Part shown: piece by piece, positions 1-48,787 of the stretch
Numbering within the stretch: the first letter of the stretch is position 1
How the letters are laid out: the number at the start of each line of letters is the position of its first letter
DNA from: Zetaproteobacteria bacterium CG_4_9_14_3_um_filter_49_83
Lineage (GTDB): Bacteria > Pseudomonadota > Zetaproteobacteria > Mariprofundales > Mariprofundaceae
NCBI GenBank assembly: GCA_002791545.1
Contig: PFXG01000089.1
Coordinates: forward strand, 1 to 48,787
Length of the DNA stretch: 48,787 nt
Direction of reading: 5' to 3'
Made by a program: the position numbers and the translations under genes
Notes under the pieces: generated by a model
The model's database searches: none
What the model was told of the DNA's origin: nothing
What the model saw: only the letters and a program-made list of their open reading frames with translations

Positions 1-108
1 CGCGTATCTGATTGCCTTGAGCTGTGCGTCTGCATACCACTTGTTCTCTTGCCCGGTGAATGCTTTGAATATCCTGTTGTTCAATATTTTTAATGATTGA
101 TTGGGCAT
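1..108 (-). CDS. Partial ORF of unknown function at left edge
   Basis: An open frame reads leftward from an ATG at 108 to the window edge without a stop, giving 36 residues beginning MPNQSLKILNNRIFKAFTG and continuing with a basic, aromatic stretch. The composition looks protein-like, but I recognise no family. No clear ribosome-binding site precedes the ATG. It overlaps the broken end of the neighbouring plus-strand remnant, which would fit an element that inserted into that gene; this is inference. It could also be a chance frame. Confidence 0.25.
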   Translation of the reverse strand, partial: MPNQSLKILNNRIFKAFTGQENKWYADAQLKAIRYA

Positions 109-271
109 TTTGAGTTGGCTATATCGCAAAAATATTCGAAATGATGATGACTCGTGGCAGCAAATGGAGTCATATATCGATGCTCACTCCGAAGCTCAAT
201 TTAGCCATGGGGTTTGTCCAGAGTGCCAAAAACAACTAAAGGATGAAATGCAGGAGATATTTAACAAATGA
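101..271 (+). pseudogene. Remnant C-terminus of a PAS/GGDEF-type sensor protein
   Basis: The frame ending with TGA at 269-271 contains IRNDDDSWQQMESYI, then HSEAQFSHGVCPEC. This matches the conserved C-terminal tail found on many bacterial PAS or response-regulator sensor proteins (consensus around IRDDxGxW, then FSHGICPEC). In those proteins a Cys-rich CxxC-type stretch normally comes just before; here it is replaced by LSWLYRKN, and an in-frame TGA at 98-100 cuts the frame off. I therefore read this as a degenerate 3' fragment rather than a working gene. The rest of the gene is absent or lies beyond the window. Confidence 0.6.
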
Positions 272-391
272 TTTTCAGCTTCATGTGGCATGCAAAAGGG
301 GGCTGCTTCTTAAGGTTTGCGTCGACCACCTGAGTCAGTCCCGATGTCAGTCCCGATTGCTTAAACGCGCTTATACTGTTAAACATCTCCC
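272..391. other. Intergenic stretch with tandem 12-mer
   Basis: About 120 bp between the sensor remnant and the membrane protein at 392. It holds the tandem repeat at 334-357 and a TATACT hexamer at 372-377 that could be a -10 element, but no convincing -35 lies at the right distance. No gene is visible. Confidence 0.4.
334..357. repeat. Tandem GTCAGTCCCGAT x2
   Basis: Two perfect head-to-tail copies of GTCAGTCCCGAT occupy 334-345 and 346-357. The 11-base core TCAGTCCCGAT recurs at 10851-10861, upstream of another plus-strand gene. The role is unknown: it could be an operator, or a trace of a dispersed repeat family. Confidence 0.7.
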
Positions 392-1267
392 ATGATGAGA
401 AAATTAACCCTGACTGTGCTGTTGCTGGTCTGTAGCGCGCTGTTTTATGTTGCATCGTTTCAAAAAATGCCGCTGGCTGACGATCTGGCAGATCGATATT
501 TTACTGAGTCGATTCAGGCGGCGTCGCTGGCGTATGCGACCACGCGCGGTGTGAATGCGGTGGTCTCGGTGATCAAGGAGTCCGAACTGGACCTGGCACC
601 TGCCGGCGTTGGTGTGACCATTGCCGTAGGGCAGGTACTTGATCCGATTGATGATATGACCGAACGCCTTTCGTCGCTGCTGGTAGCGGCGATTGCTTCA
701 CTGGGGATTCAGAAGATCGGTTTTGAAGTCAGTGCCATTGTCTCATTCAAGGCGATTGCGCTGCTGCTGGGGCTGGCCGTTCCACTGCTCTGGTTGTATC
801 AGCCGGTGTCTGTATTACTGCTGCAATGGCTGATCAAGGCGGCGTTTGTGTTGTTGCTGTTGCGCTTTATGTTGCCCGTTTCGGCGCTGGTCAGCGATAC
901 GCTGTATCAGCACTGGTTACAGCCGGAAGTGACGGCGGCATTGCAGAAGCTGGATGTGGTTTCCCGCAGCTATCGGGAGGTCAGCACTTTGCCTGCCACG
1001 CAAAGCAGTGGTTTTTTCTCATCGTTGACCGATGCGGCTGCCGATAAAATCGAACGCACCCGCCAGTTGTTTCTGAAAACGCTGGATCATGTGGATTCCA
1101 TCATCAGTGCGCTGCTTAGTCTGATGACGGCATATCTGGCGATTTTTGTTGTGCAGGTGGTGCTGTTGCCTGTGTTCATGCTATGGCTGCTTGTCGGGAT
1201 TTTCCGCAGCAAGGTGCTGGATCAGTTAAGCGGCGATATTGCCGCGATCGGTATGCGAACGAATTGA
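392..1267 (+). CDS. Hypothetical multi-pass membrane protein
   Basis: A 291-residue protein I do not recognise. It opens with a basic MMRK and a hydrophobic stretch (about residues 5-22) that is a signal peptide or first membrane segment. Further hydrophobic segments lie near residues 115-138, 140-165 and 240-270. Between them is a soluble part with alternating charged and small residues (about 170-235). Either of two adjacent ATGs (392 or 395) could be the start; neither has a strong ribosome-binding site. The gene converges on pbpC with only six bases between the two stop codons, so the two transcripts probably overlap at their 3' ends. No function is proposed. Confidence 0.75.
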   Translation: MMRKLTLTVLLLVCSALFYVASFQKMPLADDLADRYFTESIQAASLAYATTRGVNAVVSVIKESELDLAPAGVGVTIAVGQVLDPIDDMTERLSSLLVAAIASLGIQKIGFEVSAIVSFKAIALLLGLAVPLLWLYQPVSVLLLQWLIKAAFVLLLLRFMLPVSALVSDTLYQHWLQPEVTAALQKLDVVSRSYREVSTLPATQSSGFFSSLTDAAADKIERTRQLFLKTLDHVDSIISALLSLMTAYLAIFVVQVVLLPVFMLWLLVGIFRSKVLDQLSGDIAAIGMRTN

Positions 1268-1273
1268 ATTCGG

Positions 1274-3490
1274 CTACTTGACAGAAAAGCCGATGTTTTG
1301 CGTCTGCTGACTGCGGCCATCGCTCCAGATCTTTGCCCGGACAGTGTGCGCACCTTTTACCAGCGGCCAGAGATATCGCCTCTCCTCCGGCCCCGTGGTG
1401 GCGACGAGTTTGCCATCAACTTGCCAATCTATTTTTTGAATCGTTTGCGCTGCCACTACTTGCATGGGGAAAGCTTCAAGCTGATCCGGAATCCGTGGAT
1501 CCAGTGCCATTTGCAGGCCGGGGGTTGGCATGCTCAGATATGGCGGCGTAAGCGCGGCGCTTTGTGTTGCGCCTTCGTTATCATCCACAGACTGACTCGC
1601 TTCCGGCAGTTGCTCAGGACGAAACCACTCGACCAGCGACGGACATTGGGCAGTCGCAATGTGTCCGGTGGCCTGACACACTTTCACCGGCTGAAGTCGC
1701 GGACTGAAATATAAAGGTCTGGACTCACCATGGCGCGCCAGCTCGGCAAACACCGAGCGAACCGCCAGTGCCGGGCCGGTTGAACCTGTCACCTCCTGCA
1801 TCAATTCACGATCCAGATTACCCATCCAGATACCGACGACATAACGGTGAGAATAACCAATCGCCCAGGCATCCCGGTAATTGGTTGAGGTGCCGGTTTT
1901 GATGGCGGTTTGCAGCGGAAAACTGAGCAAGCTGCTGCTACCGAACTCCAGCGCACGTGCTTGTGAATCCGACAGAATATCGGAAATAATGGATGTGATA
2001 TCGGCATGAAATATCTGCCGAGGCGGCGTTGTTGTAATTATTTCCGGACTAAGCCTGAGCGCTTGCCACTGCCCCTGATTGGCCAGCGTCGCATAGGCCT
2101 GAACCAGTTCGAACAGCGTCACTTCGCCGTTGCCTAAAGCCAGTCCTTCACCATAAAACTCAGCGTTTTCCTTCAGGCTGGTAAACCCCAGCTGATGCAG
2201 GCGATAGAGAAAATCAGTGACGCCGGTGAACTGGATAGCGCGTATGGCGGGGATATTCAGCGAATTACCCAGTGCATCACGCAGCCGCAATGGGCCATAG
2301 TGGTTGCGGCTGTAGTTATGATAATTATGCAGTCCTGAACCGATGGCATGGGACAAGGGGCTATCAAGAATGATCGTGGCCGCATGCCATCCCTTTTCCA
2401 TCGCCAGCGCATAAAGCAGCGGTTTCAGCGTTGAACCGGGTTGGCGGGGGGTGGTGACCGCATCAATATCGCTGCCGACAGCATTCGCCCAGGCCAGCAC
2501 TTCACCGCTTTGATGATCGACCACAAGCGCTGCTGCATGATGTACATTGCGCTGGGCCAACGCCTGCAATCGTTGCTCTAAAATCGCCTGCACATGGCTA
2601 TTCAACACGCCATCCAGCGTGGTACTCAGGCGAGCCCTGGAACTTTGGCTCTGGCTTGCTGCAGCTTTCCATTGTGCCTGAACCTGCTCGATAAAACGCG
2701 GGGCAACAAAGGCGAGTTCTGATGCTTGCAGATCCCATGGCGAAACATCGCTTTGGAGCTGTTCGAAGGCATCGGTGCTGATCAGGCCTTGCGCTTGCAT
2801 TTGCACAGCCAGCCGTATGAGCGGCTGCTCCAGCCGTTCTGGATGCGAAAACAGATCCATTCTTCCAGGTGCCCGAACCAGTGTAGCAAGCGCCAGCATT
2901 TCGCGCAGATTCAGCGTTTCCAGATCGCGACCAAAATAACCTCGTGCCGCCTGCGCCACACCGCGCCACTGGCGGGCATAGGGAACCTGATTCAGATAAA
3001 ACTCCAGAATCTCAGCTTTGCTGAAACGCTGCTCCAGTCGAGATGCCTCAAAACCTTCCAGCCAGCGCGAGAACAATGTGCGTGGTCTTGGGTGCAGCAG
3101 GCGGATCACCTGCTCGGAAATCGTGCTGGCGCCGCGCACTTTTTTGCCCGCTTTCAGATTTTGCCAGACGGCATGCAGCCGCGCCTGCCAGTCAACACCG
3201 TGATGGCTGGCAAAACGACGGTCTTCAGCTTCAATAAATGCCTGTTGTAACTGTATGGGTATCGCATAAAGCGGTCTGATTTCCGTCAGGTTCCATGCGT
3301 GCTGGTAGCTGATGTTTAAAACATTAGCGTTTCGATCCAGCAACTGAGGCTGCTTATCACCTTGCGTCAGCGCCACCAGTGAGTCCGGTATAGCCTGCAA
3401 ATTTGACAGCGTAGCCATGAAAAGCAGCGCCGACAGACTGAGTGATGCAAAGGCCAAACCTTGCAGTAAGCGTTTACGGCTCACATACAT
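1274..3490 (-). CDS. pbpC: Penicillin-binding protein 1C (bifunctional transglycosylase/transpeptidase)
   Basis: A peptidoglycan synthase anchored in the inner membrane, 738 residues. An N-terminal anchor (about 8-30) is followed by a family-51 glycosyltransferase domain with E89-DRRF carrying the catalytic glutamate and RGASTISEQ at 119-127. The transpeptidase domain has S353-TLK, S410-LN and K531-TGTS, the three classical penicillin-binding motifs. The C-terminal part beyond about 640 resembles the small beta-rich domain seen in PBP1C proteins (BiPBP_C). The gene lies 27 bp downstream of the alpha-2-macroglobulin gene on the same strand. That pairing is typical in Gram-negative bacteria, where the macroglobulin is thought to protect and PBP1C to repair the wall. 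The motifs are intact, so activity is expected. Confidence 0.95.
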   Translation of the reverse strand: MYVSRKRLLQGLAFASLSLSALLFMATLSNLQAIPDSLVALTQGDKQPQLLDRNANVLNISYQHAWNLTEIRPLYAIPIQLQQAFIEAEDRRFASHHGVDWQARLHAVWQNLKAGKKVRGASTISEQVIRLLHPRPRTLFSRWLEGFEASRLEQRFSKAEILEFYLNQVPYARQWRGVAQAARGYFGRDLETLNLREMLALATLVRAPGRMDLFSHPERLEQPLIRLAVQMQAQGLISTDAFEQLQSDVSPWDLQASELAFVAPRFIEQVQAQWKAAASQSQSSRARLSTTLDGVLNSHVQAILEQRLQALAQRNVHHAAALVVDHQSGEVLAWANAVGSDIDAVTTPRQPGSTLKPLLYALAMEKGWHAATIILDSPLSHAIGSGLHNYHNYSRNHYGPLRLRDALGNSLNIPAIRAIQFTGVTDFLYRLHQLGFTSLKENAEFYGEGLALGNGEVTLFELVQAYATLANQGQWQALRLSPEIITTTPPRQIFHADITSIISDILSDSQARALEFGSSSLLSFPLQTAIKTGTSTNYRDAWAIGYSHRYVVGIWMGNLDRELMQEVTGSTGPALAVRSVFAELARHGESRPLYFSPRLQPVKVCQATGHIATAQCPSLVEWFRPEQLPEASQSVDDNEGATQSAALTPPYLSMPTPGLQMALDPRIPDQLEAFPMQVVAAQTIQKIDWQVDGKLVATTGPEERRYLWPLVKGAHTVRAKIWSDGRSQQTQNIGFSVK

Positions 3491-3517
3491 CCTGGCAAAT
3501 GGCTCAACTGCAACTTA

Positions 3518-6500
3518 TTACATGTCACCGTTAGCCTCAACCTGCAATTGCGCAGGTGCACCCTGGCCGAATACATCCGGATCATACATCTCTTCTGCAT
3601 GCAGCGGCGGTACACTGAATGCTCCGCTTGCAATGGCCTGCGCCGTATACGAAAGATGGTAATTGCCTGCGGGCAGATATTCGGAGTAAAAACGCACCGA
3701 ATCATGCCGAAGCTCTTTATGGTAAAAACTCCAGCGGGAATAATCGTAGGAAATCCAGTCCTGATATTGATACCAGAACGAGTCGCCCGCATAGACTCCG
3801 CCCGCCTGATTGGCATCGACAACGGATGCCGTAGCCAGATCACGATTCACCGGCTCCAGACCGCCGGGTACCGGGTCATCCACCACCACAAAATTACGCG
3901 GCGCCGGTAACGACAGATAAAGATCCACACGCACCAGTTCACCACGTTGAATTTGCATTGGCGATGTCAAACGCACCCAGCCGCTGTCGCGTTGCACGTG
4001 ATATTCCCGCCGTGCTTCAATGCCTGCATTGATGCCATGCTTTTTCAGTTCTTTGGGCGAAAAGCTCAGGCGTGTGGCGTAGTAGTAGCGGCCCTCGCCT
4101 TGCTTGTGTAAATCGACTTTTGTTTTACGCCCCGGATCACCGGCCTGCACCGGCCGCTCGAATAATACAGGGGGATCTTTCACATCAGTGAATGCTGCCG
4201 TTTCGCCCATCGGTGTATCATCCATGCTCGCCTGTAAGGTAAAATGAGGCGGAACTTGCTCATACTCGCGACTGAAATCGATCAGCGCATTCATGCAGAA
4301 CATATTCTCCTGCGTATTTTGCCAATAGCCATTCCTGTTGCGGCTCTGGCTGATGAAACGCACCAGCTTAAACGGTGTGGCACTGTCTTTGTGGTTGACC
4401 CGCTCAAACTCAAGCAGTGACGTGAGCACGGCGCAATTGCTGCGCAGCGGTGTGGCAAGAATCCGTTCAAAGCCACTTTGTACGGGCTCACTGAACATAA
4501 ACTTGCCGCCCGTCTCATTGGCGGTGGCATACAGCATATCCACCACTTTCTGTTGCAGCGTTAAATCCGCCCCGATGGCAGTGGCCGCTTGCAGATAGTG
4601 GGCCTTGCCGAAAAGACTCATCTGCGGCAGATATTTTTGATAACGCAGTAAATCATTGTGCGATACTTTGCCATTACTCGCCAAAGCCGCCAAAGCGACA
4701 GCGCGCACCGTTGAGGACATACCACTGGAGTAGAAGCTCGGCAGCACTTCCTGGCGCAACAGCTTAAGCAGATAGCCATGTAATTTCTGTTCCACCTGCT
4801 GCGGCACCTGATAACCGCTATTTTTCAGCCAGTTAAAAGCCAGCGCCGTATAGGCACTCAGGTAGGGACTCACATATTCATTGGCAGGAATATAATAGAC
4901 CATGCCACCGTTGGGTGCCTGATGCGTCGATGCCAGATTCAGCGTATCCTGCGTCAGCGAATCACTGAGATTCCATGTGAAAGTATCGGCGATATAGGGT
5001 TTCAGGTTACGGTAGTGCGCAGCCATAACCGCCTTACTCAACTTTTGTTCCCAACAGATATACGGGTAATCACGCATATATTCGAACGCAGTTTCCACGC
5101 CATTGATAACACTTGATGAGGCCACGACAGAAACACTTCCCATATCATCGCGCATATTTTCAGGGAACTGAACAGACTCACTCAAATCGCTTGTTGTGGT
5201 CGTTCCATAGGTGGCTGCACTCTCCAGTGCTTTGAGTTTATGCACTGGCAGGCGTACCCGCGTTGCATCTGAATCCAGCGCATCTCCGGCTCGCACCGTG
5301 AAAATGATCTCGCCATCAGCACCAGCGGTGACAGGAAATTCGACATATTGGCGTTTAAAAGGTTCCGCATAGATATCCACGAGCATTTCCGACGGGCCCG
5401 TGATGGCGCCTGCGGCATGCACTTTCACCTTGAGCTGGCGCATCTGTTGGGTCCGGTTCATGACACTGAAGCGAGCGGTAAATGTATCTCGTTCAATCAC
5501 CTGATTGGGCAATGCCGTGCGGATTTCAGTGGGTTGATTGACTTTGAAGTTGGCCTCGCCCAGACCCATTTTATCGTCTTTGGTCACAGCCATCGCCAGC
5601 ACCCGCCAGCCGGTGAGATTATCCGGCAGGGCAAAAGTGATTTCCGCTTCGCCATGTTTGTCGGCTACAACAGACGGATTCCAGTAACTGACAAACTTGA
5701 ATATTGAACGCAAATTCAGATCCGAACCGCCATCGCCGCCGGCATTGGCTCCCTTGGCTTCAAATTTCTGTTTGCCGACGAGCATTTTTAACAGGTTATA
5801 ATTTTCCAGATCCAGCGGCTCCAGATTGTAGAAGCCCCGCAACGGGTCAAAATTTCGCGTGCCGCCCGATAATAAATCAAATACCGACTCATCCAGCACG
5901 GCCACGGCCATTTCCACCGGCTCCTGTTGCCAGCCGGGTGTACGTGCTTTGAGTTTAACCTTGACCGTTTCCCGTGGTTTGTAGGTTTGCCGTTCTGGCT
6001 TAACACTGACCTTGATCTGTTTGGCCGGATCGATAACCGGCACCGTGATATAACCCATACGGAAAGCGGGTTTACCCAGATCGACCTGATCTTCACTCAA
6101 TGGCTTATCGACACGCGGGGAGGTAACCACAACGGAAAGATAAAAGCCGGGCAGATCATCGGCCTCCACAGGAACCTCGATCACCTCAGTGGCATCGTTA
6201 AGTACTTTCACCCACTTTTTCATCACCCCGAAACGCTCTTTGGTGATCAGCGCCCGGCCACCCGGATAAGGGTTCTGCACCAGATAACGTGCCGTATCGC
6301 CTACCTTGTATTCGTTCTTTTCAGCGGTGATTTGCAGCTCATGCCCTTCCGGCATTTCCCACAGCACTTCACCTTTACCCAGAGCCCAGCGGTAACTTTG
6401 ACTCTGGTGCGCTTGTCCCGAACTATCGCTGGTGGAAACCTCCAAACGGTAATAGCCGGTCTCAGGTGGCGTGAACTCGCACAATGAGGGCGTTTCGCTT

Positions 6501-9277
6501 GTGGTAAGGTTACATGTTTGCAGTGGCTCCCACGTGTGACTGTATTGCGTCAGGTAAGCATTACCCGAACCTTTGACACGTGCGGCTTTGGTTATCCGCT
6601 GAAGCACAGAAAGCTGGATGTTGTGGCCCTCAACAGCTTCGCCGTAACTATCGATGACGATGCCTTCGAGGCTGGCTTTTTTGCCCGCATGTAATATCCA
6701 GTCAGACTGACGGATACCGGCAAAGCGGTCTCGGCTGACAAAGCTGGCCGAGCTGCTGCCAGCGACAAATTTCCCACGCTCGTCGCGCACGGCACTTTCA
6801 ACGGTCAAACGGCCATGCAGGATATAACTTTGCGGCAGCACAAATGGTGTCATCCACTCGCCATTGGCGTCCAGCATGCCCTGCGACTGATGCAAAACCT
6901 GACTGTCACTGTAGTTCTGGCTGTCAAACCGGAAGCCTTCGAACTTCGGGTTTTTGGAGTAAATCGGCGTTGGCACCAGCGTGGCGGTGACGCGGGCTCC
7001 GGCTTCGGCGTACGGCCCGCCGGCATGTAATCTGGCATGCGTCGCTACATGAACGCTTGAGCCGACAGTGAAAAGATCGCCATTGAGTTCACTGACCACG
7101 TGAAACGGCGAAGGCGTAAAATCACTGACCAGCACTTTTAACGGCTCCCACTGTTCATCTGTGAAGTTGCTGTTCAGGTAAAAGTGATACCAGCCAACAG
7201 CAGCGGTTTCAGGAACAATGAACTCACCGGCATAAGCACCAAAATCGTTGAGCGTGATCTCACGTACTTCATGCATGGTTTTACCCATGGGGTCGACCAC
7301 TTTTAAAGCATATTTGCCTGCGGGGGCGGCAGTAAATTGTTTGTTATCCTGATTGCGCGCATACAGCTTGAATTCAACGGTGCTTCCGGCTTTGTAAATG
7401 CCCTGCGCCGTGGTTCCCCATGTGCGAATATGGCCGAACTTTTTGCGGCTTTGATTCGGTATATATTTGCCGGCACTGCCACCCGGGTTGGCGAAAAATT
7501 CATAATACATCGAAAGTAAAGCGATATCGTCGCCTTTACCCACCCGCACCATCAGTCGTTGTTCATGTGGATTAGACCGATGTCTGTACAGATTGGCGGG
7601 GTCGAGGCTTTCACTGCCAGCCAGCATCGCTACACCATCACGGTCTGTGGTGGCGCTGCTCAGGCTGGCGGGTGTTGCCTGAGGGGCGAGCATGTCTCCC
7701 AGATAAATATCAACCTTTGCGCCGGAAACCGCTCTGCCGCTATGCATATCCGTCACCCAGACCAGCGTATTGAAATGGCCGCTTTTCACATGCACTTGAA
7801 ACGGCGTGACCTGACTGAAGAACCAGGGCGTGTAAGCTGATTCATCCGGCGTGATGGTAAGCGTACCCGTGACCACGCCGGAAGCGGCGGGCAACAGCTC
7901 GCGAATTTTAATCGGATGGCGATATGCAATGTCTTCGGCCTTTGGCAGCTTTTCCACTGACTGCTGATTCAGCTTTACGCCATCAGCATCCTGCGTGCTG
8001 TATTGAATATTCAACGAATCGATATTGGTGACCACAATTGGCAGATGTGTATCCACACCTTTTTCCAGCACCGAAACATTGTGCTCAAAATGGTAGTCCG
8101 GTGTGCGATGGTCGGTACGGAATTTCATGTCGATATCGCCAGAAATTTTGCGCCCGAACTCATCGGCGAGAGCACCGTTGAGTAGCAGTTGATAGTCCTG
8201 ATACGCTTTAAGGTTCTCCGGCAGGTGGATATAATAGACGCGGTTCTTTTCATAGGCCTGACGCAAATATGAGCCGTCATATAAGCGTGCCCACGGGTCG
8301 TAGTCGGTTCGTCCACCGGCAAGATCAGGTATCAGCCGGATATTCTGTTTTACTTCATCTTTGATAACCGGCGCGGAAAAGCGCAAGGCAACCCAGTTTA
8401 ATGGATTGCAGGCCGCGTAAGCATCAACCGCTGCATTGTTCTCCATCCCGTTGCCAGCTATCCCGTTTGCTGCATCAAAATTGATCAGCAAAGGCTGATT
8501 TTTATTGTCCCGGCACTCGATGCCGAGAAAGCGGAATTCGGGGAAAGTATCAAAGCGAACAATGGTTTTCTGCTCATTACCGGGCAGCAAGCCCGCTGCG
8601 GGCTGAATACCGGCATAGACAAACAGGCTTACCGGGCTATTAAGCGGCAATTCCTGCGCGGGTGAAATCTGTATGTCACTTACGGCATCGAGCGCCTTCA
8701 CGTTATCGGGAACGTTGATAGAGACCGGAATTTTTGAACCACCCGGCGTCACAAAGCGGAATGATTCTTTTAACGATGAGAGACGTACGCTTTGATTGAA
8801 ATTCAGATGAATCACCGGCATGCCCGGTGCCGTCCATGTTTGAAAATAATAGTATGTAATGGCTGGCCGGATGGTGGAAAACTGATGTGTTTGTTGACGT
8901 TGCATGCCGATGCCATCTTCAGTGATGATGCCGGGTTTGATATGAATCTGGTAGTGCGTGGCGGGCTTCATCATCGCTTGTTGCCCCAGCTGACAGGCCA
9001 GCGATGTTGTGTTCAACCAGCGCCACTCGCAGGCCAGTTGGGGTGAAATGGTGATCGGAATCTGACTTGCCTCGCGCGCCATTTCGCCCACCGGCACAAC
9101 CGGTCGGTTGAATTCAAAAACGATTTGCCGGGATGGCTGAATTTGCTCGCCGCTTGGCGTGATGCGGGTGATTTTTAACGGGTCTTTATTTTGATGAATC
9201 TCAGCAGAATCAAATGCTGCATAGGCCGGTTGCTGCATGGCCAGCAGTAAAATAAGTATTGCGTAGATATATCCCAT
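3518..9277 (-). CDS. Bacterial alpha-2-macroglobulin family protein
   Basis: A 1919-residue periplasmic protease-trap protein. The start at 9277 is chosen because MGYIYAILILLLAMQQPAYA is a good signal peptide and GGGAGGGA sits just upstream; the open frame extends 36 codons further but those residues do not look like an export signal. The N-terminal half has repeated macroglobulin-like beta domains. C1408-WEQ fits the CxEQ thioester motif that covalently captures attacking proteases, followed by the helical thioester domain. Near the C-terminus a stretch beginning LSLPAPRNFVVVDDPVPGG is characteristic of the family. No lipobox cysteine follows the signal peptide, so unlike E. coli YfhM it appears to be soluble rather than a lipoprotein. 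It shares an operon with pbpC. Confidence 0.93.
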   Translation of the reverse strand: MGYIYAILILLLAMQQPAYAAFDSAEIHQNKDPLKITRITPSGEQIQPSRQIVFEFNRPVVPVGEMAREASQIPITISPQLACEWRWLNTTSLACQLGQQAMMKPATHYQIHIKPGIITEDGIGMQRQQTHQFSTIRPAITYYYFQTWTAPGMPVIHLNFNQSVRLSSLKESFRFVTPGGSKIPVSINVPDNVKALDAVSDIQISPAQELPLNSPVSLFVYAGIQPAAGLLPGNEQKTIVRFDTFPEFRFLGIECRDNKNQPLLINFDAANGIAGNGMENNAAVDAYAACNPLNWVALRFSAPVIKDEVKQNIRLIPDLAGGRTDYDPWARLYDGSYLRQAYEKNRVYYIHLPENLKAYQDYQLLLNGALADEFGRKISGDIDMKFRTDHRTPDYHFEHNVSVLEKGVDTHLPIVVTNIDSLNIQYSTQDADGVKLNQQSVEKLPKAEDIAYRHPIKIRELLPAASGVVTGTLTITPDESAYTPWFFSQVTPFQVHVKSGHFNTLVWVTDMHSGRAVSGAKVDIYLGDMLAPQATPASLSSATTDRDGVAMLAGSESLDPANLYRHRSNPHEQRLMVRVGKGDDIALLSMYYEFFANPGGSAGKYIPNQSRKKFGHIRTWGTTAQGIYKAGSTVEFKLYARNQDNKQFTAAPAGKYALKVVDPMGKTMHEVREITLNDFGAYAGEFIVPETAAVGWYHFYLNSNFTDEQWEPLKVLVSDFTPSPFHVVSELNGDLFTVGSSVHVATHARLHAGGPYAEAGARVTATLVPTPIYSKNPKFEGFRFDSQNYSDSQVLHQSQGMLDANGEWMTPFVLPQSYILHGRLTVESAVRDERGKFVAGSSSASFVSRDRFAGIRQSDWILHAGKKASLEGIVIDSYGEAVEGHNIQLSVLQRITKAARVKGSGNAYLTQYSHTWEPLQTCNLTTSETPSLCEFTPPETGYYRLEVSTSDSSGQAHQSQSYRWALGKGEVLWEMPEGHELQITAEKNEYKVGDTARYLVQNPYPGGRALITKERFGVMKKWVKVLNDATEVIEVPVEADDLPGFYLSVVVTSPRVDKPLSEDQVDLGKPAFRMGYITVPVIDPAKQIKVSVKPERQTYKPRETVKVKLKARTPGWQQEPVEMAVAVLDESVFDLLSGGTRNFDPLRGFYNLEPLDLENYNLLKMLVGKQKFEAKGANAGGDGGSDLNLRSIFKFVSYWNPSVVADKHGEAEITFALPDNLTGWRVLAMAVTKDDKMGLGEANFKVNQPTEIRTALPNQVIERDTFTARFSVMNRTQQMRQLKVKVHAAGAITGPSEMLVDIYAEPFKRQYVEFPVTAGADGEIIFTVRAGDALDSDATRVRLPVHKLKALESAATYGTTTTSDLSESVQFPENMRDDMGSVSVVASSSVINGVETAFEYMRDYPYICWEQKLSKAVMAAHYRNLKPYIADTFTWNLSDSLTQDTLNLASTHQAPNGGMVYYIPANEYVSPYLSAYTALAFNWLKNSGYQVPQQVEQKLHGYLLKLLRQEVLPSFYSSGMSSTVRAVALAALASNGKVSHNDLLRYQKYLPQMSLFGKAHYLQAATAIGADLTLQQKVVDMLYATANETGGKFMFSEPVQSGFERILATPLRSNCAVLTSLLEFERVNHKDSATPFKLVRFISQSRNRNGYWQNTQENMFCMNALIDFSREYEQVPPHFTLQASMDDTPMGETAAFTDVKDPPVLFERPVQAGDPGRKTKVDLHKQGEGRYYYATRLSFSPKELKKHGINAGIEARREYHVQRDSGWVRLTSPMQIQRGELVRVDLYLSLPAPRNFVVVDDPVPGGLEPVNRDLATASVVDANQAGGVYAGDSFWYQYQDWISYDYSRWSFYHKELRHDSVRFYSEYLPAGNYHLSYTAQAIASGAFSVPPLHAEEMYDPDVFGQGAPAQLQVEANGDM

Positions 9278-9432
9278 TATCTTCCCTCCCCGCCACGATG
9301 TGTTGTCAGTTTTCAGCATATCTGGCCACACACATGACTTATCCGGGTTAAACTGGGCTAAGCTGAAGGGTATGTCATCATCCATGTGGATGATAACAGC
9401 TTGTTTTTTTGAAGTTTTGCCGAATATTCTAC
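9278..9432. other. Leader region of the macroglobulin/pbpC operon
   Basis: 155 bp separating the amidohydrolase stop from the macroglobulin start, both on the minus strand. It contains the inverted repeat at 9377-9394 and a run of seven T on the plus strand near 9405. That run is on the wrong strand to terminate the amidohydrolase transcript. A promoter for the macroglobulin gene is expected here but none is clear. Confidence 0.35.
9377..9394. repeat. Inverted repeat ATCATCC-atgt-GGATGAT
   Basis: Perfect seven-base arms around a four-base centre, about 100 bp upstream of the macroglobulin start. It could be a regulator-binding palindrome or an RNA hairpin after the amidohydrolase gene. No T-tract follows on the minus strand, which argues against an intrinsic terminator. 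Confidence 0.4.
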
Positions 9433-10767
9433 TTACAAGCTGAGCATTACCGCCGCCAGTACGTTTGCTCCGGCAGCGATTTGATCGGCCGAGGCATATT
9501 CATCGGCTGAATGACTGATGCCGGCCAGACACGGGATAAAGATCATGCCGGTTGCCATGGGGCTGCCATCGGATTTTCGCTGGTGTGACAGCACCGCCGT
9601 ATCGTGCCATGCGCCGCTGGCCAGAAACATGAAACGTTTGCCGAGCCTTTGACAGGCGATAGCACTGGCCTGCTGAATCGAGGCATCGAGGGCGGCAATG
9701 CCGCTAGCCTCTGACATCAATTCGAACTCGACAGCGACTTGAAATGTTTGCGCAATTTCCAGCATTAAAGCCTGAGACTGCTGCTGATAATCCGCCGCCA
9801 TGACCGCATCGCAACTACGTATTTCATGCGAAAAATAGGCAAAACCGCTGACCTTTGATACGGCATTTTCATGGATGGCCGGAAATCGGCGGTTGTGCGC
9901 CTCATGGCTGTTGATGGCGCCAAAGGTTTGCACAATATGCGATTCGCCAGCGTTAAACTGCTGCTGCAAATCATCCAGAGCCACCATCATGTGGGCCATC
10001 GCCAGATTGGCATCACAACGGAATTCGGGTCCCATGGGGGTTGCACCGGAATGATCGAAGGTGCCGCGCAGGCGAACCCAATGGCGGATTGAGCCGCGAA
10101 TGCCGGTGACCACACCGATCTCACACTGCTGCCGCTCCAGTAGATTCCCCTGCTCAATATGCAACTCAACATATGCGGCAATGGTGTCTTTTTCTGCGGT
10201 TGGAATCGCCGCTATGCCCTGTCGCACAAACTCGGCATCGACGCCCTGCCGGTGCATGGCTTCTGCCAGCGTGATGCCCCGATGTGCGCGCTCCAGCACT
10301 TCCGGCTGAAGCTGCCCGAAAGCGGCCAGTGAGCCGATCGAGGCTGTGCCGAAGGCTGCTGATTCTTCGCCGCGCCATACCCGGAGCCGCAAGCCATGCG
10401 TTAACGGGATCTTATTTGACTGAACCGCCAGCAGAACTTCCAGCCCGGCCACCACGCCCGCCACGCCATCATAATTTCCACCACCTCTGACCGTATCCAT
10501 ATGCGAGCCCGTTTCCACCCAGCGGCTGAATGTTCCCGCTGTTTCAACAATCAGATTGCCTGCCGCATCCGGGCGGGTCAGTAGTCCGGCGCGTTTGGCG
10601 GTGTCTTCGATGTATCGCATGGCCTCGCTTTCAGCATCGGAGTAGGCCGGTCGGTCAAAACCCTGCTGACTGTCGTGCCCGTATCGGCCGATCTGATTGA
10701 GGCAGTCGTAATGACGGGCAATGGCCGCCGCAGTAATCTGAAGCATGCTGTTGTCAGCTCCTGACAC
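9433..10767 (-). CDS. M20-family amidohydrolase (allantoate amidohydrolase / N-carbamoyl-L-amino-acid hydrolase type)
   Basis: A 444-residue metal-dependent hydrolase that would cleave the carbamoyl or ureido group of allantoate or an N-carbamoyl amino acid. Two-metal ligands of the family are visible: H89 and D91 in GSHMDT, D100 in GGNYDGVAG, E134-E135 in RGEES, H203 in ELHIEQG, and a C-terminal histidine in the GISHSADEY motif. GAWHDTA near residue 385 is also a family signature. The length is normal (about 410-440). No other ureide or hydantoin gene is nearby, so the substrate cannot be assigned. It is divergent from the sulfur-transfer flavoprotein at 10997. An alternative ATG at 10746 would remove seven residues. 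Confidence 0.85.
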   Translation of the reverse strand: MSGADNSMLQITAAAIARHYDCLNQIGRYGHDSQQGFDRPAYSDAESEAMRYIEDTAKRAGLLTRPDAAGNLIVETAGTFSRWVETGSHMDTVRGGGNYDGVAGVVAGLEVLLAVQSNKIPLTHGLRLRVWRGEESAAFGTASIGSLAAFGQLQPEVLERAHRGITLAEAMHRQGVDAEFVRQGIAAIPTAEKDTIAAYVELHIEQGNLLERQQCEIGVVTGIRGSIRHWVRLRGTFDHSGATPMGPEFRCDANLAMAHMMVALDDLQQQFNAGESHIVQTFGAINSHEAHNRRFPAIHENAVSKVSGFAYFSHEIRSCDAVMAADYQQQSQALMLEIAQTFQVAVEFELMSEASGIAALDASIQQASAIACQRLGKRFMFLASGAWHDTAVLSHQRKSDGSPMATGMIFIPCLAGISHSADEYASADQIAAGANVLAAVMLSL

Positions 10768-10850
10768 AGCCGAGCATATTGGCAGCGGAGAAAAGGGTTT
10801 TCACGTGGGTGACCTCGTTGGAAAAATTTACGGGTGAGCGGCGTGCAACA

Positions 10851-10861
10851 TCAGTCCCGAT
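10851..10861. repeat. Third copy of TCAGTCCCGAT
   Basis: An 11-base exact match to the core of the tandem repeat at 334-357, in the same orientation and again upstream of a plus-strand gene (146 bp before the start at 10997). Confidence 0.6.
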
Positions 10862-10884
10862 CAGTACACTAATGAAAATTCCCC

Positions 10885-10913
10885 TTGTAATAAACACAGC
10901 ATATCATAATATT
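10885..10913 (+). promoter_or_regulatory. Possible sigma-70 promoter for the sulfur-transfer flavoprotein
   Basis: TTGTAA at 10885-10890 with an AT-rich block CATAATATT at 10905-10913. Depending on which hexamer is the -10, spacing is 14 to 17 bases. It lies about 85 bp before the chosen start in the divergent gap. The match is weak. Confidence 0.3.
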
Positions 10914-10996
10914 AGCCTTCTCTAATGAATCAAGAGCACATCTTGATTTGTATATTCCCGGTAGTTGAAAACGGGATACTCAAGGAAGGAAACACA

Positions 10997-13510
10997 ATGA
11001 AAATTATAATCGTGGGTGGTGTGGCCGGTGGTGCAACTGCGGCGGCACGCATTCGACGTAACGACGAAACGGCCGAGATTATTCTGGTCGAGCGCGGTCA
11101 ATTTATCAGCTTTGCCAATTGTGGCCTGCCCTATCATATCTCCGGCATGATCGAGGAGCGCGAGCAGCTGCTGGTAACTTCCGAGGACGCTTTCAAGGCG
11201 CGTTATCGGGTGGATGTACGCAGTCGCACCGAGGCCATTGCCATCGATCGCAAAACCAAAGTCGTTCGCCTGCGTGCGCTGCCCAGCGGCGATGAATACG
11301 ATGAATCCTACGATAAACTTTTGCTCTCGCCCGGCGCTGAAGCGATTCGTCCGAAATTGCCGGGTATTGATTCGCCGCGCGTCTTCGGCCTGCGCAATAT
11401 TCCCGACCTCGATCGCATCATGAATTATCTGAAAGATCACCGGCCACGTCGTGCGGTGGTCATTGGTGGCGGTTTTATCGGCATCGAAGTAACAGAAAAC
11501 CTGCATGAGCGCGGTATCTTTACCACGCTGGTGGAAGGCACCGATCAGATTCTGGCACCGCTGGATTATGAAATGGCGGCGATTGTGCATTCGCATATGC
11601 GCGATAAAAATATCGAGCTGTATTTGCAGGACAAAGTTGATCAATTCGAAGATAAAGATGATCACACTGTGGTGTATCTGAGCAGTGGTCGTCGATTGCA
11701 GGCCGATCTGGTGATACTGGCAATTGGTGTGCGGCCAGAAACAACGCTGGCAAGAGCAGCCGGCATTGAGCTGGGTAAAACCGGCGGCATCAAGGTTAAT
11801 GCCTACCTGCAAAGCTCCGATCCTGATATTTACGCCGTCGGTGATGCCATCGAAGTAACACAAACCATCAGTGGTCGACAGGTACTGATTCCGCTGGCCG
11901 GACCGGCTAACCGGCAGGGGCGCATGGCGGCGGATAACATCATTTGCGGCAACACCAAAGCCTATCGGGGCACGCAGGGCACATCGATTCTTAAAGCCTT
12001 CGACCTGGCAGCGGCCACTACCGGTCTGAACGAAAAGCAATTAAATGCAGCCGGAATTCCATTCTTAAGCTGTATCACGCACAGCGGCTCACACGCCAGT
12101 TATTATCCCGGTGCCAAACAGATCAGTCTGAAGCTGCTGTTTACCGATGAAGGCAAGATTCTCGGAGCACAGGCTGTGGGTGCCGACGGTGCCGATAAAC
12201 GTATCGATGTGATTGCCACGGCCATTCATGGCGGCCTGAAGGTGGAAGATCTGGCCGAACTGGAGCTGGCCTATGCGCCGCCATTCGGCTCAGCCAAAGA
12301 CCCGATCAATATTGCCGGATATGTCGGCCTGAATGTGCTGAACCAGTCGCATGATCTGACGGACTGGCGCACACTGCACAGCAGACTTGAAGCCGGAGAT
12401 AGCGACATACAGCTGATTGATGTGCGTACGGCCGATGAGTTCGGACTGGGTTCTATTCCAACGGCACGCAATATCGATGTGAATCAGCTACGCGAACGTT
12501 TCGATGAACTGGATCGCAACAAGCCGGTGGTGATTTTCTGCCAGATCGGCTTACGTGGCTATCTGGCGTATCGGATGTTGATTCAGCACGGTTTCACCCG
12601 GGTGCAAAATCTGTCGGGTGGCTATAAAACCTACACCTGGGCCGTCGAAAAACAGGCGAATCCGGATATTTTCGATTACGAGGACATCAAGCGTCGCAGT
12701 CCGGAAGAAATTGAAGCCGAGCGTACGGGTAGTTGCGCCGTCAGTGCAGCGATGCTTGCACCGGGCACCAGTGGCGAATTGCACACGCTCAATGCGGTGG
12801 GTTTACAGTGTCCCGGTCCGATCATGAAAACTTATAAGGCGATGGAAGCTATGGACGCCGGAGAGTTGTTGGAAGTGACCGCTTCCGATCCGGCTTTCGG
12901 CCGCGATATCCGGGCATGGGCGAAAAAGACCGGCAACGATGTACTGTCGGTTAAAGCAGAGAAGGGACTGGTGGTGGTGCTGTTACGTAAGGTGGCACAA
13001 GCGCCGCTTGTCGCCAGTTCACCAGCCATGCCGGTGCGCGACAAGTTAACGCTGGTGGTCTTTTCCGATGATCTGGACAAGGTCATGGCAAGCATGATCA
13101 TCGCCAACGGTGCGATGGCCATGGGCAAGCCGGTCAGCATTTTCTTTACTTTCTGGGGACTGGATGTGATTCGCCGAACCGATGCGCCACATCTGAATAA
13201 ACCGATGATGGATAAGATGTTCAGCACCATGCTGCCCTCGGATGCAGACCATCTGAATACCATCTCGAAAATGGATATGCATGGCCTCGGTGCCAAAATG
13301 ATCCGCAAGGTGATGCACGACAAAGGCGTGGAAACACCCGGCAATTTATTACACAGCCTGGTCGACGGCGGCGCACAACTGATCGCCTGCCAGATGTCGA
13401 TGGATGTGATGGGTATTCAAAAAGAAGAGTTGATCGACGGCGTTGAAATCGGCGGTGTTGCAGCCTTTCTCGGCGAAGCCGGAGAATCCGGAACGACACT
13501 GTTTATCTGA
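10997..13510 (+). CDS. CoA-disulfide reductase-like flavoprotein fused to rhodanese, TusA and DsrE domains
   Basis: An 837-residue cytoplasmic protein that combines four sulfur-handling modules. Residues 1-445 form an FAD/NAD(P)H pyridine-nucleotide disulfide oxidoreductase with IIIVGGVAGG near the start and redox C42 in FANCGLPYH, as in CoA-disulfide or persulfide reductases. A rhodanese domain follows (about 450-550) with C515 in the loop CQIGLR. A TusA/SirA domain (about 590-665) has C605 in GLQCPGP. A DsrE2-like domain (about 680-837) has FFTFWGLD and C798 in LIACQMSMDVMG. The start at 10997 is preceded by AAGGAAGGA; an upstream in-frame ATG at 10925 would add 24 residues not seen in the family. 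The likely job is to reduce persulfides or polysulfide and pass sulfane sulfur along the three carrier cysteines. The direction of physiological flow is not evident. Confidence 0.92.
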   Translation: MKIIIVGGVAGGATAAARIRRNDETAEIILVERGQFISFANCGLPYHISGMIEEREQLLVTSEDAFKARYRVDVRSRTEAIAIDRKTKVVRLRALPSGDEYDESYDKLLLSPGAEAIRPKLPGIDSPRVFGLRNIPDLDRIMNYLKDHRPRRAVVIGGGFIGIEVTENLHERGIFTTLVEGTDQILAPLDYEMAAIVHSHMRDKNIELYLQDKVDQFEDKDDHTVVYLSSGRRLQADLVILAIGVRPETTLARAAGIELGKTGGIKVNAYLQSSDPDIYAVGDAIEVTQTISGRQVLIPLAGPANRQGRMAADNIICGNTKAYRGTQGTSILKAFDLAAATTGLNEKQLNAAGIPFLSCITHSGSHASYYPGAKQISLKLLFTDEGKILGAQAVGADGADKRIDVIATAIHGGLKVEDLAELELAYAPPFGSAKDPINIAGYVGLNVLNQSHDLTDWRTLHSRLEAGDSDIQLIDVRTADEFGLGSIPTARNIDVNQLRERFDELDRNKPVVIFCQIGLRGYLAYRMLIQHGFTRVQNLSGGYKTYTWAVEKQANPDIFDYEDIKRRSPEEIEAERTGSCAVSAAMLAPGTSGELHTLNAVGLQCPGPIMKTYKAMEAMDAGELLEVTASDPAFGRDIRAWAKKTGNDVLSVKAEKGLVVVLLRKVAQAPLVASSPAMPVRDKLTLVVFSDDLDKVMASMIIANGAMAMGKPVSIFFTFWGLDVIRRTDAPHLNKPMMDKMFSTMLPSDADHLNTISKMDMHGLGAKMIRKVMHDKGVETPGNLLHSLVDGGAQLIACQMSMDVMGIQKEELIDGVEIGGVAAFLGEAGESGTTLFI

Positions 13511-13896
13511 GTCGAGCAGCGAAAGCGGTTCAGTTTGAAAAGGGAGGGTTGGCGCTTGCCAATTCTCCACTCTACCCTTTTACCTGATGAAACCATCAGT
13601 CGCTGATCTGGCTGATGCAATACAATTGGTGAAGAGATAAGGCCCTCAGCACTCGACTGAAAAAACACCTTAAAACGCTCGCCCCTATCAACATTGAGAA
13701 TGTGAAATTTATTGATTAGTGTCAGTCTACGTTTTCTTGAATGTTTTTTTGAAAGTAGGGTTAAGGTGAAATTACTCAAAGAATCGATCTTGGAAGAAAT
13801 AGTGAGTCAATATTCTTTAAAATGTACTTTTTTTGAAATGTCGGACTTTTTGAGGGAACACCTTGTGTTTCACGCAAGAAATACAGGAGGCTAATA
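13511..13896. other. 386-bp intergenic region before the ATPase cassette
   Basis: Contains the hairpin at 13538-13581 just after the flavoprotein gene. After about 13670 the sequence becomes T-rich. ACAGGAGG at about 13883-13890 is a strong ribosome-binding site for the ATPase start at 13897. A TTG-initiated 60-codon frame (13712-13894) ends inside that site and is not convincing as a gene. No RNA gene is recognised. Confidence 0.4.
13538..13581 (+). terminator. Candidate hairpin terminator after the sulfur-transfer flavoprotein
   Basis: Outer arms AAAAGGG (13538-13544) and CCCTTTT (13575-13581) enclose an inner stem TTGGC-gctt-GCCAA (13549-13562). The U tract is short (four), so termination strength is uncertain. 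Confidence 0.45.
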
Positions 13897-15189
13897 ATGG
13901 CCAAGATTGAAGGTTTTAGAATAAAAAACTTTCGGACATTAAAGGACGTTACACTTGGGCGTTTATGGAATCAGCAGCAGGCTGAACCTCTCACCCCTAT
14001 GACGGCTGTCATAGGTAAAAACGGTGTAGGCAAGAGTACGCTGTTTGATGCCTTCGGATTCCTTGCTGATGCTCTAAAATCTGGCGTAGAAGAGGCATGT
14101 GACTCTCGTGGCAGGGGAGGCTTTAAACGCCTCCAGGCACAGGGTCAAAAGGGCCCCATTGAATTTGAAGTGTACTACAAGGAGGACGGAAATGCCCGTC
14201 CCATTACCTATGAAATCACAATTGATGTAGATAATTCAGGCCGCCCATATGTATTGAAAGAGCGGCTCAGACAACGACGCAAAGGGCAAAAGCATGGTTG
14301 GCCGTTCTCATTTTTGGTGTTGAATAGTGGAAAAGGCGTTGTTTGGAAGGGTGATCAAGAAGGGCGTCAGATCGATGAAGAACAGGGAGATTTTGACCTG
14401 CTCAGCTTGATGGCGTTAATCAAATCAGGCGAGGCAAAAGAAGAGTCCAAGGAAACCGAAGTCGTAGAGCTTGAGGATATGCGTAAGCTTGGAATTGCCA
14501 CGCTGGGATCGTTGAAACAACATCCGAGGATTTCCGCTTTTCGTCAGTTCATTGAAGGCTGGTATCTCAGCTATTTTACGCCAGATGCAGCCAGAAGTCT
14601 GCCCTTGGCTGGACCTCAAAAGCATCTCAACATCCATGGAGACAATCTTGGGAATGTTGTACAATTCATGGAGCGGGAACATCCAAAACGTTTCCAAATA
14701 ATTCTGAACCGGATTGCCGAAAAAATTCCAGGTATCAACAAGATTGATACAGAAAAAACAAATGATGGCCGTTTATTGCTGCGCTTTAATGACAAAGGAT
14801 TTCAAGACCCATTTTATTCGCAACAAATGTCTGATGGTACATTAAAAGTATTTGCATATCTTCTGTTGCTCGAAGATCCGACCCCGCCACCTTTTTTATG
14901 TATCGAAGAGCCGGAAAATGGTTTGTACCACAAACTTCTCGAATCCTTGGCGAAGGAATTCCGCGAGCACGCGACAGGCCGCAAGGGCGGATCTCAGGTT
15001 TTTATTACGACGCATCAACCCTATCTGGTTGATGCCCTGGAGCCTGACGAGGTCTGGATTCTGGAAAAGGGTTCAGATGGCTATTCGGTAATCCGAAGGG
15101 CAAGCGATGACGCGATAGTTAAGAACATGGTTGCTGAAGGGCTACCTCTGGGGGGACTTTGGTACAGCGATTATCTGGACGCGAGGTGA
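13897..15189 (+). CDS. ABC/OLD-type AAA ATPase of a two-gene cassette
   Basis: A 430-residue ATPase with an ABC-style head and no transmembrane part. Walker A is GKNGVGKST (40-48). A helical insertion rich in charged residues (about 150-290) sits where SMC/RecF-like proteins have their coiled-coil or lid. The ABC signature-like QMSDGT (310-315), Walker B FLCIEEPENGL (333-343) and the switch histidine in TTHQPYLVDAL (371-381) follow. This arrangement is that of the AAA15/AAA21 class found in OLD nucleases, RloA and PARIS AriA. A strong AGGAGG precedes the ATG. The stop is four bases before the next gene, so the two are co-expressed. Base composition is more AT-rich than the flanking genes, suggesting acquisition. 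Likely role (inference): NTP-driven sensor of a defence pair. Confidence 0.85.
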   Translation: MAKIEGFRIKNFRTLKDVTLGRLWNQQQAEPLTPMTAVIGKNGVGKSTLFDAFGFLADALKSGVEEACDSRGRGGFKRLQAQGQKGPIEFEVYYKEDGNARPITYEITIDVDNSGRPYVLKERLRQRRKGQKHGWPFSFLVLNSGKGVVWKGDQEGRQIDEEQGDFDLLSLMALIKSGEAKEESKETEVVELEDMRKLGIATLGSLKQHPRISAFRQFIEGWYLSYFTPDAARSLPLAGPQKHLNIHGDNLGNVVQFMEREHPKRFQIILNRIAEKIPGINKIDTEKTNDGRLLLRFNDKGFQDPFYSQQMSDGTLKVFAYLLLLEDPTPPPFLCIEEPENGLYHKLLESLAKEFREHATGRKGGSQVFITTHQPYLVDALEPDEVWILEKGSDGYSVIRRASDDAIVKNMVAEGLPLGGLWYSDYLDAR

Positions 15190-15193
15190 TTAA

Positions 15194-15868
15194 ATGCATT
15201 TTGAGATACTCGTTGAAGACCAATCAGGCAAAAAAACGCTTGATATCCTTGTCCCCAAAATTATCGGTGATGAGCATACGTTCAATATTCACCCCTATAA
15301 AGGGATAGGCCGCATTCCAAAGGGCCTCAGTACAGATGGAGATGTTAGCAAGCGTATCCTGCTCGACCAACTCCCACGTCTTCTTCGTGGCTATGGCAAC
15401 ACTTTTGCCAAATACCCAGCCGATTATCCGACAGCAGTTATTCTGGTATGTGATCTTGACAATAAGTGCCTAAAATCGTTTCGCCAAGAGCTTTTTAACA
15501 TCCTGAATGCGTGTAATCCTAAGCCGGAAACCCGGTTTTGCATTGCGATTGAAGAGGGCGAGGCCTGGTTTCTTGGCGATATTCCAGCAGTCAAAGCTGC
15601 ATATCCTAAAGCTAAAGAGTCTGTCCTGAATGCCTACGAGAATGATTCCATTTGCGGCACCTGGGAGTGCTTGGCTGATGCAGTCTATAGCGGAGGTTAC
15701 ACCGCACTTTCCGATAAAGGGTGGCAGGGTGTTGGTGCAGAGAAATCTCAGTGTGCAGAAAAAATTTCTCCACATATGGATGTTTTAAACAATGAATCTC
15801 CAAGTTTTACCTATTTTCGTCAAAAATTACTCGAACTTTCTGGGTCGATTGATTCAGGGGTTGGATAA
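15194..15868 (+). CDS. Small TOPRIM-like (DUF4276-type) protein, partner of the ATPase
   Basis: A 224-residue protein starting MHFEILVEDQSGKK. An N-terminal acidic residue after a beta strand (E8, D9), then VCDLDN with D87 and D89, and IAIEEGEAW with E120, E121 and E123, form the acidic pattern expected of a TOPRIM-type metal site. In the families of this architecture (PARIS AriB, RloB, OLD C-termini) the small partner is a nuclease or toxin released by the ATPase. Assignment to DUF4276 is from memory of the N-terminal motif and overall size and has not been searched. The gene follows the ATPase by four bases. It ends 91 bp from the convergent batD. Confidence 0.7.
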   Translation: MHFEILVEDQSGKKTLDILVPKIIGDEHTFNIHPYKGIGRIPKGLSTDGDVSKRILLDQLPRLLRGYGNTFAKYPADYPTAVILVCDLDNKCLKSFRQELFNILNACNPKPETRFCIAIEEGEAWFLGDIPAVKAAYPKAKESVLNAYENDSICGTWECLADAVYSGGYTALSDKGWQGVGAEKSQCAEKISPHMDVLNNESPSFTYFRQKLLELSGSIDSGVG

Positions 15869-15959
15869 ATCGCATTAAATTTTCACAGCGTTTCGTAAAA
15901 TGGCTGAATGCTGTGTTACGACGAAGGGGCAGTGCTGTTGAAACGAGGGTACCCGAGCA

Positions 15960-17702
15960 TCAATCAGGATACAGCGGCGGCAAGGCTGGTTTTTTTGATG
16001 CTCTTCCAGTTTCCACATCCGGCCATGCGGTTTGTTCAAATGCGGCGAGCAGGGCCTGACCATTCCAATCGTTGTTGTCAGGAGCATAGCGGGCGGCTTC
16101 GAGTTGGTGGAGCTGGCTTTGCAGAGGTTCTTCCACACGTGCGGCGAGGCTGCTGAGGGTATGGCAATCGACGGTGGCGGGCTGGCTATGGGCGTAGGCC
16201 AGCAGGGCTATTTCACTGGCGGCGGCGTCATGAGCGGCGGCGGCTTTGGTGAACTGTTGTTTTAGCTTTTTAGTAGCCGGTTTTGCTCGGGCTGGTGTTG
16301 TGTTATTCAGGCGCGGGCGGAGATATAGCACGTAAAGCAGAGCCAGCAGCGTACACAACCAGCCGGTCAGGGCGATCAGTGCCAGCGGTTGCCACCAATC
16401 AGCGGTAGTAGCACCTGCATCAGCAGGTTTCTCCGAATTCTGAAGGGGGCTTGTTGTTGGTGCTGGCGTTGTCTGAGTCATGCCGGTCGTCGGCTGACTG
16501 GCAGAGCTGTTGCCAGCGGCTGCAATTACATCGAATTGACGGGCTGGCAGGGTGGCGTATTCGATGCGCTTGGTGGTGGTGTTCCACCATGGCAGACGAA
16601 TTTCCGGTAGCGAATAATGGCCGGGTTGCGAGGCGATGATGGCCAGTTTCTCCTCACGTATGGCTTGCATATTGCCGCCTTGCAGGCTGGTCGAAAGAGC
16701 CGGTTTTTCCGGGTAGGCTTTCAGCTGTGGCGGCAAGAGCGACAGGCTGCTGGCCGTCAGATCTGGCAACTGGCTGTCCAGTGCGCTATCGGCCTGCAAG
16801 TGGATGCTGCGGGTGATCGGATCGCCCACTTTGATGCTGCCCTGTGCCGGCCAGCTTTCACGCAGGGTCACTCGCGTGGCGGGTAGCCAGTCGCCCCCCC
16901 GCCAGTTGGCCGGAATACCATCGACATGCAACGTCAGTGCATTGGATTGCACGTGGATCGGCTGCAAAGAGGGGAAAAAGCGGTTGCCCGAGGCCTGCAC
17001 CTGCACATTGCCATCCAGCTGCATCGGAGCCAGTGAAATATCACCATGCTGCTGCGGAAACAGCGCAAACTTGCGCTCGGTGACATTCCACATTCTGCCG
17101 TTGCGCGACTGCTGGTAATTCAGGTCTTTATCAAAGGCTTTGACGACAGCATGATCGGCTTGCAGATCGGAAAGCTGCGCCTGATTCAGGTTAATCGCCT
17201 GATAGATTTTCACCGACACGATGATCTGTTGTTGCACCAGCGCCCGCTCCGGTGTTGCTGACAACTCCATCCACAAACCCTGCTTTTCTGCGGCTGAAGG
17301 CTGACCGGGCAATGCTGCATTGGCATCTTCCACCTGCAACAGCAGCCGCGCTGTACGCAAAGCACCAACCTGAAGCGAAGGAATCGAAAGCTGACCGGTG
17401 CGTTTGGGGCGCAGGGTCAGTTGCCACGATTTACTGCTGTTGTTCTGGCCATTGATCCACTGGTAAGAGGAACTCTGCTGCTGAGACAGAATGTCGAAAT
17501 CCTGACGCAGCGGTGCCAGGTCGGGTTCGCCATCATCACCGCCACTCAGGGTGATGGTCAGATGCGTTGTTTCATTGTTGTAGATAGTAGCGCGATCCAG
17601 TTGCGCCTGCACAGCGGCAAAGGCGGATGACGGCATGCCAAGCATAAGTACCAGCGTCAGCGCGGCTATGGAATGAAGTCGATGCATCACAAATTTCACC
17701 AT
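15960..17702 (-). CDS. batD: BatD family protein
   Basis: A 580-residue exported membrane protein, last gene of the moxR/Bat operon. A signal peptide (about 6-29, ending AFAA) precedes a long periplasmic beta-rich region with repeated Ig-like modules, beginning AQLDRATIYNNETTHLTI, the conserved start of BatD. A single membrane helix (about 440-465, LALIALTGWLCTLLALLYVLY) is followed by a basic cytoplasmic tail. The start overlaps the end of the preceding gene by seven bases. Bat proteins were named for aerotolerance in Bacteroides, but in proteobacteria their role is generally linked to envelope stress; which applies here is not visible. Confidence 0.85.
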   Translation of the reverse strand: MVKFVMHRLHSIAALTLVLMLGMPSSAFAAVQAQLDRATIYNNETTHLTITLSGGDDGEPDLAPLRQDFDILSQQQSSSYQWINGQNNSSKSWQLTLRPKRTGQLSIPSLQVGALRTARLLLQVEDANAALPGQPSAAEKQGLWMELSATPERALVQQQIIVSVKIYQAINLNQAQLSDLQADHAVVKAFDKDLNYQQSRNGRMWNVTERKFALFPQQHGDISLAPMQLDGNVQVQASGNRFFPSLQPIHVQSNALTLHVDGIPANWRGGDWLPATRVTLRESWPAQGSIKVGDPITRSIHLQADSALDSQLPDLTASSLSLLPPQLKAYPEKPALSTSLQGGNMQAIREEKLAIIASQPGHYSLPEIRLPWWNTTTKRIEYATLPARQFDVIAAAGNSSASQPTTGMTQTTPAPTTSPLQNSEKPADAGATTADWWQPLALIALTGWLCTLLALLYVLYLRPRLNNTTPARAKPATKKLKQQFTKAAAAHDAAASEIALLAYAHSQPATVDCHTLSSLAARVEEPLQSQLHQLEAARYAPDNNDWNGQALLAAFEQTAWPDVETGRASKKPALPPLYPD

Positions 17703-19648
17703 GGTTGTCCTCTCGAAGCGGGTGCTTGTTGTTGCTGGTATTGATAGCGGAATTTGCGGCGCAGCAAGCCGCCCGGATCATCGGGAATACGGCGCAGCCA
17801 TTGCTGCTGTGCCTGCATGACTTCCCGTTCGCTCTGGCTTGCTTGCTCCCCATCGGCCGGTTTCTGCTGCAAGGCCTGTGCGCTTTCATCGCTATTGGCA
17901 GGCTCTTCGCTTTGTTTGTCCGCAGTCTGCTGTTTATCCGTTTTCTGATCGGCTTCTTCACCGTCCGGCTTGCTCTGAGCAGTCTGTGCAGAGGATTTAT
18001 CACCACCGTCCTGTTGCCCTTGATCAGCTTGCGATGACTGCTTATTTTGCTGAGCAGAATCTTGTTGCTGCGAGGAATCCTGCGACTCACCAGACGACTG
18101 ATTTTGCTCACCCTCCTGAGATGAAGACTGTTGCTTGTCCTGCTGCTCACCCTGCTTGTTATGTTCACCTGACTGTTGCGAATCAGAAGAGTTCTTTTCA
18201 CCATCTTTCGATGCGTCCGAATCGTTGTTGTCACCTTGCTGGTTTTGTTGCTGTTGTTGCTGCTGCTCCAGCAGCTTTTTCACCAGCGCCAGATTGTCGG
18301 CGGCGTCCGGCAATTGCGGCTTGAGCTTGAGCGCCTGCTCGTAGGCAGCAACCGCATCTTGCAGTTTGCCGGATCGCGCCAGTGCATTGCCTCGATTGTA
18401 CAAGCCATCGGGAGAGCCCTGATGTTTCAGCGTTTCAGCGGCTTCATCATATTGACCGGCCTGATATTGCGCAGAAGCTTTCCAGTCGGGATTTTCAAAG
18501 GTTTTGGCGGCCTGCTCAGGCTTTTGTTGCGCAAGTAAAGCCTGTCCCTGCTGGTCGGGTGTTTGCCATAAATTCTGCCATATCGAGGCAGCGGCGTGTT
18601 GCGGTTGCAACGTAAGCATCAGCATTAGCGGTATGGCCAGCAGCAGTCCACGCCGGAACAGCAGCGCAAATAACGGTAGCGCCAGCCATAACAGCCATGG
18701 CCCTTCTTCGCGCCACTGATCGGTTTGCAGAGTTTGCGTGGCGGTATTATCCATGACACCGTTCAGGGCAGAGGCTTGTAGGCCCGGCAGTCCGAGCAGA
18801 TCGCTGTCATCAATCTGTACCTGCCTGAAAACACCACCACCGGCATTGGCCAGTGCGACCAGTTGCGGCATATCCACTTGAGCAAGCACGATATTGCCCT
18901 GCGCATCGTGAATAAAGCTGCCGTTATTACCGGGAATCGGTGCCCCGTCGGCTGAACCGATAGCCAGCACACTGATCTGACGATGACTGGCAAGTTTGGT
19001 GGCCAGAGTAATGGCATCAGCATCGACGCCGTCAGTTAGCAGAATAATTGAGCCTTGCGCCGCGCCGACGCGTTTAAGCATGGCATCGGCATGTTGTAAA
19101 CCTTCTGAAGCCATGCTCCCCTGTACCGGCATCATCGAAGGTTCCAGTGAAGGCAACAATGCCTGAATGGCGTTGTTATCGGTGGTCAGCGGCACCACAT
19201 CAAAGCTGCTGCCGGCAAACACAACCAGTCCGGTTTGTCCTTCTTTCTTCAGTTTCAGCATGTCCTGAATTTTTTGTTTGGCCCGTTGCAGACGGCTGGG
19301 TTTGGCATCTTCGGCCAGCATCGAGGCGGATAAATCGAGAACGATGACAAGGTCGACGCGGGCTTGCATCACCGGTTGTGGCAGTTGTTTGAAAACCGGA
19401 CCGGACAGAGCCAGCAGCGCCAGTGTTCCGGCCACAGCGAGGGCGACAAAGATGCTGCGCGGCAAACGTTGACTTGCCCGGCTGCCGGTTAAATGCAGCA
19501 GCAGCGCCGGATCGCACAGACTGGCCCAGCCGTGGTCGGAGGCATGGCGTCTGTGCAGCAGCCACAGCAGAACGAGCCAGATGGGAATTAGCAGCAGCCA
19601 CATGGGGCGCAACAAATGTAAGGCGGTCAGATCTGTCAAATCAATCAT
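17696..19648 (-). CDS. BatB/BatC fusion: von Willebrand A domain plus TPR protein
   Basis: A 650-residue inner-membrane protein. Two N-terminal hydrophobic segments (about 15-32 and 64-83) precede a VWA domain with metal-binding D105-LSAS and a later LLTDGVD. A third membrane pair lies near 315-345. TPR repeats follow (about 380-455, with LYNRGNALARSGK), then an unusually long Gln/Ser/Asp/Lys-rich tract of about 150 residues, starting with a run of seven Gln. The C-terminal end WLRRIPDDPGGLLRRKF is a recognised BatC-type tail. The start overlaps the batA stop by four bases (ATGA). Combining BatB and BatC in one chain is common in proteobacteria. The Gln tract is encoded by CAG/CAA runs and may vary in length. 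Confidence 0.88.
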   Translation of the reverse strand: MIDLTDLTALHLLRPMWLLLIPIWLVLLWLLHRRHASDHGWASLCDPALLLHLTGSRASQRLPRSIFVALAVAGTLALLALSGPVFKQLPQPVMQARVDLVIVLDLSASMLAEDAKPSRLQRAKQKIQDMLKLKKEGQTGLVVFAGSSFDVVPLTTDNNAIQALLPSLEPSMMPVQGSMASEGLQHADAMLKRVGAAQGSIILLTDGVDADAITLATKLASHRQISVLAIGSADGAPIPGNNGSFIHDAQGNIVLAQVDMPQLVALANAGGGVFRQVQIDDSDLLGLPGLQASALNGVMDNTATQTLQTDQWREEGPWLLWLALPLFALLFRRGLLLAIPLMLMLTLQPQHAAASIWQNLWQTPDQQGQALLAQQKPEQAAKTFENPDWKASAQYQAGQYDEAAETLKHQGSPDGLYNRGNALARSGKLQDAVAAYEQALKLKPQLPDAADNLALVKKLLEQQQQQQQNQQGDNNDSDASKDGEKNSSDSQQSGEHNKQGEQQDKQQSSSQEGEQNQSSGESQDSSQQQDSAQQNKQSSQADQGQQDGGDKSSAQTAQSKPDGEEADQKTDKQQTADKQSEEPANSDESAQALQQKPADGEQASQSEREVMQAQQQWLRRIPDDPGGLLRRKFRYQYQQQQAPASRGQPW

Positions 19649-20691
19649 GGCGCAACCAATCCTTTTTGCCAGCGTATACGGCTAAGCATCAGCAAGGCTA
19701 TCAGCGCAAGAGCCAGGCTCAGGGGCCACATGAACAGGGCATGCTCCGGCCGGAACGTCTGCGCATCACGCTGCACCGGTTCAAGCTGATCGATATTGGC
19801 GTAAATTTTAGCCAGTTCACTGGCATCGTGGGCACGAAAATATTTACCCTCCGTCAACTCGGCAATGGCTTTCAGTGTTGCCTCATCCAGTTCGGCCGAA
19901 GGGTTGACCGTGCGCGCACCGAAAAAGGAACGGATGGTCATTTTATCAGCACCGATACCGATGGTATAAATTTTCAGGCCGAGTTTGGCTGCCAGTTCCG
20001 CCGCTTTGTCGGGTGACAGCTCACCAGCTGTATTCACCCCGTCGGTAAGCAGAATCAGCACCTGATCGGTGGTTGAAATATGGCCGTCGGCATTACTCTG
20101 TTGCAGGCGTTTAACGCTCAGACCAATGGCATCGCCAATAGCGGTGGCTTTACCGGCCAGCCCGACAACGGCTTCGTTGAGCAGGGTCTGCACCGTCGCC
20201 AGATCAAAGGTGAGCGGCACCTGCACATAGGCCTGATCGGCAAACAGGATCAGGCCGACACGGTCGCCCTGCCGTTTCTTGAGGAAGGCTTCAACCACTT
20301 GTTTGGTCGCTTGCAGGCGATCGATGGCCGTTCCGGACAGGACAAAATCCTCAACCTGCATTGAGCCTGAAATATCCACCGCCAGCATCAGATCCCGGCC
20401 GCTGACCGGCAGTGCCACCGGATCGTCGAACCATTTGGGAGCAGCACAGGCCAGCACCAGCAGTAACCAGGCCAGCCATGCGATGCTGCTGCGCCAGCGC
20501 GAATTGCCGTGCGAGGTGGAATGAGAATCCCCTTGCAGGGCGGTGATTTCATGCAGGAAAGGCACTTGTGCCGCGACGGAAGTTTGCAGCGGCTTCAACA
20601 AAAGCTGCACCAGCCATGGCAGAGGCAGCAACAGGCATGCCCATGGCAGGTCAAAGCTGAGCGGCAGGAAATTGTCAAACGGGCCCATCAT
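19645..20691 (-). CDS. batA: BatA: von Willebrand A domain membrane protein
   Basis: A 348-residue protein with hydrophobic segments near 17-33 and 68-84, a VWA domain whose metal-ion-dependent adhesion site D106-ISGS and downstream LLTDGVNTAG are intact, and a C-terminal membrane helix (about 323-342). The start at 20691 is chosen because its ATG overlaps the preceding stop as ATGA, the spacing used elsewhere in this operon; the frame runs 14 codons further upstream. It probably pairs with the other VWA protein and with the MoxR ATPase encoded at the head of the operon. Confidence 0.88.
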   Translation of the reverse strand: MMGPFDNFLPLSFDLPWACLLLPLPWLVQLLLKPLQTSVAAQVPFLHEITALQGDSHSTSHGNSRWRSSIAWLAWLLLVLACAAPKWFDDPVALPVSGRDLMLAVDISGSMQVEDFVLSGTAIDRLQATKQVVEAFLKKRQGDRVGLILFADQAYVQVPLTFDLATVQTLLNEAVVGLAGKATAIGDAIGLSVKRLQQSNADGHISTTDQVLILLTDGVNTAGELSPDKAAELAAKLGLKIYTIGIGADKMTIRSFFGARTVNPSAELDEATLKAIAELTEGKYFRAHDASELAKIYANIDQLEPVQRDAQTFRPEHALFMWPLSLALALIALLMLSRIRWQKGLVAP

Positions 20692-21209
20692 GCTTGCACT
20701 ACCCGTTGCTGCGTTTCCAGCCATTGTCGGCATACCTCAAACAAAGCATCGATATCGACATCCACCTGTGGCCGGTAGGCGGCATCAACCAGCAGGGTGC
20801 CCGTACCTGCACAAAAATCATGGCGTGACCAGCGACTGTCCAGCCACATCAACCATGCCTTGCCACTCAGTGCACTCGGGTCGGGGGTCGTGCTGTCAGC
20901 GCTGGCAGTGGTTTGACGCGCGGCCCGTTTCAGCAGGGTGGATAAGGCCGTAGCTGTTTGCGCAGCTGAAAGCGTGTCGGCACGCTCACGTATGCTCTCC
21001 AGCTCGGTCAGTGCCGTCTGAAATACCACTTGCGCGGTAAATGTATCATTTTCTCGTCGCTGCCGACGCCACCACCACAGGGCAAAGAATACAGCGCCTG
21101 CAACGGCAAGCAGCAGCATCCACCAGCCCGGCGCGGGCGGCCACCACGTAATGGCGGCGGGCAGATGCAGGCCGTGCAGTTGTGCCAGCGGATCTTGATC
21201 AGGCGTCAT
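20688..21209 (-). CDS. DUF4381 domain protein
   Basis: A 173-residue single-span membrane protein. A short lumenal start (QLHGLHLPAAITWWPPAPGWW) is followed by one helix (about 29-47) and a cytoplasmic part with Leu-rich helices. The conserved opening with the double Trp and PPAPGWW is typical of the DUF4381 proteins that sit between DUF58 and batA in moxR operons. ATGA overlaps link it to both neighbours. Its biochemical role is unknown. Confidence 0.85.
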   Translation of the reverse strand: MTPDQDPLAQLHGLHLPAAITWWPPAPGWWMLLLAVAGAVFFALWWWRRQRRENDTFTAQVVFQTALTELESIRERADTLSAAQTATALSTLLKRAARQTTASADSTTPDPSALSGKAWLMWLDSRWSRHDFCAGTGTLLVDAAYRPQVDVDIDALFEVCRQWLETQQRVVQA

Positions 21210-22156
21210 GGCTTTCTACCGAGAAAGGTGTTGAGCACACTGAACGGATCATCTGTGGTGCAACAGCTGAGCAGGAAAAAATTCGGATGCTGGTCGAGCG
21301 ATTCCAGTGCCTGCCTGCGTTCAGCAAACAGCGACTGATGGCGTGCTAAAATGTTCCGGTTGGCGGTGTCCAGATTCACTTTTTGTACCCCGTTGGTCAG
21401 TGCTAACAGGCCGACATCGTGCAGGGCCGATTCAAACGGATCATGAATCAGCACAAAAATCACCTGATGGTGGATAAGCAGACGGCGCATACGCTGCACG
21501 GCTTGTTCGTTCATGCCCCGGCCATCGCTGATGATGACCAGCAGTGAGCCGCTGTGCGCCAGATGTTCCAGATGTTGCACATGCGGTAATAAATCGGGCG
21601 CAGTTTCCGGCACAGACTGTTGACCCACAGCCGTTGTCCATAGCGGTTGATCCAGTGCCAGACCAAGCAGGCGCATGATGCTGCGTCTGCCATGCGCCGG
21701 TTTGATGACGGCAGAGCCCCTGCCGGCTGCTGCACCGATGATCAGACCGCCAACGCGATCGCCCTGATGCAAAACACTCCACGCCAGCAAACTGGCGACT
21801 TCGGTAGCGATAATCGACTTCAATGCCCCGCGAGTGCCGAAAAACATCGGCGGGCGCAAATCCAGTGCCAGCCATACCGGGCGTTCGCGCTCCTCGCGAA
21901 AAATTTTGGTGTGCGCTTTGCCGGTTCGTGCGGTGACACGCCAGTCCATATTGCGGATATCATCACCGGGCTGATACAGGCGAGATTCATCAAATTCCAT
22001 CCCCTGCCCCTGAAAATGCGAGCGGTGCGCGCCGGCCTGCAAGGCGCGCGGATAACCTTCGCCCAGATGCAGCAGTTTGGCCTTACGTTGCAGCAAGGTC
22101 AGATAATGCAAGTCGGGCGCAGTCGGGCTGGGACGTTGCAGTGCTTGTGATAGCAT
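21206..22156 (-). CDS. DUF58 domain protein
   Basis: A 316-residue soluble protein. GMEFDESRLYQPGDDIRNMD followed by WRVTARTGKAHTKIFREERE is the signature of DUF58, a VWA-like fold that accompanies MoxR ATPases. VWLALDLRPPM corresponds to the metal-site strand, although the usual DxSxS is replaced by DLRPP, as is common in DUF58. It lies 15 bp after moxR and overlaps the DUF4381 gene by four bases, so translation is probably coupled. Confidence 0.9.
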   Translation of the reverse strand: MLSQALQRPSPTAPDLHYLTLLQRKAKLLHLGEGYPRALQAGAHRSHFQGQGMEFDESRLYQPGDDIRNMDWRVTARTGKAHTKIFREERERPVWLALDLRPPMFFGTRGALKSIIATEVASLLAWSVLHQGDRVGGLIIGAAAGRGSAVIKPAHGRRSIMRLLGLALDQPLWTTAVGQQSVPETAPDLLPHVQHLEHLAHSGSLLVIISDGRGMNEQAVQRMRRLLIHHQVIFVLIHDPFESALHDVGLLALTNGVQKVNLDTANRNILARHQSLFAERRQALESLDQHPNFFLLSCCTTDDPFSVLNTFLGRKP

Positions 22157-22171
22157 TAAATCAGTCCTGTA

Positions 22172-23131
22172 TTACGAGGATACGGCGACGTGTTGCAACA
22201 GTTCCTGAATGACCCGGTTCTTGTCGATGCCGGCAGCTTCGGCTTCAAAGCTGAGCAGAATGCGATGCCGCAATACGTCGGGAAGTATCTGCTGCACATC
22301 ATCCGGTGTAACGTAATCTCGTCCGGCCAGCCAGGCATGTGCACGGGCACAACGATCCAGCGCAATCGTGGCGCGCGGGCTGGCAGCATATTGAATCCAT
22401 TGGGATAACTGGGGACTGTATTTTTCCGGCTGACGTGTCGCCATGATCAGGTGGATGATGTAGTCATCCACGGCTTCGGCTACGTGCAGGTTTTTGATCT
22501 GCTGACGAGCATTGAAAATATCCTGCTGAGTGACGCAGATGGCGGCTTTGGCTTCCTGCGTATCGTTAAACTCGGCTCTGGATAAAGCCAGAATGGCTCT
22601 CTCTTCTTCGGCATTGGGATAATCGATACAAACATGCAGCAAAAAACGGTCCAGCTGTGCTTCCGGCAGCGGATAAGTGCCTTCCTGCTCAATCGGGTTT
22701 TGCGTCGCCATCACCAGAAACAATTCCGGTAGCGTATGTGTGACCTTGCCAACGGTAATCTGACGTTCGGCCATGGCTTCCAGCAGGGCCGCCTGCACCT
22801 TGGCCGGAGCCCGGTTGATTTCATCGGCCAGAATCAGGTTATGAAACAGTGGTCCGGCCTGAAACTGGAAACTGGCATCCTGTGGCCGGTAAATATCAGT
22901 GCCGGTCAAATCCGATGGCAGCAGGTCGGGCGTGAATTGTACGCGGTGAAAATCGCCTTCGACACCTTCTGCGAGTACCTTGATAGCGCGGGTTTTAGCC
23001 AGGCCGGGCGCGCCTTCAACCAGCAGATGGCCATCGGCCAGCAGTGCAACCAGCATGCGATTGATCAGCATTTCCTGTCCGATGATTTTCTTTCGAATGG
23101 CATCCTGCAACTGGTGTAGGGGTGAAAGCAT
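22172..23131 (-). CDS. moxR: MoxR-family AAA+ ATPase
   Basis: A 319-residue AAA+ chaperone, first gene of the Bat operon. Walker A is EGAPGLAKT (39-47) and Walker B is LILADEINRAP (99-109), followed by ATQNPIEQEGTYPLPEAQLDRF, the MoxR sensor segment containing the arginine-finger region (about 150-170). The start at 23131 follows GGAGG with five-base spacing; an in-frame ATG at 23194 would add 21 residues that lack family similarity. MoxR proteins are thought to mature or insert metal cofactors with the help of the VWA proteins encoded downstream. The target is not evident here. Confidence 0.93.
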   Translation of the reverse strand: MLSPLHQLQDAIRKKIIGQEMLINRMLVALLADGHLLVEGAPGLAKTRAIKVLAEGVEGDFHRVQFTPDLLPSDLTGTDIYRPQDASFQFQAGPLFHNLILADEINRAPAKVQAALLEAMAERQITVGKVTHTLPELFLVMATQNPIEQEGTYPLPEAQLDRFLLHVCIDYPNAEEERAILALSRAEFNDTQEAKAAICVTQQDIFNARQQIKNLHVAEAVDDYIIHLIMATRQPEKYSPQLSQWIQYAASPRATIALDRCARAHAWLAGRDYVTPDDVQQILPDVLRHRILLSFEAEAAGIDKNRVIQELLQHVAVSS

Positions 23132-23233
23132 AACAACCTCCGGTTTTTGAAATGAGCCGCGCATGCTAATGAGCATGGCGCAGACTGACATCAACGGCGT
23201 TTATAAGGTCAACAGTCGATCTTTTCAAGGATG

Positions 23234-23262
23234 TTGACCGTAACGCTCTGGAATGCTTGAAT
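23234..23262 (+). promoter_or_regulatory. Candidate sigma-70 promoter of leuA leader
   Basis: TTGACC (23234-23239) and TTGAAT (23257-23262) are separated by 17 bases. They match the sigma-70 consensus at five and four of six positions. A start about seven bases after the -10 would fall at 23269-23270, on the ATG of the leader peptide. Confidence 0.5.
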
Positions 23263-23269
23263 CAGCCGC

Positions 23270-23347
23270 ATGATTTCAACAGGTAAAAATATAAATTTGG
23301 CAAATGCGCTGTTACTAGGACTGCGTATGGGCTTGTGCGCTCGCTGA
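23270..23347 (+). CDS. leuL: Leucine-rich leader peptide of the leuA attenuator
   Basis: A 25-codon frame from ATG 23270 to TGA 23345-23347. Six of the 25 residues are leucine, with the core ALLLGL encoded by CTG-TTA-CTA-GGA-CTG at 23309-23323 and further Leu codons at 23297 and 23333. Control codons clustered just before a pair of mutually exclusive hairpins are the hallmark of amino-acid-responsive transcription attenuation. No Shine-Dalgarno sequence precedes the ATG. The promoter at 23234-23262 would start transcription at or next to it, so the message may be leaderless. An internal TTG at 23297 is an alternative start. The gene symbol is by analogy with other leuA leaders. Confidence 0.72.
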   Translation: MISTGKNINLANALLLGLRMGLCAR

Positions 23348-23376
23348 AAACTTAAAGTTCAGCGATTTCACAAGCC
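23330..23376 (+). promoter_or_regulatory. Antiterminator hairpin of the leuA attenuator
   Basis: GGCTTGTG (23330-23337) pairs perfectly with CACAAGCC (23369-23376), and inside it CGCTGAA (23342-23348) pairs with TTCAGCG (23358-23364). The 3' arm shares AAGCC (23372-23376) with the 5' arm of the terminator, so the two structures exclude each other. A ribosome stalled on the Leu codons leaves this hairpin free to form. A ribosome reaching the TGA covers its 5' arm and frees the terminator. Confidence 0.75.
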
Positions 23377-23403
23377 GTAGGTTAAACCTGCGGCTTTTTT
23401 TTT
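23372..23403 (+). terminator. Intrinsic terminator of the leuA attenuator
   Basis: AAGCCGTAGG (23372-23381) pairs with CCTGCGGCTT (23387-23396) over ten positions, with one T-G wobble and a five-base loop, followed by a run of nine T ending at 23403. It lies about 100 bp before leuA and overlaps the antiterminator by five bases. Confidence 0.85.
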
Positions 23404-23501
23404 GTCTGAGGAAGGTCTGAAAAAACGATGTGCCAGCTTTGAATGCATGGTGCTTCAGATTTTCCCTGAATGAGGATGTTTAAATTAACAGGAGAATAGT
23501 G

Positions 23502-25046
23502 ATGTCCGATCGCTTGTATATTTTTGATACCACCTTGCGCGATGGCGAGCAGTCACCCGGCTGTTCGATGAATATTGATGAAAAGCTGCGCGTGGCGCAT
23601 GCGCTGGCAACGCTCGGTGTGGACATTATCGAAGCAGGTTTTCCGATCGCGTCACCGGGTGATTTCGAAGCGGTGCATCGTATTGCCAAAGAGGTGCATG
23701 GGCCGAAGATTGCCGGATTGGCGCGGGCGGCGCAGCGCGACATCGAACGCGCCGGTGAGGCCGTCAGACCGGCCGGAGATCGTGCGCGTATTCACACGTT
23801 TATCGCCACCAGCCCGATTCACATGGAAGCCAAATTGCGTATGAGCCCCGATCAGGTGCTTGAGCGCGCCGTGGAAGCAGTAAAGCTGGCGCGTTCATTG
23901 GCACCGGAAGTGGAATTTTCCGCTGAGGATGCCGGTCGTTCTGAGATGGATTTTCTTTGCCGCATTGTCGAGGCGACCATTGCCGCCGGAGCGCGCGTGA
24001 TCAATATCCCGGATACCGTCGGCTACATGACACCGGACGAATTCGGCTATCGTATCCGCACCCTGATTGAGCGCGTCCCCAATTCCGATCAGGCGATTTT
24101 CTCGGTACATTGCCATAACGATCTGGGACTGGCCGTGGCTAATTCTTTGGCCGCAGTGGAAAACGGAGCTCGTCAGGTGGAATGCACAATCAATGGTTTG
24201 GGTGAACGTGCCGGCAATGCCGCTTTGGAAGAAGTTGTGATGATTTTGCGTACCCGTTCGGATCGTTACGACATCGAGACCGGTATCGACACCACCCGCA
24301 TCGTACCGACCTCGAAGCTGGTTTCGCAGATTACCGGCATGCCGGTGCAACCGAACAAGGCGATTGTCGGGGCCAATGCTTTTGCGCATGAGTCCGGTAT
24401 TCATCAGGATGGCATGCTGAAGCATCAGAAAACCTACGAAATCATGACGCCGGAATCGGTTGGCTGGAACACCAATCGCATGGTGCTGGGTAAACATTCC
24501 GGACGTGCTGCGCTGAAATCCCGCTATGACATACTGGGCGTCAAGTTGGATGATGAAAAGCTGGTGGCGGTGTTCGAGCGCTTCAAGGTGCTGGCTGATA
24601 AGAAGAAAGATATTTTCGATGAAGATCTGATGTCCATTCTCTCCGGCGATTCAGAAGAGCTCACCGAGCGTATCAAGCTGGTCAGTTTGCATGCAGCCTC
24701 AGGCACCAGGGATGCACCGATAGCGGCAGTTGAGCTGGATATCGAGGGCAAGCTGCACAAGGCAACGGCGCAGGGCGACGGGCCGGTGGATGCTGCTTTT
24801 CAGGCGATAAAATCACTGGTTGAACCCAATGGTAAATTGCTGTTGTACTCAGTGAATGCCATCACCTCGGGCACCGATGCGCAGGGCGAAGTGACGGTGC
24901 GCCTTCAGGATGGTGATCGTATCGTTAATGGACAGGGTTCGGATACCGACATCGTGGTGGCTTCGGCCAAGGCGTTTGTTGCAGCGCTGAATAAATTGCC
25001 GAACATGCATGCCAAAGAGGTGCATGCCCAGTATTCCGGCGTTTGA
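23502..25046 (+). CDS. leuA: 2-isopropylmalate synthase
   Basis: A 514-residue enzyme that condenses acetyl-CoA with 2-oxoisovalerate, the first committed step of leucine synthesis. DTTLRDGEQ (9-17) supplies the metal-binding aspartate and catalytic arginine. VHCHNDLG near residue 204 and GLGERAGNA near 228 are the other barrel signatures. The C-terminal regulatory (LeuA dimer/allosteric) domain is complete, so leucine feedback inhibition is expected. AGGAG lies eight bases before the ATG. The upstream attenuator gives a second, transcriptional layer of leucine control. No other leu gene is nearby. Confidence 0.97.
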
Positions 25047-25053
25047 GATGAGA

Positions 25054-25084
25054 CAGGGAAAGGCTGTTGTTGCGCCTTTCCCTG
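25054..25084. terminator. Perfect 11-bp hairpin between leuA and prmA
   Basis: CAGGGAAAGGC (25054-25064) and GCCTTTCCCTG (25074-25084) are exact complements around a nine-base loop, in the gap between the convergent leuA and prmA genes. No T-tract follows on either strand. It may act as a two-way transcript end or 3' stabiliser. Confidence 0.5.
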
Positions 25085-25135
25085 CCAGACGCATTGGGCA
25101 GGGTGCTGAATAGTTACAGTGTTTATTCCTTCGGC

Positions 25136-25996
25136 TTAACGAACAAATTCTACTGCCGCCCACTCTTCACAGATGCGGGTTTGCAGGTGTGTTAAACCCT
25201 GCGCCTGATACGCCTGAATGATAGAATCCACTTGCGTTTGCAGTAACCCTGACAAAATCAGCTGCTGCGAGACAGTAGCGGCCAGCGCTTCGGCCATTTG
25301 AATCAGCGGTTCGGCCAGAATATTGGCAATCACCAGCTCGAAGGTATTTTGTGGCGGTGTGTCGCCAAGGATGGCTGTAAGTGACACGTGGTTGATCTTT
25401 GCATTGACGGTGCTGGCTTCGACCGACAGCGGATCGTAATCCACGGCGACGATACCATGGGCCCCCAGTTTTCCGGCGGCAATTGCCAGCAGGCCGGAGC
25501 CGGAACCCATGTCCAGCACACTTTGCGGTGTTTGTCGGGTGCAATAGTTTTCAATGGATTCCAGGCACAGGCGGGTGGTGGCATGGGTGCCGGTGCCGAA
25601 TGCCTGACCGGGATCAAGTACGATGTCTATTCTGTCGTCGCTCGGCTTGTCGCAGAATGAAGGCCTGACCCACAGACGCTGACCAACCGGCAGGCCTGTC
25701 CAGTGCTTCTGCCAGGCTGTGGCCCAGTCATCATCGAGCATGGTCAGCAGGATATGCTCCGCTTTAATGCCGAGCAGAAGTGCACCGGAAACAATACTTG
25801 CCCGCTGCTGTTGCAGATCATCTGCCAGTGGGAACCATGCGATGCGCGTGATGCTGTCAGCATCGACGTCGGTTTCCTCGGACGTTCCCATGGCGTGCAG
25901 ATTTTCTGCAAATGCCTCAAATGAATCGGAATCGATCAACTCACCTGGGATACGTAGTTCCAGGTGGCGGTTGTCGGATGGTGTGCTTTCTTGCAT
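25136..25996 (-). CDS. prmA: Ribosomal protein L11 methyltransferase
   Basis: A 286-residue SAM-dependent enzyme that methylates ribosomal protein L11. DPGQAFGTGTHATT (128-141), the SAM loop LDMGSGSG (161-168) and the catalytic NILAEPL (225-231) are all present and in the order of the family. The N-terminal L11-binding domain (about 1-60) is present. Length is normal. It is divergent from the reductase gene at 26134 and converges on leuA. Confidence 0.95.
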   Translation of the reverse strand: MQESTPSDNRHLELRIPGELIDSDSFEAFAENLHAMGTSEETDVDADSITRIAWFPLADDLQQQRASIVSGALLLGIKAEHILLTMLDDDWATAWQKHWTGLPVGQRLWVRPSFCDKPSDDRIDIVLDPGQAFGTGTHATTRLCLESIENYCTRQTPQSVLDMGSGSGLLAIAAGKLGAHGIVAVDYDPLSVEASTVNAKINHVSLTAILGDTPPQNTFELVIANILAEPLIQMAEALAATVSQQLILSGLLQTQVDSIIQAYQAQGLTHLQTRICEEWAAVEFVR

Positions 25997-26133
25997 GATG
26001 CGTACTCCGTGGCGTGATGGGCTGAATTTTTTAATAGGGTCAACTCTGCGCGCAAGCGGAGAATTTGGCGACCTGTTTGAGCCGCTTGAAGCGATACGGG
26101 TCAGGGTTACTGTAGGTTATAAAGGCTATCAGG

Positions 26134-26868
26134 GTGAGGGAATTGATTTTGCAAAACGTACCGACTTATCGAATGCACTTAACAGAAAATGCGATGCTGA
26201 CAGCGCCTGAGTGCGACGTTCCAATTGTTCGTATCATGCTGGAACCACTGGCGGGAGCATTGTTACGGCCATTTATTCCGGGTCAGTTTGTGCGCATCGG
26301 CATACCGGGAAAGCCTGAAGCTGCACCGGCCTACTTTGCCATGGCCTCGGCACCCACGGATTCCAGAGGTTATGAGTTTGTTGTCAAGTGTGGCAGTCCG
26401 CTGACCGATCATCTTAAGGATTTGCGCATAGGCTCATCTCTGGAAGTTGAAGGGCCGATGGGCAAAGGTTTTGATTTGTCCGCATTCGAGGGTTCAGATG
26501 TGATCCTGATGGGGGTTGGCACCGGTATTGCACCGTTACGCAGTGTCTGGCGCTGGCTGATAGATCATCGGGAAAAATTTGGTAGCATAAAAATTTATGC
26601 TGGATTTCTTACGTCCATGCATCTTTTGCTGACCGACGAAATGGCGGGCCTGGGCGAACATCATATTGATGTCAGCGTATCACTGGCAACGGGTCATGAA
26701 GGCTGGAGTGGCCCCATCGGTTATGTTCAGCATGCGCTTGAAAATGATGCGCCGGATGGCAGCAATGCGGTGGTGTGTCTGGCTGGTATGAGTGCAATGG
26801 TAGACGCCTGCAAGGAATCGTTGCAGAGTCTCGGCTTTAATGAAAGCCGCATCTTGCTCAACTACTGA
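26134..26868 (+). CDS. FAD/NAD-binding oxidoreductase (FNR type, PyrK-like without Fe-S cluster)
   Basis: A 244-residue flavin reductase. PGQFV (49-53) is the FAD-binding strand motif, and GVGTGIAPLRS (127-137) is the NAD(P)-binding glycine loop. It resembles the electron-transfer subunits PyrK or hydrogenase gamma but ends before the C-terminal cysteine cluster found in PyrK. The partner is not evident. It opens the co-directional run leading to the pyrimidine genes and overlaps ruvX by 29 bases. The GTG at 26134 follows AGGCTATCAGG; an ATG at 26173 would remove 13 residues, and the true start is uncertain. Confidence 0.75.
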   Translation: MRELILQNVPTYRMHLTENAMLTAPECDVPIVRIMLEPLAGALLRPFIPGQFVRIGIPGKPEAAPAYFAMASAPTDSRGYEFVVKCGSPLTDHLKDLRIGSSLEVEGPMGKGFDLSAFEGSDVILMGVGTGIAPLRSVWRWLIDHREKFGSIKIYAGFLTSMHLLLTDEMAGLGEHHIDVSVSLATGHEGWSGPIGYVQHALENDAPDGSNAVVCLAGMSAMVDACKESLQSLGFNESRILLNY

Positions 26869-27337
26869 TTCTGTGGGTGTTCAGCCCGACAGCACTGCTT
26901 TTCCTGAATCCTTTCAACTTCCTCTTATTGCCCTGGATATCGGCACCAAACGTATTGGTGTAGCCGTATGCGACCGCCTGGCCCTGACTTGTCGCGGTGT
27001 GGCTTGCCTGCATCGTAAGGACACGGGCTGGCCACAGCAGTTGATGAAAATCATTCGCGAATATGGTTCCCGTGGTATTGTGGCTGGCTTGCCGAAAAAT
27101 ATGGATGGCACACAGGGTGCTCAGGCGGATGATGCACGGGCAGCAGTTGCCCGGTTGGCGAAAGTTACGGATATGCCCATCGCCTTTCAGGATGAGCGGC
27201 TTTCCACCTGGACGGCCAAAGAACGTCTGTTTGCTCAGGGTTTGTCGGAGAAAAAAGTAAAAGAAAAGCTGGATCAAACTGCTGCGGCCGTGATTCTGGA
27301 AGATTTTATTGCCGCCCATCCGCAGCTCAAGAGGTGA
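26840..27337 (+). CDS. ruvX: Holliday junction resolvase-like YqgF/RuvX
   Basis: A 165-residue RNase H-fold nuclease, also implicated in pre-16S rRNA 5' processing. ALDIGTKRIGVAV with D33 gives the first catalytic aspartate. GLPKNMDGTQ, then QDERLSTW and DQTAAAVIL, are the remaining family motifs, with the second acid in DER and the last in DQ. The ATG at 26840 overlaps the previous gene by 29 bases. A GTG at 26873 would give a length closer to other family members, and I cannot decide between them. It lies six bases before pyrR. Confidence 0.9.
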   Translation: MKAASCSTTDSVGVQPDSTAFPESFQLPLIALDIGTKRIGVAVCDRLALTCRGVACLHRKDTGWPQQLMKIIREYGSRGIVAGLPKNMDGTQGAQADDARAAVARLAKVTDMPIAFQDERLSTWTAKERLFAQGLSEKKVKEKLDQTAAAVILEDFIAAHPQLKR

Positions 27338-27343
27338 AACAGG

Positions 27344-27853
27344 ATGTCTGAAATCATTTTTGATAGTCGGGCGGTTAATCAGGCCCTTGATGTAATGGCC
27401 GAAAAAATTGCTGCTGATGAAGTGTATATCGTTGGCATTCAGCGCGGTGGTGCTGAAGTCGCTGATGCACTGCAACATCGACTGCAAAAAACAGCTGCGG
27501 TGATTCATCGCGGCAATCTTGATATCAGCTTTTATCGCGATGATCTCGATACCATCGGCCCCAACCCTGAAGTACGCTGTAGCGAACTGCCGTTTGATTT
27601 GACGGATAAACAAATTTATCTGGTTGATGATGTGCTTTACACGGGTCGAACGATCCGGGCGGCGCTGGGAGAGATTTTCGATTATGGGCGTCCGGCCAGT
27701 GTGAAGCTGGTTGTACTGGTTGATCGTGGCGGCCATCAATTACCCATTGCGGCGGACATTGTCGGTCTGCTGCATCACGCTGGTGATGATCAGTCGGTTA
27801 AACTCATGACAGACCCGGACGGGTGGTATATTGAACGAAGGCAGGTGAAATAA
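27344..27853 (+). CDS. pyrR: PyrR bifunctional regulator / uracil phosphoribosyltransferase
   Basis: A 169-residue type I phosphoribosyltransferase fold. LVDDVLYTGRT (93-103) is the PRPP-binding signature, matching PyrR closely. In Firmicutes PyrR binds pyr leader RNA and triggers attenuation; in many proteobacteria the gene is kept next to pyrB and the regulatory role is less clear. No obvious PyrR-binding loop with a terminator is seen immediately upstream, and the next gene follows with a one-base overlap. Confidence 0.93.
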   Translation: MSEIIFDSRAVNQALDVMAEKIAADEVYIVGIQRGGAEVADALQHRLQKTAAVIHRGNLDISFYRDDLDTIGPNPEVRCSELPFDLTDKQIYLVDDVLYTGRTIRAALGEIFDYGRPASVKLVVLVDRGGHQLPIAADIVGLLHHAGDDQSVKLMTDPDGWYIERRQVK

Positions 27854-28845
27854 TGGAAGCGTTAAAACATCTGTTCGGCATTGCCGATCTGAGCAAAGAA
27901 CAAATTGAACATCTGGTGAACCTTGGCGACTCCTTTATCGACATCAATCGCAGGCCAATTAAAAAAGCGCCCACGCTCAGAGGCAAAACAATCATCAACC
28001 TGTTTTTTGAGAACTCAACGCGTACACGCACCAGCTTCGAGCTGGCTGGTAAGCGCCTTTCGGCTGATGTGATCAACATTTCAGCTTCGACCAGCGCCAC
28101 CTCCAAAGGCGAGTCGCTGCTTGATACAGGGCAGACACTGGCTGCAATGCAACCGCATGTGCTGGTGATTCGCCATTCGCTGGCAGGCACATGCGAATTT
28201 CTGGCCGAGCACCTTGAACATACGGCTATCGTCAATGCCGGAGACGGCGCACATGAACATCCGACTCAAATCCTGACCGACCTGTTGACCCTGAAGCAGG
28301 CATGGGGTTCACCGGAAGGTAAAACCATGACCATTGTTGGTGATATTTCGCATTCACGCGTGGCTCGCTCGCATCTGCTGGCGGCGAAAAAACTCGGCTA
28401 TCATATGCGGGTCGTGGCTCCGAAAACGCTATTACCCTCAGAAGTAGAGCGTTATGGCTGTGAGGTCTACCACAATTTCGATGAGGCTTTGCCCGGCTCG
28501 GATGTTGTCTACATGCTCAGAATTCAAACGGAGCGCTTAACCGACGCCTGCGCTTTTCCATCGATTCGTGAATATCATGAAGCTTATGGATTGAATGCCA
28601 AACGTTTAAAGGCCGCCGGTGAGGATTGTATCGTGATGCATCCGGGCCCGATGAATCGTGGCGTGGAAATCTCCAGCGATGTCGCCGATTCATTGAAAAG
28701 CCATATCCTCAATCAGGTAGAACATGGCGTAGCGGTTCGTATGGCGGTTCTGGCGACACTTTGCGGTGGTCACCCGGAAGAGAAACCGGTCAGTAAGAAA
28801 AAGTCATCTGATGAAGTGAAGCAGGCGCAGGGGTCATTGTTATGA
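27853..28845 (+). CDS. pyrB: Aspartate carbamoyltransferase catalytic subunit
   Basis: A 330-residue enzyme joining carbamoyl phosphate to aspartate, the second step of UMP synthesis. The carbamoyl-phosphate loop STRTR (55-59) and HPTQ (136-139) are present, and the aspartate-binding region follows near residue 240. A lysine-rich tail of about 20 residues (EKPVSKKKSSDEVKQ) extends past the usual end. The ATG overlaps the pyrR stop by one base, and the stop overlaps the pyrC start by four. No pyrI regulatory subunit gene is in the window. In pyrB-pyrC pairs of other proteobacteria the two products form a holoenzyme; whether that applies here is not known. Confidence 0.96.
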   Translation: MEALKHLFGIADLSKEQIEHLVNLGDSFIDINRRPIKKAPTLRGKTIINLFFENSTRTRTSFELAGKRLSADVINISASTSATSKGESLLDTGQTLAAMQPHVLVIRHSLAGTCEFLAEHLEHTAIVNAGDGAHEHPTQILTDLLTLKQAWGSPEGKTMTIVGDISHSRVARSHLLAAKKLGYHMRVVAPKTLLPSEVERYGCEVYHNFDEALPGSDVVYMLRIQTERLTDACAFPSIREYHEAYGLNAKRLKAAGEDCIVMHPGPMNRGVEISSDVADSLKSHILNQVEHGVAVRMAVLATLCGGHPEEKPVSKKKSSDEVKQAQGSLL

Positions 28846-30128
28846 GCAAAAGATTGCTAATAAAAAACGGACATATCATCGACCCTGCCAATGGTATCGA
28901 CAAACAGGCCGATCTGTGGATTGAAGACGGCAAGGTGGTAGCCATTGGCGGGTACAATGGCATTGCTGATCAAACGATCGATGCAAGCGGAAAAATCGTC
29001 TGCCCCGGACTGATTGATATGCATGTGCATCTGCGCGAACCGGGGCAGGAGTGGAAAGAGGATATTGAATCCGGCTCCCGTGCGGCTGTTGCCGGTGGTG
29101 TTACCAGCATGTGCTGCATGCCCAACACCGGCCCGCATATCGACCACGCCGGTATTGCCCTTCAGGTCATCAATCGCGCCCGTCAGGTTGGCCTCTGCAA
29201 TGTTCACCCGATCGGGGCAGTCACTAAAAACCTCGATGGCAGGGAGCTCACCGAAATGCGCGAGCTGACCCGCGCCGGTTGTGTTGCCTTCTCCGATGAT
29301 GGTGCACCAATCTGGCATGCCGGTGTGATGCGCAAGGCGCTCGAATATTCCGCCACCTTCGGCTACATGGTGATTCAGCATGCTGAAGAGAAGGAGCTGA
29401 CCAAAGGCGGCTGCATCAACGAAGGCTGGATATCCACCCAACTGGGCGTGAAAGGTATGCCGGTTGAGGGTGAAGACTCCATGATTTCCCGCGATATTAT
29501 GCTGGCTCGCCGTGCCAAAGCCCGTTATCACGTGGCGCATATTTCCTCTCAGCGCGGTGTGCAGATGGTGCGTGAGGCCAAGGCCGAAGGTTTAAAAGTG
29601 ACCACCGAAGCGGCCCCGCATCATTTTGCGCTGACCGAAGAGGAGGTGCTCGGTTTTAACGTCGATGCCAAAATGAGCCCACCACTGCGCACTGAAGCGG
29701 ATCGGCTGGCGGTGATTGAAGGTCTTCGCGATGGCACCATCGAAGTGATCGCTACCGATCATGCGCCGCATCATGAAGATGACAAACGCTGTGGCCTTTC
29801 TTGCGCCGCCTTCGGTATTGTCGGGCTTGAAACCATGCTGCCGGTATCGCTCGACCTTGTTCGCGGTGGTGTCCTGAGCATGAGCGACCTGATCGCCAAA
29901 ATGAGTTGCAATCCGGCGAAACTTCTTGGCTTAAACTCCGGAACACTAAGCATCGGTGCTGAAGCCGATGTCTGTATTTTCGACGAGAATGCAACATGGA
30001 CAGTGGATCGTGAGAAAATGGTCTCCAAAGGTAAGAACACGCCATGGCATGGTAAGCAGATGACCGGTGAGGTGACGCATACCATTAAGGCGGGGAGGGT
30101 CGTGTTTGAGAACGGTACGATTTGCTAA
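28842..30128 (+). CDS. pyrC: Dihydroorotase (type I)
   Basis: A 428-residue amidohydrolase that closes carbamoyl aspartate to dihydroorotate. The metal ligands H61 and H63 lie in DMHVHLREPGQEW, and TDHAPHH near residue 306 is the other signature of type I enzymes. SCAAFGIVGLE further downstream fits the active-site loop. A metal-binding-competent site is retained, so this is not one of the inactive pyrC' copies. The start overlaps pyrB by four bases. The gene is followed 33 bp later by the restriction endonuclease gene. Confidence 0.95.
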   Translation: MSKRLLIKNGHIIDPANGIDKQADLWIEDGKVVAIGGYNGIADQTIDASGKIVCPGLIDMHVHLREPGQEWKEDIESGSRAAVAGGVTSMCCMPNTGPHIDHAGIALQVINRARQVGLCNVHPIGAVTKNLDGRELTEMRELTRAGCVAFSDDGAPIWHAGVMRKALEYSATFGYMVIQHAEEKELTKGGCINEGWISTQLGVKGMPVEGEDSMISRDIMLARRAKARYHVAHISSQRGVQMVREAKAEGLKVTTEAAPHHFALTEEEVLGFNVDAKMSPPLRTEADRLAVIEGLRDGTIEVIATDHAPHHEDDKRCGLSCAAFGIVGLETMLPVSLDLVRGGVLSMSDLIAKMSCNPAKLLGLNSGTLSIGAEADVCIFDENATWTVDREKMVSKGKNTPWHGKQMTGEVTHTIKAGRVVFENGTIC

Positions 30129-30161
30129 TGATGTTTCTGTTTAAGTTGATAGGTTCGGCGA

Positions 30162-30752
30162 ATGGGAACGGAACTATTACCAAGTTTTATCATTGAACAT
30201 TATGAAGTTCGTGAATGGAAACATGCATGTGCTATTTTAAAAAATGATTTTCCTAATGAGTGGGAAGACTTAATTGAAATGCTGGCTGATTTTCGGTTGA
30301 TGAAAAGTTGGATTACAGTTGGCGGTGGCAGGAAATCTAAAGTCTCTGCTTGGATTGATAGCTATCTTTATACTAAAGGATGGGTGGAAAAAGACTTTTC
30401 AACAAAGGTAGTGGTAGATGAAAGTGAAATGATTACCCCTACACATAAAATTGACTGTTTTAAAAATCGTGTTGCATTGGAAATTGAATGGAACAATAAA
30501 GATCCGTTCTTTGACCGTGACCTAAACAATTTCCGTCTTCTCTTCGATCTTCGTGCGGTAAGCGTTGGTATTATTATTACACGTTGTGATGAATTGCAGG
30601 ATATTTTTAAATCTCTTGGCCGAGGCTCCTCCTACGGTGCATCAACAACTCATATGGCGAAATTAATACCACGAGTGGAAGGTGGTAGCGGTGGTGGATG
30701 TCCTATTCTTGTGTTGGGAATAAAAGACAAATTATATATTGAGGATTGTTGA
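30162..30752 (+). CDS. BglII-like type II restriction endonuclease
   Basis: A 196-residue protein matching the BglII/BstYI endonuclease family. D98, E107 and E109 (in HKIDCF and ALEIEW) have the same spacing as the BglII catalytic residues D84-E93-Q95, with Glu in place of the last Gln. WNNKDPFFDRDLNNFRLLFD follows directly, as in the family. The gene is visibly AT-rich compared with the pyr genes and lies between pyrC and the PyrK-like gene on the same strand. The next gene, a methyltransferase, starts two bases after its stop. The recognition sequence cannot be read from the protein. BglII relatives cut RGATCY-like sites, which is a guess for this one. Confidence 0.85.
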   Translation: MGTELLPSFIIEHYEVREWKHACAILKNDFPNEWEDLIEMLADFRLMKSWITVGGGRKSKVSAWIDSYLYTKGWVEKDFSTKVVVDESEMITPTHKIDCFKNRVALEIEWNNKDPFFDRDLNNFRLLFDLRAVSVGIIITRCDELQDIFKSLGRGSSYGASTTHMAKLIPRVEGGSGGGCPILVLGIKDKLYIEDC

Positions 30753-30753
30753 A

Positions 30754-31419
30754 ATGACTGAGAAAATAACTGCGGCAGAAGATTTTCAACAATTCATAGG
30801 AAATCACCAGTTCAAAACAATTCTCGCCGATCCTCCATGGCAGTTTCAGAATCGGACTGGTAAAATGGCACCAGAACATAAACGTCTTTCCCGTTATCCG
30901 ACTTTACACTTGCAAGATATTAAGGACATTCCTGTACATTTGGCGGCGGAAGACAATGCTCATCTGTATTTATGGGTGCCAAATGCTTTAATGGCAGAGG
31001 GCTTAGCGGTAATGGAAGCGTGGGGTTTTACATATAAAACTAATATTATTTGGGAAAAGATTCGTAAAGATGGTGAACCAGATGGGCGTGGCGTTGGTTT
31101 TTACTTTCGAAATGTCACGGAAATTATTTTGTTTGGCATTCGTGGTAGTATGCGCACTCTTCAGCCGGGGCGAAGCCAAGTAAATATTATTCGATCTCGT
31201 AAGCGCGAGCATTCTCGCAAACCGGATGAGCAATACGCAATTATCGAAGCTTGTAGCCCAGGGCCATTTATAGAGTTGTTTGGTCGCGGAGGGAGAGATA
31301 ATTGGGTAACCTGGGGTAATCAGGCTGAAGATTATCAACCGAATTGGCCGACATACTCTAATCATTCACAAGCCATTCAGCCTGCTATGTTCGAGCCAAC
31401 TTCAACTTATGATGTTTAG
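30754..31419 (+). CDS. MT-A70 family N6-adenine methyltransferase (cognate modification enzyme)
   Basis: A 221-residue methyltransferase with the DPPW catalytic motif (26-29) and, near the C-terminus, IELFGRGGRDNWVTWGN, the SAM-binding end typical of MT-A70 enzymes such as the MunI methylase. The start at 30754 is chosen because GAGG lies nine bases upstream; an upstream TTG at 30739 would overlap the nuclease gene. The two-base gap and shared low G+C say the pair moves together. The likely role is protecting host DNA from the partner nuclease by adenine methylation, which is inference from context. Confidence 0.88.
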   Translation: MTEKITAAEDFQQFIGNHQFKTILADPPWQFQNRTGKMAPEHKRLSRYPTLHLQDIKDIPVHLAAEDNAHLYLWVPNALMAEGLAVMEAWGFTYKTNIIWEKIRKDGEPDGRGVGFYFRNVTEIILFGIRGSMRTLQPGRSQVNIIRSRKREHSRKPDEQYAIIEACSPGPFIELFGRGGRDNWVTWGNQAEDYQPNWPTYSNHSQAIQPAMFEPTSTYDV

Positions 31420-31442
31420 TTCACACAGGTAAATATTTTTTT

Positions 31443-32303
31443 ATGCGTAACACTATATTTGAAGAGAACGCCGAGATTCTTGCCAATGTGAAACATCCCG
31501 GTGACCAGTTCGTCATGCGCGTACGTGCGCCGAAAACAGCGGCAGCAGCCAGGCCCGGTCAGTTTGTGCATTTGCGGGTTTCCGGTGAGCGGCCCATGCG
31601 CCGCCCGATTTCGATCATGCTGACCGACCCGGAAAAGGGCACAGTTGATCTGCTGGTTAAGGCCATCGGTGAAGGCACGCGTTTGCTGCGCGAGCGTAAG
31701 GTCGGTGAAACGATGCCGATGCTCGGGCCTATTGGGCGTCCGTTCGATCTTTCCGATACCAGTAAACGGTATGTTCTGATTGGTGGCGGCGTTGGTGTTC
31801 CGCCCATGATCTTCTGCGCCATGGCGCTGCGCGGTAAAGCTCCGATGGTGGTCTTTGCCGGTTCCGAAGTTGAGTTCCCGTTTGCTCTGAAACCTTCCAC
31901 AGCCATCCTTCCGGGCGTCGGCGGCAATGCCATTCTTGGTATCGCATCACTGGAAGATCGCGGCATTGCCTCTCGCCTTGCCTCCAATGCGGGACTTTAC
32001 GGTTGCTTCGAAGGGCATGTTCCTGATCTGGCACGCAACTATCTGGCGGCACTAAGTGATGATGAACGTGCGCGTTGTGTGCTGCTCTCCTGCGGTCCAC
32101 ATCCGATGTTGCATGCCGTGGCACGGGTTGGACGCGAGTTTGGTATTCCTGCTTATCTGAGTCTGGAAGAACATATGGCCTGCGGAATTGGCGGCTGTGC
32201 CGGATGCGTGGTAAAAACCATTGAAGGCGGCGAAGAGAAATATCGCCGCGTTTGTGTTGATGGGCCGGTGTTTGAGTCGTCCCTTCTGCCTGAGTTTGCC
32301 TGA
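31443..32303 (+). CDS. pyrK: Dihydroorotate dehydrogenase electron-transfer subunit-like (PyrK) Fe-S flavoprotein
   Basis: A 286-residue protein. PGQFVHL (38-44) is the FAD motif, GGGVGVPPM (114-122) the NAD loop, and C247, C252, C255 and C271 form the [2Fe-2S] site of PyrK. It would pass electrons from the class 1B dihydroorotate dehydrogenase PyrD to NAD. No pyrD is in the window. Its place after pyrC makes the pyr role the natural reading, although the restriction-modification pair now separates them. The ATG has only a weak AGGT upstream across an AT-rich spacer. Confidence 0.88.
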   Translation: MRNTIFEENAEILANVKHPGDQFVMRVRAPKTAAAARPGQFVHLRVSGERPMRRPISIMLTDPEKGTVDLLVKAIGEGTRLLRERKVGETMPMLGPIGRPFDLSDTSKRYVLIGGGVGVPPMIFCAMALRGKAPMVVFAGSEVEFPFALKPSTAILPGVGGNAILGIASLEDRGIASRLASNAGLYGCFEGHVPDLARNYLAALSDDERARCVLLSCGPHPMLHAVARVGREFGIPAYLSLEEHMACGIGGCAGCVVKTIEGGEEKYRRVCVDGPVFESSLLPEFA

Positions 32304-32381
32304 AGCAGGCGTTGTTCTCCTGTTGTTCTGTGAGGGCTCAGGAGTAGAGTTCGGCGAAATTTCAAAGTGCGGGTGAGCGTG

Positions 32382-33608
32382 ATGACAAAGCAAGCAGTAA
32401 ACAAGGTGGTGCTGGCATATTCGGGTGGCCTTGATACATCGATCATTCTTAAATGGTTGCAGGATACCTACCAGTGTGAAGTGGTAACCTTTACCGCAGA
32501 TATCGGCTTGGGTGAAGAGGTTGAACCGGCGCGGGTCAAAGCTAAGGCGGGCGGTGCATCGGCCATTTATATCGAAGATTTAACCGAAGAATTCGCTCGC
32601 GACTATGTATTCCCCATGTTTCGCGCTAATGCAATTTATGAAGGCGAATATTTACTTGGAACATCAATTGCCCGCCCACTGATTGCCAAGCGCATGATCG
32701 AAATTGCCAATATCGAGGGGGCGGATGCGGTATCGCATGGAGCCACCGGCAAGGGCAACGATCAGGTGCGTTTCGAGCTTGGTTTTTATGCACTGAAACC
32801 GGATGTGAAAGTGATCGCACCGTGGCGCGTGTGGGATTTGAATTCCCGCCAGCAGATGCTGGATTTTGCTCAGAAGCACGGCATTGAAATTGAACGCAAA
32901 CGCGAAGGCACGAAATCGCCTTATTCGATGGATGCGAACCTGCTGCATATTTCCTATGAAGGTTATGACCTTGAAGATCCGTGGAATGAGCCGCCAGAGT
33001 CCATGTGGCGCTGGACAGTATCACCGGGTGATGCGCCGGATGAAGCAGAGTATGTTGAGCTGAGCTATCAGGGTGGTGATATTACAGCGGTTAACGGCGT
33101 TACGATGACACCGGCTAACGTATTGCTGGAGCTGAACCGACTCGGATCAAAGCATGGTATCGGACGTACAGATATTGTTGAAAACCGCTATGTGGGCATG
33201 AAGTCACGTGGCTGTTACGAGACGCCTGGCGGCACAATTATGCTCAAAGCACACCGTGCGATTGAATCGATCACAGTGGACCGTGAAGCCGCACATCTGA
33301 AAGATGAGCTGATGCCACGATATGCGAAACTGATTTATAACGGTTACTGGTTTGCACCGGAAATGCGCATGATGCAAAGCGCTATTAATGCATCTCAGGC
33401 AACAGTGAACGGTACTGTTCGCGTTAAACTGTATAAGGGCAATGTGATTGTTGCAGGTCGCAAGTCGGACAACTCACTGTTTGATGAGCGCCTGTGTACC
33501 TTTGAAGATGATGAAGGTGCATACAATCAGAAAGATGCCGAAGGCTTCATTAAGCTGAATGCGCTTCGCTTGCGTATGAATAATCTGGCAGGAAAGAAGG
33601 CTGGCTGA
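32382..33608 (+). CDS. argG: Argininosuccinate synthase
   Basis: A 408-residue enzyme that joins citrulline and aspartate at the expense of ATP, the penultimate step of arginine synthesis. AYSGGLDTS (12-20) is the PP-loop that binds ATP, and [15 protein letters not shown] near residue 120 binds citrulline. The ATG at 32382 is preferred over the GTG at 32367, because family proteins begin a few residues before the PP-loop. No other arg gene is adjacent. It follows pyrK by about 80 bp and may have its own promoter. Confidence 0.96.
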
Positions 33609-33609
33609 T

Positions 33610-34200
33610 ATGTATTACGACAAACTGACTCGCTGGTTTCATGTAGGACTGGCACTGCTTGTACCGTTGCAATTGCTCAGTGAGGAATTGATGAAGCGGC
33701 CAAAGCCGGGACGCATTCGTACCGATGAGCAGATTTTCTTTTTTGAAATGCATGAATGGGTGGGCATGACGCTGCTATCAATTGTGGTGCTGCATATGCT
33801 CTGGAGTCTTCGCTGTGCCGATGAGGGTGGATGGAAACGTCTGTTTCCATACCTGACTTCAGCCGGGCGCTGTCAAATGCTGCGTGATATTCAGGCCATT
33901 CCGGCTTGGTTCAAGGGTAAAGTACCATCACTGGATGATAAACAGGCTTTACCGGGCGCGATTCATGGCCTGGGCCTGTTGTTGGTGCTGGTGCTGGTGC
34001 TCGGAACAACCGGGGCGATGATGCTTTATGGCATGGAAGAAAGCGGAAGAATGGTTGGTATCATTGATGAGGCTAAAGAATTCCATGAACTGATGGGCGG
34101 TCTGGTTTGGTTGTATCTGATCGGCCATGTTGGCATGGTTGTTGTCCATCGCTTGCTTGGGCATCCGATCCTGCAACGCATTTCACCTTTTTCCAAGTAA
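33610..34200 (+). CDS. Cytochrome b561-type membrane protein
   Basis: A 196-residue protein with four predicted membrane helices (about 10-25, 52-68, 117-140 and 160-182). Histidines H11, H48, H62, H119, H159, H173 and H180 are placed in or next to helices, suitable for two heme b groups. It fits the cytochrome b561 / Ni-hydrogenase b-type family, which shuttles electrons between quinone and periplasmic carriers. It begins one base after argG and is followed by a strong terminator, so it ends the operon. No soluble redox partner is adjacent. Confidence 0.8.
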   Translation: MYYDKLTRWFHVGLALLVPLQLLSEELMKRPKPGRIRTDEQIFFFEMHEWVGMTLLSIVVLHMLWSLRCADEGGWKRLFPYLTSAGRCQMLRDIQAIPAWFKGKVPSLDDKQALPGAIHGLGLLLVLVLVLGTTGAMMLYGMEESGRMVGIIDEAKEFHELMGGLVWLYLIGHVGMVVVHRLLGHPILQRISPFSK

Positions 34201-34218
34201 GCTGTATTCAAATGTAAG

Positions 34219-34255
34219 CGGCTTTTCTATGGCGAACATGGGAAAGCCGTTTTTT
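34219..34255 (+). terminator. Intrinsic terminator after the cytochrome b561 gene
   Basis: CGGCTTTTC (34219-34227) pairs with GGAAAGCCG (34241-34249) with one wobble, followed by six T (34250-34255). It closes the long pyr/argG run. Confidence 0.8.
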
Positions 34256-34375
34256 CTATCAAACGCTAATCCGCGTTAAACACCACAGTACAATGAATTC
34301 ATGTGTGATTCAGGTTACACGCTTAGTTTTCTGCCATTCCTAGTTTGCTGCGTGCAACTACACAGGAGGTTTAGC

Positions 34376-35470
34376 ATGAAAGGTATGACAAAGTTAAGAA
34401 TGCTCGCTTTGGCGGGAATTATTATTGCAGCGCTGGCCGAACCATTCATTGTCCATGCGACAGAAAGCGAAGAGACAGCATTGTATCCGGTTTCGGTTTA
34501 TTTGCAGGACTCTAAACGAGATCTGGTATATCCATCGGTGGCTGATTCATTCCTCGTTTACAATGAAAAAGGGAAAAATGGCTTCAGCGTTGTACGTGTG
34601 CCGGTAGATCAACCCGATCTGGAAGGAAAACGCATGGATCCAACCGCATTGAATGAGGTTATCCGTTATGGCGTGGCCGTTCAGGATGGCGGCATTGGTT
34701 ATGTCAGCAATCGCTTCGGTTCGATTTCCGGCTGGTACTGGAAGGGGCATGGCGATGCGCACGTGGCAATTGCCAATATGGCGGTGTTTCGCGGCGGTCT
34801 GGTGCCGGCACATCTGAATAGCTCAGGCGATGGCAGTGTATGGTGCTTTGATGCGACTTATGAAAGCGTCAGACATAATGAAATCTTAAATGAATTCGCC
34901 AAACCAACGCACTTTGAAACGCTGGGTCAGTCATGGCGGATGTACGATTCCAATTTCAACCGCTATAAAAATTCTTATGTTGAAAATAAATCCGGTCGGA
35001 AAAACAGATTTGATGCTCCGGCGCTGTTTGTCTTCAATCGCAGCAATAGCGAATTAACGATGTTACCGAATGCTTTCGGTGGTGCGATTTCTCCGGATGG
35101 CAAACGCGTCGTTTTTGTGCGTGACGTGGGCGGCAATTATGATCTGTGGATGCAGAACATGGATGGTACTGATCTGGTGCAGTTGACGAATACCGATTTC
35201 GGCGAATATGAGCCGGCCTTCAGTCCGGACGGACAACATATCGCCTTTATTTCAAACCGGGATTCGGGCGGTGATGTGCGTCGCACTTCAGTGTATGTGA
35301 TGAATGTTAACAATGGCGAAGTCAAACGCATTACCAACACCCGTTCAGCCAGCGATGGTGGCCCGACATGGAAAAATGCGCATACCATCGTGTTTCATTC
35401 CAATCGTGATGTTAAGAAGCCGCAGAAGAGTACCAGCAGCGACTGGAATTTGTGGCAAGTCGAAATTTAA
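34376..35470 (+). CDS. Exported TolB-like beta-propeller protein, first of a pair
   Basis: A 364-residue protein. The start at 34376 has AGGAGG at 34364-34369; an upstream ATG at 34301 would add 25 residues. A signal-type N-terminus (about 6-30, LRMLALAGIIIAALAEPFIV) precedes beta-propeller repeats of the PD40/TolB type (GGAISPDGKRVVFVRD, then AFSPDGQHIAFISN). Such repeats form surface-exposed propellers that bind partners rather than act as enzymes. No Pal-type partner is adjacent. The neighbouring gene encodes a second propeller. Confidence 0.75.
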   Translation: MKGMTKLRMLALAGIIIAALAEPFIVHATESEETALYPVSVYLQDSKRDLVYPSVADSFLVYNEKGKNGFSVVRVPVDQPDLEGKRMDPTALNEVIRYGVAVQDGGIGYVSNRFGSISGWYWKGHGDAHVAIANMAVFRGGLVPAHLNSSGDGSVWCFDATYESVRHNEILNEFAKPTHFETLGQSWRMYDSNFNRYKNSYVENKSGRKNRFDAPALFVFNRSNSELTMLPNAFGGAISPDGKRVVFVRDVGGNYDLWMQNMDGTDLVQLTNTDFGEYEPAFSPDGQHIAFISNRDSGGDVRRTSVYVMNVNNGEVKRITNTRSASDGGPTWKNAHTIVFHSNRDVKKPQKSTSSDWNLWQVEI

Positions 35471-35489
35471 TAAAGTGAGAGTTTATTCT

Positions 35490-36542
35490 ATGAATATGAA
35501 GTATATATCGATTTTTGCAGTACTTGCGGGTGCTTTTTGTATTGCCCTGCCAGCGCAAGCTGAGCTGTTTGACTGGGTCAAGGCACCGGAAGGCTTTTCG
35601 AAACAGCATAAGGAAGTACTGACGGATTCCGCACAACTGGTGACGCTGGAGCCGGATTCTTCAGAGATGTATCCAAAAGTTTCCAAAGATGGTGTGGATT
35701 TGCTGGTGATGGTCGAGCAAAAAAGATCGGCATGGTTGTCTCGCCGGGCAACAGAAAATGGTGATCCGCTGAATGTGGTCACTGAAGATGCCGAGGCGCT
35801 CACCTCGTTCCACTGGTTCGACAAAGACGTGGCATTTTTATCCAATCGCGCTGGCTCGCTGGGGCTATGGAATAAACCTGCGAATGGAGAAGGTTTGATG
35901 CATCGCAGCCACGAGCTCAGTGGCCCGCTGATGGATGTGACGTTGCTTAGCGATGGAACCGCTATCGGAGTACGGCTTGTCGCTGAAGCGGTAGTTTCAA
36001 AAGCTGTGGCTCGTCAGCAGCATGTGGATGAATTTGAAAATTGGCACGTACCGGGCTACAACACTTATCTGGTGCGCATTCATGCAGATGGCAGCGAGGA
36101 ACGCCTCAGTAGCGGCATCAATCCGGCGGTCTCTCCGGATGAAAAGCAGATTGTCTTCTCCATGCCGGTGGGGCGGAGCCTGCATTTATTCCTGATGAAT
36201 GTAGATGGTTCCGGTCTGGCACAATTGACCGATGCGCGCAGCGTGGATGTGCAGCCTGCATGGAGTACAGATGGTCAGTCTATCGTGTTTGCATCAAACC
36301 GGGCTGAAGCCGATTTGCGCAGCGGCAATAAGAGTCAGTGGGATATCTGGAAAATTTCCAGTCAGGGTATGGGTTTAGCGCAGGTGACATTCGATGAAGC
36401 TCGCGATGGAGCACCGTCGATGGATAGCAAAGGCTTCGTATACTTTCACTCTGACCGCAGCATCAGCAAAGAACAAAAGGCTGAAAGACAGATCAAATCT
36501 TCCGTTGGTAAGTTCCATATCTGGAAAATTCACGCCGAATAA
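35490..36542 (+). CDS. Exported TolB-like beta-propeller protein, second of a pair
   Basis: A 350-residue protein starting at ATG 35490, 19 bp after the first propeller gene. A clear signal peptide (about 1-20, ending ALPAQAE) is followed by PD40-type repeats such as PAVSPDEKQIVFSMPVGR and PAWSTDGQSIVFASNR. It resembles the upstream protein in plan (signal, N-terminal part, then three or four propeller blades), so the two are probably paralogues. The open frame upstream of this ATG lies in the end of the first gene and is ignored. Function unknown. The gene converges on the sensor kinase gene, with an 18-bp gap. Confidence 0.75.
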   Translation: MNMKYISIFAVLAGAFCIALPAQAELFDWVKAPEGFSKQHKEVLTDSAQLVTLEPDSSEMYPKVSKDGVDLLVMVEQKRSAWLSRRATENGDPLNVVTEDAEALTSFHWFDKDVAFLSNRAGSLGLWNKPANGEGLMHRSHELSGPLMDVTLLSDGTAIGVRLVAEAVVSKAVARQQHVDEFENWHVPGYNTYLVRIHADGSEERLSSGINPAVSPDEKQIVFSMPVGRSLHLFLMNVDGSGLAQLTDARSVDVQPAWSTDGQSIVFASNRAEADLRSGNKSQWDIWKISSQGMGLAQVTFDEARDGAPSMDSKGFVYFHSDRSISKEQKAERQIKSSVGKFHIWKIHAE

Positions 36543-36560
36543 GCATGAACTAAAAAAGCC

Positions 36561-38042
36561 TCATACATTCTTCAGCATATGATACAGACGCTGAGAATGT
36601 TCGGGGTTTTGAGAGCTCAGGGGCAGGGTGACACTAAATGTTGCGCCCTGCCCCGGAATGCTTTTCACCCGGATAGTTCCGGCATGACCTTCAACTATGC
36701 GTTTGCAAATGGCTAGGCCCAGGCCCGCACCTTCACCATCAATGCGAACTCTGGAATCATCAGCCCGGTAAAATCGATCAAACAATAGCGCCTGATGCGC
36801 TTCATCGATGCCTGGCCCATCATCACGGACATCAATATGCACAACATCGCCGTCACATCTGGCCGACAGATAAATCGTGGAATGCTCTGGCGCGTGCTTA
36901 TAGGCATTGTTCAGAAGGTTGAAGAAAACGCGCTCGATGTGGCCGTAGTCACCCATAATTTCAATGTCATCGGTAATATCCATCTCCAGCATCAGATGGT
37001 GGTTGGCAAATAACATCAGATGATTTTGACCGACTTCCTGAAGTAACAGGGACAAATCAATGGGCTCCTGAACAAATTCCAATGTGCCAGCATCAGCACG
37101 GGCGAGCGTAAGCAGGTCGTTAACGATTCGCTCCATGCGTTCAATGTTGGACAGGCTTTGACTCAGGATGGATTTGTATTCATCAGCATTTCTCGGATGA
37201 CGGAGAGCAACCTCCATATCACCTTTAAGTATTGTCAGAGGAATCCTTAATTCATGCGAGGCATCAGCAGTAAATCGCTTCTGGGCGATAAAGCTGGCTT
37301 CAAGGGCACTGAACATGCGATTCAGGTTGTGTACCAATTCACGAATTTCGGTTTCATCAGTTCTTGATTTCAGTCTGCGTGACAGGTCACCGGAAGCTAC
37401 GACGCGTGTAACTTCGTTGATTTCATTAATCGGGCGAAGTGCGCGTTTGGCCATGACATAACCGGCCCAGGCACTGATAATAATGGAAATCAGCCCAAGA
37501 ATGCCGCCAAGCAGATACAGGGACTGGAAAAAAGTCTGAATTTCGTGGGTGCTTTGAGAAATCAGAAGCACGGCGACCAGTCGATCATTCTGATGAATAG
37601 GTTTCGAGAAAACACGCAAGTTGCCGGAATTGAGTAGTGAGCGGGTTGAAATAAAAGTTTCTTCCTGCCCACGGAAAGCCTGACTCAACGCAAAACTGAC
37701 CTGGTTGCCGCCTTTACCGATCAGATTTTCACCGGACGTAAAAAGAACCATGCCATTGGCGGCAATCAGTTGCACACTGCCGGGAAAATTGCGCGTGAAT
37801 TTGTGTAAATGCAGGGGCCAGAAGCGACTGTGTGAAGCTTCGAGCTGGTCGGATAGAATGTTGCCGTTCTGGCTGAGGTAATCATCAAGGTTGTTGTAAA
37901 CCTGCTGCGACAGGAAAAAATAAATCAGCAGTGCCGCAATGGTTAAAATGCTCAGTTCAACAGTGATATACAGCAGCGCAAGCTTGCCACGAAAGGTGTG
38001 CAGCAAGCGGCGACCAAGAGTTTTTAAGGAGTTCTTCGGCAA
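36561..38042 (-). CDS. Sensor histidine kinase (HAMP, HisKA, HATPase)
   Basis: A 493-residue inner-membrane kinase. Two membrane helices (about 20-45 and 173-197) enclose a periplasmic sensor of about 125 residues. A HAMP linker follows, then the phosphoacceptor H263 in ADASHELRIPLT, an N box FFNLLNNAYKHAP, and ATP-binding DVRDDGPGI and GAGLGLAICKRI. The signal is unknown; the general plan is like heavy-metal and envelope sensors of the CusS/QseC class. It is downstream of its response regulator on the same strand, 58 bp away. Confidence 0.93.
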   Translation of the reverse strand: MPKNSLKTLGRRLLHTFRGKLALLYITVELSILTIAALLIYFFLSQQVYNNLDDYLSQNGNILSDQLEASHSRFWPLHLHKFTRNFPGSVQLIAANGMVLFTSGENLIGKGGNQVSFALSQAFRGQEETFISTRSLLNSGNLRVFSKPIHQNDRLVAVLLISQSTHEIQTFFQSLYLLGGILGLISIIISAWAGYVMAKRALRPINEINEVTRVVASGDLSRRLKSRTDETEIRELVHNLNRMFSALEASFIAQKRFTADASHELRIPLTILKGDMEVALRHPRNADEYKSILSQSLSNIERMERIVNDLLTLARADAGTLEFVQEPIDLSLLLQEVGQNHLMLFANHHLMLEMDITDDIEIMGDYGHIERVFFNLLNNAYKHAPEHSTIYLSARCDGDVVHIDVRDDGPGIDEAHQALLFDRFYRADDSRVRIDGEGAGLGLAICKRIVEGHAGTIRVKSIPGQGATFSVTLPLSSQNPEHSQRLYHMLKNV

Positions 38043-38100
38043 AACGTGATCCGTTATCCCTGCCTCAGAATGACGGATTCACCAACAGGCTTGCCGGTGA

Positions 38101-38784
38101 TCAATTGCCAACGTCTTCTTCGGTGAGCATGTAACCCTGTCCGCGTATGGTGTGCATAAGCTGAAGAGCGTGACCTTTATCAATTTTAGAGCGTAAATGG
38201 CTGACATATACATCGATGACATTGCTTTCGGGGTCGAAATTCATATCCCAGACATGTTCGCCAATAAGCGTGCGGGATAATACTTTGTTCGGGTTGCGTA
38301 GCAGATATTCCAGCAGGGCATATTCTTTGGTGGTCAGGCGAATGGTTTTGCCGGCACGTGTGACTTTGCGGCTGATCGGGTCAAGTTCAAGATTAGCCAT
38401 GGTGAGCGTGGGGGTTTTGCTTTCCGAACGACGGCGCAACAATGCACGCACACGGGCCAGTAATTCTTCAAATGCAAAGGGCTTGATCAGATAATCATCA
38501 GCACCGGCATCCAATCCACGCACACGATCTTCCACACTGTCGCGGGCTGTCAGCATAAGAACCGGCGTGATGACACCACGGTCACGGATTTCACGACAAA
38601 CAGAAATGCCATTTTTCTTGGGTAGCATCACATCCAGAATGATTAAATCGTAATCGTTGACTTCAGCCAGAAAACCACCGTCTTCGCCATCAAATGATAC
38701 ATCGATAGCGTGGCCTTCTTCTTTTAGCCCCTTTTGAATAAAATGAGCGACTCGCTCTTCGTCTTCTACAACCAGAATCTTCAT
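38101..38784 (-). CDS. OmpR/PhoB-family response regulator
   Basis: A 227-residue regulator with receiver and winged-helix DNA-binding domains. D51 in IILDVMLPKKNG is the phosphoacceptor, and the receiver ends with DDYLIKPFAFEELL. The output domain carries a typical DVYVSHLRSKID recognition region. The start at 38784 (MKILVVEDEE) is chosen because a longer frame from 38901 gives residues unlike any receiver. It is divergent from the NUDIX gene at 38888, and the kinase gene follows it. Confidence 0.93.
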   Translation of the reverse strand: MKILVVEDEERVAHFIQKGLKEEGHAIDVSFDGEDGGFLAEVNDYDLIILDVMLPKKNGISVCREIRDRGVITPVLMLTARDSVEDRVRGLDAGADDYLIKPFAFEELLARVRALLRRRSESKTPTLTMANLELDPISRKVTRAGKTIRLTTKEYALLEYLLRNPNKVLSRTLIGEHVWDMNFDPESNVIDVYVSHLRSKIDKGHALQLMHTIRGQGYMLTEEDVGN

Positions 38785-38887
38785 GCCGACAGTGTAGCAG
38801 AAAAAAAATGGGTTCGTGAAGCAGTAGTTTACGGCGGTATTGATAAATCGCGTGCTCAACCAGTTTGCTATGGTTAACCTTTGTAGC

Positions 38888-39472
38888 ATGAAATATCGCA
38901 TGCTGGAAAAAACTCAGAAGCACAAAGGCTTCTTTCGTATTGATGCTTATCGCTTAGAGCATCAGACCTTTGAGGGCGGTACGCTTGAAATCGTGCGTGA
39001 ACATCTTGAGCGCGGCAATGCAGTCGCGATTTTACTCTACGATGAACAACATGATGAGGTACTGCTCATCGAGCAATTCCGCATTGGCCCTGCAGTCGCC
39101 GGGGATAAAGCCTGGCTGATTGAAGTGGTGGCGGGCATGGTTGATGCAGGTGAAGATATCGAGCAGGCCGCCAGACGCGAAGCTGTTGAAGAATCCGGCT
39201 ATTTGCCTGAACGATTGCAATCGCTCGGCGGCTATTATTCTACGCCGGGTGGTTCGTCGGAGTGGATTGATCTGTTTTTGGGCTATGTTGACCGGGATCA
39301 ACCAGTGGCTAAAGGTGGTGGCGAAGCATCCGAACATGAGGATATTCGACCGTTCTGGCTGAGCCGTCAGGAAGCCATGCAATGGTTGGAGCAGGGTAAA
39401 ATAAATTCCGGTGGTCCGATGCTGTGCCTGTTGCGGGCCTTCGGCTGTCAGGGTTTGGTTCAGCGGGGTTGA
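38888..39472 (+). CDS. NUDIX hydrolase, ADP-ribose pyrophosphatase type
   Basis: A 194-residue enzyme with a complete Nudix box: G83, E89, R97-E98, E101-E102 and G104 fit GX5EX7REUXEEXGU, with E98, E101 and E102 binding metal. GGYYSTPGGSSEWIDLFLG after the box is typical of ADP-ribose pyrophosphatases such as NudF. It probably hydrolyses ADP-ribose to AMP and ribose phosphate. ATGs at 38888 and 38900 are possible starts; the first is used here. Confidence 0.88.
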   Translation: MKYRMLEKTQKHKGFFRIDAYRLEHQTFEGGTLEIVREHLERGNAVAILLYDEQHDEVLLIEQFRIGPAVAGDKAWLIEVVAGMVDAGEDIEQAARREAVEESGYLPERLQSLGGYYSTPGGSSEWIDLFLGYVDRDQPVAKGGGEASEHEDIRPFWLSRQEAMQWLEQGKINSGGPMLCLLRAFGCQGLVQRG

Positions 39473-39473
39473 A

Positions 39474-40097
39474 GTGGCTGATAAATTTTTTCCGGCTTGC
39501 TGGCTTGTTGTATTTGTCTCAGCCTTGTTATGGTCTGTCTGGCAACCGGTTAGTTATTTCATCTGGCTTCTGGAAGTCGCCCCGGCCCTGATCGGAATGC
39601 TGGTTCTGCTGGCAACATATCGAAACTTTCCGCTGACCCGATTGCTGTATGCGTTAATTCTGCTGCATATGATCATTCTGATGATCGGTGGACATTATAC
39701 CTACGCCGAAATGCCGCTGTTTAATCAGATGAAAGATATGTTCGGCTGGTCCCGGAATTATTATGACCGCGTCGGTCACTTTGCGCAGGGGTTCGTGCCT
39801 GCGATGATTGCAAGAGAAATCCTGATTCGAAAAGCTGTTGTTCGCGGTCATGCGTGGCTCTTTTTTATCGTGCTGTGTATTTGTCTGGCTATCAGTGCCA
39901 GTTATGAGCTGATTGAATGGTGGGTCTCCGTCGCAACGGGCGAAAAGGCGGATGCTTTTCTGGGCACGCAGGGCGATGTCTGGGATACACAGTGGGATAT
40001 GTTTCTGGCTTTATGCGGCGCTGTCGTGTCGCAGCTGTGGCTGGGGAAAAGGCATCAGCGTGCTATTGAATTTCTCAGAACTTCTCCAGGTGTGTAG
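39474..40097 (+). CDS. DUF2238 (YjdF-like) membrane protein
   Basis: A 207-residue protein with five to six predicted membrane helices (about 8-26, 34-48, 54-74, 115-135 and 150-175). GGHYTYAEMPLF, DRVGHFAQGFVPAM and the late GDVWDTQWDMF are motifs of the DUF2238/YjdF family. Its function is not known. GTG 39474 is chosen because it lies one base after the preceding stop with AGCGGGG upstream. A longer frame into the NUDIX gene is ignored. Confidence 0.82.
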   Translation: MADKFFPACWLVVFVSALLWSVWQPVSYFIWLLEVAPALIGMLVLLATYRNFPLTRLLYALILLHMIILMIGGHYTYAEMPLFNQMKDMFGWSRNYYDRVGHFAQGFVPAMIAREILIRKAVVRGHAWLFFIVLCICLAISASYELIEWWVSVATGEKADAFLGTQGDVWDTQWDMFLALCGAVVSQLWLGKRHQRAIEFLRTSPGV

Positions 40098-40106
40098 GTT
40101 GCGCGC

Positions 40107-41048
40107 ATGAAAATATTTTCGAGTTGGCAAGAAGCATCGGAAGATGCATCGGTGCAGCATGGCGCTATGACGGTGGGAAACTTTGACGGTGTGCATATGG
40201 GACATCAGCAAATACTGGCTGAACTCAGAGGCCATGCAGAAGCTGTCAAAGGTCCGGCAATTGCCGTGACTTTTGAACCGCATCCGCGCGCTGTTCTTTT
40301 TCCACAAGAAGCGCCACGGCGATTATGTCATTTGCATGAGCGTCTGGCTTATCTTGAAGAAATGGCTTTGGATGCGGTGCTTTTATTGCCGTTCACAAAG
40401 CATTTAGCGCAATGGACGGCTGAAGAGTTTTCTCGCAAATTATATGAAGCTTTCAGTTTTCGACACTTTCATGTCGGTTATGACTTTGCTTTCGGGCGGG
40501 ATCGAATGGGGCATATCGATGACTTGCGGCGTTATGGTGAAACAGCCGGATTCACTGTCACTGAAGCGGCAGCCTTTGAAATGGCCGACGCTGTAGTTTC
40601 GTCATCGCGAATTCGTTCAGTGGTTGAAGCGGCTGATTTTACATTGGCGGCGCATCTGCTGGGGCGTGATTATGCTATAACCGGCAAGGTTCAGCATGGC
40701 GATGAACGCGGCCGCACCATGAATTTTCCGACAGTGAATATGGATGTGGCAGATTTATCGCATCCGCCTGTCGGTATTTACGCGGTGCAGGTGGAAAGTG
40801 TTGATTCAGGCGAGCAATGGGGCGGTGCGGCCTATCTTGGTTTCAGACCGACGTTTAACGGCCGGACCTTGTTGCTGGAAACGCATGTGTTTGATGTTGA
40901 GCGGAACTTTTATGATCAGGAGTTACGGGTTACATTTGTCGCCCGCTTGCGTGAAGACCGTACGTTTTCCAATCACGCCGAGCTGGCAGGGCAGATTGCT
41001 GAAGATTGTAAGCGAGCTAAAATCATTCTGGCTGAGAAAAACAAGTAA
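40107..41048 (+). CDS. ribF: Bifunctional riboflavin kinase / FAD synthetase
   Basis: A 313-residue enzyme that converts riboflavin to FMN and FMN to FAD. GNFDGVHMGH (24-33) begins the N-terminal adenylyltransferase, and the C-terminal kinase has GRTMNFPTVN, the riboflavin-kinase signature. It starts nine bases after the DUF2238 stop. No FMN riboswitch is apparent upstream. Confidence 0.96.
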   Translation: MKIFSSWQEASEDASVQHGAMTVGNFDGVHMGHQQILAELRGHAEAVKGPAIAVTFEPHPRAVLFPQEAPRRLCHLHERLAYLEEMALDAVLLLPFTKHLAQWTAEEFSRKLYEAFSFRHFHVGYDFAFGRDRMGHIDDLRRYGETAGFTVTEAAAFEMADAVVSSSRIRSVVEAADFTLAAHLLGRDYAITGKVQHGDERGRTMNFPTVNMDVADLSHPPVGIYAVQVESVDSGEQWGGAAYLGFRPTFNGRTLLLETHVFDVERNFYDQELRVTFVARLREDRTFSNHAELAGQIAEDCKRAKIILAEKNK

Positions 41049-41075
41049 CATCAGTAAAAATGAAGGAAGTTGAAT

Positions 41076-41546
41076 ATGGAAACAATTAAAGTATTGATTT
41101 TGATGGGTAGCGCTACGGATAAACCGATCATTGAAAAAGCTGAAGATGTATTGGAATTGTTTGGCGTTCCCTTTAAAACCCTGGTCCGTTCTGCACACCG
41201 AACACCGGAAGCGACAGTTCAGGCAGTGAATGATGCCGAGGCTGCCGGCTGTCAGGTGTTTATTTGTGCGGCCGGTATGGCAGCACATCTGGCGGGCGTG
41301 GTTTGTTCTAAAACGGTAAAACCGGTGATTGGTTTGCCCGTCGCGTCAGGTCCGATGAATGGACAGGATGCACTATTCTCCACTGTAATGATGCCTCCCG
41401 GTTTGCCCGTGGCTACGGTTGCAATTAACGGCGGGAAAAATGCTGGCTTGCTGGCGGTGCAAATGCTGGCACAGAATGATTTGCGCCTTTCTGATATGCT
41501 GAGAGCAGACCGGGAAGCGCAGCGTGATGCTATTCTGGCAGGCTGA
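41076..41546 (+). CDS. purE: N5-carboxyaminoimidazole ribonucleotide mutase
   Basis: A 156-residue class I PurE, part of purine synthesis. MGSATDKP replaces the usual GSxSD pattern, and RSAHRTPE supplies the catalytic histidine region. AAHLAG and [11 protein letters not shown] are typical. ATG 41076 is preferred over the TTG at 41070; GAAGGAAG is upstream. No purK is present in the window, so the partner enzyme must be elsewhere. Confidence 0.94.
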
Positions 41547-41590
41547 TGCGATATTGTGATTCGCTACGCCAGGCGTCTGTCCGAGAATAG

Positions 41591-41716
41591 AAGAACCTGC
41601 TGCGGAAAAGCGGATATCGGCTATTTTCTCCGTTCATTCTCGTTAAATGCAAGCTGCATTCGCCTCATATGAACGGAAAAACTGACTCAATCCCCCTTCC
41701 CCTCGCAACGGTTCCT
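41591..41716. repeat. Upstream copy of an imperfect direct repeat flanking the TsaC-like gene
   Basis: A stretch that includes GAAAAGCGGATAT, a segment like CTCGTTAAATGCA, and AAAACTGACTCAATC, followed by GCAACGGTTCC. The downstream copy at 42327-42451 has the same blocks in the same order and orientation. I estimate around 70% identity by eye. The TsaC-like start codon lies inside this copy. This copy also contains inverted arms CCGTTCAT and ATGAACGG around a smaller AATGCA/TGCATT stem. Confidence 0.7.
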
Positions 41717-42304
41717 TTTCTCGGAAAACCTCCCGGACGGCTTCGCTGGCTTCGATATTCAGATAAGCTGAAGCATGGCCGGTTGCTGGCCAGTGCAACA
41801 TCCACGATACCTGGCATTGCCTGCAATCCGTTCCATGCTAAAGCGGTAAAGAAGCTTCAGCGCTTCAAGCAACGACGCGGACCATTCGTGCTGATTGCCC
41901 GGGATACGGCAACGGCCTTGCAGCTGGCCCGCTATATTCCTGCAAGCCTGCGAGCTTTATGTAAGTCAAACTGGCCCGGGCCGGTGACATTGGTCTTTCC
42001 TGCCAAACCAGCGGGCGTTACCGGGCTGGACCCTGCGTGCTATCAAAAGGGTTGCTTAGCCGTTCGCGTTGAAAGCTTTGAGCTGACAACGATACTGGTC
42101 AGGCAATGCGGCGGTCTCTTCCTTTCAAGCAGTTTGAATAGAAAAGGAAAACCGACATTCGAGCCTTCTGCCCGTCAGCGTTTTCGTCAGCATCGATGGA
42201 TTTCAGGTGCAGTTCGCTATACTCAAAGAAGTGAGATGGGCAGTGCTAAAGCATCGACACTGCTGCGCTGGACAAGACACGGCGCTGTACAGCTAAGAGG
42301 CTGA
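41669..42304 (+). CDS. Divergent Sua5/YciO/YrdC (TsaC) family protein
   Basis: A 211-residue homologue of the enzyme that makes threonylcarbamoyl-AMP for t6A tRNA modification. Family blocks remain: LQRFKQR (63-69) for the KxR motif, NWPGPVTLVFPA (101-112), LAVRV (130-134) and SSSLN (153-157) for the usual STSAN. The N-terminal PTE(T/A)xxG block, used to bind threonine and ATP, has become ATSTIPG, and the protein has an unusually basic C-terminal half. It could be a paralogue with altered substrate or an early-stage pseudogene. Another tsaC is expected elsewhere. The flanking direct repeats and the start codon inside one of them are unusual. Confidence 0.65.
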   Translation: MNGKTDSIPLPLATVPFLGKPPGRLRWLRYSDKLKHGRLLASATSTIPGIACNPFHAKAVKKLQRFKQRRGPFVLIARDTATALQLARYIPASLRALCKSNWPGPVTLVFPAKPAGVTGLDPACYQKGCLAVRVESFELTTILVRQCGGLFLSSSLNRKGKPTFEPSARQRFRQHRWISGAVRYTQRSEMGSAKASTLLRWTRHGAVQLRG

Positions 42305-42522
42305 TGTCTAACTGGGGGGCGTAAACAGAAGAGCCCACTGAAGAAAAGCGGATATTGGTTGTTTTTCCGCTCACACTCGTTAGATGCAACAAGCATTTAT
42401 CTCAAACAAACAAAAAACTGACTCAATCTCGCTTTCCAGTGCAACGATTCCCCCTCCCTGACAGCCTTCTGCTTGCTATTGATGCATGACGCCTTCTGAG
42501 TTGATAGTTATGATGCCGCCCT
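42305..42522. other. Intergenic region with second repeat copy
   Basis: 218 bp between the TsaC-like gene and resB. It holds the repeat copy at 42327-42451. The remaining 70 bp should contain the resB promoter, but no good hexamer pair is seen. Confidence 0.4.
42327..42451. repeat. Downstream copy of the imperfect direct repeat
   Basis: Matches the copy at 41591-41716 in block order: AAGCGGATAT, CTCGTTAGATGCA, AAAACTGACTCAATC and GCAACGATTCC. The small hairpin is kept as ATGC-AACAA-GCAT, while the larger outer arms are lost. Confidence 0.7.
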
Positions 42523-44208
42523 ATGCATACATTTAAAGATCACTTCAAAACTTTCTTATTACGCCTCGGCTCCATGACGCTGGCGATTGTTATTCTTACT
42601 GTGCTGGCATTGGCTTCAGTGATCGGCACCGTATTGCTACAGAATCAAAGCCAGGCGGATTACCTGCAACAATTCGGGCCTATCTGGTACTGGGTGTTCC
42701 GCTCACTGGGGCTATTTGATATGTATCATACGTGGTGGTTCCTCTCTCTGCTGGGACTGCTGATGGCTTCGCTCGGCGTATGTTTGTGGCGTCAGATTCC
42801 ACGTATTCTGAAAGATATGCGCAGCCGCAAGGTGACATTGTCTGAAAGTGCGATGAAGCATATGAAGCATATCCAGCACTGGCAGGCGGACCAGCTTGAC
42901 TCAACTGCATTCATCGAGCACGTCAAATGGCAATTAAACGGATGGTCATTCCGTGAAGACAGCTATGCTGATACCCACTATGTGCGCGCCGACAAGGGGC
43001 GTTATAATAAACTGGCATATATTCTGGTGCATGCGGCGATTCTGATTATTCTGATCGGTGGATGGCTTGGTGTGCAGTATGGTTTCCGGGGCGATATGGC
43101 GGTGCCGGAAGGTAGTAAGGAAAGTGAGATTTCCTATTTGAAAGGTACCAGCACGGAATACATGAAAATGCCGTTTGAAGTTCAGTGTAATAGTTTTGAT
43201 ATTGATTTCTATCCCAATGGTATGCCCAAGGAATTTCGTAGTAATCTGACGATTATCGATCAGGGCAAGGAAGTACTGACATCAGATATTATTGTGAACG
43301 AACCCCTGTATTATAAAGGTGTTCGCATTTATCAGGCCAGTTTTGGTGATGGTGGTTCAAATATTCATCTGAAACTTTTCCGTATGGATGGCACTTCCGA
43401 TGTTGCTGAGGCACAGGCCAGGGTGTACACCAAATACAAGGATGAAAAATCAGGTGCAACGCTTGAGATTACTGACTTCCGTCCACACAACGTTGAAAAT
43501 ATGGCGGAAGCCGACCAACCGAAGGACTTTAAGGATCTGGGCGCATCAGTGGATATGATTTTCCGTGCCTCAGGCGTTAAGCCGGTAAAAGTTCGCAGCT
43601 TTATTGATCCGTTTGTTCTCGAAGAGCAAAACAGGGGAAGCTTTTTCCAGATTTCACTTAGCGGGGACACGAAGGAGTTTCAGCCATTTGCCCTGGGTCT
43701 GGACTTCAGCAACGAAAAAGAGTGGCTGCTGTTTGTGGCTTTTGTGAAACATCTGGCAGCCACTGAGATGAAATCGCCGGAAGATAGTAAAATGGCATTC
43801 AAAGCTGCTCTGGATGAAGTGTTTCCAGATGGAAAACCGGACAACTTCAAAGACATGGCGGTGCGGGTCATGCAGGCCGTACAGACAATTCCCCGTTTGC
43901 CTTGGCCGTTTCTGCCTGTGCTCGACGATTATGATCAGAAATATTATACAGGCCTCCAGGTGGCCAGTGATCCGGGCATGAATGTGGTGTGGATCGGTAG
44001 TGCTTTGCTGGTGATCGGTTTGTACATCATGTTTTATGTGTCACACCGGAAAGTCTGGCTGGTCATTAAACAGCATGAAAAAGGCTATAGCATTTCACTG
44101 GCAGGTATGAGTAACAGGAACCCTCTCAATTTTGACCGTGAGTTTCATGATATTTTAAGTAATCTTGACCAATATACGCGGACTTTCGGAAAAGGAGACG
44201 CTTCATGA
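42523..44208 (+). CDS. resB: ResB/CcsB cytochrome c biogenesis protein
   Basis: A 561-residue membrane protein of System II cytochrome c maturation, which keeps heme and apocytochrome thiols competent at the outer face of the inner membrane. Membrane helices lie near 16-37, 65-88 and 163-182, with a fourth near 485-505. A large periplasmic domain (about 190-480) includes VNEPLYYKGVRIYQASFGD, a family signature. The stop overlaps the ccsA start by four bases, so translation is coupled. Confidence 0.93.
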   Translation: MHTFKDHFKTFLLRLGSMTLAIVILTVLALASVIGTVLLQNQSQADYLQQFGPIWYWVFRSLGLFDMYHTWWFLSLLGLLMASLGVCLWRQIPRILKDMRSRKVTLSESAMKHMKHIQHWQADQLDSTAFIEHVKWQLNGWSFREDSYADTHYVRADKGRYNKLAYILVHAAILIILIGGWLGVQYGFRGDMAVPEGSKESEISYLKGTSTEYMKMPFEVQCNSFDIDFYPNGMPKEFRSNLTIIDQGKEVLTSDIIVNEPLYYKGVRIYQASFGDGGSNIHLKLFRMDGTSDVAEAQARVYTKYKDEKSGATLEITDFRPHNVENMAEADQPKDFKDLGASVDMIFRASGVKPVKVRSFIDPFVLEEQNRGSFFQISLSGDTKEFQPFALGLDFSNEKEWLLFVAFVKHLAATEMKSPEDSKMAFKAALDEVFPDGKPDNFKDMAVRVMQAVQTIPRLPWPFLPVLDDYDQKYYTGLQVASDPGMNVVWIGSALLVIGLYIMFYVSHRKVWLVIKQHEKGYSISLAGMSNRNPLNFDREFHDILSNLDQYTRTFGKGDAS

Positions 44209-45446
44209 ATACTGCAACACAAAACAGAGGTATCCTGAGTGCACTGTACGAGGGACGTATCAGCTATATTCGCTTCTGGGCTTATATCGGCATGATGCTT
44301 GGCGCTACTGGCCTGGCGCTTTGGGGTGGTAACGGCTACAACGAAGACAATTATTTATTCATGCTGGTCAGCATGCAGGGTCTGATCTGGCTGGGAACCG
44401 GTGGCTTGCTGGCAGCAGGCGCGGCGATTGTTGCTTCGATGGTGAAGCCGGGTGTTTTACGCAATACAGCAGCGGCAGTCATGGTTCCCTGGTTCGATGG
44501 TGGTGTGCTGATGGTGGCTCTGATGGCGGCATTAACAGTGTTCGAGCCAGCAGCTTCAGCTGTATCTTATCTGGATCAGTCGAATTTATTTGCTGGCAAA
44601 GTGATCATGACGATGAATGTGTTACTGTTGTTCTCGTCGATTTGTTATATCGCTTATTTATTCGCGCCTGAATCGTTTATCGGCAAGATGGCGACATTAA
44701 CGGCCTGGCTCGGCGTATATGCCGGTGGTTCCGCCTTGTTATTACGTTGGTACGAATCCTATTTGCTACTGGACGGTGAAATCGGACATGCACCGGTATC
44801 AAACATCTATGAAGTGTTTATTTTGTTATTCTGCATTACCACGGTGATCTACTTGCAATGGGAACGTCGCTACGATGCTAAAGCGATGGGTGCATTTGTC
44901 ATGGTGCTTGTTGCGGCGGGTGTGTTTTTTGGCGTATGGCTGGATTCCGTCGGGCAGGGTGAAATCAAACCATTGGTACCTGCGCTGAAATCCTACTGGA
45001 TGAAAATCCACGTGCCATTGAACTTTGTCGGTTATGGCGCATTTGCCGTAGCTTGTGGAGCCGGTATGGCATGGTTGTTCCGTGCCCGCCTTGAAGTTAA
45101 TGGAAGCAGTGCCTTGCTACGTGTGTTCCCAACCCTCGATCAACTGGATCAACTGGCCTACAAATCTGTAGCCGTCGGCTTTCCGGCATTCACGCTGGCG
45201 ACCATTCTTGGTGCTGCCTGGGCGGCTGAAGCATGGGGTGGTTATTGGTCATGGGATCCAAAAGAAACCTGGGCGCTGATTGTCTGGCTGGTCTACGGCG
45301 CTTATTTACATGTGCGTGTATCTCATGGTTGGCATGGTCGCACCCTGGCATGGTGGACTGTGATTGCCTTTTTGGTAACAGTATTCTGTTTTCTGGGTGT
45401 AAATATGTATTTATCGGGATTGCATTCATACGGCCGTTTAGCCTGA
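44205..45446 (+). CDS. ccsA: CcsA/ResC heme-attachment protein
   Basis: A 413-residue multi-pass protein (about eight or nine helices) that exports and presents heme for cytochrome c attachment together with ResB. GGYWSWDPKETW (about 345-356) is the tryptophan-rich WWD heme-binding motif. A conserved histidine is seen in LPLNFVGYGAF's flank and HVRVSHGWHGR near the C-terminus. It overlaps resB by ATGA. A working System II implies the cell makes c-type cytochromes. Confidence 0.93.
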   Translation: MNTATQNRGILSALYEGRISYIRFWAYIGMMLGATGLALWGGNGYNEDNYLFMLVSMQGLIWLGTGGLLAAGAAIVASMVKPGVLRNTAAAVMVPWFDGGVLMVALMAALTVFEPAASAVSYLDQSNLFAGKVIMTMNVLLLFSSICYIAYLFAPESFIGKMATLTAWLGVYAGGSALLLRWYESYLLLDGEIGHAPVSNIYEVFILLFCITTVIYLQWERRYDAKAMGAFVMVLVAAGVFFGVWLDSVGQGEIKPLVPALKSYWMKIHVPLNFVGYGAFAVACGAGMAWLFRARLEVNGSSALLRVFPTLDQLDQLAYKSVAVGFPAFTLATILGAAWAAEAWGGYWSWDPKETWALIVWLVYGAYLHVRVSHGWHGRTLAWWTVIAFLVTVFCFLGVNMYLSGLHSYGRLA

Positions 45447-45492
45447 TTGCCGGGGATGCTCAATGGCATGTTTGAGCTAAAAGGAGTGGGGA

Positions 45493-46350
45493 ATGCTGCG
45501 TAAGATTGTTTTTCCGGCAGCAGGTATGGGAACGCGCTTTTTACCTGCAACCAAAGCAACACCAAAAGAGATGCTGACAATTGTCGATAAACCGCTAATT
45601 CAATATGGCGTTGAAGAAGCCCTGGAAGCAGGCATGGATAAAATTGTCATGATCACAGGGCGTGGAAAACGCGCCATTGAAGATCATTTCGATATTTCTG
45701 CCGAATTGGAGCTTAATCTGCGAGCAGCAGGTAAGCATGAGATGCTGGAGAAGATATCCAAGCTTTCGCGTAAAACTACCGTCTCCTATGTTCGCCAGAA
45801 GCAGCCGCTTGGTTTAGGCCATGCGGTGCTTTGCGCTGAACCCTGGGTGGGTAATGAGCCGTTCGGTGTTTCGCTGGCTGATGAGTTGATCTGTTCTCCG
45901 CATGGATCAGCTATGGCGCAATTGCGAGCTGTTTTTGAAAAGACCGGTGCTTCTGTTATTGGACTTGCACGTGTGCCCAAGTCTGACGTGCATAAATATG
46001 GTATTGTAAAAGCTGAGCAGGAAGGTGATTTGCTTCGCTTGACCGGCATGGTTGAAAAGCCAGCGACCGAAGATGCGCCATCTGATCTGGCAATGATTGG
46101 ACGTTACATCTTCACACCGCGCTTGTTTGAACTGCTCGAAACCACACCAAGCGGTAAGGGTGGTGAAATTCAGCTAACCGATGCAATGGCACTACTGGCA
46201 CAGGAAGAACCGATGTATGGTGTCATCATCGAAGGTCAGCGCTTTGACGCCGGCAATCCGCTTGGCTTTCTCACAGCAAACCTTGTGCTGGGACTGGAGA
46301 ATGAAGAATTCGCTGACGATTTACGTCGGATTTTAAAGCAGTACCTGTGA
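45493..46350 (+). CDS. galU: UTP--glucose-1-phosphate uridylyltransferase
   Basis: A 285-residue nucleotidyltransferase that makes UDP-glucose for envelope polysaccharides. PAAGMGTRFLPATKATPKEM near the N-terminus binds UTP, and VEKP near residue 190 is the second family motif. The length is normal. AAAAGGAGTGGGG precedes the ATG. The stop overlaps the tsaB GTG start (GTGA). Confidence 0.95.
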   Translation: MLRKIVFPAAGMGTRFLPATKATPKEMLTIVDKPLIQYGVEEALEAGMDKIVMITGRGKRAIEDHFDISAELELNLRAAGKHEMLEKISKLSRKTTVSYVRQKQPLGLGHAVLCAEPWVGNEPFGVSLADELICSPHGSAMAQLRAVFEKTGASVIGLARVPKSDVHKYGIVKAEQEGDLLRLTGMVEKPATEDAPSDLAMIGRYIFTPRLFELLETTPSGKGGEIQLTDAMALLAQEEPMYGVIIEGQRFDAGNPLGFLTANLVLGLENEEFADDLRRILKQYL

Positions 46351-47003
46351 TATATCCGCTTGTCGCGCTGGACGCTGCATATGGTGCAACAGCGGCCTGT
46401 ATTATCGATGCCAGCGGTAAGATTGTTTCTGCTCAGAGCACAGAAACTCTGCAACACTCACAAACGATTCTTCCGCTGCTTTCACAGTTAATGCAACAGG
46501 CTGAACTTACGTGGCAAGCGGTGAATGCTTTTGCCGTCGGTCAGGGCCCGGGTTCATTTACCGGCCTGCGTATTGCGGCTTCGACCCTCGCCGGACTGAA
46601 TGCTTCGATGAACAGGCCCGTTCTGCCTGTTTCTTCATTGGCTATTACCGCCGGGCAAAGTCAGTGCGATGATATCTGGGTTGTTGAAGATGCACGGGCT
46701 GGCGAAGTCTTTGTCGGACACTATGTGAATGGTCAGGCTGTGCAGGCCGATGCATGTATGCTGGCCACAGAGCTGATGTTACCGGTTGCTGCCCGAATCG
46801 CGTCGCATGCTGCTGACAGCGTGTTACTGAAGCTGTTGGATAAGGAGTTTGAGCGCATGCCGCTGGCCCTTGAGCGGGATTTGGCGCTGTCGCAACTGGT
46901 TCAGCGTGAACTTCTGCAATGCGACACATATTCGCTACCGCAACAGGTTTATCCGCTGTACCTGCAATTATCACAAGCTGAAAGGATGGCAAAACATGAC
47001 TGA
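46347..47003 (+). CDS. tsaB: tRNA threonylcarbamoyladenosine biosynthesis protein TsaB
   Basis: A 218-residue protein of the ASKHA fold that partners TsaD in making t6A at position 37 of tRNAs. ALDAAYGATAACI at the N-terminus and GQGPGSFTGLRIAAS (about 64-78) are its family motifs. The start is a GTG overlapping the galU stop. It overlaps the phosphatase gene by eight bases. The divergent TsaC-family gene about 4 kb upstream belongs to the same pathway family but is not in the same transcript. Confidence 0.93.
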   Translation: MIYPLVALDAAYGATAACIIDASGKIVSAQSTETLQHSQTILPLLSQLMQQAELTWQAVNAFAVGQGPGSFTGLRIAASTLAGLNASMNRPVLPVSSLAITAGQSQCDDIWVVEDARAGEVFVGHYVNGQAVQADACMLATELMLPVAARIASHAADSVLLKLLDKEFERMPLALERDLALSQLVQRELLQCDTYSLPQQVYPLYLQLSQAERMAKHD

Positions 47004-47490
47004 ATCCCGTCAGAAAGTTGTCTTTGTGTGTCTGGGCAATATTTGTCGCTCACCACAAGCCGAATATATCGTGGCGCAGCGCGCCAGTGAGCGCGGATTA
47101 GCCGATAAGTTTATATTTGAATCGGCTGGTACGGGTGACTGGCATGTTGGCAACAGGGCCGATACACGCTCGCAGGCAAAAGCCCGTGAACATGGCATTG
47201 ATATGCACGCGCATCGGGCGCAACAGATCACGGCAAAAAACACCCGTCGTTGGGACTGGTTTGTGGCGATGGACCGACATAATCAGCGCGATCTGATGCA
47301 AATGGGTGTTCCGGCTGATCGCATCCTGATGATGCGTCAGGCAGAAGCGGGTTTTGCCAATAATCCGGATGTGCCGGACCCCTACTACGGGGCGGGCGAT
47401 GGATTTGAAACGGTATATCAGATTTTGCTACAAAATGCTGATGCGATTCTTGATGTGCTGAACGAAAAAGCAGTAGAGCTCCGCGCATGA
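46996..47490 (+). CDS. Low-molecular-weight protein tyrosine phosphatase
   Basis: A 164-residue phosphatase. C12-LGNICR18-S is the CX5R(S) active-site loop, and VPDPYYG further on supplies the acid aspartate. The start at 46996 is chosen because the active-site loop normally lies within the first 20 residues. It is translated from within the end of tsaB and ends in ATGA with lipA. Homologues commonly control exopolysaccharide tyrosine kinases; none is in the window. Confidence 0.92.
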
Positions 47491-48401
47491 GCCGCAAAGT
47501 TATCCCCATCCAGCTTGCCTCACAGGGCGAGTCCATGACCGGCAAACCGGCCTGGTTGAAGGTTCGTGCGCCGATGTCGAAAGAATATAAAGACATCGTC
47601 AAGATGATGCGCGAGCTGAAATTGAACACGGTGTGTGAAGAAGCCTCCTGCCCGAATATCGGTGGTTGCTGGAAGCAGGGTTCGGCGACGTTTATGATCC
47701 TTGGCCGCGTCTGTACGCGCACTTGCGCCTTTTGTGATGTCGAAACAGGCAAGCCCGATCCGGTTGATGCAGACGAGGCGATCAATCTGGCTAAAGCTGT
47801 GGCTAAGATAGGTTTGAAGCATGTGGTGATCACGTCGGTAGATCGGGATGACCTGAAAGACGGTGGTGCCGGACATTACGCTGAAGTCATCCGTCAACTC
47901 AAGGCACGACAACCAGAAGTGACCATCGAAATCCTCACGCCTGATTTTCAGCGTAAGGCTGATTCATGTCTTAACACGATCATGGAGGCCAGGCCGGACA
48001 TCTTTAATCACAACCTGGAAACTGTCCCGCGCCTGTACCGCTCGGTTCGCCCCGGCGCACGCTATTTTACCAGTCTGCGATTGTTGCAACGCGCCAAGGA
48101 GCTTGATCCGTCAGTGGTCACCAAATCCGGCGTCATGCTTGGCCTTGGTGAGGAGCGTGATGAAATCCTGCAGGTGATGGATGATTTGCGTGAAGCCGAT
48201 GTCGATATTCTGACCATTGGCCAGTATTTGCGGCCGAGTGCTAAACACCATCCGGTGATGAAATACTGGTCGCCGGAAGAATTTGATGATCTGAAATACC
48301 TCGCCGAGAAAAAAGGCTTTGGCATGGTTGCTTCGGGACCGTTGGTTCGAAGCTCATTTCATGCCGACGAAGTATTTGCTGCATTGAAGCTGAAGAAGTA
48401 A
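47487..48401 (+). CDS. lipA: Lipoyl synthase
   Basis: A 304-residue radical-SAM enzyme inserting two sulfurs into octanoyl groups on 2-oxoacid dehydrogenases. The auxiliary cluster ligands C50, C55 and C61 and the radical-SAM ligands C76, C80 and C83 (CTRTCAFC) are all present. The C-terminal RSSF supplies the serine that ligates the auxiliary cluster. The start overlaps the phosphatase stop by four bases. No lipB is nearby. Confidence 0.96.
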
Positions 48402-48436
48402 GGGCGCAGGCCCGATTTTTTTATTACTTCAGCTTC
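48386..48436 (+). terminator. Candidate terminator and inverted repeat after lipA
   Basis: GGGC-gcag-GCCC (48402-48413) followed by a run of seven T (48416-48422) is a short stem terminator. Around it, GAAGCTGAA (48386-48394, inside the lipA end) pairs with TTCAGCTTC (48428-48436), and GTAA with TTAC. The larger stem includes the last codons of lipA. Confidence 0.55.
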
Positions 48437-48468
48437 TAGTGCATCATCCCATAGAATGACACACTTAT

Positions 48469-48624
48469 TCATATAGTTAACGGCTTTCCCGTATAAGTCC
48501 ATTGGAATGGCTTTGCCCTTGTGTTGTTATACGTCCTGATATATTCCATGATTTGATTTGCCATTTGCTCAGAAGATTTCCATACGCCTCCCTTAATCCA
48601 TAGGTGTCTACACAAGTAGTTCAT
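48469..48624 (-). pseudogene. IS630-family transposase, C-terminal remnant
   Basis: A 51-residue minus-strand frame. It reads WIKGGVWKSSEQMANQIMEYI and then TYNNTRAKPFQWTYTGKPL near its end. This matches the C-terminal tail of IS630-type DDE transposases (helix, then YN...PFxWTYTGKPL). An in-frame stop lies two codons upstream of its first ATG, and I cannot trace the DDE core in the remaining 160 bp, so it is a fragment of an inactive element or is frameshifted further out. Confidence 0.65.
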
Positions 48625-48787
48625 GGCTCACCCTCCCTGCCTAAGAAAATGGGGCATCGCGATGCTGGCAATACGATTCAGATCTTCAATTGAATGGTTC
48701 TGTAGCCGACATTCCGCACCCATAATTTTTAATTTCAGGAATAACACCTGAGATAGCGAGTTCCCATTAGGCGCAACAGTTTCTCAT
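48625..48787. other. Right-edge region, no clear gene
   Basis: On the minus strand a frame after a stop at the window edge reads about 51 residues (including MGAECRLQNHSIEDLNRIA) to a TGA at 48628-48630. I do not recognise it. It may be part of the IS630-type element in another frame. Confidence 0.25.

Follow-up and report, generated by a model that had tools for sequence, protein, structure and literature searches.

Transcription attenuation by leader peptides is a classical mode of control of amino acid biosynthesis. In enteric bacteria, both theory and experiment indicate that, of the leu control codons, CUA is the most sensitive, and its importance for the sensitivity of the leu attenuator has been discussed (PMC1183508). 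Several leaderless leader peptides have been described in Streptomyces lividans, including leuL1, located upstream of leuA (PMC8079986), and a pseudoknot LEU element has been described for actinobacterial leuA leaders (PMC1262725). In Sinorhizobium meliloti, the first nucleotides of the trpL attenuator RNA are the ATG of its leader peptide (rnTrpL, peTrpL; PMC7298713), and leaderless translation of trpL is supported by ribosome profiling (PMC10117765). A sequence-only reading of the DNA analyzed here had proposed a leucine attenuator with a possibly leaderless leader peptide; it rightly named Sinorhizobium trpL as a precedent, but regarded such a leader as less usual before leuA, where leuL1 of S. 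lividans had already been reported (PMC8079986).

Our analysis covered a window of 48,787 nucleotides (the whole stretch of DNA that was analyzed). This DNA is zetaproteobacterial, and the nearest relatives of its leuA, which are approximately 87-91% identical, come from Zetaproteobacteria (Mariprofundaceae and allies). The leuA gene, encoding 2-isopropylmalate synthase, is located at 23502-25046 of the plus strand, as are all features described below unless stated otherwise (NCBIfam NF002087, 833 bits with a cut-off of 729; TIGR00973, 733 bits with a cut-off of 599), and is preceded by the Shine-Dalgarno sequence AGGAG at 23490-23494. Transcription of leuA is very probably controlled, in response to leucine, by a ribosome-mediated attenuator located upstream of it, whose leader peptide would be made from a leaderless mRNA. 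The gene lying 5' of this leader in the window is divergent, on the minus strand, and from our reading of its frame encodes a MoxR-type ATPase, with matches to AAA ATPase families only below their cut-offs. This gene order is unlike that of most relatives, in which a co-directional gene, which we read as pssA, ends approximately 190-420 nt upstream of leuA at the loci that keep the leader. The unit formed by the promoter and the leader ATG is retained in the window despite the differing gene order.

The putative leader promoter is composed of a -35 box, TTGACC (23234-23239), a 17-nt spacer and a -10 box, TTGAAT (23257-23262). A consensus promoter scan of the window alone did not flag this TTGACC-17-TTGAAT arrangement, a mediocre match to the consensus; it is convincing because it is conserved in relatives, TTGAC being conserved among the tabulated zetaproteobacterial loci. 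Across the 37 tabulated loci, the -10 box and the leader ATG are separated by 7 nt (6 nt in three loci). As these loci had been chosen with a promoter at 34-38 nt, two controls were made. When the best promoter match was taken from the 120 nt upstream, it fell at 6-7 nt in 34 of the 37 loci, compared with 2.7% of shuffles (6-8 nt). An in-frame ATG was also found 6-7 nt after the -10 box in 25 of 26 leaders picked by their Leu run, stop codon and terminator only, the sole set free of any choice of spacing.

The transcript is predicted to start at 23270, 7 nt after the -10 box, on the A of the leader ATG. At the relatives' loci, most leader start codons are not preceded by a usable Shine-Dalgarno sequence, as expected for a leaderless leader peptide and as the sequence-only reading had noted for the window: the longest Shine-Dalgarno-like match spans 0-4 nt at the leader ATGs vs 5-7 nt at leuA in 36 of 37 loci, and two leaders reach a 5-nt match with a slightly different search window. 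A pyrimidine occupies position -1 in 34 of the 37 loci, and position +1 is the A of the ATG, which corresponds to the usual preference at bacterial start sites. From these patterns, we infer that the leader transcript is leaderless and starts on the leader ATG.

The stretch between the -10 box and the leader ATG (23263-23269) is conserved as G/C-rich in the window and its relatives, with a consensus of about CCGCCGC. GC-rich discriminators are usually tied to promoters lowered by ppGpp, a link that one would not expect upstream of a gene for amino acid biosynthesis. When the whole genome was searched for this promoter-ATG spacing, most of the sites returned were repeats or chance matches, and one further case was plausible. 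At locus L125 (G000:C53:19983-20020 and downstream), TTGACC-17-TTCAAT is followed 6 nt later by an ATG without an obvious ribosome binding site, opening a frame of 98 residues directly before a gene that we read as zapA-like; this is possibly another leaderless transcript in the source genome. On several contigs of the same genome, G000 (L113, L120, L121, L126, L129-L132), a near-identical TTGACATTTACACATTTGCTGGATCAAATTCG(G/T)GATG recurs at many places and probably belongs to a mobile or repeated element.

The leader peptide gene (23270-23347) consists of 25 codons plus TGA and encodes MISTGKNINLANALLLGLRMGLCAR, with six Leu codons at 23297, 23309, 23312, 23315, 23321, and 23333. The control codons CTG-TTA-CTA (23309-23317) are followed by GGA and a further CTG (23321-23323), and most relatives have Leu runs at a similar distance from the stop codon. 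As in known attenuators, the frame is short and conserved, and its codon run specifies the amino acid whose biosynthesis the following gene serves. Leu accounts for 24% of the leader codons, and CTA represents 18.8% of the leader Leu codons vs 1.7% of the Leu codons in leuA of the same species. Folding places the control codons within a small hairpin (23304-23328), and an equivalent hairpin is found in 24 ungapped relatives, where 78% of cells are paired vs 59% after permutation, with none of 1000 permutations as high. This hairpin is retained in or beside the Leu codons across relatives with differing sequences and may correspond to a pause hairpin.

Downstream of the control codons, we identified an antiterminator-type hairpin (23330-23376) with the stop codon inside it. 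Its outer helix pairs GGCTTGTG (23330-23337) with CACAAGCC (23369-23376), and its inner helix (23341-23348/23358-23365) surrounds the stop codon. An intrinsic terminator follows at 23372-23403, with a stem formed by 23372-23381/23387-23396 and nine T at 23395-23403, the first two of which fall within the stem. The sequence AAGCC (23372-23376) is common to both structures, making them mutually exclusive, with the T run placed after the terminator as in an attenuator. All elements that the sequence-only reading had listed, namely the promoter, the 25-codon frame with six Leu codons, the hairpin at 23330-23376, the shared AAGCC and the nine-T terminator, are present at these positions, and the leader folds better than 200 of 200 dinucleotide shuffles (z = -4.6).

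Comparison of 30 aligned sequences showed that 93.8% of cells are paired in the outer antiterminator helix and 89% in the inner helix, with changes on both sides, while sliding the partners by 1-3 columns left at most 41% paired for the whole structure. For the terminator, 93.2% of cells are paired vs at most 61% with slid partners, again with changes on both sides. The shared arm has two variable positions, at which the triples U.A.U, C.G.U, C.G.C, and a few others occur, and its two alternative pairings are retained in 30/30 and 29/30 sequences. The proposed switch finds its best support in this joint variation of the arm with its two partners; it is the slid-partner control and the triples that carry the weight, because the pair-count shuffle control takes no account of relatedness.

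Under this attenuator model, RNA polymerase would initiate at the A of the leader ATG, or about one base from it at most, with a ribosome starting directly at the bare 5' end of the transcript. When charged leucyl-tRNA is short, the ribosome would stall on CTG-TTA-CTA, leaving 23330-23337 free to pair with 23369-23376; this pairing would take AAGCC away from the terminator and allow leuA to be transcribed. When leucine is plentiful, the ribosome would reach the stop codon (23345-23347) and cover the 5' arm of the antiterminator, so that the terminator stem (23372-23396) could form. Geometry and constrained folding agree that a ribosome at the control codons frees the antiterminator arm and that one at the stop codon covers it: when a ribosome footprint covers the Leu codons, the window sequence folds into the antiterminator (8 pairs) with the terminator formed only in part, and when the footprint covers the stop codon it folds into the full terminator (10 pairs). 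With the footprint on the Leu codons, equilibrium folding gives the full antiterminator in some relatives only; many prefer the terminator, so that in these relatives the switch would have to depend on which structure folds first as the RNA is transcribed. We dropped a claim that no leader pairing competes for the antiterminator arm (no superattenuation), as without the 3' arm this region pairs upstream with a mean probability of 0.56.

Upstream DNA was available for 60 zetaproteobacterial leuA loci, of which 40 carry the same element and 20 lack it. These 40 comprise the 37 tabulated loci (defined by promoter, ATG, Leu-rich frame, and T run), L087, and two loci (L020 and L023) in which the promoter, the ATG, and the Leu-rich frame are clear although the strict filter excluded them. 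The sequence-only reading had stated that it would be contradicted by relatives without a Leu-rich frame and paired arms; among the 60 loci, such relatives are limited to loci missing the whole element, most of which have leuA within about 100 nt of the preceding gene. Elsewhere the proposed attenuator logic holds up, as the Leu-rich frame and its Leu runs, the paired arms, which covary in both helices, the overlapping terminator and the 7-nt spacing from -10 to ATG are retained. In loci without the element, leuA may be read from an upstream promoter, which fits its absence near a previous gene.

A covariance model of the RNA, used with strict search filters that lose weaker members, found one copy per genome in 18 of 61 genomes searched; 17 of these 18 copies lie just upstream of a leuA, and the remaining one belongs to a genome without a full leuA match. 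On a tree of LeuA proteins, from which L087 was left out, the element changes between presence and absence about 14 times. We read this patchy presence as repeated loss, as the element is so alike throughout, a reading that the tree alone does not establish. The zetaproteobacterial sequences directly upstream of ilvB and trpE were also scanned, and none contained a convincing leader with a run of branched-chain or Trp codons. Upstream of an Ectothiorhodospiraceae leuA (L060; within the 480 bases before position 2001), a short frame ends in a dense Leu codon run, CTCCTGCTTCTGCTTGCGCTCCTCCTCCTGCCCTGA, with no clear T run, and is possibly a different kind of leucine leader.

Other explanations of the element were considered. 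It is improbable, although conceivable, that the leucine attenuator operates with a leader having a normal 5' untranslated region, transcription starting farther upstream or translation using another in-frame start. The 5' end of the leader transcript is a prediction, some relatives have extra in-frame starts upstream of or within the frame, and read-through transcripts may exist where another gene ends shortly upstream, as in most relatives. Such a leader would nevertheless have to accommodate a -10 to ATG distance fixed at 6-7 nt in 37 loci, and found in 25 of 26 picked without the promoter. The leader ATG has weak Shine-Dalgarno matches, and none of the other in-frame starts combines conservation with a strong match. 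In the window, moreover, the upstream gene is divergent and provides no co-directional read-through, yet the arrangement is kept.

We give a similarly low likelihood to the idea that, in Zetaproteobacteria, promoter and leader start codon are maintained as a single fixed unit for the sake of leaderless initiation itself, and that the terminated leader RNA has a trans-acting role, either as a very small leaderless mRNA or as a small RNA, like rnTrpL/peTrpL of Sinorhizobium. Far less plausible still is that the element amounts to no more than a small RNA ending at a terminator, or to the terminator itself, its Leu-rich frame being incidental. The terminator is indeed the strongest single feature, and there is weak, sub-threshold similarity to the terminator-bearing small RNA families sroD and BjrC1505 (Rfam), but the frame, the Leu run and the CTA enrichment are retained in relatives, the stop codon lies within a covarying helix, and the element is located directly before leuA. 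A leucine attenuator with a leaderless leader peptide is the reading that we favor.

We found no published description of this element in Zetaproteobacteria, which is weak evidence of absence since the literature covered is thin in subscription papers. Leaderless leader peptides, including one before leuA, are already known. With the present element, leucine attenuation through a leaderless leader peptide would reach a further class, whose members are mostly marine iron oxidizers. The collection of some 40 aligned examples with a fixed promoter-to-ATG spacing offers a good natural data set for studying why certain attenuators do without a ribosome binding site. In terms of annotation, a short leader gene and a terminator should be marked before leuA.

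Among the known systems, leuL of Escherichia coli and Salmonella (Rfam RF00512, Leu_leader) shares with the zetaproteobacterial element a Leu leader that includes the rare codon CTA, competing antiterminator and terminator structures, and a position before leucine biosynthesis genes. Unlike leuL, the zetaproteobacterial leader has a different peptide, no Shine-Dalgarno sequence and an apparent zero-length 5' untranslated region; an Rfam search of the window gave no match to RF00512 up to E = 10, and only sub-threshold matches to unrelated small RNAs. The S. meliloti trpL system responds to tryptophan, precedes trpE(G), and also acts in trans, whereas the element described here precedes leuA and would respond to leucine. 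With leuL1 of S. lividans, reported to be transcribed leaderless, it shares a Leu-rich leader peptide before leuA; leuL1, however, is reported to be without a typical Rho-independent terminator (PMC8079986), while the zetaproteobacterial leader has a classical terminator and antiterminator. In the LEU element, the Leu codon run pairs with the Shine-Dalgarno sequence of leuA and, together with a pseudoknot, replaces the terminator, whereas in the zetaproteobacterial leader a classical terminator is present.
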